This document shows, one piece after another, positions 1-64,000 of a DNA stretch of 64,000 bases. The stretch's first letter is position 1. Each line of letters starts with the position of its first letter. The stretch spans positions 1,778,563 to 1,842,562 of the forward strand of contig CP011806.1 in the NCBI GenBank assembly GCA_001664505.1, read 5' to 3'. Made by a program: the position numbers and the translations under genes. The notes under the pieces are model-generated. The model saw only the letters and a program-made list of their open reading frames with translations. It was not told where the DNA came from and searched no databases. The DNA comes from Acidobacteria bacterium Mor1. GTDB lineage: Bacteria > Acidobacteriota > Polarisedimenticolia > Polarisedimenticolales > Polarisedimenticolaceae.

Positions 1-15
1 GTACGCTAGCGGGTC

Positions 16-2670
16 ATGAGCATGCACGACGACGACATGACCCGTACGAGCGGGCCCGCACCCACCGGCCCGTCGACGCCCGGGCCCGCCACCGATCCCG
101 GCCGGCTGCAGGCCGGCGACGTCGTGGCCGAGCGCTTCCGTATCGTCAGCTTCCTCGGACGCGGCGGCATGGGCGAGGTCTACCGCGCCGACGACCTGCA
201 CCTGGGCCAGTCGGTGGCGCTCAAGTTCCTGCCCGAGTCCCTGGCCGCGGATCCGAAGCGCCTCGAGCTGTTCCGCAGCGAGGTGCGGATCGGTCGCGAG
301 ATCACCCACCCCAACGTCTGCCGCATCCACGACATCCAGGAGGCCGGCGGGCGGATCTTCCTCAGCATGGAGTACGTCGACGGCGAGGACCTGGCGTCGC
401 TCCTGGTCCGCATCGGCCGACTCCCCGAGGACAAGGCGGTGGAGATCGGGCGGCAGCTCTGCGCCGGGCTTGCCGCGGCCCACGAGCGTGGCGTGATTCA
501 CCGCGACCTCAAGCCGGCCAACATCATGCTCGATGGCCGCGGACGGGTGCGCATCACCGATTTCGGCATCGCGGCAGTGGCCGAGCACATCGGCGACGAG
601 GGCCACCGGGTCGGTACGCCGGCCTACATGGCGCCGGAGCTGCTGCGCGGCGGCAAGGCCTCGATCCGCAGCGACGTCTACGCCCTGGGCCTCGTGCTCT
701 ACGAGCTGTTCACCGGCAAGCCGCCGTTCAAGGCGGACAACGAGCGTGAGCTGCTGGCGATGCAGACCAGCTCGCAGGTGACGAGCCCCGCCGACTACGT
801 GATCGATCTGGACCGCACCGTCGAGCAGGCGATCCTGCGCTGCCTCGATGCCGACCCGGAGGAGCGTCCGGGTAGCGCCCTGGCCGTGGCGATGGCGCTG
901 CCCGGCGGTGACCCGCTGCAGGCCGCCCTCGCCGCGGGTGAGACGCCGTCTCCCCAGATGGTCGCGGCGATGCAGGGCAAACGGCGCCACCCGGCCATCA
1001 CCGCTGCGCTCGCGCTGACTGCCCTGCTCGCCATCGGCTTCTTCGCCCGCATGACCGCCGAGCGCTCGGTGCTCGAGTACGCTCCGCTGGACCGGCACCC
1101 GATCGCCCTGATCGACGCCAGCGGCGACATGCTCGACGATCTCGATTTCGCCGAGCCTGTCGAGACCGCCTGGGGCTACGGGATCGTCGAGCCCTATCTC
1201 CGCTGGCTGATCGACGAGCGAGAGGAGGACCACTGGCAGGCGCTACGGGAGCCCCGGCCCTCGGCCACCTACTTCTGGATGCGGCGCACGCCGATTGCCT
1301 GGGGTTACGACGGGCTCGACTTCGACCGCGGCATCGTGACCCAGTCAACGCCGACGCGGGGCATCGCCGGCGAGGTCTACATCGCCCTCGATCTCGACGG
1401 CCGGCTGCGGCGACTCTACGCGATCCCCGGCTGGCAGACCCGCGACGCCGGCGACCCTGCCCTCGACGAGACGAACGAGGCCGACGAGACGCTCTTCACC
1501 CGGCTGTTCGACCTCGCCGAGCTCGATCCGGCGGCCTTCGAGTCGATCGAGCCCCGCTTCGAGACGCCGTATCGCACACACCACCGTCGCGCCTGGACCG
1601 GGAAGTACCCCGAGGCGCCGGAGATTCCGGTGCGCATCGAGGCGGGCAGCGCCGACGGCCGGGTCGTCTACTTCCGCCTGGTGCCTCCCTGGGAGGAGCC
1701 ATCGGACGAGGAGGCGGACGCGACGCCCGATCCACCGCCCACGCTCTTCGACCGGATCCGCGCCGGCCTGCGGGTGGTCAACGGCTTGAACATGCCGGTG
1801 ACCATCCTGCTGCTGTTCGTCAGCGGCTACCTCGCCGTTCGCAACCTGCGCTCGAGCCGCAGCGACACCGCCGGAGCCGGGCGGGTCGCACTCTTCGCCG
1901 GCATCGTGACGGCGCTGGCCAAGTGGGTCTCCGGCAACTCACTGTTCACCCGCGGCCAGTTCGAGCTGCTCGACATCTTCGCCTGGGGCGTGTTCATGGG
2001 CGCGGGCTCGTGGGTGGTCTACATCGCCATTGAGCCGGTGGTACGCCGCAACTGGCCCAAGGTGCTGGTGAGTTGGACACGCCTGTTGCGCGGACAGGTG
2101 CGAGATCCCGCGGTCGGGCATTCGGTCCTGACCGGGCTGGCTCTCGGCGCCGCCTTTGCCCTGGTCCATCGCGGGGTGTTTCTCGCCGCCTCCGATACCC
2201 CCTTGACCGACGTCTGGTACCGGCAGATCCCGAGCTACCGGCACCTCGACTACGTCTCGCTGCTGATCTTCCTCGCCGTGCCGTTGATCCAGGTCTTCAT
2301 CAACGTGCTGATCCTGGTCGGGCTGTTGCGGCTCACCCGCAAGCCCTGGCTCGCCGCCACGCTGCTGGTCCCGGTCATCGCGCTTTTCAGCGACCACCTG
2401 GTCAATCATGATTGGTCGCCGCTGATCGTGATCGTCTACGCCGGGCTCTCGGTGCTCGCGCTCCTGCGCACCGGCGTGCTGACCCTGGTCATCGCGCAGT
2501 TCACGATCATGGCCGTGTATGGCGTGACCTGGACCTTCCAGCTCGGCTCGTGGTTCGCGCACCAGACGATCGTGGGCACCGCGATGCTAGCGGCCCTTCT
2601 GCTATGGGGCATCGTCGCATCGGCAGCCCGGGAGCGCTCGGTCGACGATTTGCTCAAGCCAACTCGCTGA
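16..2670 (+). CDS. Membrane Ser/Thr protein kinase (Hanks type) with large C-terminal membrane domain
   Basis: Cytoplasmic kinase domain followed by an unrecognised sensor and membrane module, 884 aa. Residues about 40-300 carry the whole kinase signature: glycine loop GRGGMGEVY (48-56), catalytic Lys70 in VALK, HRDLKPAN with Asp164, DFG at 182-184, and an APE-like MAPELL after GTPAY. A first membrane helix lies near 333-350. An extracytoplasmic region of about 240 aa follows, rich in aromatic and acidic residues, and then six to eight hydrophobic helices run from about 585 to the end. This suggests a receptor kinase that senses something outside the membrane or in the bilayer; the ligand is unknown. 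The start ATG has a TACGCT hexamer 8 nt before it and no clear ribosome site. The kinase call is firm and the sensor role is inferred. Confidence 0.9.
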   Translation: MSMHDDDMTRTSGPAPTGPSTPGPATDPGRLQAGDVVAERFRIVSFLGRGGMGEVYRADDLHLGQSVALKFLPESLAADPKRLELFRSEVRIGREITHPNVCRIHDIQEAGGRIFLSMEYVDGEDLASLLVRIGRLPEDKAVEIGRQLCAGLAAAHERGVIHRDLKPANIMLDGRGRVRITDFGIAAVAEHIGDEGHRVGTPAYMAPELLRGGKASIRSDVYALGLVLYELFTGKPPFKADNERELLAMQTSSQVTSPADYVIDLDRTVEQAILRCLDADPEERPGSALAVAMALPGGDPLQAALAAGETPSPQMVAAMQGKRRHPAITAALALTALLAIGFFARMTAERSVLEYAPLDRHPIALIDASGDMLDDLDFAEPVETAWGYGIVEPYLRWLIDEREEDHWQALREPRPSATYFWMRRTPIAWGYDGLDFDRGIVTQSTPTRGIAGEVYIALDLDGRLRRLYAIPGWQTRDAGDPALDETNEADETLFTRLFDLAELDPAAFESIEPRFETPYRTHHRRAWTGKYPEAPEIPVRIEAGSADGRVVYFRLVPPWEEPSDEEADATPDPPPTLFDRIRAGLRVVNGLNMPVTILLLFVSGYLAVRNLRSSRSDTAGAGRVALFAGIVTALAKWVSGNSLFTRGQFELLDIFAWGVFMGAGSWVVYIAIEPVVRRNWPKVLVSWTRLLRGQVRDPAVGHSVLTGLALGAAFALVHRGVFLAASDTPLTDVWYRQIPSYRHLDYVSLLIFLAVPLIQVFINVLILVGLLRLTRKPWLAATLLVPVIALFSDHLVNHDWSPLIVIVYAGLSVLALLRTGVLTLVIAQFTIMAVYGVTWTFQLGSWFAHQTIVGTAMLAALLLWGIVASAARERSVDDLLKPTR

Positions 2671-2762
2671 CCCCGATCCCGTTCCCCTCCCGGCGTCCGC
2701 AGCTCGTCCCGACCATCCGCGGAGTAACTGCGATCCCTCCGTGACGCTTCCGCCGCCCCGCC

Positions 2763-2777
2763 CGAGCGTGTTAGGCT
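2763..2777 (+). promoter_or_regulatory. Candidate promoter element (CGAGCGTGTTA + GGCT)
   Basis: The 11-mer CGAGCGTGTTA is followed by GGCT, giving a TGTTAGGCT extended -10-like string 64 nt before the next gene. The same 11-mer occurs at 4744-4754 before another small secreted protein. No convincing -35 is seen. Confidence 0.3.
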
Positions 2778-2840
2778 CGCGCCAACGGTCCATGCCACGC
2801 GTTTCGCCACCGATTCGGTCCCTCCGAGGAGGACAGGTCC

Positions 2841-4073
2841 ATGAAGCGAGCCACGAAGTTCTGCATCGCGCTCCAACTTGCCCTGATGTTTGTTGCCCTT
2901 TCCTTCGCCCAGGGCGCCGATTCTTCGCCGCCCCTCGACCTTTCGCCCGTGAAACCGAAGCCGCCAGCGTCCGCCGGCGAGGCGGACACCATCACGGCGG
3001 TTGTCGTCCGCTCCTGGAACGACGGCAACGCGAGCGGCTGGCGGGAGCTGAACGCAGAGTGGCCGCTCTACGGAGACACCCCCATCGAGATCGACATCAC
3101 GAGCCTCGGTGGCGCCCTCTCGTTTACCTACGAGGATCTGGTAAGGATCGACGCGGACGTGGTGATCCTCTCGGACCCGGCGGGAGGGTTGCGGCAATAC
3201 TCCGATGAAGAGATTGCGGCGATCGAGAGGTACGTCATGGAGGGCCACAACATCATCGGGACGTACCTGGTGTTCCGTTGGGTGCCGGGGAGCGTATCCG
3301 CAGACAATAGCGGGTTGCTGCCGCTGTTCGGTTTCCAGCGCGGTATCGCTCTGTTCGACGGCAGCGAGACCATCTCCAACGTATTCGAGCAGCAAGACGC
3401 GAGCAGCTCGCTGTTCAACGAGCTCCCTGGACCTACCTGGTTGTCCGAGGGATATCCCCAGAGCCAACGGCCAGAGGACCTGGCCTGGGGCCCGGAGGAG
3501 CTGGCTGGGGCCAGGATTGTGGCAACGGCGGATTCCAACGTGGGCATCGTGACGGTCTACGACGCGCCGACCTACCGGGCGACCTACATCTCCAACATGC
3601 CCGAGTTTCATGGTGGAACCGCCGACAAGCAGCTGCTGTACAACGCCATCGCCTACACCGAGCAGCGCTTCGTCATGCCCTCCTTCCGGACCCAACGAGC
3701 CAGCGTCCGTTTGTCCGATCCCGAAGGGGATGCGTTTCAACTGGTCGCGGGTTTCGCGTTGGATCCGAGCAGCGATGGAATGGACCCCGCCTTGGAAGAG
3801 GTGGAACTGCAGTTCGGTGGATTCACCCAGTCGTTGCCTCCCGGAAGTTTCACCTGCATGGGGTCGGACTGCGTTTACGAGGGGGCCGGGCCTGGGATCA
3901 CCCGGGCTTCGATTCAAGAGTCCGTCCTTGTGTTTGAAGTCGAGGGGCCGAGTTTGTTCGGCGCCCAGAAGCAGGTGAGTATTCGTGTCACGATCGGCAA
4001 CGACGAAGGACGGGCGAACATTCCGCTTCAGGGAGTGCTGTCCTACACGGATCCCGGGACGTTGGACGAATGA
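2841..4073 (+). CDS. Secreted two-domain protein with GATase/ThuA-like N-terminal domain
   Basis: Exported protein of 410 aa and unknown role. Residues 1-25 form a signal peptide ending in an AQG-like site. Residues about 50-265 look like the flavodoxin-like fold of class I glutamine-amidotransferase/ThuA-type domains (DADVVILSDP, then YSDEEIAAIERYVMEGHNIIGTYL), but no Cys-His-Glu triad can be identified. Residues about 280-405 form a separate beta-rich domain with two cysteines (FTCMGSDC). The start follows a good GAGGAGGA ribosome site. The stop overlaps the next gene by 4 nt (ATGA), so the two are probably co-translated. The fold assignment is tentative. Confidence 0.7.
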   Translation: MKRATKFCIALQLALMFVALSFAQGADSSPPLDLSPVKPKPPASAGEADTITAVVVRSWNDGNASGWRELNAEWPLYGDTPIEIDITSLGGALSFTYEDLVRIDADVVILSDPAGGLRQYSDEEIAAIERYVMEGHNIIGTYLVFRWVPGSVSADNSGLLPLFGFQRGIALFDGSETISNVFEQQDASSSLFNELPGPTWLSEGYPQSQRPEDLAWGPEELAGARIVATADSNVGIVTVYDAPTYRATYISNMPEFHGGTADKQLLYNAIAYTEQRFVMPSFRTQRASVRLSDPEGDAFQLVAGFALDPSSDGMDPALEEVELQFGGFTQSLPPGSFTCMGSDCVYEGAGPGITRASIQESVLVFEVEGPSLFGAQKQVSIRVTIGNDEGRANIPLQGVLSYTDPGTLDE

Positions 4074-4717
4074 CCACGCCGGTGACTTTCGTCCTGTCCA
4101 CATGTCTCCTGATCGCCGGATCGAGCGCCGCGCTCGCCGAGGAGCCGGCCGCACCCACCGAGCCTCCGGTCTATGAGGATCTCCGCCAACGGCTGGCCGG
4201 TGGGGACCTGTCCGTCGACCTGGTCGAGCTGCGCTTCGCCTACGCCAGAGAGACCGACGAGTCGGGGCACTTCGTCGACCGGGACCCGGTCGGGGCGATA
4301 TTCGAGTTGCTGGACCAGAGCGAGTGGGCGAAAGCGCTCGAGGCTGCGAAAGCCGCGCTGGCGAAGCGATACATCGATCCGGAGGCTCATCTGGGCGCAG
4401 CGGTCGCCTACGGGCAACTCGGTCGAGAGGAGGAGTCCGACTTCCATGCCCGCGTTTCCCGTGGGCTGATCCAATCAATCTGTCATGAGACCGACGGCCT
4501 CGATCCTGAGCGCCCCTGTGCCGTTGTCGTCATGTACGAGGAGCAATCCTACATGCGGGCCCACGGAATCCGTTCCCACACCCAGGGGCTCGTCACCTGC
4601 GGCGGGGGCGTACCCTGCGACCGGATTGAGGGAACGACCGAGTCGGGTGACGAGGTGGTTCTCTATTTCGACATCTCGGTGCCGATGGCCAAGCTGTCCG
4701 GAGCCCTGAAGCGCTGA
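4070..4717 (+). CDS. Secreted DUF4919-like protein
   Basis: Exported protein of 215 aa with a signal peptide ending near ALAEEP (about residue 24). The body begins YEDLRQRLAGGDLSVDLVELRFAYA, continues through a helical stretch with TPR-like character (WAKALEAAKAALAKRYIDPEAHLG), and ends in a small beta region. The opening resembles the DUF4919 family of secreted proteins of unknown function. Four cysteines (CHETD, RPCAV, TCGGG, PCDR) may form disulfides. The ATG overlaps the stop of the preceding secreted gene (ATGA), so they form a two-gene unit and may work together. No catalytic motif is visible. Confidence 0.65.
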   Translation: MTTPVTFVLSTCLLIAGSSAALAEEPAAPTEPPVYEDLRQRLAGGDLSVDLVELRFAYARETDESGHFVDRDPVGAIFELLDQSEWAKALEAAKAALAKRYIDPEAHLGAAVAYGQLGREEESDFHARVSRGLIQSICHETDGLDPERPCAVVVMYEEQSYMRAHGIRSHTQGLVTCGGGVPCDRIEGTTESGDEVVLYFDISVPMAKLSGALKR

Positions 4718-4743
4718 CGGTCGCCTGGCTCAGAGCGTTTTCT

Positions 4744-4758
4744 CGAGCGTGTTACACT
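4744..4758 (+). promoter_or_regulatory. Candidate promoter element (CGAGCGTGTTA + CACT)
   Basis: Second copy of the 11-mer seen at 2763, here followed by CACT to give a TGTTACACT extended -10-like string about 55 nt before a small secreted-protein gene. No clear -35 box. Confidence 0.35.
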
Positions 4759-4812
4759 CCGACCAATCGGGCGGGGCACGCTTCCCGCCCGGAAGAATCG
4801 GGAGACTCACTC

Positions 4813-5226
4813 ATGCGTCGCTGGATCATCCTGCTACTCGTGCTCGTCTTCGCCATCAACTCGGCTCCGGCCAAGAAGAAGAAAAAGAAGGATCGCGAAA
4901 ACGCGAAGCCCATCGCCTGGGGAACGATGGCCCAGAACGAAGGGTGCGTGATCTTCGAGGAGTCGCGCAAGACCAAGGGCAAGTTCTGGGTGATCGCGGT
5001 GACCACCAAGACCACCGGCAGGCTCAAGGTCATCGAGACCCAGAACTACACCCTCGAACAGACCGAGTGGGAGGCGACCCAGGAAAGCCTGGACGCCCTG
5101 TACCAGCTTGCGGTCGAGCACCGGCTCAAGCTCGTCAAGATCCCCAAGAAGTACACGCCGGAGCAACTGGAAGCGGCCCGCAAGATGTGTACTGAGCCCA
5201 CCATCCCCGGGACGAGCAAGGACTAG
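4813..5226 (+). CDS. Small secreted hypothetical protein with Lys-rich mature N-terminus
   Basis: Protein of 137 aa with a clear signal peptide (WIILLLVLVFAINSAPA) followed directly by six lysines (KKKKKK). The rest is a mixed alpha/beta region with two cysteines and no recognised domain. Start chosen at the ATG before MRRWII, with a GGGAGA site upstream. A Lys run right after the signal peptide recurs in the secreted protein at 45189-45761, which suggests a shared export or surface-binding feature. Function unknown. Confidence 0.7.
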   Translation: MRRWIILLLVLVFAINSAPAKKKKKKDRENAKPIAWGTMAQNEGCVIFEESRKTKGKFWVIAVTTKTTGRLKVIETQNYTLEQTEWEATQESLDALYQLAVEHRLKLVKIPKKYTPEQLEAARKMCTEPTIPGTSKD

Positions 5227-5333
5227 GCGTAGCCCGATCATCTCCGAACCCGGCCGGAGCGGTATGCGGTCGCCGTGGGTAGGCTCCTGGCGTGGGCTCT
5301 GAGCCGACCACCGACCAGGAGGCGGGATTTCTG

Positions 5334-6101
5334 ATGCGCTTCAAGAACCTGATCCGGTGGATAGCCGTGGTCCTTCCGCTAGGGCTATCCCACGCCGGAG
5401 CCCTGAGCGTGGATGTGTGGCACGAGACGGCCATCGCCCCCCAGGAAGTCGTGGTTACCGCGTTCGACGAACAACTCACCGCGCTGGCCGAGTTCCGTGA
5501 CCGGATGGATGAGACCGGGGCGGTAAGCCTGGTCATCGAGGCCCTACCCAGCGACACTCAGCTGATTACCGCCCATTGTCCGAACACTGTAGGAGTCATG
5601 TCGTCCGTGGCCTGGCCGCGCCGACGGGATCGGAGCCGTCTAGAGATAAGACTCTTCGATACCTGCCGGCTCGAGGACTGCGACGCGATGGGCGAGCATG
5701 GCGCGCTCTGGTTCGAGCGCTGGCGGAGCCAGCGGGACCGGGCTCTGCTTCGCCTTGCTGCGCGTGCGTCGCGCACGGACAAGGGCATGCCCAAGGATTG
5801 GCCCCTGCGCGTGCGCGATCCGCGCCCGAGAAAGCAGAAGCGGCCCACCTACCCCTTCACCGCTTCGGTGAAGGAGGTCGAAGGCAACGTGACGCTGCGG
5901 GCCACCGTCCGTAGGGATGGCTCGGTTTCCGACATCGAGGTGCTCGACTGCGACACACCGGGCTACGGGTTCGAGGACGCCGCCGTCGAGACGGTTCAGC
6001 GCTGGACGTACAAACCGGCCAGATTCCTCGGCGAACAGGTCGAAATGATGCTCACCGTGAAGGTCCACTTCGAGGTCGAACGTTCCACGGCTTTTCCGTA
6101 G
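5334..6101 (+). CDS. TonB C-terminal domain protein
   Basis: Periplasmic protein of 255 aa. A signal or anchor helix lies near residues 5-24 (NLIRWIAVVLPLGLSHA). The last ~90 residues are a TonB_C domain: VEGNVTLRATVRRDGSVSDIEVL, then AAVETVQRWTYKPA and a final strand MLTVKVHFEVE. That is the usual glycine-strand and W-x-Y/F-x-PA layout of energy-transducer C-termini. The middle part is not recognised and there is no Pro-rich spacer, so a stand-alone TonB-C-domain protein is likelier than a true TonB. I chose the ATG at 5334 because GGAGGCGG lies just upstream; an in-frame GTG at 5292 would put 14 residues before the hydrophobic segment. Confidence 0.75.
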   Translation: MRFKNLIRWIAVVLPLGLSHAGALSVDVWHETAIAPQEVVVTAFDEQLTALAEFRDRMDETGAVSLVIEALPSDTQLITAHCPNTVGVMSSVAWPRRRDRSRLEIRLFDTCRLEDCDAMGEHGALWFERWRSQRDRALLRLAARASRTDKGMPKDWPLRVRDPRPRKQKRPTYPFTASVKEVEGNVTLRATVRRDGSVSDIEVLDCDTPGYGFEDAAVETVQRWTYKPARFLGEQVEMMLTVKVHFEVERSTAFP

Positions 6102-6250
6102 GTGGTGCAAACTCTCGACGACTACTCGAACCAGCCGCCGCGGGCCTCGACACAAACAACGAAGGGCCACGTCCCGGAACGGCACGGTGTTGGTCGAGGC
6201 CATCGAGGACCCGGCCCCCAAGTAGCCACATTTGCTACCCTGCCCGGACG

Positions 6251-8023
6251 ATGAGCCAGATTCTCGTGTTCGCCGTGCTGGCTGTGGCGCTGATCCTCTT
6301 CATCTGGGGGCGCTGGCGCTACGATCTGGTCGCCTTACTGGCGCTGCTGGCGCTGGCAATCCCCGGCATCGTCCCCGCGAACCAGGTGTTCTCGGGCTTC
6401 GGCCACCCGGCGGTGATCACCGTCGCGGCGGTATTGATCGTGAGCCGTGGTCTCACCCGCTCCGGCGTGGTCGAGTTGATCTCCAAGCTCCTGGATGCCG
6501 CCGGTGATCGGCCGGTGCTGCAGTTGACGGCGTTGTGTATCGTCTGCGCCGTCTGCTCGGCGTTCATGAACAATGTCGGCGCGCTGGCGCTCCTGATGCC
6601 GGTGGCGCTACAGATGGCGCGACGCAGCGGAACTTCGCCGTCGCTGCTGTTGATGCCGCTGGCTTTCTCGTCGCTGCTCGGCGGCATGACAACGCTGATC
6701 GGCACGCCGCCGAACATCATCATCGGCAGCTACCGCGCCGAGGTCGCCGACGAGCCATTCGGCCTCTTCGACTTCGGCTATGTCGGCCTGGGCGTAATGT
6801 TGGCCGGAATGGCGTTCATCATCCTGGGCGGTTGGCGGCTGATTCCGTTGCGCAAGAAGCAGGCATCCACCGACGAGCTTTTCGAGCTGCGCGACTACAC
6901 CACCGAGCTCAGCGTTCCGCCGGAGTCCCGGCTGGACGGCGCCCGCCTCAAAGAGCTCGGCACGCTGACCGATGTGGACGTGGTAGTCGCCACGGTGTTG
7001 CGTGGCGACGAGAAGTTCTACGCGCCCAGCGGCAACTTCCAACTCCGCGGAGGCGACTCGCTGATCGTCGAGATCGATCCCGAGAGCCTCGGTGCTCTGC
7101 TCAAGGCGACCGGGCTCGCCGCCGAGAGCCAGCGGGACGCGGCGCGCGAACAGATCGAGGGAGAAGAGACGGCCCTGTTCGAAGCCGTCATCAGCCCGGG
7201 CAGCCGATTGGTCGGTCGTAGTCCGACACAGCTCGAGCTGCGCGCGCACTACGGGCTGAACCTGGTGGCGTTATCGCGACACGGCTCTCGGATTGTCAAA
7301 CGCTTGCGGGACATGACCTTCCGACCCGGGGACGTGATGCTGCTGCAGAGCGCCGACCCGGACTATCGGGACACCCTGGGCCGACTGGGCGCGTTACCGC
7401 TCGCCCCCCGCGAACTCAGCCTCAGCGGAGCGTCCCGTCACATCGCCATCGCCGCCACGATCTTCGCGGCCACGGTTGTGGCGCTGATCTTCGGCTGGCT
7501 GCCTGCGCAGACCGCCTTCACGGCCGCGGCGGTTGCCATGGTGCTGACCGGGGTCGTCACCCTGCGCGACGCCTACCGCAACATCGAGTGGCCGGTGATC
7601 GTACTGCTCGGCGCGATGCTCCCGGTCGGCTCGGCTCTGGAATCGAGCGGCGGCGCCGCATGGATCGCCGAGCGGCTGGCGAGCGTCGCGGTAAACATGC
7701 CGCTACCCCTGACGCTGATGTTCCTCCTGGTCGTGACGATGTTTCTTTCCGACGTGATGAACAATGCCGCCACCGCGGTGATCATGGCGCCGATCTCCGT
7801 GAGCGTCGCAACGACGTTGGGGGTGGGTAGCGACCCGTTCCTGATGGCGGTCGCCGTGGGAGCATCCTGCGCTTTTCTGACGCCGATCGGGCACCAGTCC
7901 AATACGCTGGTGATGGGGCCGGGCGGCTATCGCTTCGGTGACTACTGGCGGCTCGGCCTGCCGCTGGAGCTGGTGATCGTGGTGATCAGCGTCCCCCTGC
8001 TGCTGTGGGCCTGGTCCGGTTGA
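6251..8023 (+). CDS. SLC13-family permease with two TrkA-C domains
   Basis: Inner-membrane anion/dicarboxylate-type transporter, 590 aa. N- and C-terminal blocks of hydrophobic helices (about 1-200 and 400-590) flank two soluble TrkA_C/RCK-C domains (about 210-385, each with the pattern SRLxGxxLxEL...GDxLxxxxxP). The Na+/anion-binding type motif appears as FMNNVGALALLMP and again as VMNNAATAVIMAPI, and IGTPPNIIIGSY is the family signature. Sulfate, phosphate or dicarboxylate are possible substrates and cannot be separated from sequence. A TACCCT -10-like box ends 9 nt before the ATG and there is no ribosome site, so the message may be nearly leaderless. Confidence 0.9.
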   Translation: MSQILVFAVLAVALILFIWGRWRYDLVALLALLALAIPGIVPANQVFSGFGHPAVITVAAVLIVSRGLTRSGVVELISKLLDAAGDRPVLQLTALCIVCAVCSAFMNNVGALALLMPVALQMARRSGTSPSLLLMPLAFSSLLGGMTTLIGTPPNIIIGSYRAEVADEPFGLFDFGYVGLGVMLAGMAFIILGGWRLIPLRKKQASTDELFELRDYTTELSVPPESRLDGARLKELGTLTDVDVVVATVLRGDEKFYAPSGNFQLRGGDSLIVEIDPESLGALLKATGLAAESQRDAAREQIEGEETALFEAVISPGSRLVGRSPTQLELRAHYGLNLVALSRHGSRIVKRLRDMTFRPGDVMLLQSADPDYRDTLGRLGALPLAPRELSLSGASRHIAIAATIFAATVVALIFGWLPAQTAFTAAAVAMVLTGVVTLRDAYRNIEWPVIVLLGAMLPVGSALESSGGAAWIAERLASVAVNMPLPLTLMFLLVVTMFLSDVMNNAATAVIMAPISVSVATTLGVGSDPFLMAVAVGASCAFLTPIGHQSNTLVMGPGGYRFGDYWRLGLPLELVIVVISVPLLLWAWSG

Positions 8024-8149
8024 ACCACCGAACCAACGGCGGATCGTTCTCGGTTCCGAAAGCGCAGCCGCGAGAATTCCCCTGCGAGTGAAATCATCGG
8101 AACTGTCGCTTCGTCTCCAATACGTCGAATAACGACATGGAGGGGCTCC

Positions 8150-8602
8150 ATGGACAATCCGGGAGCAGGCCGAATCTGGCGACCTGCTGCGGCCATCATC
8201 CTGTTCATCACCGCTGCCGCCCTCGGCGTAGGGGCGATTTTCTTCGGGCCGGACCTGTTCGAACAGGCCGCGGGCTCGGTTTCGGTACTGGAAGAACGGC
8301 CGGAGATCACGACGCAGCTGGCCTTGCACCTCGGCGGCGAGTTCACTGTTGCCGACCGTGTTTCCTACGGGGAGCGCTCTCTCTCGGTGGGGATCAGGAA
8401 ACCGGAAGGCGACGTCCAGGACCCGGATGACAGCCGGCAGGTCGCCCAACGAGCCGCGAAGATCGCCTTCGATGCTCACCCCCAAGCGGCGGAACTCACC
8501 CACGTCTCGGTCCAGTTCCTGACGACGTCCCGGCTCGGGCCCATCCGCTGGGAGGAGAACTCGGATCCGTACCGGTTCACCCCCGAGGAACTGACGGACT
8601 GA
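8150..8602 (+). CDS. Membrane-anchored hypothetical protein
   Basis: Protein of 150 aa with one N-terminal membrane helix (AAAIILFITAAALGVGAIFFG, about 10-31) and a ~110-aa soluble region that would face the periplasm. The soluble part is alpha/beta with a DPDDSRQVAQRAAKIAFDAHP helix and a final strand-rich segment. No family recognised. Start supported by GGAGGGG 6 nt upstream. Faces the same way as the flanking transporter and amidohydrolase genes but has its own upstream gap, so shared transcription is uncertain. Confidence 0.6.
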   Translation: MDNPGAGRIWRPAAAIILFITAAALGVGAIFFGPDLFEQAAGSVSVLEERPEITTQLALHLGGEFTVADRVSYGERSLSVGIRKPEGDVQDPDDSRQVAQRAAKIAFDAHPQAAELTHVSVQFLTTSRLGPIRWEENSDPYRFTPEELTD

Positions 8603-8698
8603 GATCCACCCCGCGGGAGTGCGTGACGCGCTTGCAACCATGTGGCCGTGATAGTGTCCCGAAGCCAGGCGACATACAGCCCGGTTGAGGGAGAGCAC

Positions 8699-9892
8699 AT
8701 GGATCTCGGCACACTCATCCGCGAAGCTCGTACTTTCGAAGACTGGATCGTCGAGCTTCGCCGCACGATTCATCGCAAGCCGGAATTGATGTACGAGGAG
8801 GTCGAGACCAGCGCGCTGGTGCAGAAGACCCTGCGCGAGCTCGGGATCCCGTTCGAAGCCGGTATCGCCGAAACCGGGGTGCTGGCCACCCTCGGCGACT
8901 CCGACGGCCCCTGTGTCGCCCTGCGCGCCGACATGGACGCGCTACCGATCCACGAAGAGGCGGATGTCGACTTCAGGAGTGAGGTTCCGGGCAAGATGCA
9001 CGCCTGCGGGCACGACTGCCATACTGCGATGCTCCTGGGGGCGGCCCGGCTGCTGAAGTCTCGGGAAAGCGAGATTCGCGGAACGGTCAAGCTCGTCTTT
9101 CAACCTGCCGAAGAGGGGGGCGCCGGCGGAAAAAGGATGCGCGAACACGGGATCCTTCGCGCCCCCGAGGTCCAGCGCATCTTCGGGCTCCATGTCTGGC
9201 CGCTGGCGGACAGTGGCGAGATCGCGTCACGGGCCGGCACCTTCCTCGCCGCCGCTGCCAGTCTCGAGATCCGCATCCAGGGCAAGGGAGGCCACGCCGC
9301 CCTGCCCCACCTGACCATCGACCCTGTCGTGACCTCGGCGAGAATCATCTCGGAACTGCAGACCATCGTATCCCGTGAGGCAGACCCCCTCACTCCCCTC
9401 GTGATCAGCATCACGACGGTGCACGGTGGCGACGCACACAACGTGATCCCAGAAGAGGTCAAACTGGGGGGAACCATCCGTACGCTCTCTTCGGAGCACA
9501 TGACTGCGGTGCAATCACGCGTCAGGGAGGTCGCCGATAGAATCGCCGTGGCCAATCGCTGCCAGGCCGAGGTCCACTATCCGGGCGAGGACTACCCGCC
9601 GACAGCCAACGACGCCGAGTGCTGGCGCCTCGCCGGAGACATCTGGAAAGACGAGTTCGGCGGGCAGACGGTGCACACCTCACCGCCGATCATGGGGGGT
9701 GAGGACTTCGCCTTCTATACCGAGGAGGTTCCGGGGTGCTTCGTCGGCCTCGGAATCCACAACCCGGATGAAGGCTGCACCTTTTCCGTCCACCACCCGA
9801 AGTTCAAGGCGGACGAGTCGGTGCTGCCCCTGGGATCGGCGATGCACGTCGCCTACGCCTTCCGTTCTCTCGAGGAGTTGCGAGCGGGATAG
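8699..9892 (+). CDS. M20D-family amidohydrolase (N-acyl amino acid hydrolase-like)
   Basis: Metal-dependent amidohydrolase, 397 aa, of the M20D group (hippurate hydrolase, IAA-amino acid hydrolase, N-acetyl-diaminopimelate deacetylase). Metal-binding motif MHACGHDCHTAMLLG (Cys103, His105), FQPAEEGGAGG (Glu138/139), GLHVWPL and the C-terminal MGGEDFAFY are all present. The dimerisation lid domain (about 185-300) holds the expected GKGGHAALPH and GGDAHNVIPEEV. The exact acyl-amino-acid substrate is unknown. No signal peptide, so cytosolic. Start placed at the ATG preceded by GAGGGAGAG; an ATG-less upstream extension would add 19 unrelated residues. A GC-rich hairpin follows the gene. Confidence 0.9.
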   Translation: MDLGTLIREARTFEDWIVELRRTIHRKPELMYEEVETSALVQKTLRELGIPFEAGIAETGVLATLGDSDGPCVALRADMDALPIHEEADVDFRSEVPGKMHACGHDCHTAMLLGAARLLKSRESEIRGTVKLVFQPAEEGGAGGKRMREHGILRAPEVQRIFGLHVWPLADSGEIASRAGTFLAAAASLEIRIQGKGGHAALPHLTIDPVVTSARIISELQTIVSREADPLTPLVISITTVHGGDAHNVIPEEVKLGGTIRTLSSEHMTAVQSRVREVADRIAVANRCQAEVHYPGEDYPPTANDAECWRLAGDIWKDEFGGQTVHTSPPIMGGEDFAFYTEEVPGCFVGLGIHNPDEGCTFSVHHPKFKADESVLPLGSAMHVAYAFRSLEELRAG

Positions 9893-9915
9893 CGAACGGA
9901 GCGAGAAATGGGCGT

Positions 9916-9941
9916 GGCCGGCCGGGCTCCCCCGGCCGGCC
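9916..9941. terminator. GC-rich hairpin between convergent genes
   Basis: Perfect 11-bp stem GGCCGGCCGGG / CCCGGCCGGCC with a CTCC loop, 23 nt after the amidohydrolase stop and 6 nt past the end of the convergent small gene. No T-run follows on either side, so termination is inferred from position. Confidence 0.55.
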
Positions 9942-9947
9942 CGCTAC

Positions 9948-10406
9948 CTATCGATTCCGGTCGCTATCGCTCGGGGTCGCTGGTTGCCCGTCCCGGGAGC
10001 AGACTTCCGGCTTGGGAGCCTCCGGCGTCTCGCCCGCAGGTGCCTCTCCGTCCAGATCCTGGTTCGTCGGGGGAAACGTCAATAAGCACCGAAACTGCCG
10101 AGACGTGCTCGGACCTGCCCATGGTGAATGCGCCATGCAGTAGCCGCAGGTGTCTTTCCCGGGTACACCATCGCAGCTCGTGAATAGCGTCCAACCCGAG
10201 GGTTTCAGGCACTTACATTCTCCGGCCCCGGCCGCGCTCGCGCCGCAGGCCGCCGACACGGCAGGCGTTTCCGGGCCCTGTTCCAAGGACTCCGCCTGCT
10301 GCGCGCCGACTGACGAAGGCGCATCCTCAGCGATCTCCTCCGCCGCGACTCCGAATGCAGAAATCACGACCAGAAGCACGAAGACTGGACAAATTGATCG
10401 TTTCAT
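9948..10406 (-). CDS. Small secreted Cys-rich hypothetical protein
   Basis: Exported protein of 152 aa. Signal peptide MKRSICPVFVLLVVISAFG followed by VAAEE. The mature part has a Ser/Ala/Gln-rich linker and then a compact cysteine cluster: ACGAS, ECKCLKP, TSCDG, DTCGYCMA, and later FRCLL and EVCSR. The Pro/Glu-rich tail looks disordered. Even cysteine spacing suggests a disulfide-stabilised fold. No family recognised. Start set by AGGAGG 8 nt upstream of the ATG. It is divergent from the small Cys-containing secreted gene at 10616, across about 210 nt, and the two may share regulation. Confidence 0.6.
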   Translation of the reverse strand: MKRSICPVFVLLVVISAFGVAAEEIAEDAPSSVGAQQAESLEQGPETPAVSAACGASAAGAGECKCLKPSGWTLFTSCDGVPGKDTCGYCMAHSPWAGPSTSRQFRCLLTFPPTNQDLDGEAPAGETPEAPKPEVCSRDGQPATPSDSDRNR

Positions 10407-10615
10407 ACCGCTACCTCCTGTTGGACTGTAGATAGCCGCAAGGAGTCCGCTGGATCTCAACTTGCCCAGTCTTTCTTCGTTTTCTCCGAATCCCTCGAAG
10501 CGCGGCCGATCCGCTCCGACAATCCCGGAAGAGAGAACGCGGGAAAATCGAATCCCGTTGACAAGCATCGATGCGTCGGTGTAACTACAGATCAGAGGGG
10601 CGGGAGGACCATGTC

Positions 10616-10858
10616 ATGCGGAAATTCGGTTCCCCGGCGCTATGGCTTTCGATAGCCATCGGACTGCTCGCGCTATCTCCCGGTGTTGCGGACGAAGTGG
10701 GCGACCCGTTCCCCTGCGAAACGGTTTGCGTCCCGATCCCGACGTTCCCGTTCATCCTGTGTGCCCCTAGCTGCGGGGATCCCGGCGCGCCGGGGCCCGG
10801 GCTAGCCGATAACGGCGCCTGCGAAGTCGCGAGCTTCGAACCACTCTCCATCGATTGA
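10616..10858 (+). CDS. Small secreted Cys-containing peptide
   Basis: 80-aa protein with a signal peptide (SPALWLSIAIGLLALSPGVA) and a ~40-aa mature part containing CETVC, FILCAPSC and ACEV, rich in Pro and Gly. A short disulfide-bonded secreted peptide is likely. Start chosen by the GGGAGGA site just upstream rather than an in-frame ATG 45 nt earlier. Function unknown. A 12-bp hairpin follows. Confidence 0.5.
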   Translation: MRKFGSPALWLSIAIGLLALSPGVADEVGDPFPCETVCVPIPTFPFILCAPSCGDPGAPGPGLADNGACEVASFEPLSID

Positions 10859-10873
10859 CCGGTCTCTTCCGGG

Positions 10874-10904
10874 GCTTCCCCGCCCTCAATCCGGGCGGGG
10901 AAGC
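10874..10904. terminator. 12-bp hairpin between convergent genes
   Basis: GCTTCCCCGCCC and GGGCGGGGAAGC pair perfectly around a 7-nt loop TCAATCC, 15 nt after the stop of the small secreted peptide and before the end of the convergent dioxygenase-like gene. No T-tract; probably a bidirectional terminator or mRNA end stabiliser. Confidence 0.55.
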
Positions 10905-10972
10905 GTTGAACCAGTCATCGAACCTCCCCTCCGAGCCGGTAAGCCGCAACGGCGACTCGCCGGACGCGCACG

Positions 10973-11518
10973 TCAGCGCCGGAGTCGCAGGTCGTGAGTG
11001 CCTTCCAGGTAGGTGCCGCCGCGGACCTTCCGCTCCACCAGCTTCGGCGTGAGCTCGGGGCGGTCGATTTCGGGATAGCGCTCGTTGGTGAAGCGCATCT
11101 CGGTGGTCAGCGACCGGTAGCCGTCCGCTTTCACGATGATGTGGATGTGCGGCGGGGGTCCGTAGCTGGACGGGCGAATGGTCTCGAACTCGTAGCGGCC
11201 CTGCTCGTCGGTGAGGATACGCCCGCGATACTCGAAGCCATCCATGTCGTAGTCGCCATGGATGTCGGAGTGGAACGCCTCGATGACCGCACCGGAGACC
11301 CCCTTTCCGGTGTCCGCGTCAAGGACGCGGCCGCTCATGACCAGCGTGACCCCCTCGGCGAAGGGCGGGCTGAGCTTCGCACGGAATGGGGCACCTCCCT
11401 TGTGGTTCGGACCGGTGCCGGTCTCGGGTGTGGCCTGCCCGAAGGCCGGCGCGACCAGGGCGGCCAACGCCAGGAGCAATGCGCACAGGAGAAAAGGCTG
11501 CTTGGATAGACGTTGCAT
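10973..11518 (-). CDS. Secreted intradiol ring-cleavage dioxygenase-like protein
   Basis: Exported 181-aa protein of the intradiol dioxygenase fold (protocatechuate 3,4-dioxygenase type). Signal peptide 1-27 (LLALAALVAPAFGQA). The body has the family's beta-sandwich entry VLDADTGKGVSGAVIEAFHSDIHGDY. The four expected Fe(III) ligands can be proposed as Tyr90 (GDY), Tyr119 (PSSYG), His124 and His126 (PPPHIHI). It is shorter than classical catechol enzymes and exported, as in the secreted intradiol-like group. A ring substrate is not certain. Its neighbour is a Tat-exported metallo-hydrolase on the same strand, 98 nt upstream. Confidence 0.8.
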   Translation of the reverse strand: MQRLSKQPFLLCALLLALAALVAPAFGQATPETGTGPNHKGGAPFRAKLSPPFAEGVTLVMSGRVLDADTGKGVSGAVIEAFHSDIHGDYDMDGFEYRGRILTDEQGRYEFETIRPSSYGPPPHIHIIVKADGYRSLTTEMRFTNERYPEIDRPELTPKLVERKVRGGTYLEGTHDLRLRR

Positions 11519-11616
11519 GAGCGGGCCTCCTGACTCGATTCTACGAGTGCCCGCCGGGAGCCCGCGAAAGCTTTACCCTTTTTTACGAACGAGAAACTCC
11601 GGCACGTGCCCGGACA

Positions 11617-12606
11617 TCAACCGCCCGGCTGAGTATCGCCATCGAGCGCCGAGTACCAGGCCCTGAAGATCGCCGGCATGACGGAGTCGGCGAAAACGAA
11701 CCAGTCCTCGAACTTGCCGCTGAGCCGGTAGGCCTTGGCTGCGGCCTCCCAGGAATCCCCGCGCCCGTGGGCGCGTCGGGCGGCGTCCTCCATGGTGTCG
11801 AGGAACTCCTGATACAGGCGAAACTCCTTCAGTGACGCGGTCACACCGTGGCCGGGCACGTAGATCGTGTCGCTTTCGCGGGCCAGCGACGCGACCGCCT
11901 GCTTCAATGCCACAGGGTCGGCGTCGCGGTAGTTGGGGACGAGGCGGTTCCAGACCAGGTCTCCGGCGAACACGACATTGGGGTCGACGACCTCGATGGC
12001 GACGTCGCTGTCGGTGTGCCCCCTGGTCGCGCTCAGCTTGACAACCCGCCCACCTAGATCGAGATCCGTGACCTCGTCGGCCAGCAGGGAGACCTCGGAG
12101 GTCAACGACTTGACCTCCCGCCGGTCCTCGCCCTCGGCAATCAGGTCGCGGGTCGTCTTGGTGAGCCACATCGTCGGCTTCTGCCCGCTCTCCAGGTAGC
12201 CGGAGCTGCCCGAAACGTGATCTCCGTGAAAATGCGTCACGACGAAATCGGTCGGCCAGCGCCCGGTCAACTTCTTCGCGCACTCGGCCAGCCAGGCTGC
12301 CCCGCGCGGCCGCTGAAAAGACTCGACGGCGAGCACGCGCCTCGAACCGGCGATGATCCCGCCGTTGCACACCGTCGTGTAGTCGGACTGCTCGAACGGG
12401 GTCGAGATGTGCGACCAGACACCCTCGGCGAGCTTCTCGATCCAGCCCCAGTCCTGGACGAACATCCGCTCGCGCTCCGACGAGGCGAACGCACTACGGA
12501 ACGTCGCCGGCCCGAGGCTGGCGAGGGCCAGCAGGTACCCGGCACAGGAAACGCTGGATTTGAGAAACCCGCGCCGAGAACAGCAGTCGGTAGAGCCCAA
12601 GTTCAT
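11617..12606 (-). CDS. Tat-exported metallo-beta-lactamase-fold hydrolase
   Basis: 329-aa MBL-fold enzyme exported folded. N-terminus has a twin-arginine signal (CSRRGFLKSSVSCAGYLLALASLG). Zinc-binding motif is FVVTHFHGDHVSG with His125, His127, Asp129, His130. Further ligands are in ATRGHTDSDVAI, the bridging Asp in FAGDLVWNR and the closing PGHG. The pattern matches the quinoprotein-relay SoxH/cyclase-like branch rather than a true beta-lactamase. Start preceded by GGGGAGG. Substrate unknown; the same-strand downstream neighbour is the secreted intradiol-like protein. Confidence 0.85.
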   Translation of the reverse strand: MNLGSTDCCSRRGFLKSSVSCAGYLLALASLGPATFRSAFASSERERMFVQDWGWIEKLAEGVWSHISTPFEQSDYTTVCNGGIIAGSRRVLAVESFQRPRGAAWLAECAKKLTGRWPTDFVVTHFHGDHVSGSSGYLESGQKPTMWLTKTTRDLIAEGEDRREVKSLTSEVSLLADEVTDLDLGGRVVKLSATRGHTDSDVAIEVVDPNVVFAGDLVWNRLVPNYRDADPVALKQAVASLARESDTIYVPGHGVTASLKEFRLYQEFLDTMEDAARRAHGRGDSWEAAAKAYRLSGKFEDWFVFADSVMPAIFRAWYSALDGDTQPGG

Positions 12607-12968
12607 TGCAACAACCTCCCCTACAGGCGATGCCCGTCGCCGCCGCGTTCGGCGCCCCCCCGTATTCTAGCGGCCTTGACCGGCTCGGCGGCGATGGGTG
12701 CATTTTCTTCCGATCATTGAGCCCCTGGTTTTGGCGACGATCCGTCGCAAACGGTCGGTAATACAGATACGTTCTCGTTCCACACCTTCGACAACACTCT
12801 CAAGTCTCTCACTTACTGCACCTTTCACAGTCAACATGTCTCTCGATTGTCACTCCCGGTCCTCAACGGTCGCGTAGACTAATCTAGAACCCTTCACCGA
12901 TCGCCGCTCAACCGACCGGTGCCTCTTCTCGATCGGGATCGCCCGACCACCCTTGTACGGAGGAACTC
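12607..12968. other. Divergent intergenic region, no gene seen
   Basis: About 360 nt between the divergent MBL gene and the beta-helix gene. The part 12720-12890 is visibly richer in A, T and pyrimidines than its surroundings, with several CTCTC and TTCAC-type runs. It must hold promoters for both genes, but I cannot place a convincing -35/-10 pair. The GGAGGA ribosome site of the beta-helix gene lies at its right edge. Confidence 0.5.
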
Positions 12969-14384
12969 ATGCGGCTACTCACTGCTCTCTTCGCTTTCCT
13001 GTTCACGGCAGGAACCGTCGCGGCACAACCTGCGACCTACATCACGGTCTGCACCACTGGCTGCGACTACAACAATCTTCAGACCGCAATCAACTCGATC
13101 ACTGACAGCAGCATCACCAAGCCCTACACCGTATTTATTGAGTCCGGGATCCTGTCGGTCGACACCGACATTTCCATCGCAAACAAGCACTACATCAACT
13201 TCGTGGGGCATGCGCCCGGCGCATCGGTGGTCGAGGCATCCGCCAGTTGGTTCACCAACACCACGACCGGCAACTTGCTCACGATCTCGGGCTCGACGAA
13301 TCTGACTTTCCGAGGATTCACGATCGACGCGTTCGAGAACGACGACGGCACTCACGTGAAGGATTTCGGCGCAGTCATCAGCGAAGACTGGTTCGATGCC
13401 GGGGAGAGCGAGTACATCCCAAGCGACGAGATTCTGATGGAGGACATGGAGCTACGCGGATCGGTCTACGGCTGGTGGCACGCTGATCCCCGGCCCGACA
13501 ACGGACGCTTCCGGATCTTCAACAGCATTGTGTTCTCCAACCACTACGCGCTAGTCTTCGATACGGCGATCTGGCACATCTTCGGCTCCGAGATCCGCGC
13601 GGTAAACGACGGCACGAAGAGCCAGGATGGGGCAACCGAGAACGCCTTCGGCATCCAGCAGATCGGAGGAAACATGGTTGTCTGGGGATCTCACGTGCAT
13701 GCAGAATCGTCCCTCGACACCATCGACCAGGTTATCGGCTACCGCTCTCAGGGCAATATCAAGGGGACATTCGTCGGCACCACCCTCCACGCCCGGCTGA
13801 CGGTCGACGGGGTCTCCGCCGAAGTCGAGGCCTTCGACATTCACTCCGGTGCCGCGGAACTCCACCTGATCGGCTCAGAACTGCTCTATGAGAGCGCTAC
13901 TAGCGACACCGGCAGCACGATTGCCGGACTTGGCTACCGTGGTGGCGCCTCGGGCACCACCCTCGATCTCGTGGGAACGGACATCATCGACGGCGGCGGC
14001 AGCGGCGGTAGCACCCGAGGAGATCTCGTACAGGTGGTGAGTTGCCCGGGACCGCCGGTGGCGAACAACTGCCAACCGACGATTCGGGCCGCGGGTAGCA
14101 GCATCCAGTCGACGGCCAACGCCGGCTCCAAGGCCCTGACGACCACCTTGGCCCAGTCGGAGAACAACACGAACATGCAGTCCGGGAGCGCGACCTTCAC
14201 TGGTGGGGGCTCCGTCTCTGTCAACCTACCCGTCGCTCTTCCCTCGAGCGACTACCGGGTCTTGTTGACAGGCAATTCGCTTGAGTTGTTCTCGGTTACC
14301 GGCAAGACGAGCACTGGATTCACGATCAACTCGGCAGCACCCGGAGGATCCAGCGCGACTGTCGATTGGCTGCTGATCCGGTAG
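12969..14384 (+). CDS. Secreted right-handed beta-helix protein
   Basis: 471-aa exported protein. Signal peptide 1-19 (LLTALFAFLFTAGTVAA). The mature N-terminus (VCTTGCDYNNLQTAINSI) followed by FIESGILSVDTDISIANKHYINFVG is the entry pattern of pectinesterase-like parallel beta-helices, and repeated short strands with Gly/Asn turns follow to about residue 390. No pectinesterase catalytic Asp/Gln set is evident, so it may bind or display rather than cleave. The last ~70 residues form a beta domain typical of surface-protein C-termini. Base use is less GC-rich than its neighbours, with more Thr and Asn. GGAGGA ribosome site. Confidence 0.7.
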   Translation: MRLLTALFAFLFTAGTVAAQPATYITVCTTGCDYNNLQTAINSITDSSITKPYTVFIESGILSVDTDISIANKHYINFVGHAPGASVVEASASWFTNTTTGNLLTISGSTNLTFRGFTIDAFENDDGTHVKDFGAVISEDWFDAGESEYIPSDEILMEDMELRGSVYGWWHADPRPDNGRFRIFNSIVFSNHYALVFDTAIWHIFGSEIRAVNDGTKSQDGATENAFGIQQIGGNMVVWGSHVHAESSLDTIDQVIGYRSQGNIKGTFVGTTLHARLTVDGVSAEVEAFDIHSGAAELHLIGSELLYESATSDTGSTIAGLGYRGGASGTTLDLVGTDIIDGGGSGGSTRGDLVQVVSCPGPPVANNCQPTIRAAGSSIQSTANAGSKALTTTLAQSENNTNMQSGSATFTGGGSVSVNLPVALPSSDYRVLLTGNSLELFSVTGKTSTGFTINSAAPGGSSATVDWLLIR

Positions 14385-14398
14385 TATGACGGCACGAG

Positions 14399-14430
14399 GC
14401 GGCGACCGGTTCGACGGACTCGGTCGCCGC
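14399..14430 (+). terminator. Probable terminator after beta-helix gene
   Basis: GCGGCGACCG and CGGTCGCCGC form a perfect 10-bp stem around a 12-nt loop, starting 15 nt after the stop. A weak T-rich tract (GATTCAGTCATCTTCT) follows. Confidence 0.6.
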
Positions 14431-14616
14431 GCCGATTCAGTCATCTTCTGGACGAAGCGCTCATTGCCACTGAATTGATGTTCGGCCAACTACGGTGAAC
14501 GCTCTGAGCGGGACACAGATCGCATGCTCTCCCCGCACCATCAAGATGCACTTGTGTTTTCGAGGGAGAAAACGGCCCTGCCCGAGTCGCCTAGGGCAGT
14601 GCCCGGGGACATCCGC

Positions 14617-14622
14617 TATCCT
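14617..14622 (+). promoter_or_regulatory. Candidate -10 box (TATCCT) for a leaderless message
   Basis: GCTATCCT lies so that exactly 6 nt separate it from the ATG of the DUF455 gene, which has no ribosome site. Transcription would begin at or next to the start codon. No clear -35. Confidence 0.4.
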
Positions 14623-14628
14623 CGAGAC

Positions 14629-15480
14629 ATGCGTGGAGTCCACACATTTGAATCCGTCGAGGAGTTCTGCCTTCATGTGCTGGAATCTCCTGACCTGGAA
14701 TCCAAGCTGGTCCCTCCGCGGGGGCCCGATGGCGGCAGATTGGGAGAAGCGTCGACCGGGAAGCCGATCTTCATCGACCGGCCGGCGCGGGCCGATCTGA
14801 TTCAGATCCGGAACGGATCGGACAAGCTCCCGCATCTCCACGAGCTCGAGGACCCTCACGCCCGAGCGGTCTGCCTCGAGCGGTTCGCGAACCACGAACT
14901 GATGGCCGTGGAGCTCTTCGCCTGGGCCTTGCTCGCCTACCCGGAGATGCCCGCCGGCCTGCGTCGCGGCTTGCTCCACGTGCTGGAGGAGGAGCAGGGC
15001 CATGTGCGGCTTTACGTCGACCGGCTGAACGATCTCGGTTCAGGCCTGGGGCAGAACCAGCTCTCCGACTATTTCTGGCAGCAGGTTCCCGGCATTCGGG
15101 CAAGCACCAACGGCCCCGCCGCGTTCCTCTGTGTCATGGGTCTCACCCTGGAACAGGCCAATCTCGACTTCTCGCTTCTGTACCGGGACGCGTTTCGCCG
15201 GCACGAGGACGAGCTGAGCGCGGCGGCCATGCATGAGGTCCACCTCGACGAGATCGGCCACGTGCGTCTCGCGGCCAGGTGGTTGACGAAGGTGACGAAC
15301 GCCGAACGGGATGTGGATGCGTATGCCGAACACGTCCCGTATCCCCTGTCGGCAGCCCGGGCAAAGGGGCGCCGCTTCGATGTCGCCGCACGACGCCGTG
15401 CCGGACTCAGCGAAGATTTCATCGACTACGTCCGCCACGCCCGGCCGTACAGAAAGACCGATCCGAGCGCGACCCGTTGA
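14629..15480 (+). CDS. DUF455-family ferritin-like protein
   Basis: 283-aa four-helix di-metal protein of the DUF455/MiaE-like ferritin group. Carboxylate and His ligands typical of di-iron sites appear as ERFANHELMAVELFAW, VLEEEQGHVRLY and MHEVHLDEIGHVRLAARWL (two ExxH motifs on separate helices). Oxidation of a substrate by a di-iron centre is the expected chemistry; the substrate is unknown. Start at 14629 starts the conserved region (MRGVHTFESVEEF); an in-frame ATG at 14524 adds an unlikely 35 residues. The stop codon overlaps the TTG start of the ATP-grasp gene (TTGA), so the two are translationally coupled and probably act in one pathway. Confidence 0.8.
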   Translation: MRGVHTFESVEEFCLHVLESPDLESKLVPPRGPDGGRLGEASTGKPIFIDRPARADLIQIRNGSDKLPHLHELEDPHARAVCLERFANHELMAVELFAWALLAYPEMPAGLRRGLLHVLEEEQGHVRLYVDRLNDLGSGLGQNQLSDYFWQQVPGIRASTNGPAAFLCVMGLTLEQANLDFSLLYRDAFRRHEDELSAAAMHEVHLDEIGHVRLAARWLTKVTNAERDVDAYAEHVPYPLSAARAKGRRFDVAARRRAGLSEDFIDYVRHARPYRKTDPSATR

Positions 15481-16691
15481 GTGGGCCCGGGCGAGAATCC
15501 CGGACGACCCTCTACGCCAACTTCGGAGCGGAGGAGAAGCGGGACGCCAAACGGGCCGGCCGGGAGCTCCTGCGCCTGGCTTCCCTGTGGCAGGGGCTTT
15601 TCCCTCAGGATCCGGACGTCCTGTTGCCGCCACAGGCGTTTCCGCCCGGCACCCGGTGGGAGCGGGCGACCGCCCTGGGACGATCGGAAGCTACAGCGAT
15701 CTCGAAGCATCCTGACTCGTCGGCCCTCGTCGCGGGCCGGCTGGCCTCCGCCCGGGGATTCGTTCCCTGGCTGCCCGACGACAGTTCCGCCGATGAGAGC
15801 ATGCGCCTCGAAGTAGAGAACTGGGGGCCCGAGCCTCGAACGGTGGCCAAGGTCCACGACAAGGCCTTCGCGGTGCGGTCGGCCGCGGGTATCGCAGACA
15901 CGACCTGGTCGAGCCTTCCGGTGATCCTCGCGCCACAGGATCTGCGGAGCCCGCAGACCATCGAAGACCGGGTCGCCGAATGGCCTGCCGGATGGCGAAG
16001 GAGATTCACGCTCAAACCACGGATCGGAACGAGCGGCCGCGGGCGCGTTTCCGGCCGGGACGGGCGCCTCGACGACGCCGGCCGCAGGAGCCTGGCCGGC
16101 CTGGCCTCGAAAGGCGGCGCCATTCTCGAGCCATGGTTCGACCGCGTGGACGACCTTTCCGCCCAGTACTGGATCGAACCGGGCCGCCAACCTGAACTGC
16201 TCGGAACGACCCGCCAGCTCCTCGCAGGCAGCGGCATCTACCTGGGCAACGAAGGGGTGTTCGAGGTCAACGCGAGCGGCCGCATCCGGGTGCGCTCGGG
16301 CCACGAGGCCGATCCACCGCTGATCGACGACTCAACGCGGCTCGTCGAGCTAGCCGCCGGCGAGGGGTTCTACGGACCCTGCGGCGTCGACGCCTTTACC
16401 TACCGAAACCGGATCGGTGAGGAGGCGAGCGAGTCGCTGCGCTCGATCGTGGAGCTGAATGCGCGTTTCACGACGGGTACGATCGCGCTGGGTTGGCTGG
16501 AGAAGGCCTGCCGCGAAGCCACCAGCCCCGGCAAGCCCATGTCCGGTCGATGGCGCTTTCTCTTCGCTCCCGAGATGGCGCGGAAATACCTCGGCGACCA
16601 TGTGATGCCACAGAGGAGTGAGGGTTGGTTGACCTTCGCCATCGGCCCCCGATCCGATCCGAGCCTGTTGGCGCTGACGGTGACGGGCTAG
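15477..16691 (+). CDS. ATP-grasp family protein
   Basis: 404-aa putative carboxylate-amine/thiol ligase. ATP-grasp core: RRFTLKPRIGTSGRGRVSG (Lys and glycine-rich nucleotide loop, about residue 180-198), AILEPWFDRVDDLSAQYWI (adenine hinge and next strand), GFYGPCGVDAFTY, and the Mg-binding ELNARFTTG (Glu-x-Asn). Start read as TTG at 15477, inside the TTGA overlap with the DUF455 gene; longer in-frame starts would lie inside that gene. A peptide-bond or amide-forming step coupled to DUF455 oxidation would fit a small modified-metabolite pathway, but this is inference. Its stop shares a CTAG with the convergent small gene. Confidence 0.75.
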   Translation: MSGPGRESRTTLYANFGAEEKRDAKRAGRELLRLASLWQGLFPQDPDVLLPPQAFPPGTRWERATALGRSEATAISKHPDSSALVAGRLASARGFVPWLPDDSSADESMRLEVENWGPEPRTVAKVHDKAFAVRSAAGIADTTWSSLPVILAPQDLRSPQTIEDRVAEWPAGWRRRFTLKPRIGTSGRGRVSGRDGRLDDAGRRSLAGLASKGGAILEPWFDRVDDLSAQYWIEPGRQPELLGTTRQLLAGSGIYLGNEGVFEVNASGRIRVRSGHEADPPLIDDSTRLVELAAGEGFYGPCGVDAFTYRNRIGEEASESLRSIVELNARFTTGTIALGWLEKACREATSPGKPMSGRWRFLFAPEMARKYLGDHVMPQRSEGWLTFAIGPRSDPSLLALTVTG

Positions 16692-16939
16692 CGATCCTCG
16701 CCGAAAGGCCACGACCGATCGACCAACTCGAACTGGCCCGAATCATCGCAAACCGTGTGGCAATCCGAGGAATAGGCGTGACCGGTGAACTCGACGGTCC
16801 CCCCGTCGGGGCAGAGGGTTTCGGCCGATTTCGCGCAGTTCTCGACGCTGTAGGGCGTGCCCACCAGAGCGCCCCCAACCAGGACTGCGGTGCAGACGAT
16901 GGCAAACAGGACGCCCCTGCGAAGCTTTTGCTTGTTCAT
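16688..16939 (-). CDS. Small secreted Cys-containing hypothetical protein
   Basis: 83-aa protein with an N-terminal hydrophobic signal or anchor (LRRGVLFAIVCTAVLVGGALVG). Its mature part carries four spaced cysteines (ENCAKS, TLCPDGG, SDCHTVCDD). Acidic, ending WPFGEDR. Third small Cys-bearing exported protein in this window. The start has an AGGAGGG-type site upstream. Stop codon overlaps that of the convergent ATP-grasp gene through a shared CTAG. No family recognised. Confidence 0.55.
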   Translation of the reverse strand: MNKQKLRRGVLFAIVCTAVLVGGALVGTPYSVENCAKSAETLCPDGGTVEFTGHAYSSDCHTVCDDSGQFELVDRSWPFGEDR

Positions 16940-16984
16940 CGAACCCTCCTCCAGCGAGATCCTAACCGGTTGGCCGAGCGAAGT

Positions 16985-17623
16985 CTACGGCCTCTGACCG
17001 CGGGCCCTGAGCACCCGCTCGACCTTGATGGCGAAGATGCTCAACAACTGCGCCTCGACCTCCACGCTCTCCAGATGAGCGAAGGACCGGCCAATGGCTT
17101 CGAGGGTGGCAACTCCCTCGGGACGGTGGTGATGCCTGCGCAGCAGGTACTCGGACCCGGGCCCCGGCGGAAGCTGGACCGTGCGATAGCTCTGACCGGG
17201 GACGTCGGAGACAAACTGCCGATACATCCGCGTCGCCTGGCTCCAGTTGCCATCCGGCACGATGAGATTCACCGGACGATCCTCGGAGCTGACCAGTTCC
17301 GGCGTGATCCGCTCCGCGTCGCTCCCGGGAAACAGCAGCCAGTTCGCATGCTCCCCGTCCACGACTTGCCGATAGTCAACGACGTGTCCGGCCAACCCCC
17401 TGACGTAGACGGCACGATTGTCGAGGCAGAGAGCCGCCAGCATTCCGCTGTTGGAGGTCTTTCTCAACTCACCGACCTGAATGACGAGGCTCAGTCTGGT
17501 TCGGGTCCGGATACTCGGAATTCGTGAACACAGGCATTGCGGCTTGAGCAGCACACACCTGGAGCACTTGCGGTCGTCCACGATCAAGGACTCCAGGAAG
17601 TCCTGATTCACCGCGGAGTTCAT
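16985..17623 (-). CDS. DTW-domain protein (tRNA-uridine aminocarboxypropyltransferase-like)
   Basis: 212-aa cytosolic protein of the DTW family, whose studied members (TapT/YfiP-like) add a 3-amino-3-carboxypropyl group from S-adenosylmethionine to uridine in tRNA. The N-terminal zinc-like motif CSRCVLLKPQCLC (CxxC...CxC) and the SAM-type region are present. The hallmark DTW appears as a variant, PDGNWSQATRM (D-G-N-W), close to the common D-G-T-W-S-Q-A form. Start set at the ATG before NSAVNQDF; an in-frame upstream ATG would overlap the peptidase gene end. Sits downstream of the peptidase gene on the same strand, 25 nt apart. Confidence 0.8.
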   Translation of the reverse strand: MNSAVNQDFLESLIVDDRKCSRCVLLKPQCLCSRIPSIRTRTRLSLVIQVGELRKTSNSGMLAALCLDNRAVYVRGLAGHVVDYRQVVDGEHANWLLFPGSDAERITPELVSSEDRPVNLIVPDGNWSQATRMYRQFVSDVPGQSYRTVQLPPGPGSEYLLRRHHHRPEGVATLEAIGRSFAHLESVEVEAQLLSIFAIKVERVLRARGQRP

Positions 17624-17648
17624 CTGCCGGCCGCTCCCAGTGCAGGTT

Positions 17649-19958
17649 TCAGCGGGCCAGGTGCTCGTCGAAGTAGTCACTCATCGACGAATGCAGGTGC
17701 AGCAGCGTGCCCTCACGCTCCCGAATCCCGTGAGCGCGATTCGGATAGGAGAGCAAATCGAACTTCCTGTTGTGCCGCACCAACTCGTCGATCAACCGTT
17801 CGCTGCCCTGATAGTGCACGTTGTCGTCGCCGGTCCCGTGGACCAGCAGCAGCTTGCCCTTCAGGTTCTTCGCATGGGTAATCGGCGAGCCCTGCTCGTA
17901 TCCGTCGGCATGCTGCTCGAGCAGCCCCGAATAGCGCTCCTGGTAGATCGCGTCGTACAGGCGCTGATCCGCCACCGGCGCCCGGGAGATTCCCGCCTGG
18001 TAGAGGTCCGGATAGCGGAACAGCATGTTCAAGGCCATGGATCCGCCGCCGGAGTGCCCCCAGATACCGACCCGCTCGCCGTCGATGAAGCCCCAGCGTT
18101 CCTGCATGGCTATCTGCGAATCTGCCTGGTCGCGAGAAGACAGGATTCCGATCCCGCCGTAGAGTGACTTGCGGAAATCGCGCCCGCGCAGGGACGGGGT
18201 GCCGCGATTGTCCACCGACGCGATCAGGTAGCCCTTCTGGGACATCAACAGGTGCCACATGTGGCGGAGGCCGCCCCACCTATCACGAACGGTCTGCCCG
18301 GCGACTTCGCCGTAGACGTAGTTGATGATGGGGTACTTCCTGCTCGAGTCGAAACCCGGCGGGTAGATGATGTAGCCGTCGAGGGCCAGGCCGTCTTGCG
18401 CCTGCACCTGGAAGAACTCGTGGGCCCCGAGTTCGAGCTCGGCCAACCGATCGATCAGCTCCTGGTTGTCCTCGAATGTCTGCAGCACCTCGTGCCCGTC
18501 GAGCCGAACCAACCGATACTGGGGCGGCTGGACGAACGACGAATGGGTGTGCACCGCGTGACGCGCATCCTCGGAGATCTTGTAGGCGTTGGTGCCCGGG
18601 TATTCGTCCGGGGTGATGCGCTCCTTCTCGCCGCTGCCGCTGAGCGGAGCCCGGTACAGGTAGCGCTGGGCCATGTTCTCGGGAGAGGCGGTGAAATAGA
18701 GCCAGCTTCCGTCCACATCGACCTTGACCAGCGATGCGATGTCGTAGTCGCCGGGCGTCAGATCCGTGACCGACTCTCCGTCCCGCGAGACCTTGTGAAC
18801 GTGCCGCCATCCGCTTCGTTCGGAAACGAAGGTGAATGCCTCACCGTCGTCGAGCCACTCGACATCATGAAAGTCGTCGAGATAGTGCTCTTCCTGATCG
18901 GTGAAGATCTTGCGGCCGGCACCGGTCGTGGCGTCGACGAGGTAGACGTTGTTGGTGTCCTGCTTGCGGTTGACGTGCTGAAGCAGGATCTCATCGCTGC
19001 TGTCCGCCCACTGCATCCGCGGAATGTAGTTGTCGCGAGGATCGCCCGGCACGGAGGCCCAGGCGGTCTTGCCCGACCGCAGCGCCACGACGCCGATGCG
19101 CGCGGCCGAAATGGTCTCGCCGACCTTCGGATACGGAATACTGGTGATCGTCGGGTACAGCGCATCGGTGTTGTTGATGATCATGAAGTCCCGAACGCCC
19201 GAGGTGTCGAATTGCCAGTAGGCAATTCGCGAGCCGTCGGGGCTCCAGCGGAACCCGTCGCGAATACTGAACTCCTCCTCGTAGGCCCAGCTCATGATGC
19301 CGTTGATGATCGACTCGTTCTCCCGGCGGGTCAGCTTGTCGATCCTTCCGCTGGCCAGATCCTCGACGAAAACATCGGCTTCACGCACGTAGGCAACCTT
19401 GCTCCCATCCGGCGAGAACTTGGCGAACTGCATGGTGCTCGGTTTCGCGTCGGGCCCTCCGAGCCTGGTCAGCTCGCCGCTTTCCAGATCGAGCACCGCG
19501 TAGTCGCCGCGAGACTTGACCCGCCAGACCCGGACACTGTTCGTGTACAGCAGAAGCTTGCTCTGGTCGTCGGACCAGGCGTAGTCGTCGATGACCAGAG
19601 GCCTGTCGTCACCGGCAGGGACCAGGTCCTCGGCAGAGAGGATGACCGTGCGCTCCAGTGAACCGAAGTCGTAGCTGACCAGGTCCTTCGGCCGCTCGAC
19701 CAGGTCGCCGTTCTCGTCGACCTCCATCTCGGCGTCTTCGTAGGCCGGACTGGTCTCGAGAACCGTGAAGGATTCGCCGTCGGGATGCCAGCGCGACGCG
19801 ACAGGCCTTGCCGCGTCGTAGAGGCGCTCACCGAATACCGCCTCATTGGTGAGTCCTTGCTCCGGTTTTACCTCAACCGCCTGCTGCCGGCAGGCCGCCG
19901 AGACGACGATCACCGAGAGCAGCACGCCAAACGACAACAGGGCAGAGTACGACTTCAT
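17649..19958 (-). CDS. Lipoprotein dipeptidyl peptidase IV (S9B)
   Basis: 769-aa serine exopeptidase that removes X-Pro/X-Ala dipeptides. A lipoprotein signal with VSAAC places it on the outer face of the cell (lipidated Cys23). Residues about 100-500 form the DPPIV-type beta-propeller with the substrate-anchoring double-Glu motif WAYEEEF (Glu227-Glu229). The alpha/beta-hydrolase domain has nucleophile Ser636 in GIWGHSGGGS, acid Asp711/712 in HGTGDDNVH, and His743 in NRAHGI. The nucleophile loop is GHSGG where many members have GWSYGG, so substrate range may differ. Length is normal for the family. Probably nutrient peptide scavenging, consistent with the M20 and PepT peptidases elsewhere in the window. 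Confidence 0.92.
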   Translation of the reverse strand: MKSYSALLSFGVLLSVIVVSAACRQQAVEVKPEQGLTNEAVFGERLYDAARPVASRWHPDGESFTVLETSPAYEDAEMEVDENGDLVERPKDLVSYDFGSLERTVILSAEDLVPAGDDRPLVIDDYAWSDDQSKLLLYTNSVRVWRVKSRGDYAVLDLESGELTRLGGPDAKPSTMQFAKFSPDGSKVAYVREADVFVEDLASGRIDKLTRRENESIINGIMSWAYEEEFSIRDGFRWSPDGSRIAYWQFDTSGVRDFMIINNTDALYPTITSIPYPKVGETISAARIGVVALRSGKTAWASVPGDPRDNYIPRMQWADSSDEILLQHVNRKQDTNNVYLVDATTGAGRKIFTDQEEHYLDDFHDVEWLDDGEAFTFVSERSGWRHVHKVSRDGESVTDLTPGDYDIASLVKVDVDGSWLYFTASPENMAQRYLYRAPLSGSGEKERITPDEYPGTNAYKISEDARHAVHTHSSFVQPPQYRLVRLDGHEVLQTFEDNQELIDRLAELELGAHEFFQVQAQDGLALDGYIIYPPGFDSSRKYPIINYVYGEVAGQTVRDRWGGLRHMWHLLMSQKGYLIASVDNRGTPSLRGRDFRKSLYGGIGILSSRDQADSQIAMQERWGFIDGERVGIWGHSGGGSMALNMLFRYPDLYQAGISRAPVADQRLYDAIYQERYSGLLEQHADGYEQGSPITHAKNLKGKLLLVHGTGDDNVHYQGSERLIDELVRHNRKFDLLSYPNRAHGIREREGTLLHLHSSMSDYFDEHLAR

Positions 19959-20117
19959 GATTGAGCCTTCTTGCTATGGCTGGAATGAGGGTTGCTCAGG
20001 GAACGCGCAGATTATCACGGCCCACGCCCGCGACCACGGTGGCCCTCCGGGCGGAGCCGGCGGCGGCACTCTGCGCTGAAAACGAAAGCACGGTCACCCT
20101 TTTTGCGTGTACTGCGC

Positions 20118-20123
20118 TACGAT
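20118..20123 (+). promoter_or_regulatory. Candidate -10 box (TACGAT) of the small zinc-ribbon gene
   Basis: GCTACGAT lies 24 nt before the ATG at 20148 and before its GAGGAG ribosome site. It resembles the GCTA-type -10 boxes at 14617 and 53709. No clear -35. Confidence 0.3.
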
Positions 20124-20147
20124 CAAAGCGGTTCACCCGAGGAGACC

Positions 20148-20531
20148 ATGGACGAGCAACAGGCACGGACCACCCTGGAGTCTCGCGTCGCCGACGGCGC
20201 CAGACTGGCGATCGGCTCCGAGTCCGACTGGGCCAGCATCAAGCGGCTGCTGGAACGCTGCCTCCTGGCGGGGATCCCGGCGATGCTCGCCGACTGCCCC
20301 GGCGGCGGCTGACGGACCAAGGGGCGCCTCCTGGTCCAGGAGGCTGATGCACCGAAGCTGGCCACGTTGCTTCGAGGCGACTGGGAAGCAGAGCTGGAAC
20401 GAAGCGGTCTCGGCTTCGTCGCCCCCAAGGAGCCCGTGGGCTCGGGGGACGGAGTGCCCTGCCCCGCCTGCGGCACCAATGCCCCGCTGGTAGACGGCGC
20501 CTGCAGCGACTGCGGGTTGACCCTCGGTTGA
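20148..20531 (+). CDS. DUF2007-like zinc-ribbon protein with in-frame TGA: candidate selenoprotein
   Basis: Read through one TGA (20310-20312), this is a 127-aa protein in a single unbroken frame. Residues 17-80 resemble DUF2007/PII-like signal-transducing proteins: WASIKRLLERCLLAGIPAM before the TGA, then RTKGRLLVQEADAPKLATLL after it. Residues 105-122 form a CPAC...CSDC zinc ribbon. The TGA is codon 55 and follows Cys50 (motif C-P-G-G-G-[TGA]). Both sides keep the strong GC third-position bias of real genes, and the frame does not shift. A perfect 7-bp hairpin with a GGUCC loop starts 13 nt after the TGA. GAGGAG ribosome site precedes the ATG. Without readthrough the product would be 54 aa with half a domain. 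The alternative is a nonsense mutation. No Sec machinery is seen in the window. Confidence 0.65.
20326..20344 (+). promoter_or_regulatory. SECIS-like hairpin downstream of in-frame TGA
   Basis: GCCTCCT (20326-20332) and AGGAGGC (20338-20344) pair perfectly around the loop GGTCC. The loop opens with GG, and its first G lies 20 nt after the TGA. Bacterial selenocysteine insertion elements known from fdhF-type genes have a short stem, a small apical loop starting with G residues (AGGUCU in E. coli fdhF) and this kind of spacing. Function inferred from structure and position. Confidence 0.6.
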
Positions 20532-20656
20532 CGCGCCGACACTACCGGCTATCCCCTTCAGGTAATGAACTGTATGCTGATGCGCTTTGCGGCCCGGAGG
20601 GGCCGGGCTGACAACCTCCTCGGCTGCTCGCGGCCTACTCAACCCACGGATGCTCG

Positions 20657-23338
20657 ATGATCGGACAGAAGATTGCGCACTACGAGGTAACCGCGAAGCT
20701 GGGTGCCGGCGGCATGGGCGAGGTATATCGCGCGCGAGACACCCACCTCGAGCGTGACGTCGCCCTCAAGATCCTGCCCGAGGCGTTGACCGGCGACGCC
20801 GACCGCCTGGCCCGTTTCGAGCGCGAGGCCAAGACCCTCGCCGGCCTGAATCACCCCAACATCGCTCAGGTCTACGGTCTCGAGGGAGACGGCGCGACCC
20901 GGGCGATCGTGATGGAGCTGGTGGACGGGCGGGACCTGGCCGGCATCGCCGGCCAATCCCGGGTTCCCCTCGAGGACGCGTTGCCGATCGCCCGGCAGAT
21001 CGCCGAAGCCCTCGACGCAGCCCACGAGCAAGGGGTGATTCACCGCGATCTGAAACCGGCCAACGTGATGCTGACGGCGGATGAACAGATCAAGGTGCTG
21101 GACTTCGGCCTGGCCAAGTCGACCGATGGCGCGGCGGTCGGCTCGAGTTCGGGGGACCCGGTCGATTCCCGCACGATGACGACCGCGCCGACCCAGGCCG
21201 GGGTCATCCTCGGCACCGCTGCCTACATGAGCCCGGAGCAAGCGCGCGGGAAGCTCGTCGACAAGCGTTCCGACATCTGGTCCTTCGGCTGCGTGCTCTA
21301 CGAACTGCTTACCGGGCAATGCGCCTTCGACGGCGAGACCATGACCGACGTTCTGGCCGCGATCGTACGAGCCGAACCGGACTGGGCGCCCCTCGAGCGG
21401 GTGGCGCCTCCACGGCTGGTGCGGTTGGTGCAGCGCTGCCTGCGCAAGGATCACAAGGAGCGGCTGCGGGATATCGGCGAGGCGGCGCTGACGCTCAAGG
21501 AGATCGCCGCCGGAGACGACGGCCGGATCGCCGCAGCTCCGGAGACCCCGGAGAATCCACCCAGCGCCGGTCCCTGGAAGATGATCGCCGGGGTCGCCGG
21601 CCTTGCCGCCATCGCCCTGGCCGCGCTTCAGTTCGGACCCTGGAACGCCGAGTCGAGCGCCACCGGCAGCGGCGAACCCGCGGTGAATGCCATGTCGTTG
21701 CTGACCGACTTCGCCGGCTCCCAACGGTCGCCCAGCCTCTCGCCCGACGGCAAGCAATTGCTCTACGTCGCCGACGATGGGGGCGATCTGGACATCTTTC
21801 TGCTGCGGGTCGGCGGACAGAATGCCGTCAACCTGACCGCCGACTTCGATTCCGACGACGATCACCCCGCCTGGTCCCCCGACGGCGAGAGCATCGCTTT
21901 CGATTCCAACCGGGATGGGGGCGGTATCTTCGTCATGGGTGCGACCGGCGAGTCGGCGCGGCGGGTCAGCGACGAAGGCTTCCACCCGGGCTGGTCCCCG
22001 GATGGGAAGCAGTTGACCTTCTGCGATGAGAACATCGTCGATATCTACTCGCGCACCTCGGACAGTCCACTGCACATCGTGGATGTGGAGACCGGGGCAA
22101 GAAGCGTGATCCCGGTCTCCGAGGATGTCGCTCAGGGGCAATGGTCCCCCGACGGCCGCTGGATCGCCTACTGGACGGCGCAAACCGGCCAACGGGACAT
22201 CCGGGTGGTCTCGACCACGGGCTCCGGGGAGTTCATCCCGATCACCGACGATACGGCCACCGACTGGGCGCCTCGCTGGGCTCCCGACGGAAGGTCCATT
22301 TACTTCGTCAGCGACCGCGGAGGCAGCCCCGACCTGTGGAGGATCGAGGTCAACCCGACCACCGGCCAGCCGGTCGGCGCGCCCCGGGCGGTGACCACCG
22401 GAGTGGCGCGTGTCGCGTCGTTCAGCATGGATAGCGCTGGAGAGCGGATCATGCTGGGCGTTTCGAGCCGGATCGAGTCCTTCGAACGCATCTCGTTCGA
22501 TCCTCGCACCGAACGCCCGCTGGGCCCCGCGGAGCCGATCTTCTCATCGAAGAACCACATCGCCCAGTTCAGCCTCTCCCGTGACGAGCAGCGCATCGCC
22601 TACCGCGCCGGGGCTCTCCAGGAAGACCTGTTCACGATCCGGGTCGACGGCACCGATCGTCGCCGCCTGACCAACGATCGCGCCCGGGACCGTGGGCCGG
22701 ACTGGGGCCCCGGCGATGACTGGCTCGTCTTCTACTCGAACCGTGGGGGCGACTACGAGCACTGGGTGATCGGAGCGGACGGCACCGGCCTGCGGGCGAT
22801 CGCCACGGAGCCGGTCGAGGGAATCAACGACCCGAGTTGGTCCAACGACGGCAAACGCATCACCGCAACCGGAACCAGCTCCGGTTCTGCGATCTACGAT
22901 GTCGATCCCGCCTGGTTCGAACCCGGCTCCGATGTCGAGCCTCACCAGATCACCGAGGGGGATCAGTTCGGCTTCATCGCGCTGGGCTGGTCGACCGACG
23001 ACCGGCATTTCAGCGGGTGCACCGACTGGGATGGCGACTTCGCCACCTACGCGCTCGACTCGAGAGAGATCACGACTCTGCGAGACGAGGATGGGGCGTC
23101 GATCCCTTGCAGCGGGACGGCTCTCCTCGACGGGTGGCTCGATCCCGCCCGCTTCGTGTTCTGGGACAAAGCGAACAGCCGGGCCGTCCTGTGGGACCTG
23201 GAGGATCGGCAGCTCCGCGAGATACCCGGCATTCCCGGTCCGAGCAAGTTCGAGGTCGGCGATGAAGGCCGCACGCTCTATATCGTGCGCACGATCCAGG
23301 ACGCCGAGATCTGGATGCTGGAGCTCGAACCCGAGTAG
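20657..23338 (+). CDS. Ser/Thr protein kinase with TolB-like beta-propeller sensor
   Basis: 893-aa receptor-type kinase. Kinase domain residues 8-275: GAGGMGEVYRAR loop, Lys38 in VALK, HRDLKPAN (Asp131), DFG 149-151 and GTAAYMSPEQARG. One membrane helix near 306-326 (MIAGVAGLAAIALAALQFG). The remaining ~560 residues are TolB/WD40-like propeller repeats, recognisable by SLSPDGKQLLYVADD, AWSPDGESIAFDSN, QWSPDGRWIAYWT and WAPDGRSIYFVSDRGG, exposed outside the membrane. This architecture is common in Acidobacteriota. The signal and targets are unknown. Weak ribosome site. Lies 125 nt after the candidate selenoprotein on the same strand. Confidence 0.92.
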   Translation: MIGQKIAHYEVTAKLGAGGMGEVYRARDTHLERDVALKILPEALTGDADRLARFEREAKTLAGLNHPNIAQVYGLEGDGATRAIVMELVDGRDLAGIAGQSRVPLEDALPIARQIAEALDAAHEQGVIHRDLKPANVMLTADEQIKVLDFGLAKSTDGAAVGSSSGDPVDSRTMTTAPTQAGVILGTAAYMSPEQARGKLVDKRSDIWSFGCVLYELLTGQCAFDGETMTDVLAAIVRAEPDWAPLERVAPPRLVRLVQRCLRKDHKERLRDIGEAALTLKEIAAGDDGRIAAAPETPENPPSAGPWKMIAGVAGLAAIALAALQFGPWNAESSATGSGEPAVNAMSLLTDFAGSQRSPSLSPDGKQLLYVADDGGDLDIFLLRVGGQNAVNLTADFDSDDDHPAWSPDGESIAFDSNRDGGGIFVMGATGESARRVSDEGFHPGWSPDGKQLTFCDENIVDIYSRTSDSPLHIVDVETGARSVIPVSEDVAQGQWSPDGRWIAYWTAQTGQRDIRVVSTTGSGEFIPITDDTATDWAPRWAPDGRSIYFVSDRGGSPDLWRIEVNPTTGQPVGAPRAVTTGVARVASFSMDSAGERIMLGVSSRIESFERISFDPRTERPLGPAEPIFSSKNHIAQFSLSRDEQRIAYRAGALQEDLFTIRVDGTDRRRLTNDRARDRGPDWGPGDDWLVFYSNRGGDYEHWVIGADGTGLRAIATEPVEGINDPSWSNDGKRITATGTSSGSAIYDVDPAWFEPGSDVEPHQITEGDQFGFIALGWSTDDRHFSGCTDWDGDFATYALDSREITTLRDEDGASIPCSGTALLDGWLDPARFVFWDKANSRAVLWDLEDRQLREIPGIPGPSKFEVGDEGRTLYIVRTIQDAEIWMLELEPE

Positions 23339-23467
23339 CGCGACGCCGCTCCCGAGCTTCATGCCGCTGTGCCGGGACTCGCGGGCTATCATGAAGCGTC
23401 ACCGGCCTTGGCGCGGGCCTCCTCAGGTGGCGTCGAGCAATGCCTCACGATGCAGAACGGAGTAGCC

Positions 23468-23881
23468 ATGCCCGCTGACCAGGGACACGATCGACGCACC
23501 TTCCGGCGCTACCGCAAATATGCGGACCAGATGGTGACCGCGGTGCGCCTGGACCTCGCTACCGAAGGCTTTCACTACGAGAAGTGGGGTGGAACCCAAC
23601 GCTGCAAGCCCGGCGACTGGATCGTGCGCAACGGCGACGACACCTACACCGTCGACTCCGACGCCTTCGCCGCCACCTACGAAGCGGTCACACCCGGCCG
23701 CTTTGCCAAGACGGCCATCATCTGGGCTCGCCGAGCAGAAGAGGCCGGGACCATCGTCACCCTCGACGGATCAACGACCTATCGAGCCGGCGACTACATC
23801 GTGAGAAACGATCCTGAAGGGACGGATAGCTATGCCGTGCCTTCCTCCGAGTTCCAACGGATGTATGAGGCCCTGGACTAG
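23468..23881 (+). CDS. PGDYG-like domain protein
   Basis: 137-aa soluble protein containing two similar short repeats: KPGDWIVRNGDDTYTVDSDAFAAT and RAGDYIVRNDPEGTDSYAVPSSEF. They match the PGDYG-type motif (P-G-D-[YW]-x-V-x-N) found in small phage and bacterial proteins of unknown role. The repeats suggest internal duplication of a small beta-fold that may bind a ligand. Start at 23468 has GGAG 6 nt upstream; an ATG at 23450 is also possible. Ends 7 nt before the end of the convergent CHAT gene. Function unknown. Confidence 0.6.
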   Translation: MPADQGHDRRTFRRYRKYADQMVTAVRLDLATEGFHYEKWGGTQRCKPGDWIVRNGDDTYTVDSDAFAATYEAVTPGRFAKTAIIWARRAEEAGTIVTLDGSTTYRAGDYIVRNDPEGTDSYAVPSSEFQRMYEALD

Positions 23882-23888
23882 CGGCGTC

Positions 23889-26800
23889 CTACCCGTTGCC
23901 GGACGCTCCGGCCTCGAGGCGGTCCGCCATGCGGCGTAGCGCGGATACCGGCCCTCCCCTGCCTTTCCCGGTCTTCGCGCGGGCCTGATACAGCTCGGCC
24001 AACGCCCGCAACTGCCGAATGGTCGATTCGAACTTCCGTGCGGGCCGGGCCACGCCGCCGGCCGCATTCTGATAGAGACGCAGCACATCCTCCTCGACGG
24101 CCGCAGACGAGAGCTTGCGGTCCAGCAGGACGGTGGCTAGCCGAGCATCGGCGATGCCGACGGCATCCCAGAAACGGTAGGTGGATGCATAGCGCTTGCC
24201 GGCTCGGTGCTCGCACTCGAGCGCCAGGGCCATGCGCTCCTTTCGCAAGCTCCGGTTCTTCGTCTTGGGCCCCTGATCCAGCACCGCGTCTAGGTGCAGT
24301 CGGTTCAACAACGCGTAGAATTCGAAAGCCTGATCTCCCGGATGCCGCTCCGCCCTCTCGTACTCGTCTCGCGAAGCCTTGACCATCGGCTCGATCGACG
24401 GCCACTTCTCATTGCCCCGGGCCAGGATCACCGCCTTGATCTTGTAGGCGCTTGCCCTGAACGTCCTGTGAGCCAGTTGCGTCGTCTGGGCCAACTGCAG
24501 GTGCTCCAGACCTTCGACCGCCTGGATCGTCGTCGCCTCGTGAAGCCGGTCCAGCCGTGCAATAGCCGCATCCACCAGCTTTCCGGCATCGGCCCGCTTC
24601 TTGGGGTCGGTCGCCATGTACTCGGCGGTCCGGGCTTCTAGATTCGCCAACTGCTGGATGGTGGTGATCCCCAGCGACTCATGAGGGTCGATGCTATCGA
24701 GGGACCTCAGGTAGGACTTTCGGGCCATGGCGAACCCGGCCATTCCGCAGTCGCCGTAGATCTCGCCGATCTTCCCCTGGACATCCGGCCGGTCGATCCA
24801 CGACTTGTTGACCACCCTGGCCAGGATGCCATCGATCTTCTTGGCGACCGCGTCGACATCCCCGCCGTCGGTGGCGTCGCTCTTGACCTGCCGTAGGGCC
24901 TCGATCAACTCCTCCGGAGCGACGAAAGGCCGGGGCGTCCAGTCGCTGCCGCCGCGGTCGGTGCGCAACCGGAAGTCCGGATCGCCGTAGGCCTGGTAGG
25001 CGCCCCACGTATTGGAAGCCGGGAACGCCTCGTAGGCAGCCCGCCTCGCCGCGTGAACGGCGTCTCCGAAGCTGCGTCCGTCATCGACGAACTCGGTGAA
25101 GAACCGGCAGGCAAACTCCTTCGCCGCGCTGTCGTCGACGGCCCACCCCGCGGCCACGACGCAGCGCGCGCCCATCTCGATCAACTCCCGCGAGATGCTG
25201 TAGGCCAGCCGGTTGGACCCTTCGATCCCGGCATCGGTCTTGGCCAGGTGGCAGCAATTGAGGAAGACGACCTCGGGAACCACCGACATCTGCCCGATCT
25301 CCGCCGCAGACAGGACGAAACCGCTGGAGAGCACGATTCCCGTTCGGGGTTTCTTGTCGCCTCCTCCGGGCAATGCGTGAATGCCGTGCGCCGAGATCAC
25401 CAGGATGCGGTAGCCGCCGTCGCTGAGCGCCGCGATGACCTGCCGGTAGTCGGGGTGAGCCGGCGGCCTGGGTTCGGCGCAGGCGTAGCCGGCGCGTTCC
25501 AGGATCTTGACGATCTCGACGCCCTCTGCCGCCGCCCCGGGCAAGGGCGCAAGGCTCTCGATCACCTTGTCTTTCGAGTCCTTCACCTCGAAGCGCTGAT
25601 CGAAGCCGTCGGTCCGCGGGTCGGCAATCACCAGCGCCCGCTTTTGCGCCCGGGCCTGCCTTCCCCGTCGGGCACGGCCGGAGGCCAGCTGCCGGACGAT
25701 ATTGGTTCGCAAGACCGCCGGCACGTCGTCGGCCTGCATCATCTCCCACGGAAGGTCGGCGGTGTAGGGGTCGACGACCAGCACGATACGCTCGGCCTCT
25801 CGGGCGATGCTCTTGAACTCCACCGGAACCAGCAGGTAGTACAACGATCGCGCCAGCGCCTCGTCGTAGTGCGATGAGTGGACGGTATCTTTCACCATCC
25901 GCTCGACCAGGCCGGGTTGGCGTTGATTCGCCACCTTTTCGGCCCGGGCCCGTTGGGACAGGTAGAGAAACCGTAGGCGGTTCGCGATCGGAGAGACCCC
26001 CTCCTCCCTGGGCTCGGTTCGGGACGAGCGTTCGCGACAATCGGCGGGGCACTCGTCATCGGGGCGATCGGCGTTGGACACGATGATACGCGGCCAGTAA
26101 CCGGCACCGCCATCGATGGTCATCCGCCGGCGATACCCGGATCCGTGACCCAGTTCCGTCGCCGGGATCACGTGGGCGCCCGCGTTTTTCAGTTCGCGGC
26201 CTACGCGCTGATTGATCTGGGTCAACGCGTGAGCCGCGGTGATCGCCTTCTCGAGGAATAGTTCGACAAATCGCAACTCGCGCACCGCCAGCGGCACCGA
26301 ACTCGACTCACGAAACTCCCGGTTTGCCTGGCAGACGCCGAGGACCACCGAGTCGATCGAGTTGGAGATATCGATATTGGTCGTCGAGTTGTTGCCCAGC
26401 AGCAAGCTGGCGAGCACGATCCCACCGGGTGCGGGCTCCTCTGGTTTCTCGGGCGTTCGCTCCTGCATCTGCTCACGGAGTCGGAGCAAGAGCTCGAGCA
26501 CGCCGACCCGCACCGTGCGGGTGAGCTCGCCGGTGGTCAGACGGTCGGTCATCTCACCGAGCCCCACCACCAGGGCGCCCCGCCGTGTCCCGCGCTTCAG
26601 TTCCTCGGGGTTTTGAGGTTGGAGCACAATCGCCGAGGTGCCGACTTGCCCGGGATACAGGTCGAGCTGATCCCTCTTGCGTAGCGCGCCGCCGACGAGG
26701 GTCCGGTCGATCTGGCTCTCGGCGCCGGCGATCGGATCCCCGTCATAGTGGCCGCACATCACCGGGTGAGCCGAATGCCGGAGATCCATCGCCATCACCG

Positions 26801-29720
26801 AAACATCGAGAGGCTCGGTAGTCGCGACCGGCTCGTAGGGCAACGGCCCGCCCCCGATGGCGCTGCGAGCCACCGATTCTGCCGTCGGATAGGGCTCCGG
26901 GCCTGCCTCGTAGCTGCGAACCGCCAGAGACCCTCGGGCACTGGGCAGCCGTCCCAGCTGAGCCGTCTCTCCCGACTCGAGCAGATCCAGGATGGCCGGG
27001 AAGTACTTCTTCTTGCGGGTGAGGTCCGCGTGGCTCACCGGCATGTACCAACAGCGGCCGTTGTCCACGAGGAAGTCGAGCTTCCCCGACTCCCACGTGA
27101 CGGAGCCATCCCCCTCCGGCGTGCCCATCATGCGAAGCCGGTCACCGGTCGTATCGACGCCGCAGGGGGTGCGCTTGTCCTGTCCGAAGACGTAGGCGAC
27201 GCTGCTCAGCGGCTCGATGGGCCGGTGTTGACCGTTGGCATCGAGCAGGTCGCCTTGCCAGAGCGCCCTGGCCCGTGCGATGGCGTCCTCACCGGGTACC
27301 CCTACCGTCCCGTTGCCGAACCAGCGATCCCGATGCAGCTCCTGATACGCCCCCCAGGTATCCGCACTGAAGTAGTCGTCGTGTGCTCTGGAATTGCCCG
27401 TATCGACGAAACCCGGCCGGGGCAACAGCTGCACCGCGCCGGGGAAACCCGAGACGACGTTCAGGAGTGATTGGAGCTTCTTCGTAACGTCGAGACGCGC
27501 CAGCTTGCGGATCGACCCCGCCTTCCCGAGGAGCGTTTCGACCATCAGATGGGACCCGTTGTTCGGCGTGCCGAGCATGACGAAACGGCCGCCACGACGT
27601 TCGGCCAACCGCTGCCACACATCCGGGTGCCGGGCGATCATCGCCCGGGTGACGAGCCCGCCCATGCTGTGGGCCAGAATGCGCACGGGCTGATCGGGGT
27701 TCTCATCGAGGGCCTGGGCGACCCGCTCCGCGAGCAGGTCGGCGGTCTCCTGAATCGGCTTGCGCCAGTCGTAGTCCCACGGAATGACCGCGTGGCTCTC
27801 CTCGAGCTCATCGGCAAGCTTGCCGTAGAACATGCGGAACAGTCCGTCGATCTCGACTCTGTCCGCGAGCCCCTGATAGCGCAGGCTGCCCAGACCACCG
27901 GCAACCAGATCGGCAACGTCGAACCAGACCCGGCCCCGTCTACCCTTCCTGAGGTGCGACCCCATGGTGCCGGGAATGAACACGACCACCGGACGGGTGT
28001 TGGGCTCCTCCGGCCTGTCCGCGCCTTTTGAACCGGAACGGCGGGTATCCGCCTTCGGCTCCTCGAACGAGGACAACGGCTGAAATCGCGTGGCGTCTCC
28101 GGCTCCGAGAAGCCAGCCGCACAGAGCCTCGCGGGTCACGTCGTTCTTGAAGTAGCGGAAGTGGTTGACCTTCGGATTCCGGCGCAACAGGTAGCTCGCC
28201 CCCTCTTCCCGCGCAAGGCCGGCGAACATCGAATCGGTGTCGACGACGAGATCGTTGTCGTAGGAATCGAACAGCATCCAATCCGAGAACATCAGGCCGA
28301 TCCGGGACAGGACGTGGCCGCCCTCGGCGTCGCCCGCGATCACCGCCATTTCCACACCGCGCTGACGGCCGGCGTTGGCCAGCATCTCTCCCAGCGGAGC
28401 GTCGGTCATCATCGACTCGATCCCCGGTACCAGATGCGCCTCGACCCGCTTGTCCGCGATTTCGAGCACGATGCGCTTGAGCATCCCCAGCACCGGGACG
28501 AGGGCCGGGCTGGCCACGGAACTCACGACTTTGTTGAACAGAGACAGCAGGCCCGACAGGAACAGGTCCAGATTGTCCGAAAGGGCGCGGGTCCCTCCCG
28601 CCGGGCAAGCGACACGGACATAGCGCTGAATCCGGAAGTCCTTTTCCTCGAGCAGCGCCCCGAGTTCCTCGAGCTTGCCCAACTCCTCTTCGTTGTAGGC
28701 GTCTTCCAGAGCCGAGGCATCGACCCGCTCTTCTCGCCGTTCTCGCGCCGCTTTGCGCGCCTCGCGGTAGATATCGATCTGCTTCTTCCCCAGCTCGCGA
28801 ATACACAACAGGTCCCCGACCAGGCCCCCGCGAGAGTGGGTAACGAGATGCAGCGCCGCCCCTTTGGGAAGCGTCCGCGCCAACTCCAACGCATTGTCGA
28901 TGGGGCTCTCGGAGAACGTTCGATGCTCGAAGCCGTAGATCCCCCCTGTTGCCTCGCCCTGCAGTCGATTCCAGTCGGCGACCGATGCGCCGAGACCTTC
29001 GAAGCTACCCATGGTGCTGGAGGCGGTTCCATGAATGAACACGAGCATCGGACCGTTCGCGGCGGCCTCTTTCAGGCGGGAGTCCTGCGCAACGAGGCGG
29101 TCTTCCGGTTTGACCTCCTGTCCGCTCCAGCGGTAGAGGCCGGGGGTGCCTCCCAGCCTCGATTCGATCAACGCCATCAGCGCTTTGGCGCCCAAGGTCG
29201 AAACCGAGAAGGCGGCCAGTTCCTCCAGCCGATCGGCCAGCTCCTCCTGGACCTTGTCCTTGACCCAATCGACCGCCTGCTTCTTGGCGGCATCGACGAT
29301 CGCGTCGCTGCCCAGGTCAAACACGGTGAGCTTCGACCAGATCCAGTCACCCAGCCCCCGTGAGGCTCCTGCGGGATCCTTGAGCAGCTCGAGATCGATC
29401 TGGCCGGATTGGGCCTGCCCCGGGTAGAGCCGTTCGAGGAGTTCCGACAGCCGGTCGGCGCGGGTGAAGTAGGTGGTCCCGTCCTCGGCCTCGAGGGCGA
29501 TGAGCCGCTCTCCATCAGCTTGCCTCTGTCCTTCGGCCGCCGATACGCTGCGGGTGCTGCGCGAGATATCGAACTCACCCTCGACCCTGATCAGGGCTTC
29601 GAGGGGATCCGGCGGCGCCTCGGCGCTTCGCGAAGCCGAACTGAGGATCCGCGGCAGCCCTCGCTGCGGGGCTTCGACGCCGTTGAATAGAATCTCGATG
29701 GCCTTCTTGTCGTTCGGCAC
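23889..29720 (-). CDS. Giant CHAT-protease protein with two alpha/beta-hydrolase domains
   Basis: 1943-aa multidomain protein, GTG start preceded by GGGAGAG. Order: unrecognised N-terminus (1-215); first alpha/beta-hydrolase (about 220-340) with LVFIHGTAS oxyanion strand and LVTHSRGG nucleophile elbow (Ser296); second, LCAT/PGAP1-like hydrolase (about 575-905) with VVVFIPGTMGSHL, ILAHSMGG (Ser685) and a possible His897; a region (970-1240) with CGHYDGDPIAGAE and GALVVGLGEM resembling the N-terminal domain of leucyl aminopeptidases; a CHAT caspase-like protease (about 1290-1590) with His1445 in VISAHG and Cys1490 in VFLNCC; and a helical, TPR-like tail (1600-1943). No signal peptide. CHAT proteases are often triggered effectors, so a protease-lipase effector is plausible but unproven. 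Divergent from an unknown 756-aa gene. Confidence 0.85.
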   Translation of the reverse strand: MPNDKKAIEILFNGVEAPQRGLPRILSSASRSAEAPPDPLEALIRVEGEFDISRSTRSVSAAEGQRQADGERLIALEAEDGTTYFTRADRLSELLERLYPGQAQSGQIDLELLKDPAGASRGLGDWIWSKLTVFDLGSDAIVDAAKKQAVDWVKDKVQEELADRLEELAAFSVSTLGAKALMALIESRLGGTPGLYRWSGQEVKPEDRLVAQDSRLKEAAANGPMLVFIHGTASSTMGSFEGLGASVADWNRLQGEATGGIYGFEHRTFSESPIDNALELARTLPKGAALHLVTHSRGGLVGDLLCIRELGKKQIDIYREARKAARERREERVDASALEDAYNEEELGKLEELGALLEEKDFRIQRYVRVACPAGGTRALSDNLDLFLSGLLSLFNKVVSSVASPALVPVLGMLKRIVLEIADKRVEAHLVPGIESMMTDAPLGEMLANAGRQRGVEMAVIAGDAEGGHVLSRIGLMFSDWMLFDSYDNDLVVDTDSMFAGLAREEGASYLLRRNPKVNHFRYFKNDVTREALCGWLLGAGDATRFQPLSSFEEPKADTRRSGSKGADRPEEPNTRPVVVFIPGTMGSHLRKGRRGRVWFDVADLVAGGLGSLRYQGLADRVEIDGLFRMFYGKLADELEESHAVIPWDYDWRKPIQETADLLAERVAQALDENPDQPVRILAHSMGGLVTRAMIARHPDVWQRLAERRGGRFVMLGTPNNGSHLMVETLLGKAGSIRKLARLDVTKKLQSLLNVVSGFPGAVQLLPRPGFVDTGNSRAHDDYFSADTWGAYQELHRDRWFGNGTVGVPGEDAIARARALWQGDLLDANGQHRPIEPLSSVAYVFGQDKRTPCGVDTTGDRLRMMGTPEGDGSVTWESGKLDFLVDNGRCWYMPVSHADLTRKKKYFPAILDLLESGETAQLGRLPSARGSLAVRSYEAGPEPYPTAESVARSAIGGGPLPYEPVATTEPLDVSVMAMDLRHSAHPVMCGHYDGDPIAGAESQIDRTLVGGALRKRDQLDLYPGQVGTSAIVLQPQNPEELKRGTRRGALVVGLGEMTDRLTTGELTRTVRVGVLELLLRLREQMQERTPEKPEEPAPGGIVLASLLLGNNSTTNIDISNSIDSVVLGVCQANREFRESSSVPLAVRELRFVELFLEKAITAAHALTQINQRVGRELKNAGAHVIPATELGHGSGYRRRMTIDGGAGYWPRIIVSNADRPDDECPADCRERSSRTEPREEGVSPIANRLRFLYLSQRARAEKVANQRQPGLVERMVKDTVHSSHYDEALARSLYYLLVPVEFKSIAREAERIVLVVDPYTADLPWEMMQADDVPAVLRTNIVRQLASGRARRGRQARAQKRALVIADPRTDGFDQRFEVKDSKDKVIESLAPLPGAAAEGVEIVKILERAGYACAEPRPPAHPDYRQVIAALSDGGYRILVISAHGIHALPGGGDKKPRTGIVLSSGFVLSAAEIGQMSVVPEVVFLNCCHLAKTDAGIEGSNRLAYSISRELIEMGARCVVAAGWAVDDSAAKEFACRFFTEFVDDGRSFGDAVHAARRAAYEAFPASNTWGAYQAYGDPDFRLRTDRGGSDWTPRPFVAPEELIEALRQVKSDATDGGDVDAVAKKIDGILARVVNKSWIDRPDVQGKIGEIYGDCGMAGFAMARKSYLRSLDSIDPHESLGITTIQQLANLEARTAEYMATDPKKRADAGKLVDAAIARLDRLHEATTIQAVEGLEHLQLAQTTQLAHRTFRASAYKIKAVILARGNEKWPSIEPMVKASRDEYERAERHPGDQAFEFYALLNRLHLDAVLDQGPKTKNRSLRKERMALALECEHRAGKRYASTYRFWDAVGIADARLATVLLDRKLSSAAVEEDVLRLYQNAAGGVARPARKFESTIRQLRALAELYQARAKTGKGRGGPVSALRRMADRLEAGASGNG

Positions 29721-30109
29721 AGGTAGCTCTCCCTAGCGTACGGATTCCGCTCCGTGCGGGCGCGCAAACGAGGGTGGGACCGGCAACGCCGTTCGAGCCC
29801 TCCACGAGGAGCGCGGCAAGGACTTCTCTGGGTCAAGCGTAGTCCAGTTCGTCCGGGTTTCCAATCTCCAATTGCCATCCGCGACCGAGGGACATCGCGG
29901 ATTCGGGAGGAGCGGCCGTCCCTGTCCGGGACGGCGGGAGCGGAGCAACCATCTCGCTGCGGGGCGCCGCAGAAGGTGCGGCAACCTAGAGCTACTAGAG
30001 CTTCCGTCACGGCCGCCAAGCTTCACGCCCGCAGGACGATTTCCGGGCTAGGATGGTCGGCAGAAACGGGCGTGTTCCCGAGTTCGCAACCAAGCAATCG
30101 GAGACCGAC
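29721..30109. other. Divergent intergenic region of the CHAT locus
   Basis: About 390 nt between two divergent start codons. It holds a perfect 8-bp hairpin (GCCGTCCC...GGGACGGC near 29924-29944) and a GCTAGGAT -10-like box near 30047-30054, 55 nt before the plus-strand ATG. Small open frames here lack ribosome sites and are not called as genes. Confidence 0.45.
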
Positions 30110-32380
30110 ATGGACCTCGACAAGATCGGAGAATGGCTGGATTCCGTCGACCGCAAGTTGAAAGATCCGAGTCTGGCGCGTGACCTTCACGAGGCCAAAC
30201 TCTCGAAGCCGGTGGCCCTCAAGCTTCAGGGCGCGACCTTCACCCTCGACGGCAAGGCCGGCATCCACGTTCACAACTCCAAGGACGACACCGATGAAGA
30301 CGGTGTGCTGTTGACCAAGGAGGGGGAGAGCCTGGAAACCGATCACCACAAGATCCCGCCGCAGATCTCCTTCAAACCGAGCAAGGTCTGGCTGAAGTAC
30401 CGGGCCGAGGCGACGGCCAAGGGGTCCGCCTCGCGCAGTCTGGAGGATCTCGGGTTCTCACTGGACGGGAACGCCGGCGTGAGCCTCAGCTCCTACCGGG
30501 TTCATGGCGGGGAGGAAAAACTCAAGGATGCGGTCCTCGGAGACCTGAAGTCGTTGAAGACCATCCTTTCTGCGCGCCAGGTGCGAGAGCTCGAGATCGG
30601 CGAAGCGGTGTCGATGCGGGCCCATGGTCGCATCGAGGGCTCGCTCACCTTCGCCTGGAGTGATGTCTTCACCACACAGATGAGTGTCCTGACCGACACG
30701 CTGGCGACCAACGAGACCCTGGGCATCAAGGTCGGCGCCAACGCCTCGGCAGACGTGACCTTCCGCGTCAACGACGAGTTCGTCCTGACCTTTGCCCGCG
30801 ACCACAGCGCCCACGTCCGTGTCGCCGTGCGCAAGGCCAAGGACCGCCGTTTCGGCGCCAAGCTGAGCGCATCGGTCGGCGTCGAGTTCGCCGACCCCAG
30901 GAAGGTCCAGGAGGTACTCAAACCGGTGCTCGAGGGTGTGCTCGGCGAACCCGAAAGCAAGATCGAGGAGATCCTCGCATTCCGGGAGCTGGACGACCTG
31001 AGCGAACGGCAGCGGGAGATCGCGGAGAAGGTCATCGACCGGCTGGGGCTCGACGACGCATTCGCCGAGCTCGAGGATCTGCGCGACGAGGTGAAGGCCC
31101 TGCGCGTGAAGCTCGAAGGGCTCTTGAAGCAGGCTGCGGAGCTGAAGGCCAAGATCGGCCTGAGCTACGAGTACTCCCGGGTACGCCAGAAGACGAGCCT
31201 GCTCCAGGCGAAGATCGCCAACAACAAGATCTCCGGATACCACGCTCCCCTGGTGAAGGGGAAGCTGCGCCCCATCCTCGACGACATCGACGCAGGCGCG
31301 GCAGGCGTCTCGCTCGAGAGCTACATGAACCAGGACTCCCTCAAGGTGCGCCGCGCCTTCGGATTCTCGCTGGGGATCGGAAAGTGGTGGAGCCTGAGTG
31401 ACCGCAGCGAGAAAGAGCTGGACGAAACCGTGGACATCCTCGCGCGCCCCGGTGAAGAGACCCGGAGCCGGGTCAGCTTCCGCGGGCTGAGCGCCTTCGA
31501 GGTCCGGGCCGGCAGGAACCAGAAGAGGATCAGCGGCGATCTCAGTGCGTCGATGGACGACTTTTCGGCGAGCCTCGAGCCCAAGGCGAACGAGTTCGAC
31601 TTCGGGTTCCATCTGATGTTCCAGTGGGGTGAGCGGAAGCTCAAGCGGGACGAGATCCCGCTGCATATCGACCACGCCATGCTCTGGCGCGCCCTCGCCC
31701 CCGAAGAACGGGAAGACTGGACGGCACAGGTAGGCACCGGCTTCGGCGACAAGCAGGACGTGGAGATGACCTGCCAGGTGAAGTTCGACGACACGGCGTT
31801 CCGCTGGTTCATCATGGGTATCGGCGAGGACCAGGACTTCGAGGACGCCCGGTTCGGGCAGGCGATGGGAGCGGCGATGCCCTGGACCGATCGGAAGGCC
31901 CTCCGCGAGGTGCGGCAATCCGAGGAGCGGCGGCGTCGCTACTACGGAGCGCTCTGGACCCGGTACCTTCAATCCCCTTCCATGCAGGCCAGCGGGCTCG
32001 AAGCCCTGGCCAAGGAAAACTTCCGCGCGTGGCGTTTCCCCAAGGTGGCCCGCTTCGAAGGCGCCGGAAACCACGCCACCAGCATGGGCATGCTGGTGGC
32101 CCGCAACACCCAGATGCGTCGCCGTTGGAAGGAGTTCCACGCCGGCTGCCTCAGGCTGCAGCGCGCGATTCTCGACCGGAAGCCCTACACCGAGATTCGA
32201 AAGGCGTACCGCTCAATGCGGCCGCTGTGGAGCAATGAGCTGCTGGCACGTGCGCTCGGCATCTACATGCTCGATCGGGCCTCCGAGGGAGCGCCGTCGA
32301 TCAAGGCGGGTGTCGAACGGGTGCTGACCGTCACCCGGGACGCCAATAACGCCAGCGTGTTGACCATCAGCCTGTCCTGA
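30110..32380 (+). CDS. Large protein of unknown family beside the CHAT gene
   Basis: 756-aa soluble protein with no signal peptide and no recognised domain. The first ~270 residues alternate short polar beta-strands (LKLQGATFTLDGKAGIHVHN; GVSLSSYRV). Residues about 275-375 are strongly helical and charged, probably coiled coil (DDLSERQREIAEKVIDRL; ELEDLRDEVKALRVKLEGLLKQAAELKAK). A second beta-rich part (390-600) and an Arg-rich helical C-terminus (620-720, RQSEERRRRYYGAL) follow. The layout loosely recalls tube or pore-forming proteins with a helical hairpin, but I cannot assign it. Start at 30110 has GGAG upstream; an earlier in-frame ATG is possible. Divergent from the CHAT protein, so partner, substrate or inhibitor roles are all open. 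Confidence 0.6.
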   Translation: MDLDKIGEWLDSVDRKLKDPSLARDLHEAKLSKPVALKLQGATFTLDGKAGIHVHNSKDDTDEDGVLLTKEGESLETDHHKIPPQISFKPSKVWLKYRAEATAKGSASRSLEDLGFSLDGNAGVSLSSYRVHGGEEKLKDAVLGDLKSLKTILSARQVRELEIGEAVSMRAHGRIEGSLTFAWSDVFTTQMSVLTDTLATNETLGIKVGANASADVTFRVNDEFVLTFARDHSAHVRVAVRKAKDRRFGAKLSASVGVEFADPRKVQEVLKPVLEGVLGEPESKIEEILAFRELDDLSERQREIAEKVIDRLGLDDAFAELEDLRDEVKALRVKLEGLLKQAAELKAKIGLSYEYSRVRQKTSLLQAKIANNKISGYHAPLVKGKLRPILDDIDAGAAGVSLESYMNQDSLKVRRAFGFSLGIGKWWSLSDRSEKELDETVDILARPGEETRSRVSFRGLSAFEVRAGRNQKRISGDLSASMDDFSASLEPKANEFDFGFHLMFQWGERKLKRDEIPLHIDHAMLWRALAPEEREDWTAQVGTGFGDKQDVEMTCQVKFDDTAFRWFIMGIGEDQDFEDARFGQAMGAAMPWTDRKALREVRQSEERRRRYYGALWTRYLQSPSMQASGLEALAKENFRAWRFPKVARFEGAGNHATSMGMLVARNTQMRRRWKEFHAGCLRLQRAILDRKPYTEIRKAYRSMRPLWSNELLARALGIYMLDRASEGAPSIKAGVERVLTVTRDANNASVLTISLS

Positions 32381-32402
32381 AGACCCACCCCGCACTCTCT
32401 AT

Positions 32403-32433
32403 CGGGGCACCTCGGACTCGCCGGGGTGCCCCG
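32403..32433. terminator. Hairpin between convergent genes
   Basis: CGGGGCACC and GGTGCCCCG pair perfectly (9 bp) around a 13-nt loop, 22 nt after the stop of the 756-aa gene and 31 nt before the end of the convergent hydrolase. No T-run; likely bidirectional. Confidence 0.55.
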
Positions 32434-32464
32434 CCGCCCTGCCGGAACGGAAGGCCTCGTGCCG

Positions 32465-33370
32465 CTAGCGCCTGCCTCGCGCAAAGCGCCGCACCTGGTC
32501 CATCATGTCGTCGAACAAGACGTTCCTGGGCGTGCAGACACTCCCGTCGAGGCCGATCACGTCCTCCTGCAAGACCAACCCACCGTGGGTCACGCCCTTG
32601 CGCTTGGGGATGTAGTACGCCGTGAACCGGGAGCTGCGCCGCTGCAGCTTCTTGATCCCGGCGATGTTCGCGGTCTCGTCGGCATGCGAGTGGGCGGCGA
32701 AGACCCGCTTCTCGAACGGCTGCTTCGAGTCGAAGTCGCCGATGATCCCGTCATTCTCCTTGATCAGCCTGACCAGTTGATGCGCCCCGTCCTTGTCGAC
32801 GTACGCGTATTTGACCGGGTTGTTGCCGACCAGCGGCTTGTCCCGATCGCGTCTGTCCAGGAACTCCTTCGCCCGCTTCGAACGCAGCAGGCGCTCCGCC
32901 ATGTCACCGACCAGGCCGCTTCCCATGGCAACCAGGTCCAGCGCCGCCGAGAAGAGGTACAGATCGCCGGTGATCCTGGGAGACTGGCAGGCAACGTTGA
33001 AGCTCAACGCGCCTCCCGTCGAGAGGCCGCCGACGCTCACGTGGCGAGGAGTCGCCCGAGCAGCCGCAGCCACCGCCCAGCGCACCTGGCGCTTCCACTC
33101 TTCGAGCTCCACCTCTTCCATTCCGCGGGGTTTCTTCAGGCCGTGACAATGCAAGAGCGGCAGGTAGACGTTGTACCCCAGCGTCTCGTGGAAGAAACGC
33201 CCGATGTCCGTCATGTAGTGGGGTGAGTCGCTGAGACCGTGCACCAGTACGATCGACCTCTTGGCCCCTCGCCGGGTCTTGTAGCGAGGCTCGCATCCGA
33301 CGCGAACGGTCCGGTCAGAGAACTGCTTGAAGGTGCGGTAGTAGTTCTTCCATACGGTTAGTCCAGGCAT
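32465..33370 (-). CDS. Alpha/beta-hydrolase (carboxylesterase-like)
   Basis: 301-aa serine hydrolase without signal peptide. Oxyanion strand SIVLVHGLSDSPHYM, nucleophile elbow VGGLSTGGAL (G-L-S-T-G, Ser about 123), likely Asp in the GDFDSKQPF region and His in FAAHSHADET or THGG. The spacing suits a monoacylglycerol-lipase or carboxylesterase type. The substrate is unknown. Third hydrolase in the CHAT neighbourhood, convergent with the 756-aa unknown. Whether it belongs to the same system is inference. Start ATG follows the GGGAGAAAAAG site. Confidence 0.8.
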   Translation of the reverse strand: MPGLTVWKNYYRTFKQFSDRTVRVGCEPRYKTRRGAKRSIVLVHGLSDSPHYMTDIGRFFHETLGYNVYLPLLHCHGLKKPRGMEEVELEEWKRQVRWAVAAAARATPRHVSVGGLSTGGALSFNVACQSPRITGDLYLFSAALDLVAMGSGLVGDMAERLLRSKRAKEFLDRRDRDKPLVGNNPVKYAYVDKDGAHQLVRLIKENDGIIGDFDSKQPFEKRVFAAHSHADETANIAGIKKLQRRSSRFTAYYIPKRKGVTHGGLVLQEDVIGLDGSVCTPRNVLFDDMMDQVRRFARGRR

Positions 33371-33482
33371 CTTTTTCTCCCGCGGCGGGTGTCCGAGCCG
33401 GCCGGCCTTTGCGACGACTATACCCTGACCGGGCCGTCGCGGTCTGCCGGATTGAACCGCTAGAGATCGCCTGCAGCCTCCT

Positions 33483-33842
33483 TCACGCCGGCGGCGTGCG
33501 CAGGATCTTCTCCATCGCCTTCCCCCGGGCGAGTTCGTCGATGAGCTTGTCCAGGTAACGGAGCTTCCGCATCAACGGCTCTTCGACCTCCTCGACCCTC
33601 ACGCCGCAGACCACCCCCTTGATCAAGGAGGCGTCGGGGTTGAATGCCGGAGACTCTTCGATAAAGGCCTCGACGGTAACCTCCCGGTCGAGTTGTTTCT
33701 CGAGCCCGGCCTGATCGTAGCCGGTCAACCAGCGAATGATCTCGTCGACCTCCTCTTTCGTTCGGTCCTTCTTCTCGGCCTTCTGAACGTAGAGCGGGTA
33801 GACCTTGGCGAAGATCATCGAATAGACGCGGTGTTTGGCCAT
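33483..33842 (-). CDS. DUF2200 family protein
   Basis: 119-aa cytosolic protein matching DUF2200 along its length: [89 protein letters not shown]. The family is widespread and uncharacterised. Start at 33842 gives the conserved N-terminus; longer in-frame starts fall inside the upstream gene. Lies 2 nt after the stop of the beta-lactamase-family gene (TGA-GC-ATG) and is probably cotranscribed with it. Confidence 0.88.
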
Positions 33843-33844
33843 GC

Positions 33845-35347
33845 TCAATCCCCTTCTCGTGACGGGACCCTGCGCAACACCTCTAGAGCGTTGCCCGCCA
33901 CGCTGTACTCCCACCAGCCGGCGCGATCTCCATCCCGGTGGAATCGTTGCAGCATATCCGGCTGCCCGGAACGCCGGAAGACCCAATCGCCGACATGTAT
34001 GACCCGCTCGAGTTCCTCCTCGCCGGAACGAACCACCAACTCGTCACCGTCAAAGGTGGCCGTCAGAACCCTGAAGTCCTGGTAGTCCCCCTCGATCATC
34101 CGCCTCTCTTCAGGAGTGAGCGCGACCGGCTCGAAGGCGGCCCCCTCCGGCTCCAGGCCCAGCAGGAGCGCCGCGACCTCGGCCTCGTACTGGTGCGCGT
34201 GGGGCACATCGGGTCCATTGGTATTCGCCACCACCGCGACCTGTAGCGACGCCTCGGGGTAGCTGTAAAGAGCCGCTGTACCGCTGAGGTAGGTTCCGGT
34301 GTGACCGTATCGCGTTGCGCCTCTGAACTCCCCCAGTCTCATGCCCAGCCCGTAGGGAATCTCCGCGGCCTGCTCCGTGCCATGCAGAACCGTCGGCGCC
34401 CGCATCAGGGCGAGGGATTGACCGCTTACGATTCCACCCGCGTCGAGGCGGATCATCCACCGGAGCAGGTCCGATACGCCGGATCGCACGGCGCCCGATC
34501 CACCCCAGGCCGACATGTGGAGGCCCGGTGCGACCCGGAGCGCATCCCCGTCGCGCCGGAAGTGGCCGGAGACCCGGTCCTCCGGTGGAGCCTCGCAGAC
34601 CAGCATTCCGTTGGGCCCGAGGGGCGCGATCACATACTCGGTGACGTAGCGGTCGTAACGCATGCCGGAGACTTCAGCGACCACCTCGCCCAGGAACAGA
34701 TAGCCCGGGTTGGAGTAAACGTGGGCTTCTCCCGCAGCGAACCTCACGCCCCCCTGGGCCAACTCCACATCGGTCACCAGCTCCGCGCCGAATCGTGGCC
34801 CGAAGTAGTCCTGTGGCGCATCGAACTCGTCGACCTCCGCGGAAACGAACCCGGGCGTGTGCCGCAAGAGCTGTTCGAGGGTTGCCTCCGGGTAGTGAGA
34901 CGGTATCCAGGACAGATGGTCCTGCGCCCGGTCCTCGAGAGACAACCGGCCCTGCTCGACCAACTGCATCACCGCGGCAGAGGTGAACACCTTGCCGATG
35001 GAGCCCAGGTCGAATCGGGTATTCGTGGTCACGGGGACGGTCCCGCCCGCGTCCGCCCAACCAAACCCTTTTGCAAAGACGACCTCGCCGTCCAGGGCCA
35101 CCGCGATGGCCAGCCCGACGATCCCGTCCTGGGCAACGGCGCGCTGTCCGATCGAAACAACCGCCGAGCGAGTCTCCCCATCGAGGGTTGCTGCAAGTTC
35201 GGCCTCGGTACCCTTGGATGAGCCCTGACAACCCATCAGAAGGCAAGCCGCCAGCAGTGCCCACCCCCATCGGCAGTGGACTGAGCCCCGGTGCGGCTCC
35301 CGGCGAGCCGCGCGGCAAAGGTCGACACCCAACATGGCTCGCTTCAT
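33845..35347 (-). CDS. Beta-lactamase-family serine hydrolase, lipoprotein
   Basis: 500-aa exported hydrolase of the serine beta-lactamase/EstB family. The nucleophile motif is S-I-G-K ([14 protein letters not shown]) and the second motif Y-S-N ([13 protein letters not shown]); an HTG-like third motif is [12 protein letters not shown]-terminal ~110-aa lipocalin-like beta domain follows. Lipoprotein signal with LLMGC (about residue 40), preceded by an unusually long Arg-rich stretch. Start chosen because AGGAGG lies 8 nt upstream. Such proteins are usually D-aminopeptidases or esterases rather than antibiotic-resistance enzymes. First gene of a two-gene unit with DUF2200. Confidence 0.85.
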
Positions 35348-35442
35348 CAGATGGCCTCCTGGGCATCTTTCATACCAACGTTCATTCCGTTGAGGCAACC
35401 AATGGCACCTCTCCAGCGACCCGTCGTGATACCCGTCGTAGA

Positions 35443-35471
35443 TTCCCTCGAACTCTCCGATCGGGTACAGT
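35443..35471 (+). promoter_or_regulatory. Candidate promoter (TTCCCT-N17-TACAGT), leaderless
   Basis: TTCCCT (35443-35448) and TACAGT (35466-35471) are 17 nt apart. Exactly 6 nt separate the -10 from the ATG at 35478, which lacks a ribosome site, so the message would start at the start codon. Confidence 0.45.
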
Positions 35472-35477
35472 GATCGG

Positions 35478-37841
35478 ATGAAGAATCATCCCCAAGCCGT
35501 TTACATTCTTTTACTTACCTGCCTAGTCTCCTCGGCGCCGGCCCTCGGCGATGACTGGCCGCAGTACCGGGGAACCCAACAGGAAGGCCGATCGAACGCC
35601 GGCGGTGTGTTCGACGACGACAGTTTCGGGCTGAGCCTTGCCTGGAAGCAGGGACTCGGCCGCGGGTACTCCTCGGTGCTCGCAGTTTCAGACAGGGTGA
35701 TCGCGACCTACGGCGATGGGGAAGCCAACTGGTTGGTGGCGATGGACGCCGCCGGCGGACGGCGCCTGTGGAGCTATCGCACCTCGGACTACTACCCGGC
35801 CCATACCGGGTCGGAAGGGGGCCCGAGCAGCACGCCGACCATCGACGGCGGAACGGTCTTCGGCGTCAGCCGCTACGGCAAGCTGTTCGCCCTCGATCTG
35901 GCCGACGGCAAGGAGCGCTGGGCACGCCAACTCGAGGATGGCCCGCTCTCGCGCACGCCCCACTACGGCTGGACCACGTCTCCGGTCATCGTCGGCGACC
36001 TCGTCGTCCTGCTGACCGGCGGAGATGCAGGACACTCGATCACCGCATTCGATCGCCGTAGCGGAGAGCCACGCTGGCATACCGGCGAAGGCAGCGTCAG
36101 CTACCAGACCCCCGCGATCCGCACCATCGGCGGACGAGAGCAACTGGTGGCGGTCAACGACCAGAAAATCATGGGCCTCAACCCGGAGAGCGGCGAGATT
36201 CTCTGGGAGCATGAGCACGGGACCTACATCGTGGAAGCCTTCGCTCAGCCGGTGACCATCGGCGAGAACCAGCTGCTGATCAACTCACTCCAGGAAGTCG
36301 TGGCCTATCGCATCGACCGCGAGGGAGATAGCTACACCGTTGAAGAGATGTGGCGGAACCGCAACCTGCGCTCCTCCTACGCCGTCCCGGTCGTCCACGA
36401 AGGGTCGGTCTTCGGACTCTCACGCAACATCCTTGTCTGCCTTGATGCGGCCAGCGGCGAGGTTCGCTGGAAGTCCCGCGAACCCGGAGCCCGGGGCCTG
36501 ATCCTCGTCGACGGGCATCTCCTGATTCTCGACCGCAACGGCGCCGTGGTGGTCGTCGAGGCCGCCGGCGACGCCTACCGTGAGCGCGCCCGCCAGGCGG
36601 TGTTCGAGCGGTACGGTCACGTCGCGCCGAGTTTTGCCAACGGGCGCATCTACGTGCGCAACGACGACGAGATCGCCGCCCTCGATGTGGTGGATTCCTC
36701 CAGCGGCGGCGACGACGGCAGGCCGGATCGCGAGTTGCTGGGACAGTTCGGGAAGTGGGTCGGCAGGACCGAACAGACTGAAGACCCGCAGGCCGCAGTC
36801 AACGCCTACCTGGAGCAACAGGAGACCCTGCCGGTAATCGAGGGGAACCTGGTGCACTTCCTCTACCAGGCTCAAGACGAGGCGGTGGCCATCTCCGGCA
36901 CCTTCCTCGAGTGGTGGGACCCGGTCCCGATGCATCGGGTCGCGGGCACCGACCTGTTCTTCCGCAGCATGAAGCTCGATCCCGACGCAGTCTGGGAGTA
37001 CAGCTTCCACCCGAACTTCGAGGGCCGAGCAGCCGACCCGCATAACCCTCACACCATCGGCTCGGCGTCCGAGCTCCGCATGCCGGGATGGAAGAGCCCC
37101 GAGCATATCGTCGAGAAGGAAGAAGGTAACGGGCGGCTCGACAGCTTCGAATTCCGCAGCGACGTGATGGACACCACCCAGCGAGTCCAACTGTGGCTTC
37201 CGCCGGGCTACGGCCGAGGCTCCGACCGCCACGGGGTCGTCTACGTCTACAACGGCGCGGGAGCGCTGCGGGTCGGGGAACTGAACCACACCCTGGACCA
37301 CATCGTGGGCTCCCGGGTAGCGCCGGTGATCGTGGTGTTCCTGCCCTGGCCCCGGGCTCTCGAGGAGTACGGCGGCGGCCGGTCCCCGGACCTGAACCGC
37401 ATGCTCGCCGAAGAACTGGTTCCGCACATCGACCGCAACTACCGCACGATCCCCGAACCGGCCTCCCGGGCTCTCGCGGGACCGGCCGAGGGAGGCATGC
37501 TGGCACTCTACGGCGCGCTGAAGCGCCCCGACGTCTTCGGCGCCGCGGCGGCCCAGGGCTCGAGCCTCCAGGTGGTCATCGCCGACGAGATCCTGCAGAT
37601 GATCGCCGCCACCGCAGCGTCCAAGCGGCCGAAGGTCTTCGTACAGTGGACCCCCAACGACCAGAAGTTCGGCGAAGGGGGTATCGACGCGGTGGAAGGC
37701 AGCCGCACGCTGTATGACGCGTTCAAGAAGGCGGGCTATGACCTGCACGGGGGCGAGCGCCCGGGGTCCCGCGGGTGGTCGACCTGGCGCGCCTACTACG
37801 ACGACATCATGGAGGCCTTCTTCCCGCTGGGAGACGACTAG
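35478..37841 (+). CDS. PQQ/BamB-like propeller fused to a degenerate esterase domain
   Basis: 787-aa exported protein. Signal peptide 1-24 (YILLLTCLVSSAPALG). Residues about 25-410 are a PQQ-type/BamB-like propeller (WPQYRGTQQEGRSN; repeated LFALDLADGKERWARQL, ITAFDRRSGEPRWHT, LVCLDAASGEVRWK). Residues 450-545 look like an immunoglobulin-like glycan or substrate domain (FLYQAQDEAVAISGTFLEWWDPVPM). The C-terminus (555-787) has the fold of the enterochelin/Fes-type esterases, but the nucleophile elbow reads LAGPAEGGM with Ala670 where Ser is expected, and the His position reads RGWSTW (Arg765) instead of HxWxxW. The esterase part is therefore probably a binding domain. Starts without a ribosome site. 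Confidence 0.85.
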   Translation: MKNHPQAVYILLLTCLVSSAPALGDDWPQYRGTQQEGRSNAGGVFDDDSFGLSLAWKQGLGRGYSSVLAVSDRVIATYGDGEANWLVAMDAAGGRRLWSYRTSDYYPAHTGSEGGPSSTPTIDGGTVFGVSRYGKLFALDLADGKERWARQLEDGPLSRTPHYGWTTSPVIVGDLVVLLTGGDAGHSITAFDRRSGEPRWHTGEGSVSYQTPAIRTIGGREQLVAVNDQKIMGLNPESGEILWEHEHGTYIVEAFAQPVTIGENQLLINSLQEVVAYRIDREGDSYTVEEMWRNRNLRSSYAVPVVHEGSVFGLSRNILVCLDAASGEVRWKSREPGARGLILVDGHLLILDRNGAVVVVEAAGDAYRERARQAVFERYGHVAPSFANGRIYVRNDDEIAALDVVDSSSGGDDGRPDRELLGQFGKWVGRTEQTEDPQAAVNAYLEQQETLPVIEGNLVHFLYQAQDEAVAISGTFLEWWDPVPMHRVAGTDLFFRSMKLDPDAVWEYSFHPNFEGRAADPHNPHTIGSASELRMPGWKSPEHIVEKEEGNGRLDSFEFRSDVMDTTQRVQLWLPPGYGRGSDRHGVVYVYNGAGALRVGELNHTLDHIVGSRVAPVIVVFLPWPRALEEYGGGRSPDLNRMLAEELVPHIDRNYRTIPEPASRALAGPAEGGMLALYGALKRPDVFGAAAAQGSSLQVVIADEILQMIAATAASKRPKVFVQWTPNDQKFGEGGIDAVEGSRTLYDAFKKAGYDLHGGERPGSRGWSTWRAYYDDIMEAFFPLGDD

Positions 37842-37849
37842 GGCGTTGA

Positions 37850-38152
37850 GTGCCAACCCCCGACGCGAAGGGCACCGTCGTGCAGGGTAGGTTGCTCGGA
37901 CCGATGAAGGTCATCTCGATCTTCGCTGCCTTCGCGTCGGTCGGGGTATTCGGCATCCTGTTGGGCGCAGCGTTGTGGGCGGCCGGCGAGCACACCGCCG
38001 GCCTCTGGATACTGGCGTTCGGCTTCGTCTACACGACGTTCCCCGCGACCCTGCTTGCGGCTCCCCTGTTCTGGAGCCTCGTTGACCGCCCCCGCCTTCA
38101 GCGAGCTTTCACCGAGTGGCTGCAAGAAATCGAAGCTCCGCAGCAGTCCTGA
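37850..38152 (+). CDS. Small two-helix membrane protein
   Basis: About 100 aa with two predicted membrane helices (VISIFAAFASVGVFGILLGAALWAAG and LWILAFGFVYTTFPATLLAAPLFW) and a short helical tail. Start uncertain: GTG at 37850 follows the preceding stop by 8 nt, while the ATG at 37904 (MKVISIF) begins just before the first helix. The close spacing suggests cotranscription with the preceding gene. No family recognised. Confidence 0.55.
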   Translation: MPTPDAKGTVVQGRLLGPMKVISIFAAFASVGVFGILLGAALWAAGEHTAGLWILAFGFVYTTFPATLLAAPLFWSLVDRPRLQRAFTEWLQEIEAPQQS

Positions 38153-38231
38153 CGGTTGGGGTTGCGAAGCGCCTCCCCAGCCCGTAATTCGGCATTTCGG
38201 GGCTGCCGGACAACCCCGGGGGAGGATTCCA

Positions 38232-38939
38232 ATGCTGGAGCTGCTGCTGTTTGCCGTTCTCGGCCTCGGCCAAAAAAGTCAGGTCGTGGACATGCCCGAG
38301 GTTCACGTCTCCTCGGTCAACGTCTACGGCGTGCGCACCACCGATCCTGAAGCGATCTGGCGCGCGATCCGCCTCGACCTGGGCGGCCCGGTGCCCAAGA
38401 CCGCACCGATTCAACGGCGGCTCGAATCGATCGACGGCGTGGACGGCGCCGATATCTCGGTCGTCCACGCCGGCTCCCAGGCCGCGGTGTTCATCGGTAT
38501 TCGAGAGAGCGCGAGGGTTCCCGGACCTCCGGCCGGATCCGACCCGCTGCTGGCGCGGCTCGCGTCCCACGAACTCAGCGATCGCTTCGCGGGGGCGAAG
38601 ATCCTGGCGCGGAATACTCGAGATCGGGATCCCGAGCTGCTCGGCTCGCTTCAGGCCCACTCGCTACCGAGCCTGTTGGAGATGGCCCGCTGGCACAGCC
38701 GGCGCCACGCCCGCTACTCCCTCGAGATCCTGGCCCGGGTCACCGGCGAGCGTGAATCGGATATCCAGGCCCGGCTCGAGAGCCTGCCTCGCGACCCCGA
38801 CGCCCAATGGCAGTGGCTCGAGGCCATCGAGGAGCGCCTCGCGGCTCACGAACGGTTCGTCAACGGCGAACTGGAGAACCCGCTCGGCGATCTGACCCGC
38901 ACGGTCAGCGGCGCCCCGCAGAAGAAGCGGGTGCTCTAG
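38232..38939 (+). CDS. Exported hypothetical protein with POTRA-like N-terminal part
   Basis: 235-aa protein with a short hydrophobic N-terminus (MLELLLFAVLGLG), probably a signal peptide. Residues 25-100 follow a POTRA-like pattern (SSVNVYGVRTTDPEAIWRAI, then QRRLESIDGVDGADISVV and AAVFIGIRE), known from outer-membrane assembly proteins. The rest is helical with HEAT-like pairs (SLPSLLEMARWHSRRHARYSLEIL). A role at the envelope is inferred; the family is not certain. Start ATG follows GGGGAGGA. A stem-loop (38981-39008) with an A6 loop lies after the gene and before the PadR operator. Confidence 0.55.
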   Translation: MLELLLFAVLGLGQKSQVVDMPEVHVSSVNVYGVRTTDPEAIWRAIRLDLGGPVPKTAPIQRRLESIDGVDGADISVVHAGSQAAVFIGIRESARVPGPPAGSDPLLARLASHELSDRFAGAKILARNTRDRDPELLGSLQAHSLPSLLEMARWHSRRHARYSLEILARVTGERESDIQARLESLPRDPDAQWQWLEAIEERLAAHERFVNGELENPLGDLTRTVSGAPQKKRVL

Positions 38940-38980
38940 CCTCCAGCCCCGCCGAGGCCACCCACCCACAGCCGAAATCA

Positions 38981-39008
38981 GGGGTTCCGCGAAAAAATCG
39001 CGGGCCCC
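38981..39008. terminator. Stem-loop between two operons
   Basis: GGGG...CCGCG and CGCGG...CCCC form a two-part stem with a small internal loop and an AAAAAAT apical loop. It lies 41 nt after the POTRA-like gene and ahead of the PadR promoter region; a terminator role is likely but there is no T-run. Confidence 0.4.
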
Positions 39009-39034
39009 GTCCTGCGCCTGTTAATCCATCGGAC

Positions 39035-39060
39035 TATACCGCGTATATATACCGAGTATC
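39035..39060 (+). promoter_or_regulatory. Tandem palindromic operator for the PadR gene
   Basis: Two abutting copies of TATAC-N3-GTAT[AC]: TATACCGCGTATA (39035-39047, perfect) and TATACCGAGTATC (39048-39060, one mismatch), with a 13-nt period. The pair lies 20 nt before the PadR ATG, in an AT-rich island. It suits binding by PadR dimers and autoregulation of the downstream operon. Confidence 0.7.
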
Positions 39061-39080
39061 TAATCCGATGGAGGCGAGGA

Positions 39081-39629
39081 ATGAGTGTTCGCAACAGCCT
39101 GCTGGCCCTGATCGCGGCTCAGCCGGCCCACGGCTACGGCCTGAAATCCGAGTTCGAGAGCTCAACCGCCGGCGAATGGCCGCTCAACGCCGGTCAGGTC
39201 TACACGACCCTTTCCCGCCTCGAACGTGACGGCCTGATCATCCCTGCCGGAGACTCCGGCTCCCGAGGTGAGGCCGGCGAGCTGGATCGACGCGCCTGGG
39301 AGGTCACCGCCGAAGGCCGCGAGGCCTTGGCCCGCTGGTTCGATACGCCGGTGGAGAACCGCTCTCCCCGAGACGAAGTGGTCATCAAGGTGCTGGTGGC
39401 CATCGCCACACGGCAGGCGAACCTGCGCCAGGTGCTGCAGACCCAGCGCTCGGCGACCATGAAGCGTCTGCAGGAATACACCCGCCACAAGATCGAAGCC
39501 GATCCCGACGAACAACTCGCGTGGCTGCTGTTGCTGGACGCGATGATCCTGCGCGCCGACGCCGAGATTCGCTGGCTCGACCTCTGCGAACAACGCCTGA
39601 AGCAACTGGACGAGGAGCGAGGGTCATGA
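39081..39629 (+). CDS. PadR-family transcriptional regulator
   Basis: 182-aa winged-helix repressor. The N-terminal PadR domain has LLALIAAQPAHGYGLKSEFE, WPLNAGQVYTTLSRLERDGLI (recognition helix) and RRAWEVTAEGREALARWF (wing). The C-terminal half is the helical dimerisation domain (VLQTQRSATMKRLQEYT). Probably represses its own operon through the tandem TATAC-N3-GTATA sites just upstream. First gene of a four-gene operon: its TGA overlaps the ABC ATPase ATG. The usual logic is that the regulator releases the transporter when a toxic compound binds it; the effector is unknown. Confidence 0.93.
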   Translation: MSVRNSLLALIAAQPAHGYGLKSEFESSTAGEWPLNAGQVYTTLSRLERDGLIIPAGDSGSRGEAGELDRRAWEVTAEGREALARWFDTPVENRSPRDEVVIKVLVAIATRQANLRQVLQTQRSATMKRLQEYTRHKIEADPDEQLAWLLLLDAMILRADAEIRWLDLCEQRLKQLDEERGS

Positions 39630-40360
39630 TCGCCGAGGTGGTCACTCAGGAACCTGTCCTGCAATTCGAAGGAGTCAGCCGGGTTCACGGCAGCGGGCCG
39701 ACCGCGGTGCGCGCACTGGGTCCGGTCAGTTTCAAGATCCGCAGTGGAGAGCTCGTCGCGATCATGGGGCCCTCGGGTTCCGGCAAATCCACCCTGCTCT
39801 CTCTTGCAGGGGCGCTCGATGTTCCCAGCAGCGGAACCGTACGGCTCAACGGCAGAGACCTGGCCAACCGCAACCCCGCGGAACTTTCTCAGCTACGCCG
39901 TCGAACGGTCGGCTTCGTCTTCCAGGAACTCAACCTGCTTCCGGGCCTGACCGCCGTCGAGAACGTCCGCCTTCCTCTGGAGCTGGACGGTCACCCGCTC
40001 GGCGACGCTCACCAGAGGGCTCTGGAAGAACTGAGCCACGTCGGCCTCAGGGACCTCGCAGATCGCTTCCCCGACAACCTCTCCGGCGGCGAACAACAGC
40101 GGGTCGCCATTGCCCGCGCGTTTGTCGGCCCCCGTTCTCTGTTGCTGGCTGATGAACCGACGGGCGCCCTCGATTCGGTCACCGGCGAGTCGGTCGTGCG
40201 GCTCCTCAAGAAGCAGTGTGCATTGGGCCGCACGGTGGTGATCGTGACCCACGACGCCGCACATGCGGGCTGGGCCGACCGGGTGCTCTACCTACGGGAC
40301 GGTGAGATCGTCGACGAAACCGTTGCCTCCACGGCCGGTGCGGGGGGAATCGAATCGTGA
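39626..40360 (+). CDS. ABC transporter ATPase (MacB/LolD type)
   Basis: 244-aa nucleotide-binding subunit. Walker A MGPSGSGKST (47-56), Q-loop VFQELNLLPGL, signature LSGGEQQRVAIARA, Walker B LLLADEPTGALD and His switch VTHD are intact. The N-terminal form (FEGVSRVHGSGPTAVRALGPVSF) is typical of ATPases that pair with FtsX-like permeases in efflux or lipoprotein export. Overlaps PadR (ATGA) and the permease (GTGA), so it is tightly coupled with both. Energises the permease encoded next. Confidence 0.95.
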   Translation: MIAEVVTQEPVLQFEGVSRVHGSGPTAVRALGPVSFKIRSGELVAIMGPSGSGKSTLLSLAGALDVPSSGTVRLNGRDLANRNPAELSQLRRRTVGFVFQELNLLPGLTAVENVRLPLELDGHPLGDAHQRALEELSHVGLRDLADRFPDNLSGGEQQRVAIARAFVGPRSLLLADEPTGALDSVTGESVVRLLKKQCALGRTVVIVTHDAAHAGWADRVLYLRDGEIVDETVASTAGAGGIES

Positions 40361-42828
40361 AACCTCTGTCCGGACTACGCGCCCTGACCGCCCTGCTGCG
40401 GGTCGAGCGCCGGCAGTTGCTCAAGAACCGCTGGCGCTCCCTGCTGGTGCTCGGACTGGTGGCGATCCCCGTCGGTGCCATGGTCGCCGGCTCAACCCTC
40501 GCCCGCATCAGCCAACGGACGCCGGCGGAGAACCAGGCTTCGATCCTGGGCACGGCGGATCTGCGCATCGACGGAGTGGAACACTGGGAAGACAGGGAAC
40601 GGGCACTCGCCGGGCTCCCGTCGACAGCCCGCACCCTCGAGGGCTATCACGGCTACGAACAGGTCGGCGTGCCGGGCCGCAATCTTCGCGCTCGGTTCTG
40701 GGCATTCCCTCCAGATTCAGCGCCGCTCAGCGAACCCGACGGCCTGGCGGCGGGATTGCTGCTCATGGCCGGGGGACGCGCACCGCGGAACGCCGGGGAG
40801 GTCGCGCTCTCCCGGGCGCTGCTCGACGGGCTCGGAGTCGCCGTCGGCGACGAGGTCACCCTCTCCTACGGCCGCCCGCGCCGCATCACCGGCATCGTGG
40901 TCGACCCGGAAGATCTTGCGCTGCCCCTGATCCTGCGCACACCAGCGGCGGTGGAGCTCCCGGCCACCGCGTTTCTGCTGGCACAACTCGATGGCTCCAT
41001 AGAAGCCACGTCCGAGAACGTGGCGGCCGACGCCGAGCGGATTGCCACCGAACTACGTCAGGCCGAGCTGACGGTCCGTACGCGCGGTGACGCGGCGGCC
41101 AGCGATCCCTTTGCGGCACTGTTCGTGTTCGCCCTCGGCGTCATCGGCCTGTTCGAGTCCTCGCTGGTGATCTCGGCCGCCTTTGCCGTCGGCCTGCGCC
41201 GCCGCCAGGTCGAGATCGGGCTGCTGGGCGCCAACGGCGCCACGCGCGGTGGAATCACCCGGGCGTTGCTGGCCTCCGCCGGCGGGATCGCGCTTCTTGG
41301 CGGGGTCATCGGCACCCTCCTGGGGGTCCTCGCTGCTCTTGCCGTTCATCCGTGGCTCGACGGCCTCACCAACAGACTCTGCGGTCCGTTCGAGTTCGGC
41401 CCCGGCCAGGCGGTCGGCCCCGTGGTGCTCGGCATCCTCGCGGCGGTCCTGGCCGCGGTGTTGCCGGCGCGGGCCGCCGCACGGCTGGGCATCCGCGAAG
41501 CGCTCTCCGGCCGTCGCCCGACGGCGGCGCGCTCTCGCATCTGGCTCCTGCTCGGTGCAACCCTCGTCGCGCTTTCTCTTGCCCTACTACTCGTGCCCGA
41601 GGAAGGCTCCCTGCTCCTCGGCCTGGCCGTCGTACTCGGCCCGATTCTCGGCATCGTCGGTTTCGGAGCCTGTGCCCCCTGGCTGCTGGACGGCCTGGCC
41701 CGCAAGGCGGCACCGCTGCCGCTGCCCTGGCGGTTGGCGATTCGCGACGCCGGGCGCTTCCGCGAACGCAACGGCGCGGTGGTCACGGCGATCCTCGCCG
41801 GAATGTGTATGAGCATCACCATCGCGGCCCTGGTCGGAGGTCTCGAACAAGCGCTGGCCGATTTTCCACAGCCCTACCGGGACGACCAGCTCTGGATCGA
41901 GGGGCCCGACGCAGAGGCTGCGGCCAGGCGGATCGCCGCCGAGCTCCCATCGATCGCCGTCACGCCCCTGGTGGCCGCGTACACCCATGGGGAGCCGGTT
42001 CGCTGGCAGACCGAAGCCGAAGCATTCACCCACAAGTCTCCCTGGATCGCCGTCGGCGACATGGAGGTCGCTCGCGTGCTCGGGTCGGCGACGGCCGCGC
42101 CGGCGTTACGGCGTGGAGAGCTGGTCTCTCTGGACTCGAGTGGGGACGAGGTCCCATCGGATATCCGGTTGAACTCGTGGGTCGATGGTCGCGAACTCCC
42201 GCTTCCGAAGGTGTCCTCCTCTGCGACCGGGCAGAACGTGCGCGAACCGGCATTCCTGGTCGGCGCCGCCCTGGTCGAGGAACGAGGCTGGGCAATCGGG
42301 CCGCCGCCCAGCCATACGCTCGTCCCCTGGGTGGTGCGCCTGGATGCGCCGGTGCGCCCCGACCAGTTGGCTCGTGCACAGCAGATCGCGGCAGAACAGA
42401 TCCGCACAACCGTCGATGCCGGCCTGCTCCAGGGCAATAACTTCGACCAGGCGTTCTACGCCGTGCTGTTGATCTGCATGGCCACCGGGCTGGTCATCGT
42501 GCTGATCGCCACCGCGCTATCCTCCGCCGAGTCCGCCCCCGACGAACACATCCTGCACACCGTCGGAGCGGCCCCGTCGGTACTCCGCGGGCACGTCGCC
42601 GCCCGCGCCGGGTACCTGACCCTGCTTGGCTGCACACTCGCGGTACCGGCCGGGTTGATCGTTGCCGCCGCCCTCGCCGGCGCCGTGAATTTCCCGTTGC
42701 CTTTCGTGGTGCCCTGGGCGGGAGTCCTGATCGTCATGGCCGGTTTCCCCGCCCTGGTGTTCAGCGTGACGTGGGTGTTGTCCTGGTTCGGACGTCAGGC
42801 CCGAAGCCTGCGGTTCTCCACCTCATGA
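40357..42828 (+). CDS. FtsX-like ABC transporter permease
   Basis: 823-aa inner-membrane permease. One N-terminal helix, a large periplasmic region (about 55-250), a block of helices (250-420 with AAVLAAVLPARAAARLGIREALSGRRP, the FtsX-family ending), further helices, a second periplasmic domain (480-680) and four C-terminal helices. This two-module layout matches long FtsX permeases of the MacB-like mechanotransmission class. GTG start overlapping the ATPase stop. Its substrate could be a lipid, peptide or antimicrobial; the operon partner peptidase hints at peptide handling, but that is inference. Confidence 0.9.
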   Translation: MKPLSGLRALTALLRVERRQLLKNRWRSLLVLGLVAIPVGAMVAGSTLARISQRTPAENQASILGTADLRIDGVEHWEDRERALAGLPSTARTLEGYHGYEQVGVPGRNLRARFWAFPPDSAPLSEPDGLAAGLLLMAGGRAPRNAGEVALSRALLDGLGVAVGDEVTLSYGRPRRITGIVVDPEDLALPLILRTPAAVELPATAFLLAQLDGSIEATSENVAADAERIATELRQAELTVRTRGDAAASDPFAALFVFALGVIGLFESSLVISAAFAVGLRRRQVEIGLLGANGATRGGITRALLASAGGIALLGGVIGTLLGVLAALAVHPWLDGLTNRLCGPFEFGPGQAVGPVVLGILAAVLAAVLPARAAARLGIREALSGRRPTAARSRIWLLLGATLVALSLALLLVPEEGSLLLGLAVVLGPILGIVGFGACAPWLLDGLARKAAPLPLPWRLAIRDAGRFRERNGAVVTAILAGMCMSITIAALVGGLEQALADFPQPYRDDQLWIEGPDAEAAARRIAAELPSIAVTPLVAAYTHGEPVRWQTEAEAFTHKSPWIAVGDMEVARVLGSATAAPALRRGELVSLDSSGDEVPSDIRLNSWVDGRELPLPKVSSSATGQNVREPAFLVGAALVEERGWAIGPPPSHTLVPWVVRLDAPVRPDQLARAQQIAAEQIRTTVDAGLLQGNNFDQAFYAVLLICMATGLVIVLIATALSSAESAPDEHILHTVGAAPSVLRGHVAARAGYLTLLGCTLAVPAGLIVAAALAGAVNFPLPFVVPWAGVLIVMAGFPALVFSVTWVLSWFGRQARSLRFSTS

Positions 42829-42839
42829 GGAGCAAGACG

Positions 42840-44327
42840 ATGCACGGACTTCTAACTGCCGGGCGCATCCTGGCCTGGCCGCTGCTCGCCGCCGCGATCC
42901 TCTCCGGCGCCCCGCTCGCCGGCGAAACAAGCGGGATCCGCTGGGAGGACTACACCGGCCGCGGGTTTCGCAACGCGCCGCTAGAGGGAGAGTTGGGCCG
43001 GCTGCGGGTGCCCGTGTTCCACCGAGAGCCGACCGGCGACACCATCGACCTCGCGTTCGTGCGCTTCCGCACCACCCATCCCGACCCGGGACCACCGATC
43101 GTCTTTCTGGCGGGAGGGCCCGGCGGTTCCGGCATCGAGGCTGCGGCACTCATGGCCAGCCATCCGCAGATCCGGTTGCTCGAGCACGCCGACGTGATCG
43201 GCATGGACCAACGCGGCACCGGCCTGACGCGCCCCGATCTCAGCGAGCCCGGATGGATCGAGACGCTCCCTTTCGACGAGCCGATCGACCGGGGGAAGCT
43301 CGCCGCCGCCGCCGCCCGGGCGGCGGCCCGAACCTCGGATCACTGGACCCGGGCCGGCGTCAACCTGGATGCCTACAACAGCGTGGAGAGCGCAGACGAC
43401 CTCGACACACTCCGCCGGGAGCTGGGTCTCGAAAAGATCGTTCTGTACGGGACGAGCTACGGATCCCACCTGGGCCTGGCGTACTTGCGGCGCCATGGGT
43501 CCCACGTGGAACGCGCCGTTCTTACCAAGGTCGAGGGACCGAACCACACCTGGAAGTTGCCCGGGACCGTACAGACCGCGCTACGACAGGCACACGCCCT
43601 CGCAGTCACCGACCCATCGCTTTCCGAACGAGCTCGGGACCTGACCGGAATGCTGCGGTCGCTTCTGTCCGAACTCGATCAGCGCCCCGTGGAACTCCCG
43701 GCCGACGACGACGGTGAGGCGGTGCTCATCGGCTCCCTCGATCTACAGGTAGCCGTCTCCCGCGCATTGGCAGCGGCCCGGGACATCGAGCAACTGCCCG
43801 GAATGCTCGAGACGTTCCTCGATGGTGACTGGACCGCCCTCGGCCCGACGGCCCGCGATCTTCGTCGCGTCAGTTTTCTCCCGATGCCGCTGATGATGGA
43901 CTGCGCGTCAGGCGCCACTCCCGAGCGCCGGCAGCGCATCGCCCGGGAGACCGGCGACGCGAACAACCTTCTGGGTGACGCGATCTACGCGCCGCTCTAT
44001 CCCGAAGCCTGCCGGGCGGCGGGAGCCCCGGATCTGGGAGACGAATTTCGGCAACCCTTCGAGACCTCGGCCCCCACCCTCTTCGTCAGCGGCACCCTCG
44101 ATATTCGGACACCTCCGTCCAACGTGGAGGAACTGCTCCCGGGATTCAGCCGGGGCATCCACGTCGTCGTGCGAAACGCGGGGCACCCCGCCCGTGAGTT
44201 GATGTCTCGAGAGTACCGCGACCTGCTGCAGGCCTTCCTGCGCGGAGAGGCGGTAGAAGACTGCACGATTCAACTACCCGAGCCGATCTTTTCCCGCCCT
44301 CCGGATGAAGCCGAGACGTCCGACTAG
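42840..44327 (+). CDS. Exported alpha/beta-hydrolase (prolyl aminopeptidase / TAP-like)
   Basis: 495-aa serine peptidase-type hydrolase with a signal peptide (AGRILAWPLLAAAILSGAPLA). Oxyanion strand PIVFLAGGPGGSG, DQRGTGLTRPDL, nucleophile YGTSYGSHLGLAYL (S33-type elbow), Asp in LFVSGTLDIRTPPSN and His in VVRNAGHPA. The TAP-like C-terminal segment is present. The ATG at 42840 has GAGGAG 7 nt upstream and I chose it; an ATG at 42825 overlapping the permease stop (ATGA) adds five residues. Last gene of the PadR-ABC operon. Its stop shares CTAG with the convergent MOSC gene. Confidence 0.88.
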   Translation: MHGLLTAGRILAWPLLAAAILSGAPLAGETSGIRWEDYTGRGFRNAPLEGELGRLRVPVFHREPTGDTIDLAFVRFRTTHPDPGPPIVFLAGGPGGSGIEAAALMASHPQIRLLEHADVIGMDQRGTGLTRPDLSEPGWIETLPFDEPIDRGKLAAAAARAAARTSDHWTRAGVNLDAYNSVESADDLDTLRRELGLEKIVLYGTSYGSHLGLAYLRRHGSHVERAVLTKVEGPNHTWKLPGTVQTALRQAHALAVTDPSLSERARDLTGMLRSLLSELDQRPVELPADDDGEAVLIGSLDLQVAVSRALAAARDIEQLPGMLETFLDGDWTALGPTARDLRRVSFLPMPLMMDCASGATPERRQRIARETGDANNLLGDAIYAPLYPEACRAAGAPDLGDEFRQPFETSAPTLFVSGTLDIRTPPSNVEELLPGFSRGIHVVVRNAGHPARELMSREYRDLLQAFLRGEAVEDCTIQLPEPIFSRPPDEAETSD

Positions 44328-45049
44328 GGTTCGGACACGACCGGGTCCCCGAGGGAGAGCCCGCCCGGTTCCACGGTCGACCCGTAGACTCCGAGGCACC
44401 CCTCCCGTTCCTGGGCCACCGCCCGCAGCACCGCCGGATTGCGCTCGGAGGTTTCAGGATCGACGGTGATCACCACGCAGCGGCCGTCCCGTTTGTCGAC
44501 CCGCAGGCGCGCGCTTCCGATTCGCAGCGTGCGCCCGACCCAGGCGTCCTCGGGAAACGGCTCGTCGGTTCCGGTGTCCACCAGGATGTTGGGCCGGAAG
44601 CGCGCAACCTCCAGAGGCTCCCCCACCAGCTCCCCCAGTTGCCTGACGGTCTGGACCGTGATCAGGGACAGCGGAAAGGTGTCGAAGGCGCCGCGGTTCT
44701 GCTTGATCGCCGACGCCCCCTTCGGCCACAGTTCAGCGGCCAGCTTCGGCTCGTCGACGCCGAGCCGCACACCGGCGGGGGTTCGCACCTCAACCGCCGA
44801 GCTCTCGGCCGCGGTCTCGTCGACGAACGCCGGGCGGTACTGCTGCATCCCGGGGTTCTGGCGGATCGTCAGCCAGGGGAAGCCGCTTCCCCGCACGTCA
44901 TCGCGGACGAAAGCCCATCGGCGATCGCCATCCAGCCCCTGCCAGCCGACGTCGGCTCGCTTCAGGGCCTCGGCAGCCATGGATTTGACGGGATAGCGCC
45001 AGAGACCGACCACGGTCCCGACGCGTTCGAGCGCGGACACATCAGACAT
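44324..45049 (-). CDS. MOSC domain protein (YcbX-like)
   Basis: 241-aa cytosolic protein with the MOSC N-terminal beta-barrel (GLWRYPVKSMAAEALKRADVGWQGLDGDRRWAFV) and the MOSC core (RFRPNILVDTG..., DGRCVVITVDPET, LGVYGSTVEPGGLSLGD). Cys191 in DGRC is the family's invariant Cys, which binds molybdenum cofactor sulfur in related proteins such as mARC. Probably a Mo-dependent reductase or a sulfur carrier; the electron donor is not encoded nearby. GGGAGG ribosome site. Confidence 0.9.
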   Translation of the reverse strand: MSDVSALERVGTVVGLWRYPVKSMAAEALKRADVGWQGLDGDRRWAFVRDDVRGSGFPWLTIRQNPGMQQYRPAFVDETAAESSAVEVRTPAGVRLGVDEPKLAAELWPKGASAIKQNRGAFDTFPLSLITVQTVRQLGELVGEPLEVARFRPNILVDTGTDEPFPEDAWVGRTLRIGSARLRVDKRDGRCVVITVDPETSERNPAVLRAVAQEREGCLGVYGSTVEPGGLSLGDPVVSEP

Positions 45050-45151
45050 GGTTCACCTCCCGAAGAAGGCGCCCTTATCGACTATGTCGGAGCCCTGGTG
45101 CCGAGCGTGACGGTCTGAGAAACCGCTGCAGCGCCCCTCGGCGGTGGGGCC

Positions 45152-45174
45152 GCTCGCCGGACCGGCCGGCGAGC
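45152..45174 (-). terminator. Hairpin after secreted hypothetical gene
   Basis: GCTCGCCGG and CCGGCGAGC pair perfectly (9 bp) around ACCGG, starting 15 nt past the stop of the minus-strand gene at 45189. No T-run. Confidence 0.5.
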
Positions 45175-45188
45175 CCGCTTGGGATGCG

Positions 45189-45761
45189 CTACGTGCGCAC
45201 TCCGGCGCAGCACTCGATGTAGTCCTCGAGACTGTCGCGCAGGTTCTTGTAGGTTCCCCGCAGGGTACTCAGGGTCTTCTCGGCGTGGAACGAACCGCGG
45301 GCACCGGCGAAGGCCTCGTACGCCCGGTTCATCTCCCGGATCTCCGAGGCCATCTGCCCCAGAATCGCGAGGCTCTGTTCGTCATTGGTCCGCTTCGCCT
45401 CGTCGAACACCACCCGCATGGCCACGACGAACGAGTCCATCCGCTTGCGCATCGCCTGGACGTTGTTGGTGCAGCACTCGAGCACGCTCATCATCTGCTC
45501 GTCGCTGTTGTTCGAGCGCAGCCGGGAATCCCCTTTGCCCTCGGCGGCACCGAGCACGTGCTTCACCTTCATACCGGCGTTCTTGATCTGGCCGGCGAGC
45601 GCCCTGAGGTCGGCCTGCATCTGGCCGGCCGGGCCGGTGATCGCCGGCTCCTCGACCTCGGGCTGGCTGCCCTTGGATTTCTTCTTGGCCACGGCGGGCG
45701 TGCCGGCCAGTCCGGCGATCAACAGCGCCGATACCACGACAATCCAGAATCTCTTCGACAT
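45189..45761 (-). CDS. Secreted helical hypothetical protein with Lys-rich mature N-terminus
   Basis: 190 aa. Signal peptide (FWIVVVSALLIAGLAGTPAVA) followed by KKKSKG, like the KKKKKK after the signal in the protein at 4813. The rest is almost all helical (DLRALAGQIKNAGMKVKHVLG; MSVLECCTNNVQAMRKRMDSFVVAM; LSTLRGTYKNLRDSLEDYIECC) with two Cys-Cys pairs, suggesting a disulfide-linked helical bundle. No family recognised. Start chosen by GGAG upstream of MSKRFW. Confidence 0.65.
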   Translation of the reverse strand: MSKRFWIVVVSALLIAGLAGTPAVAKKKSKGSQPEVEEPAITGPAGQMQADLRALAGQIKNAGMKVKHVLGAAEGKGDSRLRSNNSDEQMMSVLECCTNNVQAMRKRMDSFVVAMRVVFDEAKRTNDEQSLAILGQMASEIREMNRAYEAFAGARGSFHAEKTLSTLRGTYKNLRDSLEDYIECCAGVRT

Positions 45762-45883
45762 CTTGCGTCTCCGCGGATCTGCGAGCGGGGGTAAGCCCCC
45801 GGACAACCCTTCCTTGTTACCGCGCCCCGGCCCGGTGCGCAAGGGCTGCGGGCCGCTTGGCCCGGTCCCGGGATCCGCGGTGC

Positions 45884-45889
45884 TATCAT
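45884..45889 (+). promoter_or_regulatory. Candidate -10 box (TATCAT) for the DUF6178 gene
   Basis: TGCTATCAT lies 23 nt before the DUF6178 ATG, upstream of its GGAGGA ribosome site. It resembles the other GCTA-type -10 boxes of the window. No clear -35. Confidence 0.35.
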
Positions 45890-45912
45890 TCTCGGCCTTC
45901 CCGGAGGATCCC

Positions 45913-47730
45913 ATGAAGAACCCGAGCGGCCCGACCGACCCGGCCGCCGCAGGGCGCGCTGCGGATAGCGCGGGTGCCCGAGACGTCGAGAATCTGGCCC
46001 AGGAATTGACCGATCTGGCCCGAACCGAGCCCGATCAGCTCGGACGCCGCATCGGCGACCTGACCGTGCGCCAACAGGCCGAACTGGCCCTGCGCCTGGG
46101 TCCGGCCGAGCGCCTGGAGCTGCTGCTCCACGCCCCGCGGCCGATGCGCCTGGTCCGCTCCCTGCCCGATTCGGAGCTCTACCTGACCGTGCGCCGGGTC
46201 GGCCCGTCGGATGCCCTGCCGCTACTGGCCCTGACCTCCGCCCGGCAGCTCACCCACCTGATCGATCTGGAGGCCTGGCGGGGCGAACGCTTCGATCCGG
46301 GCCGAGCCGGCGCCTGGGTCGCGGTGTTCCTCGAGAGCGGGGAACCGACCCTCAAACGCTTCCTGCGCAGCGCCGACGACGCGCTGCTGGCGGCCCTGTT
46401 CAAGGGCTGGCTGCACATCGAGCAGGTGGAGATCGAGGACACCCCCGAGGTCAAGGGCCCGGGGTTGAGCGAGTCCGGCGACGAGCGAGGCGGGATCTCC
46501 CCCGACGGCTACCACCGGCTCTCGCCGGAGATCCCGGAACATGCCGCGGCAGCCCGGGCGATGCTGCAGGTCTTTTACTCGGATCAACCCGAACGCTACG
46601 AGCGGGTCCTGACCGGAAGCCTCTGGACCCTCCCCGCCGAACTGGAAGAGGAAGCCCTGCACTGGCGGCGCAGCCGCCTGGAAGAACACGGTTTCGTCCC
46701 CTGGGAGGAGGCCATGTCCGCCTTCGCCGCGCCGAGCGGCGTGCGCGCCCGGGCCAGCGTCCCCGTGGGCGACGACGAGGACGCGGTGCCGGTTCCCCGC
46801 ACCGCGCTGCGGGTGATCGACGGCGATTCGGTTCTGGCGCCCGCCATCGGTCGACTCCCCGGCGGCGAACAGGAACGCTTCCTGTTCGAGCTGGGCTCGG
46901 TGGCCAACCGGGTGCTGGTGGCCAACGCCGCCGACCTGGGCGATCCGGACAATCATGAAGTCGCCCTGCGCAAGTCCCTGGGCTACGTCGGTATCGGCGT
47001 CGAGATGCGTCGCGAACAGGGTGAAGACCCGGGCGCAGTGCTGGCGTCGATTCCAGCCATCGAACTCTTTCGCGAAGGGTACGCACCGGCCGAACGGCTC
47101 CAGGGCCGGGCGCAGGCACTGAGCGAATCCGGCTGGGTGTCGAAGCACGCCCGTGCGCTGGAACTGCTCGACCCGCCGCTGCGCCCCCGCGTCGAGGGCC
47201 TGCTGCACACCCGCCCGGACTATCTGGTAGTGGAGGAGGGGGACGGCGAGAGCTTCTTCCGGGACTTCCAGACCCTGGGAGAACTGGACGAGACCCGGGT
47301 CGCGCTGGAGATGGCGGAGTTCCTGGGACGTCTGTTCCTCGAGCGATTGGATCTCGATGCTGAGCTGCTGCTCGGTGGCGACCCGACCGGGGAACCTCCC
47401 CGTTTCAGCGTGCTGTTCGGGACCATGCTGGCCCAGCACGTCAGCACCGGCCGCCTGACCACCGATCCCCTGCCCGAGGCGCCGTTGCGCGACTTCCTGC
47501 GCGAGCTTCCGGCCTACCGGGATTCAACCGAGAACACCCAGCAGGCGGTGAGTTCTCTGGTCGGCCGGCTCGAGAAGGATGGCCGGCTCGAAGGGTCGGA
47601 GCCGGCCCTCCTGACCCGCTTCGGCCGGGCCTGTCTCGACCAGATCGTCGAGGAGTGCGGACGGCTCGATCCCGCCGGGCCGATCGACCCACGCTTTGTC
47701 TCCAGCCTGATGATCGCCGTCGAATCCTGA
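45913..47730 (+). CDS. DUF6178 family protein
   Basis: 605-aa cytosolic protein that fits DUF6178, a family known mainly from Deltaproteobacteria-type and acidobacterial genomes with no defined function. Features: LGPAERLELLLHAPRPMRLVRSLPDSELYLTVRRVG and ALTSARQLTHLIDLEAWRGERFDPGRAGAW near the N-terminus; all-helical appearance throughout. No catalytic motif. Start has GGAGGA 5 nt upstream. Followed 10 nt later by a small coiled-coil gene, likely in the same transcript. Confidence 0.75.
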   Translation: MKNPSGPTDPAAAGRAADSAGARDVENLAQELTDLARTEPDQLGRRIGDLTVRQQAELALRLGPAERLELLLHAPRPMRLVRSLPDSELYLTVRRVGPSDALPLLALTSARQLTHLIDLEAWRGERFDPGRAGAWVAVFLESGEPTLKRFLRSADDALLAALFKGWLHIEQVEIEDTPEVKGPGLSESGDERGGISPDGYHRLSPEIPEHAAAARAMLQVFYSDQPERYERVLTGSLWTLPAELEEEALHWRRSRLEEHGFVPWEEAMSAFAAPSGVRARASVPVGDDEDAVPVPRTALRVIDGDSVLAPAIGRLPGGEQERFLFELGSVANRVLVANAADLGDPDNHEVALRKSLGYVGIGVEMRREQGEDPGAVLASIPAIELFREGYAPAERLQGRAQALSESGWVSKHARALELLDPPLRPRVEGLLHTRPDYLVVEEGDGESFFRDFQTLGELDETRVALEMAEFLGRLFLERLDLDAELLLGGDPTGEPPRFSVLFGTMLAQHVSTGRLTTDPLPEAPLRDFLRELPAYRDSTENTQQAVSSLVGRLEKDGRLEGSEPALLTRFGRACLDQIVEECGRLDPAGPIDPRFVSSLMIAVES

Positions 47731-47740
47731 GGAGAGTGGC

Positions 47741-48043
47741 ATGTCCGACGAGAAGCTGAAATCCGCCTACGAACTAGCCATGGAACGGCTGGAAAAGAAG
47801 GACCGTGAGGACGGCATCGAGAACCGGCCGTTGACCGACGCCCAGCGGGAGCAGATCGCCGAGCTGCGTCAGGACACTAAAGCGAAGCTGGCCGAGGTCG
47901 AGATCCTTGTCGCCGGAAAGCGGGCCGAGGCCGCGGGGGACCCGGCAAAGCTGGCCGAGGTCGAGGAACACTACCGCATCGATCGGCGCCGACTGGAAGA
48001 CGGACTCGAGACCGCCATCGAACGGATCAAGCGCGGCGAGTAG
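47741..48043 (+). CDS. Small coiled-coil protein
   Basis: 100-aa highly charged, nearly all-helical protein (ELAMERLEKKDRED; REQIAELRQDTKAKLAEVEILVAGKRAEA; RRRLEDGLETAIERIKRGE). A long coiled-coil hairpin is likely. No signal peptide. Start with GAGGAG upstream, 10 nt after the DUF6178 gene, so the two probably form an operon. Function unknown. Confidence 0.65.
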   Translation: MSDEKLKSAYELAMERLEKKDREDGIENRPLTDAQREQIAELRQDTKAKLAEVEILVAGKRAEAAGDPAKLAEVEEHYRIDRRRLEDGLETAIERIKRGE

Positions 48044-48046
48044 AGG

Positions 48047-48553
48047 CTAGGAGGCCGGGCGCCGGGACTGGGCCTTGGTCCAGCGGCGGAAGCTGTCCCG
48101 GGTTCGGACGCGCACCTCACCGTTGAGCCCGTCATGGGCGATCCCGCACATCTGGTCCCCTTCGTAGTGCAAGACCCCCGGCTTGTCCGGGGTGAATCGC
48201 AGGGTGTACCAGCGATCCGGGATCGCGATTTCCTTGGTGTCGTACTCGGGCACCCCGAACATGTAGATGTAGTCGGTACTGGTCAGCCGGAACTCCGCCT
48301 CAGTGTCCACCGGCAGCACCACCTCACCCACGCTGTAGAGATCGTCTCCGTTGCCCAGTTCTCCGTCGGGGCCAGGATAGCGGAAGTGCCAGGAATAGCC
48401 CATGCCGGTGACCTCCACCGGGTAGGGCTCGGGGATCTCCACCTGGGGAACCGGCGCGCACGCCGGGGCACCCAGGGCAGCGCCCAGAATGAGGCACCCG
48501 GCAGCCAGACGGCGCCGCCAGGGAGACATGGCTGGGAAATGACTGGGATACAC
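48047..48553 (-). CDS. Exported COX2-like cupredoxin protein lacking CuA ligands
   Basis: 168-aa exported protein resembling the periplasmic cupredoxin domain of cytochrome oxidase subunit II: YSVGEVVLPVDTEAEFRLTSTDYIYMFGVPEYDTKEIAIPDRW, then LHYEGDQMCGIAHDGLNGEVRV. In a CuA site one expects H...C-x3-C-x3-H-x2-M; here the first His is Tyr97, the first Cys is Gly132 and Met is Leu143, leaving only Cys136 and His140. No membrane helices of a full subunit II. Start read as GTG at 48553 (GCGGAG before it); ATG at 48529 is the alternative. Faces a SCO-domain gene across about 100 nt, so a role near oxidase assembly or copper handling is likely. Confidence 0.7.
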   Translation of the reverse strand: MYPSHFPAMSPWRRRLAAGCLILGAALGAPACAPVPQVEIPEPYPVEVTGMGYSWHFRYPGPDGELGNGDDLYSVGEVVLPVDTEAEFRLTSTDYIYMFGVPEYDTKEIAIPDRWYTLRFTPDKPGVLHYEGDQMCGIAHDGLNGEVRVRTRDSFRRWTKAQSRRPAS

Positions 48554-48659
48554 GGTTTCTCCGCTCTCTTGTAGTATACGGCCGGGTGGGCGATGACACC
48601 CATCGGCGGCATGCTGCCGCGAAAACCCCATCGCACTGCGGAAGATCCGAGGAGGAATC

Positions 48660-51179
48660 ATGCGTCCCGTGCACCACAGCCCCCTACTCCTTCTGATTCT
48701 GGCCCTGGTCGCATTCAGCGGCTGCAGCGGCGACAAGGAGGAGGGGACCGACAAACCTCAGAACGCCAGCAACGATTCGGGCCTCGAGATCCTCGTCGAT
48801 CTCCCCGATTTCTCCCTGACCGACCAGAAGGGCAACAGCTTCGGCAGCGCCGACCTCGAGGGCCGGGTCTGGATCGCCGGGTTCATCTTCACCCGCTGCG
48901 GCTCGGTCTGTCCCCAGCTCACCGGGCGGATGGAGGTGGTCCAGGGTGACCTGATCCACGAGCTCAGCACCTTCGGCACCCACCTGGTCAGCTTCTCGGT
49001 CGATCCGGAATACGACACCCCCGAGGTGCTCTCGGCATACGCCGACAAATACGGGGCGATGGGCGATCACTGGACCTTCCTGACCGGCACCCGGGACGAG
49101 ATCTGGCAGCTCAGCGAGAACGGCTTCAAACTCGGCGTCGGTGAGGCTCCCGACAATGCGGAGATGCCGATCTTCCACTCGGAAAAGTTGGTCCTGGTCG
49201 ACGGCGAAGGCCGGGTCCGCGGCTTCTACGACGGCACCGACCGCGCCTCGGTCGAGACCCTGATCCTCGACGTGCGCAAGCTGCTCCACACCGAAGAACT
49301 TCACCGCCTGCGCCGGGTCGACTACCCGGTCCCCTCGGCGGACGTGGTTCCCGCCGGCTGGATGAAACCGCGGCAGAGCCAGCAGCAGTCCCAGGCCGGA
49401 CAGATCGGCGTGTTCCACGACTTCACGTTTACCGACGCCGTGATGGATAGCGGCATCACCTTCTCCCACGGAGTCGTCGAGGACGCCGGCAAGTTCTACA
49501 AGGCGGTGCACTACGACCACGGCACCGGCCTGGCGGCGGCGGATGTCGACGGTGACGGCCGCACCGACCTTTTCTTCGTCAACCAGCTCGGAGTCAACGA
49601 ACTGTGGCGCAACGCCGGCGGCGGCAAGTTCGAGAAGATGATCGACTCCCCCGACCTGCGTATGCCCTACAAGACCGGCGTCAGCGCCTCGTTTGCCGAT
49701 GTGGATAACGACGGCGATCCGGACCTCTACGTCACCACCGTCAAGCAGGGCAACCAGCTGTTCCTGAACAACGGCAAGGGCCGCTTCAGCGACGCCACCG
49801 ACGGCTCCGGCGTCGACTACGTCGGCCACTCGTCGGGCTCGATGTTCTTCGACTACGACAACGACGGCCTGCTCGATCTGTTCGTAACCAACGTCGGCGA
49901 ATACACCACCGGCGAGATCGGCCCGGGCAACTACTACGTGGGCCACGGCGACGCCTTCGGCGGCCACCTCAAGCCCGAGCGCAACGAATCCAGTCGTTTG
50001 TTCAAGAACCTGGGTGACGGCAAGTTCCGGGACGTGACCGAGGCGATGGGGATCGTCGACGTCAGCTGGAGCGGCGACTGCACCCCGCTGGACGTCAACG
50101 GGGACGGCTGGCAGGACCTGTACCTGCTCAACATGCAGGGCCACGACCAGTACTACGAGAACCAGGGCGGTAAGCGCTTCGCCAAGAAGAGCCGGGACGT
50201 GTTCCCCAAGACCTCCTGGGGCGGCATGAGCGTCAAGTCCTTCGACTTCGACAACGACGGCGACATGGACGTGATGACGACCGACATGCACTCGGACATG
50301 ACCACCCCGGCGACGGTCAAGCTCACCGAAGAGAAACTCAAGCCCGCCGGACCGGACAGCGGCGAGGCCTTCCGCATGCACTGGCCCGAGTCCTTCCTCA
50401 ACAGCAACGGCCAGAGCGTGTTCGGTAACGCCATGCACCGCAACGACGGCAACGGGAACTTCGCCGAGGTTTCCGACGAGATCAACGCCGAGAACTACTG
50501 GCCCTGGGGCTTCAGCGTCGGCGATCTCAATGCCGACGGCTGGCAGGACGCCTTCGTCGCCACCAGCATGAACTACCCCTTCCGCTACCAGGTCAACACC
50601 GTGTTCCTCAACGACGGCGGCCGCTTCGCCGACACCGAGTTCATCCTCGGCGTCGAACCGCGGCGTGACGGCCGGATGGATCGGCCCTGGTACCCGCTGG
50701 CCTGCGCCGGCGCCGACAAGGACCACGATCTGTGCGGGTCGCTGGGGCTGACCGAAGACGTGATGATCTGGGGCACCCTGGGTTCACGCTCCTCGGTGAT
50801 CTTCGACCTGGACGGCGACGGCGACCAGGACGTGGTGACCGCCGAATTCAACGACGGCCCGATGGTGCTGATCTCCGATCTGGCCGCCAAGACCTCGGTC
50901 TCCCACCTTGAGATTGCCCTCGAGGGGAGCCGCTCCAACCGGGCGGGCTTCGGTGCACGGGTCGAGGTCAAGTCCGGGGACACCACCTGGACCAAGGTCC
51001 ATGACGGCAAGTCCGGCTACATGTCCCAGAGTCAGATGCCGCTCTACTTCGGCCTCGGCGATGCCGAGCAGGCCGACGAGATCGTCGTGAGCTGGCCTTC
51101 GGGTCAGAAGGACATCATCTCCGGCCCGGTGGCCGCCGGGCGCCGGATTCGGATCGTCGAAGGCAAGGGCCTGCAGTAG
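48660..51179 (+). CDS. SCO-domain / CRTAC1-like FG-GAP fusion lipoprotein
   Basis: 839-aa lipoprotein (LVAFSGC, lipidated Cys22). Residues about 40-215 form a SCO1/SenC thioredoxin-like domain with copper ligands Cys80 and Cys84 in FTRCGSVCP and His173 in IFHSEK; SCO proteins deliver copper to CuA of oxidases. Residues 250-770 carry repeated calcium-type FG-GAP motifs (DVDGDGRTD, DVDNDGDPD, DYDNDGLLD, DVNGDGWQD, DLDGDGDQD). The end is an ASPIC/UnbV domain (GFGARVEV, LYFGLGDAEQADEIVVSWPSG). Parts are known separately, and CRTAC1-type repeats usually stand alone. Strong GAGGAGG site. Divergent from the COX2-like gene. Ends in a strong terminator. Confidence 0.92.
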   Translation: MRPVHHSPLLLLILALVAFSGCSGDKEEGTDKPQNASNDSGLEILVDLPDFSLTDQKGNSFGSADLEGRVWIAGFIFTRCGSVCPQLTGRMEVVQGDLIHELSTFGTHLVSFSVDPEYDTPEVLSAYADKYGAMGDHWTFLTGTRDEIWQLSENGFKLGVGEAPDNAEMPIFHSEKLVLVDGEGRVRGFYDGTDRASVETLILDVRKLLHTEELHRLRRVDYPVPSADVVPAGWMKPRQSQQQSQAGQIGVFHDFTFTDAVMDSGITFSHGVVEDAGKFYKAVHYDHGTGLAAADVDGDGRTDLFFVNQLGVNELWRNAGGGKFEKMIDSPDLRMPYKTGVSASFADVDNDGDPDLYVTTVKQGNQLFLNNGKGRFSDATDGSGVDYVGHSSGSMFFDYDNDGLLDLFVTNVGEYTTGEIGPGNYYVGHGDAFGGHLKPERNESSRLFKNLGDGKFRDVTEAMGIVDVSWSGDCTPLDVNGDGWQDLYLLNMQGHDQYYENQGGKRFAKKSRDVFPKTSWGGMSVKSFDFDNDGDMDVMTTDMHSDMTTPATVKLTEEKLKPAGPDSGEAFRMHWPESFLNSNGQSVFGNAMHRNDGNGNFAEVSDEINAENYWPWGFSVGDLNADGWQDAFVATSMNYPFRYQVNTVFLNDGGRFADTEFILGVEPRRDGRMDRPWYPLACAGADKDHDLCGSLGLTEDVMIWGTLGSRSSVIFDLDGDGDQDVVTAEFNDGPMVLISDLAAKTSVSHLEIALEGSRSNRAGFGARVEVKSGDTTWTKVHDGKSGYMSQSQMPLYFGLGDAEQADEIVVSWPSGQKDIISGPVAAGRRIRIVEGKGLQ

Positions 51180-51190
51180 ACAAAGAAAAA

Positions 51191-51222
51191 CCCCGGGCGG
51201 GCCTCCAGGGGCCCGCCCGGGG
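51191..51222. terminator. Strong rho-independent terminator
   Basis: A 13-bp perfect GC stem (CCCCGGGCGGGCC / GGCCCGCCCGGGG) with a TCCAGG loop, 12 nt after the SCO-fusion stop. Preceded by AAAGAAAAA and followed by TCGATGTTTTCTT, so it can end transcription from both sides. Confidence 0.85.
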
Positions 51223-51297
51223 TCGATGTTTTCTTCCCACCCTGTCCGAGCCGCCGCCGTGGTGCTCGCTCGAGCTGCTTCCGGGGGTGCCGGAAAC

Positions 51298-51630
51298 CTA
51301 GCGGTGCCCGCGCCCGCCGCCGCCCGGTCCGGGGCGGTTGCCGGAGTTCCCCTGAGGGGTGACCGGCGGGTTGTTGGGATCCCAGTACGGATCGCCGTAG
51401 GGGCGCATGTTGTCGTAGGGGTTGTCGTACATCCCCTTGTTCATCGACCCGTAGCCGGAGTAGTCGCCCAGAGTGCCGCCGCCGGTAGCCGCCTGTAGCG
51501 GGCGGCCTCGCAGGGTAAGCATTACAGGCACGGTCGCCAAACCGGCCTTGATCAGGCTCCTGCGGTCCAGGCGAGGCTTTGCTGTAATCCCATCCTGGGA
51601 TTTCTTGTTGTCTCGTTCGTCCGAAGCCAT
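51298..51630 (-). CDS. Small Tat-exported Gly/Pro/Tyr-rich protein
   Basis: 110-aa protein with a twin-arginine-type signal (DRRSLIKAGLATVPVMLTLRG) followed by a low-complexity tail rich in Gly, Tyr, Asn and Pro (DYSGYGSMNKGMYDNPYDNMRPYGDPYWDPNN, then GGGGRGHR). No domain. Start at 51630 has AGAGGATAG upstream; longer in-frame starts lie in an AT-rich noncoding stretch. Possibly a surface or structural protein; function unknown. Confidence 0.5.
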   Translation of the reverse strand: MASDERDNKKSQDGITAKPRLDRRSLIKAGLATVPVMLTLRGRPLQAATGGGTLGDYSGYGSMNKGMYDNPYDNMRPYGDPYWDPNNPPVTPQGNSGNRPGPGGGGRGHR

Positions 51631-51974
51631 TTCTATCCTCTCCGGGACATTCCTTGTCCCTAAGGGAAAAAATCCACCGTCGGTTCGGAGCTGTGCCTTA
51701 ATTGCCCACCAACGTACACTGCCCTTTTGTTGGCAGCAAGGCATTGGGCGTGAATTTGTTGCACGCCGCACCGCAGCGGCGGGAAATACTTACACACAGC
51801 GTACTTCTGCTGATTGAATTGGCGGAATCGGCGGTGAATACCGGCAAACCGGTCCCACATAAATTGAGACCGCGAAGGCGGCAAATAGTCACAGCAGCCC
51901 CTGCCCCGGGCTCGGGGGGGCTGCTCGGGCCTGTCGGGCGGGTATCTAGTGGCCGGCGGCCAGGAGTCCGGGAT
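51631..51974. other. AT-richer intergenic region, no gene seen
   Basis: About 340 nt before two minus-strand genes. The stretch 51660-51890 is plainly less GC-rich than the surroundings (for example TGAATTTGTTGCACG, AAATTGAGACC). It probably carries the promoter of the small Tat-exported gene. I cannot support an RNA gene, but its composition stands out. Confidence 0.45.
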
Positions 51975-52265
51975 CTAGGAGTCCTGGATCAGGGCCTGGG
52001 CGTCCGCCCACTCGAAGGCGCGCAGGGTCGTGGTTCGCACGTTCCCGGAGGCGCCCAGGGCCAACAGCACCGAGGCCGCGATCTCGTCGGTGGGCGCCTC
52101 GAGCACCAGGACGCCGTCATGGCTCCCGATGGTCCAGTACTGGGCGACCACCCGGGCGCCGGCCTGCTCGGCCAGCTGGTTGAAGCGATCGGCCCGCTGG
52201 GGGGAGTCGCGAATCTCCCGGATCCCCTGATCGGTGTAGTCGAGCAAGGCAATGAACGTGGTCAT
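51975..52265 (-). CDS. GYD domain protein
   Basis: 96-aa cytosolic protein of the GYD family, a dimeric ferredoxin-like alpha/beta-barrel fold of unknown function. It opens TTFIALLDYTDQGIREIRDSPQRADRF and continues GARVVAQYWTIGSHDGVLVLEAPTDEIAASVLLAL. Complete length for the family. GGAGG ribosome site. Lies 31 nt downstream of PepT on the same strand and is probably cotranscribed. Confidence 0.9.
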   Translation of the reverse strand: MTTFIALLDYTDQGIREIRDSPQRADRFNQLAEQAGARVVAQYWTIGSHDGVLVLEAPTDEIAASVLLALGASGNVRTTTLRAFEWADAQALIQDS

Positions 52266-52296
52266 CGGGTCATCCTCCGTGGACGGGCAGGCGCGG

Positions 52297-53550
52297 TCAC
52301 GATGCCTCCTCCCAGATCTTGCACAGCTCGACGATCACCTCGACGGCGCGATGCATATCCTGGACGGAGACCCATTCGTAGCGAGAGTGGAAGTTGTGCT
52401 CTCCGGCGAAGATGTTGGGGGTCGGCAGCCCCTTGAAGGACAGCGCGGCACCGTCGGTGCCCCCGCGGACGGCGTTCATCCTGAGCGGCAGGCCGACCCG
52501 TTCGATCGCCTGGCGGGCGTGGTCGACCACCTTCGGGTGCCGGTCCAGCACCTCCTTCATATTGCGATAGGACTCGGAGATCTCGATCTCGACCCGGGCC
52601 GGCGGGTGCTCGGCGACCACCTCCCGGGCGATCCGGTCCAATAGCTGTTCCTTTTCGGCCAGGGCCGGGGTGTGGAAATCCCGGATCAGGCAGCGGACGG
52701 TGACCGCCTCGGTTCCCCCTTCGATCACGTAGGGGAAGACGAAACCCTCCTTGCCCTCTGTGGTTTCCGGCGACATGCCGTCCCTGGGCAGCCGCGAGAC
52801 GAAGTCGGCGGCCAGCTTGAGGGCGCTGACCATCCGGCCCTTGGCGTAGCCGGGATGGGCGTTGACCCCGTGGAAGGTCAGGACCATGGAATCCGCCGAG
52901 AAGGTCTCCATCTGGAGCTCGCCGAGAGTCTCCCCGTCCATGGTGTAGGCGCAGAGGGCGCCGAAACGCTCCACGTCGAAATACTTGGTCCCGCGGCCGA
53001 CCTCCTCGTCAGGGGTGAAACCGACCCGGATCGGGCCGTGAGGGATCTCCGGATGGGCCATCAGGTACTCGACGGCCCCCATGATCTCGGCGACGCCCGC
53101 CTTGTTGTCCGCCCCCAACAGGGTCTTTCCCGAGGCGGTGATGATGTCGTTCCCCATCTGCTCGTTGAGGTGCGGGTTGTCGGCGAGGCGGATCACTACC
53201 TCCGGATCGTCGGGCAACACCAGGTCCTTGCCCTGGTAGTCCCGGTGGACGATCGGCTTGACCCCCGCTCCGCTCATTTCCGGAGAGGTATCGACGTGGG
53301 CCAGGAACCCGATGGTCGGAACGCCGGCCTTGCGGGTCGTCGCCGGCACGGTGCCGAAGACGTAGCCGTGGCGATCCATCTCCGCATCTTCGACACCGAG
53401 GTCGCGCAGCTCTTCGACCAGCATGCGCAGGAGATCGAACTGTTTCTCGGTACTCGGGTAGGTGGTCGAGGTTTCGCAGGACTGGGTGTCGACGGTCACG
53501 TATCGGAGGAAACGCTCGACACAGCTCGTCTCGATGCGCGTAACGGACAT
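52297..53550 (-). CDS. pepT: Peptidase T (tripeptidase)
   Basis: 417-aa zinc aminotripeptidase of family M20B; removes N-terminal residues from tripeptides in the cytosol. Motifs: FLAHVDTSPEMSG (metal His and catalytic Asp), TLLGADNKAGVAEIM (bridging Asp), VGFTPDEEVGRG (catalytic Glu), MDGETLGELQMETFSA, YRNMKEVLDRHP and the C-terminal FAGEHNFHSRYEWV (metal His). Length and all motifs match PepT. Start at 53550 has GGAG upstream. Upstream of the GYD-domain gene; fits with the DPPIV and M20 peptidases as peptide use. Confidence 0.95.
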   Translation of the reverse strand: MSVTRIETSCVERFLRYVTVDTQSCETSTTYPSTEKQFDLLRMLVEELRDLGVEDAEMDRHGYVFGTVPATTRKAGVPTIGFLAHVDTSPEMSGAGVKPIVHRDYQGKDLVLPDDPEVVIRLADNPHLNEQMGNDIITASGKTLLGADNKAGVAEIMGAVEYLMAHPEIPHGPIRVGFTPDEEVGRGTKYFDVERFGALCAYTMDGETLGELQMETFSADSMVLTFHGVNAHPGYAKGRMVSALKLAADFVSRLPRDGMSPETTEGKEGFVFPYVIEGGTEAVTVRCLIRDFHTPALAEKEQLLDRIAREVVAEHPPARVEIEISESYRNMKEVLDRHPKVVDHARQAIERVGLPLRMNAVRGGTDGAALSFKGLPTPNIFAGEHNFHSRYEWVSVQDMHRAVEVIVELCKIWEEAS

Positions 53551-53684
53551 GGCTCTACTCCGCGATTCAAGTGGGTTCATGCCCGCATCGTCGTCGCCGT
53601 GGCCCCGATCCGGCGTGATGCGGACTTCATAGATTACCTGAGAATGCCGCGCCCGGGGCGGCCTTCGGTCATGCGGGGATACCC

Positions 53685-53717
53685 TTGCCCGAAGGACGAG
53701 GGGTTTGCTACGATACT
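53685..53717 (+). promoter_or_regulatory. Candidate promoter of the Kdo/CTP operon
   Basis: TTGCCC (53685-53690) and TACGAT (53709-53714) are 18 nt apart, with TTTGC just before the -10 and a second GATACT overlapping it. Transcription would start about 40 nt before kdsB. Confidence 0.55.
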
Positions 53718-53762
53718 GCGTCGCTACGGGATGTTCCCGCCTGCGACGCTGGGAAGTCCCGA

Positions 53763-57076
<3,314 letters not shown>

Positions 57077-57080
<4 letters not shown>

Positions 57081-57580
57081 GCCCCGATTCGCCGGTGAGC
57101 ACACGCCCGCGCTTCCCGGCCCGGGTGCTGCTCGTGGTGCTGGCGCTGGCGGCCCTCGTCGGCTGCAGCGACCCTGCCGAGGACCCTGATCCGGCGGAGT
57201 CCCGGGCCCCCGAGGAGGCGGCGGCGCTGGCGCTGTTCGAGATGGCCGAGCTGCTCGACGCCGACGAGGAGAAACTACGCAACACCGTGCGGGAGGATTT
57301 GATCGAATCCGACCGCACCGCCCTGCTCGACGCCATCGCCCGGCTCCGCGGCGAGTCGCCCCCCCGCATTCAGGGGGTCGAACCGATGATTCCCGACGAC
57401 CGGCAGATGATCACCCTCGAGGCAGACCTCCCCGACGAGGGCCTCGCGGTCTTCCGGGTGCTGGCCGAACGGGACGCCGAGGACCACTGGAAGGTCGTCT
57501 GGTTCTCCGGCCCCGGCATCGAATGGCCCGCTCCCCGGATTCGCGGGGAAGGCCTGAGCAGTTCATCCCAATCCAGGTAG
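57077..57580 (+). CDS. Lipoprotein in the Kdo operon
   Basis: 167-aa lipoprotein: hydrophobic VLLVVLALAALVGC lipobox near residue 30, then an acidic linker (DPAEDPDPAESRAPEEA) and a globular alpha/beta part of about 110 aa (LIESDRTALLDAIARL; MITLEADLPDEGLAVFRVL; DHWKVVWFSGPGIEWP). It resembles small NTF2-like or immunoglobulin-like exported proteins, but no family is certain. Start read as TTG overlapping the kdsA stop (TTGA); a GTG at 57095 is possible. Its place between kdsA and kdsD hints at a role in LPS or outer-membrane assembly. Confidence 0.7.
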
Positions 57581-57625
57581 ACCGGTCGCGGTCGGAACCG
57601 CTCGCAGTAGAATGAGACCGATCAC

Positions 57626-58615
57626 ATGAGACCCACCGCAGGAGTCAGGGAGGCATTCTTGGTTCGCGACACGGCCAAACGGGTCCTGGAAATCGAGTCC
57701 CGCGCCATCGCCGGCGTCGCCCGGCGCCTCAACCGCTCGTTCGACGACGCCGTCGACCGGGTGCTCGAGTGCCGCGGGCGCATCGTCGTCACCGGCATGG
57801 GCAAGTCCGGCATCATCTGCCACAAGATCGCCGCCACGCTCTCGGCGACCGGAACCCCCGCCTACTTCATGCACCCCGCCGAGGCGATCCACGGCGACCT
57901 GGGCATGATCGTCGAGGGGGACCTGCTGCTCGCGGTCTCCAACTCCGGCGAGACCGAGGAGATCGTGCGACTGCTGGAGATCGTACGCCGCCTCGGCGCG
58001 TCGATCATCGCCATGACCGGCGACTCCCGCTCGACCCTGGCCCGCCACGCCGACCTGCACCTGGACGTCAGCGTCGACCAGGAGGCCTGTCCCCTGGACC
58101 TGGTCCCCACGGCCTCGACCACCGCCGCACTGGCTCTGGGCGATGCTCTCGCGGTTGCCTGCTACGAGCAGCGGGGATTCTCCACCGAGGACTTCGCCCG
58201 CTATCACCCCGGAGGCCGGCTCGGACGCCGGGTGCTGCAGGTGCGGGAACTGATGCACGTCGACGACAACCTGCCCAAGGTCCGGCGGGACGCCCCGCTG
58301 TCGGAAACGATCCGGGAGATGTCGACCAAGAAGCTGGGCATGACCTGCGTGGTCGACGGCGAAGGCTCCCTGGTCGGCGTCGTGACCGACGGCGATCTGC
58401 GCCGGCGTGTGCTGACCTGCAACGCGCCGCTGCAAGGGGTCGCCGCCGACGCCATGACCCCCTCCCCCACCACCATCGGCCCCGAGGAGCTGGCCTCCCG
58501 GGCGCTGGGATTGATGGAGGAGAAAAAGATCACCTCGCTGCCGGTGACCAAGGAAGGCCAGAAGCTCGTCGGGGTGATCCAGATCCACGACCTGTGGCGC
58601 ACGGAGCTGTTCTAG
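57626..58615 (+). CDS. kdsD: Arabinose-5-phosphate isomerase
   Basis: 329-aa enzyme that makes arabinose-5-phosphate from ribulose-5-phosphate, the first step of Kdo synthesis. SIS domain (VTGMGKSGIICHKIAATLSATGTPAYFMHPAEAIHGDLGMI) followed by two CBS domains (REL MHVDDNLPKV; MTPSPTTIGPEELASRALGLMEEKKITSLPV), the KpsF/KdsD layout. ATG at 57626 is used; a TTG at 57659 with GGGAGG before it is a good alternative start. A TAGAAT box lies 12 nt before the ATG. The phosphatase gene follows 32 nt later. Confidence 0.95.
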   Translation: MRPTAGVREAFLVRDTAKRVLEIESRAIAGVARRLNRSFDDAVDRVLECRGRIVVTGMGKSGIICHKIAATLSATGTPAYFMHPAEAIHGDLGMIVEGDLLLAVSNSGETEEIVRLLEIVRRLGASIIAMTGDSRSTLARHADLHLDVSVDQEACPLDLVPTASTTAALALGDALAVACYEQRGFSTEDFARYHPGGRLGRRVLQVRELMHVDDNLPKVRRDAPLSETIREMSTKKLGMTCVVDGEGSLVGVVTDGDLRRRVLTCNAPLQGVAADAMTPSPTTIGPEELASRALGLMEEKKITSLPVTKEGQKLVGVIQIHDLWRTELF

Positions 58616-58647
58616 ATGGAGCTGTTTCGGACTTGGAGGTGCCGGGG

Positions 58648-59181
58648 ATGAACGCGCCCGATGCGGTGATCGAGCGGGCCAGGCGCATCCGCTTCGTGCT
58701 CCTGGACAACGACGGCGTGCTGACCGACGGACGGCTCTACCAGTCCGCAGGCGGCATCGACGCCCGAGCGTTTCACACCCATGACGGCCACGGCATTCGC
58801 ATGGGCCAGGCCGCCGGCCTCGAGTTCGGCATCATCTCCGGCCGCGAGTCGGCGATCGTGCGCGAACGGGCCGAGGAGCTGGACTTCAACGAAGTGCACC
58901 TGGGCATCCTGCGCAAGGGAAAGTGCCTGGACGAGATCCTCGAGCGTCGCGGCTTCGACGACTCGGAGCTGTGCTTCGTCGGCGACGACCTGATCGACCT
59001 GCCGGTGCTGCGCCGCGCGGGGCTGTCGGTGGCGCCGCAAAACGCGCGGCCCGAGGTCAAGGAGCAGGTCCACTGGGTCACGCCCAACGCCGGTGGCGAT
59101 GGTGCGGTTCGGGACCTGATCGACCTGCTGCTGCGCTCGTCCGGCAAGTGGGACGAGATCACCGAGCGCTACTTCAGCTGA
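58648..59181 (+). CDS. kdsC: Kdo-8-phosphate phosphatase
   Basis: 177-aa HAD-family phosphatase that releases Kdo. Motif I is LLDNDGVLTDGRLY (Asp-x-Asp). The tetrameric-KdsC features FHTHDGHGIRMGQAAG, IISGRESAIVRERAEEL, K-type lysine in LRKGKCLDEIL and the acidic FVGDDLIDLPVL are present. Length typical. Start ATG follows GGAGG...GGGG, 32 nt after kdsD. Last gene of the Kdo operon; the next gene is on the other strand. Confidence 0.94.
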   Translation: MNAPDAVIERARRIRFVLLDNDGVLTDGRLYQSAGGIDARAFHTHDGHGIRMGQAAGLEFGIISGRESAIVRERAEELDFNEVHLGILRKGKCLDEILERRGFDDSELCFVGDDLIDLPVLRRAGLSVAPQNARPEVKEQVHWVTPNAGGDGAVRDLIDLLLRSSGKWDEITERYFS

Positions 59182-59188
59182 CCGCCGG

Positions 59189-62113
59189 CTAGAGGCGGCT
59201 GGTGTTCATCCCGCGGCCGTTTTCCAGGGCGACACTGGTGTCGACCCGCTCCACCTGGCGGCGCAGGCTCGAGGCCCGGGCTTCGCCGATGTGGTCCCGC
59301 AGGGTGTCGATCTCGATCTCGATCAGACGCCCGTACTGGCGCGCCGGATCCTCGACCCGCTGGTCGATGACCACCTGGCGCAAGGACGCGGCATCCCAGG
59401 AGCCGTCGGCCCGCATCTCGGCGCCCTCGAACGGGTCCGCCTCGAGCCGGGTGGCGCAGGACCGGACGAAGTTGACCGCTCCGGCACCGACCTCGGTGCG
59501 GATGATCCGGTACACGATCTTCTGCCGGGCGTTGAGCCGGGCGATGTGGAAATCCAGATCATCCGGCGGCTCGAAGGCCGGTAGCGCCGGCTCTTCTTCC
59601 AGGGCGGCCTCGACCTCGGCTCGGGGAATCTCCGAGGTGCTGTCCTTCGGGATGTCGCCGGCAGCCTCGACATCCTCCCCGGCCGCCATGTCGGCAGCGG
59701 CGGCCTCGGCGGAGACCTCTGCCGTGTCCTCGGCGTAGGCAGCCTCGGCTTCGGCGACCGGCGCACCGATCAGCTCGTCAAGCGCGGTGTCGTAGTTGTC
59801 CTCGAATTCGCTTCCCGCTTCCTCGGAAGCCGCTTCGCTCTCGGGCTGGACTGCGTCCATCGCCTCGAAGGATTCGCCGGCATCGGCGTCGGCATCCACG
59901 GAGTCTTCGGCGTCATCGGATTCGTCGGAACCGTGCCCCTGCAGGGCGGCCTCGACCGCTTCCCGCGGGATGTAGGTCGTGCTGTCACCCGACGGCACGC
60001 CGGGCAGCGCCTTGAGCCCGTCGATGATCGCCTGCTCGGCAGCGTCGACCTGCTCCGCTTCTTCGGCAGCTTCTTCCGCCTCGACCGCCTGCTCGGCCAC
60101 GGCTTCGACCGTCTCGTCGTCGCCGGTCTCGTCAGCGGCCTCGACCTCCTCGGATTCGACCGAGCCGGCGGCCTCCAGTTCCTCGGCCTGTTCGGCAGCG
60201 GATTCCTCCGCGTCCATCCCGTCGACCTTCCAGGAGTACTCGACTCCTTCGGTCTCGACGCCCTCGGCCTCGAACTCTTCGTCAGCAGGCTCGGAGTCGG
60301 CGCTGTAGTCGCTCTCTTCGCTCGCTTCCGGCGCCTCGGCCTCGGCAGCAACCTCGTGGTCGGCCTGGGGCTCGGCCTGGGGCTCGGCCTGGGGCTCGGC
60401 CTGGGGCTCGGCCTGGGGCTCGGCCTGGGGCTCGGCCTGGAGCTCGGCGTGGGCCTCCTCTTCGGAGACCTCCGAGGCTTCCTCGGAAGCCTCGACCGGC
60501 TCTTCAGCATCTTCAACCGGCTGCGCTTCGACCGCTTCGGCCTCGACGGCCTCGGGCTCGACATCGGCCGCCGGCGCTTCGATCGAATCTTCCGCGGCAC
60601 CATCCTCGGCCGTGCCGGCCTCGACGGCCGGAACCGCGGCCACCGTCGCCGGATCGGCCTGTTCGACCGCGCCCAGGGTGCGCAGGGTCCACAGCACCTG
60701 GCAGACCCGGAAGTCTTCCAGCCGGCTGTGGATGCAGACATCACGCGGGGTCGTGGGCTGGCGCAGAAACGAGACCACCTCCCACTCCTCGGTGCCGACG
60801 CTCATGCGGTCGAGCACCTCGAGGTAGTCCTTGGTCAGGGTCAGCGGACGATCGAGCCCGCCGCAGCCCTCGCGAATGCGCGTCCAGGAGGTGATGCGGC
60901 GCTGCCCCGCCGCGACCAGCGACTCCAGGGACAGGGCGAGGGTGATCTCCTCGACCGTCGGCAGCTCGCCCGATACGAACGTGTAATCGCCGGTCTGCCA
61001 GTGGAAGGTGTCGAACACGATCTCGCTGAGCTGCTCCCGGACCAGATCCTGGAGTTCATCCTCCTCGATCACGCCGAGCTGGCGCAGGATCGCGCCGACA
61101 CGCTTGTTGGAGAGCAGCCGCTTGGCGGTCTCCTCACGGTCTTGCAGCGAGATGACGCCCCGGCGCAACAGATACGCGACCAGGCCGTCTTCGATGTCGT
61201 TGCTGGTTGCGAAGACGCAGTTGCCCTCGCGAATGTGGAAGGTGCGCTCACGGGAACCGCTGCTGACGTAGAGCACGCCGGTTTCCCGGCTGCGGCAGAG
61301 CCGCACCATGATCGGAGCGATGCCCTCGGCATCGAGCAACCCTTCGAGGGAGGCGCCCTTCGCCGTGCTGGCGCTAGCCTCGACCTCGCTGATCACGCCG
61401 AGCACCTTGAGCGCCCAGAGCGTCTGATAGATCTCGAAGTTGGAGAGGAACACCTCGTCGCAGAGTTCCTGGATGCTGCTGTTGTCCTGCAGCCGGGCGA
61501 CGAGCAGCTTCTCGCCCTCGTTCAGCTCCAGGCCCTGCAGCGCGTCTTCCCAGTTCTCGGTGCGGCGGAACACCGTGCGCAGCGGGCCGACGCTGCGGCG
61601 AATGCGGATGAAGGAGCGGATGCGCCGGATCCCCTGCATCAGGATCTCGGGGGTGCGCATGCCCAGGGTGATGACCTCCTGGGTCGGCAGCTCGCTCTCC
61701 TCGAAGCGGTACTCGCCATGCTCCCAGGTGAACAGGCCGAGCACGATCTCCTGGATCTGGGTCAGCACCCCTTCGACCAGTTGCTCCGGCTCCAGGTGGC
61801 CTGCCTCGACCAACAGGGTTCCCAGGCGCTTGCCCGAATCGAGACGGCCCAGCACTTCGTCCAGCTGTTCCAGCCGGACCATGCCGATCCGCAGCAGGAG
61901 CTCACCCAGACGGTCGTCGGGATCGCTCGAACTGGCGAAGACGATCCGGCCGTCCTGGATGTAGATCGACTTCTGCACCGATCCGTGGCTGAGATTCAGC
62001 ACGCCGGTGCGGCGCCGGCGGCAGAGCGCCCACATCAGATCGGGGACGCTGATTCCCTCGAGACGTCCAGAGACCAGCCCCGGAGAGACTTCGGGCTTCG
62101 TGCTGCTATCCAT
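59189..62113 (-). CDS. Large PATAN (DUF4388) protein with acidic repeat region
   Basis: 974-aa cytosolic protein. Two PATAN/DUF4388 modules with helical extensions at about 13-240 and 255-500: GRLEGISVPDLMWALCRRRRTGVLNLS and then LLDAEGIAPIMVRLCRSRETGVLYVSSGS. PATAN domains are linked to signalling and gliding-type regulators. Residues 515-835 are a very acidic, Ala/Glu-rich linker with six exact EPQA repeats and recurring short segments (ESTTYIPREAVEAAL-like, repeated later as ...STSEIPRAEVEAAL). The C-terminal 135 residues form an unrecognised, conserved-looking domain (FHIARLNARQKIVYRIIRTEVGAG). Start chosen at MDSSTKPE. Convergent with kdsC, divergent from the glycosyltransferase. Confidence 0.8.
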   Translation of the reverse strand: MDSSTKPEVSPGLVSGRLEGISVPDLMWALCRRRRTGVLNLSHGSVQKSIYIQDGRIVFASSSDPDDRLGELLLRIGMVRLEQLDEVLGRLDSGKRLGTLLVEAGHLEPEQLVEGVLTQIQEIVLGLFTWEHGEYRFEESELPTQEVITLGMRTPEILMQGIRRIRSFIRIRRSVGPLRTVFRRTENWEDALQGLELNEGEKLLVARLQDNSSIQELCDEVFLSNFEIYQTLWALKVLGVISEVEASASTAKGASLEGLLDAEGIAPIMVRLCRSRETGVLYVSSGSRERTFHIREGNCVFATSNDIEDGLVAYLLRRGVISLQDREETAKRLLSNKRVGAILRQLGVIEEDELQDLVREQLSEIVFDTFHWQTGDYTFVSGELPTVEEITLALSLESLVAAGQRRITSWTRIREGCGGLDRPLTLTKDYLEVLDRMSVGTEEWEVVSFLRQPTTPRDVCIHSRLEDFRVCQVLWTLRTLGAVEQADPATVAAVPAVEAGTAEDGAAEDSIEAPAADVEPEAVEAEAVEAQPVEDAEEPVEASEEASEVSEEEAHAELQAEPQAEPQAEPQAEPQAEPQAEPQADHEVAAEAEAPEASEESDYSADSEPADEEFEAEGVETEGVEYSWKVDGMDAEESAAEQAEELEAAGSVESEEVEAADETGDDETVEAVAEQAVEAEEAAEEAEQVDAAEQAIIDGLKALPGVPSGDSTTYIPREAVEAALQGHGSDESDDAEDSVDADADAGESFEAMDAVQPESEAASEEAGSEFEDNYDTALDELIGAPVAEAEAAYAEDTAEVSAEAAAADMAAGEDVEAAGDIPKDSTSEIPRAEVEAALEEEPALPAFEPPDDLDFHIARLNARQKIVYRIIRTEVGAGAVNFVRSCATRLEADPFEGAEMRADGSWDAASLRQVVIDQRVEDPARQYGRLIEIEIDTLRDHIGEARASSLRRQVERVDTSVALENGRGMNTSRL
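60362..60445 (+). repeat. 12-bp tandem repeat inside the PATAN gene
   Basis: Six exact copies of GGCCTGGGGCTC (60362-60433) and one variant. On the minus strand they encode EPQA repeats in the acidic linker. Unit length is a multiple of three, so copy number can change without breaking the frame. Confidence 0.9.
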
Positions 62114-62253
62114 CTGCTTGAATTCCCTCGCGTTTCCTACCCAGCCGCGGCAAAGGCCCGCGGAGTACCCCGGGCAAAAGTTAGGCCTCGTCCCCCCCTC
62201 GTCAAGCCCGCCCGCCACGGGGCCCGGTCCCCGTTTCCGGCGGAAAGCGGCGC

Positions 62254-62259
62254 TATACT
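62254..62259 (+). promoter_or_regulatory. Candidate -10 box (TATACT), leaderless
   Basis: GCTATACT with exactly 6 nt to the GTG start of the glycosyltransferase at 62266, which lacks a ribosome site. No good -35 at normal spacing. Confidence 0.45.
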
Positions 62260-62265
62260 GCCGCC

Positions 62266-63381
62266 GTGCGCGCCCTTCCCAGAGCGATCGTCCAGGCCGT
62301 GGAGCAACGAGGCCGCGGCCTGACCCTGCTCGGGATCCGGCTGGCGGCGATGGGAGACATCCTTCGGGCCCTGCCGGCGCTCCGGCTGCTGCGCCGGGGC
62401 CTCCCCGAGGCCCGGCTGCTGGTGGCGGTGGACGACCGCTGGGAGCAGGTGCTCTCCGGGCACCCCGATATCGACGGGCTGCTCCTGTTCCCGCGTAAGC
62501 GCCTGGCCTCCCGCTCTCCCCTGGCCCGTCCCGCCGAAATCGCGGCCTGGCGCCGGCGCCTGCGAGCCGAAAAACCGGACCTGACCGTCGATTTCCACGG
62601 GAACCTGCGCAGCGGGCTCAGCGCCTGGCTTTCAGGTGCTCCGGTACGGCTGGGGCACGCCGGGCACCAGCAGAAGGAAGGCAACTCGCTGATGACGACC
62701 CACCGGGTCGATGCGGGCCCCCGGCGGCGCTCCCGGATCGAGCGCAATTTCGATCTCGTCCGCGCCCTGGGTCTCCCCGTGGAGCCCTTCCCCGAGGGAG
62801 CCCTGCCGATCACCGACGAAGCCAGGGCCACCATCGGGCGGCTATCGGCAGAGCTGGGACAGCCCCACGGGGTGATCAGCCCTGGAGCCAGCGCCGCCCA
62901 GGCCTACAAGAAACCTCCGGCGGAGCTGCTGGGGGCGGCCGCCCGGGCGATGGCCGCCCGGGGCCTGGTGCCGCTGGTCGCCTGGGGTCCGGGGGAGGAG
63001 CCGGACGCCGAACAAACCGTCGCCGCCTCGGGAGGGGTCGCCCGATTGGCGCCACCGACCAGTCTCGACGAGCTGCGGGCGCTGATCGCCTCGGCGAGCC
63101 TCTTCGTCGGCGGCGACAGCGGACCGACCCATCTGGCCTGCGCCCTGGGCTGTCCCGTGCTGGGGATCTACGGTCCGACCGATCCGGTGGTCAACCAGCC
63201 ATGGGGAGTGCCCCACGTGGCGCTCCACCCTCCCGGCGCGACCTACACCGGCATCAAGAAATCCGACAGGAACCAGACCTTCGCCGGCCTGGACGGCGAT
63301 GCCGTGGAGGCCGCGGTCACCGAACTGCTACCAGCCCAGGCGGTGCAGGGCCATCAGCCAGCGCCCCACCGTCCGGCCTGA
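62266..63381 (+). CDS. Family 9 glycosyltransferase (heptosyltransferase-like)
   Basis: 371-aa GT9 enzyme of the WaaC/WaaF type that adds heptose to LPS core. Opening LLGIRLAAMGDILRALPALRLLRRGLPEA is the family N-terminus, HPDIDGLLLFPRKR and DLTVDFHGNLRSGLSAWLSGAP follow, then LVGGDSGPTHLACALG and GIYGPTDPVVNQPWG, the donor-binding region. Which heptose step it does cannot be told. GTG start without ribosome site. The last 54 nt overlap the convergent Kdo kinase gene. Fits the Kdo-heptose LPS core locus. Confidence 0.88.
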   Translation: MRALPRAIVQAVEQRGRGLTLLGIRLAAMGDILRALPALRLLRRGLPEARLLVAVDDRWEQVLSGHPDIDGLLLFPRKRLASRSPLARPAEIAAWRRRLRAEKPDLTVDFHGNLRSGLSAWLSGAPVRLGHAGHQQKEGNSLMTTHRVDAGPRRRSRIERNFDLVRALGLPVEPFPEGALPITDEARATIGRLSAELGQPHGVISPGASAAQAYKKPPAELLGAAARAMAARGLVPLVAWGPGEEPDAEQTVAASGGVARLAPPTSLDELRALIASASLFVGGDSGPTHLACALGCPVLGIYGPTDPVVNQPWGVPHVALHPPGATYTGIKKSDRNQTFAGLDGDAVEAAVTELLPAQAVQGHQPAPHRPA

Positions 63382-64000
63382 GGTCATCGCCTCGCCGAGT
63401 GCCGCATCGTCGGCCGCGTAGGCGCCGTAGAGCCGTTCGATGTCCTCGAGGGGCCCACGGTCACCGAACAGCTTGCGGTAGGAGCGCTCCAGACGGAGCA
63501 GCGCCCGGCGCCTTGGGGCGGCGGGCAGAGAACCCGGGTGCAGGCGTCCCTTGTCCAGATCGATGACATAGGCCTCGTAGCCCGCGTCACCCGTCGGCCT
63601 GAGCAGCAGGTTGCCCAAGTTGAGGTCCGGGTGTTCGAATCCGATGTCGTGCATCTGCCGCACCGCGCCCATGGCCGCGTCGAGACCGCCGGCGTCGAGA
63701 TGGTCGCCGCGAAGCCAGGCGGCGAGGTCGATGGCGCCCTCGATCTCCCGGGTCGCCAGCCAACCGCGGTAGAGGCCGTTTTCCGCCGGTTCGATCCGCA
63801 GGGCCACCGCCTCGGGGGTCGACAACCCCCGTTCGATGCAGGCTGCGGGGAGCCGCAGGTTGTCCAGCAGACGATCCAGGGAGGAGTGGCGATCGCGCCA
63901 CAGCTTGCCGGCCAGCCCGCCGCGGCGCAGCGCCTTGAGCCTCAACACGCCGGGCCCGAGAGCGACCGTCGCCGACGCTCCGCGGCCGGAACCGCCGCCG
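63328..64000 (-). CDS. kdkA: Kdo kinase-like LPS kinase (5' end beyond window)
   Basis: At least 223 aa of a WaaP/KdkA-type lipopolysaccharide kinase that phosphorylates the Kdo or heptose of the core. Motifs: LKALRRGGLAGKLWRD, the catalytic HPDLNLGNLLLR (H-x-D-L-N-x-x-N) and the metal-binding VIDLDKGRL. The frame is open to the window edge with ATVALGPGVLRL continuing the fold, so the true start is outside; a GTG at 63948 would cut the conserved N-terminus. Overlaps the end of the convergent glycosyltransferase by 54 nt. Confidence 0.85.
   Translation of the reverse strand, partial: GGGSGRGASATVALGPGVLRLKALRRGGLAGKLWRDRHSSLDRLLDNLRLPAACIERGLSTPEAVALRIEPAENGLYRGWLATREIEGAIDLAAWLRGDHLDAGGLDAAMGAVRQMHDIGFEHPDLNLGNLLLRPTGDAGYEAYVIDLDKGRLHPGSLPAAPRRRALLRLERSYRKLFGDRGPLEDIERLYGAYAADDAALGEAMTSGRTVGRWLMALHRLGW

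What the first reader, a model, noticed from the sequence alone, without database searches (positions are those of the whole stretch)
20148..20531. Candidate new selenoprotein: DUF2007-like zinc-ribbon gene split by an in-frame TGA
One continuous frame encodes a 127-aa protein only if TGA 20310-20312 is read. Residues on both sides belong to one domain (LLERCLLAGIPAM before, GRLLVQEADAPKLATLL after), with a zinc ribbon at the end, and the GC3 bias holds on both sides. The codon before the TGA completes C-P-G-G-G, so the site would be Cys50-x4-Sec55, a redox-like pair. No in-frame start with a ribosome site exists soon after the TGA. A DUF2007-type selenoprotein is not one I know as described.
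Basis: partly seen in the sequence, partly recalled or inferred. Interest (0 to 1): 0.9.

Follow-up and report, generated by a model that had tools for sequence, protein, structure and literature searches.

The report
Small zinc-ribbon selenoprotein with UGA-encoded selenocysteine
This small bacterial gene very probably reads a 'stop' codon as the rare amino acid selenocysteine: relatives keep the same codon and RNA hairpin or carry cysteine there, and it is a new, distant branch of a selenoprotein family first reported in 2025.

Summary
The window lies in a 5.985-Mb Acidobacteriota genome that has selA, selB, selC and selD; its selD also carries an in-frame TGA. TGA 20310-20312 falls on a column where eighteen homologs (nearly all Myxococcota) also keep TGA and most others carry Cys; the closest is 66% identical. 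All 19 TGA genes have a 6-8 bp hairpin about 20 nt after the UGA that fits the published bacterial SECIS model, with compensatory changes; Cys homologs mostly lack it. The AlphaFold model puts residue 55 in the beta2-beta3 turn of one domain. It is not a Pfam DUF2007 member by sequence, only a distant relative by profile comparison. The nearest named family is NCBIfam NF049953 / 'hypothetical protein DG', a selenoprotein reported in 2025. The window protein is a divergent relative (31.5 bits, cut-off 130), lacks its N-terminal zinc ribbon, and may carry Sec one residue away from the DG position. No paper found here describes this Myxococcota/Acidobacteriota branch. Function is inferred only: a redox or metal(loid)-thiol role.

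The parts
20139..20144 (+). Shine-Dalgarno-like GAGGAG, 3 nt before the ATG
   Evidence: sequence
20148..20531 (+). CDS of 127-aa selenoprotein (U at residue 55), stop TGA 20529-20531
   Evidence: homology and codon-position pattern continue across the TGA
20310..20312 (+). Sec codon UGA (residue 55)
   Evidence: TGA in 18 homologs and Cys in most others at the same alignment column
20326..20344 (+). bSECIS-like hairpin GCCUCCUG-GUC-CAGGAGGC (8 bp; as a 7-bp stem the loop is GGUCC)
   Evidence: compensatory changes in homologs; meets the bSECIS model in PMC13188914
20205..20402 (+). beta-alpha-beta-beta-alpha domain (residues 20-85); Sec lies in the beta2-beta3 turn
   Evidence: AlphaFold2 model, mean pLDDT 85.2; distant DUF2007 profile match
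20460..20513 (+). C-terminal zinc ribbon, Cys105-Cys108 and Cys119-Cys122
   Evidence: the four Cys are present in all 48 aligned homologs

Best explanation
The gene encodes a 127-residue selenoprotein. SelB with Sec-tRNA binds the hairpin at 20326-20344 and inserts selenocysteine at UGA 20310 (strongly supported by sequence evidence; not tested biochemically). Sec55 sits in the beta2-beta3 turn of a ferredoxin-like (DUF2007-like) domain followed by a linker and a zinc ribbon (predicted). Most likely, as inference, the selenolate is the reactive or ligand atom of a small cytosolic redox or metal(loid)/thiol-handling protein, with Cys50 or the clade-conserved Cys38 as resolving partner and the zinc ribbon as structural or docking module. 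The protein is a divergent relative of 'hypothetical protein DG' selenoproteins, and the gene was probably exchanged between Myxococcota and this Acidobacteriota lineage (inference). The confidence given is for selenocysteine insertion at residue 55; for the redox reading alone I would give about 0.45.
For: The genome has selA 516 bits, selB 330, selC 72.7 bits with UCA anticodon, and selD 358 with its own in-frame TGA. Residue 55 aligns with Cys in same-class homologs (invariant column) and with TGA in 18 homologs; over 48 family rows the column is U 19, C 22, R 4, G 2, gap 1. The nearest homolog L138 is 66% identical, clade support 98/90. selB is present in all three genomes with TGA homologs that were tested. 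All 19 TGA genes have a 6-8 bp hairpin with G in the first two loop positions at nt 24-28. Mean hairpin energy is -11.7 versus -5.0 kcal/mol for 24 Cys homologs, Mann-Whitney p 2e-7. In 14 aligned genes, 7 cells show a change on both sides against 2.9 in shuffles, and sliding the partners breaks the pairing. The first Leu codon of the hairpin is CTC in 19 of 19 although CTG is commoner in the window's genes. Only 4 of 1390 TGA triplets in the window have a hairpin this long and stable.
Against: No protein-level or 75Se evidence. For the window alone the hairpin is only p 0.07 against synonymous recoding, and folding the 51-nt stretch from the TGA gives z -0.98; the case rests on the set, whose sequences are related. 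A rival stem GGACCA/UGGUCC competes in some folds. No bacterial SECIS family of Rfam matches on this strand. Redox or metal function is not shown: the Cys at -5 is in 10 of 19, and no conserved gene neighbour was evident.
Confidence: 0.93

Rival explanations
1. Pseudogene: a TGC (Cys) codon mutated to TGA and the downstream part is drifting.
For: Cys codons reach TGA by one substitution, and most non-Sec homologs carry Cys at this column.
Against: Eighteen homologs in other genomes keep TGA at the same column. The part after the TGA is as conserved as the part before, with changes concentrated at third positions. All four zinc-ribbon Cys are intact, and the bSECIS-like hairpin is present in TGA genes and mostly absent from Cys genes.
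Confidence: 0.02
2. Sequencing or assembly error (true codon TGC or TGG).
For: Reads and assembly quality of the genome could not be inspected.
Against: The same TGA occurs in independently assembled genomes together with a hairpin that Cys homologs mostly lack; the genome is reported 99.98% complete in one contig.
Confidence: 0.01
3. Programmed stop: the first 54 residues are the main product, or plain readthrough inserts another amino acid.
For: UGA is a leaky stop in general (own knowledge); some termination at Sec codons is usual.
Against: The model places the TGA between beta2 and beta3 of one domain, so a 54-residue product would be half a domain. No clear ribosome site precedes the later in-frame starts. 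The codon exchanges with Cys, not Trp, in the nearest relatives.
Confidence: 0.03
4. Within the selenoprotein reading: Sec55 is a metal or metalloid ligand (for example mercury, zinc or copper) rather than a catalytic or redox residue.
For: Zinc ribbons and Cys-rich loops are common in the family; DG-type homologs carry CxxxCC-like clusters at this loop.
Against: No metal-resistance neighbour was evident in the ORF lists around the TGA homologs; no direct evidence either way.
Confidence: 0.35

Closest known systems
NCBIfam NF049953 zinc ribbon-containing (seleno)protein DG ('hypothetical protein DG', deep-Sep, PMC12013277; GUxG motif in PMC13188914)
   Same: Same superfamily: the best and only NCBIfam match (E 1.5e-7, model 50-171 of 172). 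Same central domain and C-terminal ribbon, Sec or Cys in the same loop; UGA followed by a SECIS-like structure in the published members.
   Different: Scores 31.5 bits against a cut-off of 130; the Myxococcota TGA relatives tested also stay below it (41-81 bits). Lacks the N-terminal zinc ribbon. Spacing around Sec differs (GGGU-RTKG versus a C-C-G Cys pair in DG members), so the Sec may sit one residue away. DG members above cut-off turned up only in the sample drawn around G407, a 'Deltaproteobacteria' MAG.
Pfam PF09413 DUF2007
   Same: Distant profile similarity over 53 columns (hhalign probability 85.9%) and a beta-alpha-beta-beta-alpha fold.
   Different: No Pfam match; the four PF09413 hits in this genome are other genes; Cys/Sec loop and added C-terminal ribbon.
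Bacterial SECIS elements (E. coli fdhF type)
   Same: [quoted passage not shown] loop GGUC here, AGGUCU in fdhF (own knowledge).
   Different: Lower part of the stem is not clearly extended to the UGA; primary sequence otherwise unrelated.

Membership tests
Bacterial selenoprotein gene | Host encodes SelA, SelB, selC and SelD | tested here: met
   all above curated cut-offs
Bacterial selenoprotein gene | In-frame UGA aligned with Cys or UGA in homologs, homology on both sides | tested here: met
Bacterial selenoprotein gene | bSECIS: loop 3-9 nt, stem 4-16 bp, G in first two loop positions, 16-37 nt from UGA, MFE at or below -7.5 (PMC13188914) | tested here: met
   8-bp stem with loop GUC (or 7-bp with GGUCC), about 20 nt from UGA, -14.7 kcal/mol for nt 14-37
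Bacterial selenoprotein gene | Sec detected in the protein | not testable with these tools
   needs 75Se labelling or mass spectrometry
NF049953 (seleno)protein DG | Score above the curated cut-off of 130 bits | tested here: not met
   31.5 bits
NF049953 (seleno)protein DG | N-terminal zinc ribbon (model positions about 4-35) | tested here: not met
   match begins at model position 50; no CxxC before residue 105
NF049953 (seleno)protein DG | GUxG motif at the Sec | tested here: inconclusive
   window has GURTKG; in DG members above cut-off the loop usually carries a Cys pair (C-C-G), leaving a one-residue ambiguity; no Sec-containing DG sequence could be fetched
Pfam DUF2007 (PF09413) | Sequence match to the Pfam model | tested here: not met
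   no match at E up to 10 for the window protein
Pfam DUF2007 (PF09413) | Same fold / distant profile similarity | tested here: inconclusive
   hhalign 85.9%, E 5e-6 for a single pair; fold search: SctJ-type domains Z about 8, 2hfv Z 5.5, PII-like proteins Z 4-5

The most novel reading that the evidence does not exclude
The window gene and its Myxococcota relatives form an undescribed selenoprotein subfamily (short form, GU-x-x-K type motif, no N-terminal ribbon) whose Sec arose separately from that of DG at a neighbouring loop position, and which has been passed between phyla together with its SECIS.
Probability: 0.4. Interest if true: 0.6.

Novelty: new member of a known kind. Interest (0 to 1): 0.5.

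Why it matters
Selenoprotein genes are easily mis-annotated as truncated genes or two fragments. This case adds a branch found in 16 of 377 sampled genomes of one phylum (that of a Myxococcota MAG) and in one Acidobacteriota genome, with Cys twins for comparison. It gives a small (127 aa) test protein for what selenium adds in a DUF2007-like/zinc-ribbon domain of unknown function. It also shows that the NF049953 cut-off misses Sec members.

Tried and rejected
Pseudogene, sequencing error and two separate genes: rejected by TGA conservation, codon-position pattern and lack of an internal start. TGA read as Trp: rejected, homologs have Cys. Pfam DUF2007 membership by sequence: not met. Rfam SECIS families: one weak, chance-level match on the other strand. 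Plain dinucleotide-shuffle folding did not single out the hairpin; comparison across homologs did. Alignment A1 was too diverse for a collection scan; A2 worked. The hairpin pattern is absent from viral contigs. ORF lists around 12 homologs showed no shared neighbour by eye; these neighbours were not scanned with profiles. L008 (a TGA-containing hit in G033) aligns weakly, has Tyr at this column and its TGA elsewhere: discarded as chance. No match in the fold search says what the protein does: the SctJ/PrgK hits are at the level of a common small fold.

Full report
Observation. The frame 20148-20531 encodes 127 residues if TGA 20310-20312 is read. A GAGGAG ribosome site precedes the ATG, G+C by codon position is alike on both sides, and the few in-frame starts after the TGA lack a clear ribosome site.

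Can the organism do it? The window lies in a single 5.985-Mb contig; same-class relatives found in the named genome collection are Acidobacteriota. It has selA (516 bits), selB (330 bits), a selC tRNA with anticodon UCA (72.7 bits) and selD (358 bits). SelD itself has an in-frame TGA in Cys-Ala-Gly-U, a usual Sec site in SelD (that this is the usual site is own knowledge). So UGA is very probably decoded as Sec elsewhere in this genome.

Homologs. Same-class homologs carry an invariant Cys at residue 55. A collection scan found three TGA homologs, labelled Deltaproteobacteria, Myxococcales or Myxococcota in their record titles, whose genomes have selB. A search of 377 genomes of the phylum of one of them found 16 genomes with TGA at the same column. 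The nearest, L138, shares DCPGGGU(R/K)TKGRLLV and 66% identity, and groups with the window at 98/90 support. Over 48 aligned family members the column is U 19, C 22, R 4, G 2, gap 1; the R and G rows are DG-type members in which the preceding position is the Cys. Between window and L138, third codon positions change most on both sides of the TGA, and 50 of 72 residues after it are identical. In 396 Acidobacteriota genomes the window's is the only TGA member among the strong matches; six same-class genomes carry Cys forms. Horizontal exchange with Myxococcota is therefore likely, but L138 lies on a 4.7-kb contig whose binning was not checked. The Sec label needs at least three changes on the tree, so Sec and Cys have been exchanged more than once.

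SECIS. Each of the 19 TGA genes has a 6-8 bp hairpin whose loop (GUC, GGUC, GGUCG and similar) lies at nt 24-28 counted from the U of UGA. This meets the published bSECIS model: loop 3-9 nt, stem 4-16 bp, G early in the loop, 16-37 nt from UGA, MFE at or below -7.5 (PMC13188914). Twenty-four Cys homologs mostly lack it (mean -5.0 against -11.7 kcal/mol, p 2e-7). In 14 genes of the window's clade the stem is 87.5% paired, with changes on both sides at three pairs, and the signal goes when the partners are slid. The second clade forms a similar stem with other bases (CUCGC/GCGAG instead of CUCCU/AGGAG) around the same GGU loop. Caveats: sequences are related, the single-gene test for the window gives p 0.07, and shuffled-sequence folding is unremarkable.

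Protein. AlphaFold2 (15-row alignment, mean pLDDT 85.2, pTM 0.62) gives helix 3-15, then beta 20-27, alpha 28-40, beta 45-49, beta 58-64, alpha 65-85, then a less confident ribbon. Residue 55 is in the beta2-beta3 turn, so a stop there would split a hairpin. The fold resembles small ferredoxin-like domains (SctJ/PrgK type Z about 8; 2hfv Z 5.5; PII-like Z 4-5), none of which implies function. The four ribbon Cys are in all 48 rows. Cys50 at -5 is in 10 of 19 Sec members; Cys38 is in all 14 of the window's clade, so Cys38 is at least as good a candidate partner for Sec as Cys50.

Comparison with known families. Pfam DUF2007 is not met by sequence; only distant profile similarity exists. The one NCBIfam hit is NF049953, (seleno)protein DG, reported as a new selenoprotein with TGA- and Cys-containing homologs in 2025 (PMC12013277) and listed in a 2026 review as GUxG (PMC13188914). 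The window protein and the Myxococcota TGA proteins tested stay below its cut-off (31.5 and 41-81 bits) and lack its first ribbon. Full DG members above cut-off (13 of 395 genomes) usually carry a Cys pair in this loop, so the exact Sec column may differ by one residue. I therefore file this as a new, divergent member of a known kind, not a new family. Literature searches gave no paper on this branch, within an open-access library.

Verdict. Selenocysteine at residue 55: supported by convergent comparative evidence, not by experiment. Function: inferred.

Noticed in passing
L104, strand -, around 2410-2412 (same genome, selD): The genome's SelD is itself a selenoprotein candidate: in-frame TGA in ASCAG-U-ASK.
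   Followed up: partly
L179 (genome G957), strand -: A Cys homolog of the DG superfamily keeps a strong hairpin (-14.8 kcal/mol) after its TGT codon, possibly a fossil SECIS from a Sec ancestor.
   Followed up: no
L068:3905-5959 (same genome): Subtilisin-like protease (by eye) with a long tail of ALWSDGALWSDS repeats.
   Followed up: no
L140 and L147: Two Sec homologs lack any Cys within 10 residues upstream of Sec, so a fixed Cys-x4-Sec pair is not required in the family.
   Followed up: yes
L166, L167, L173-L176: DG-type homologs lose one of the two loop Cys (CGP or CRG instead of CCG), suggesting that only one of the pair is essential.
   Followed up: no
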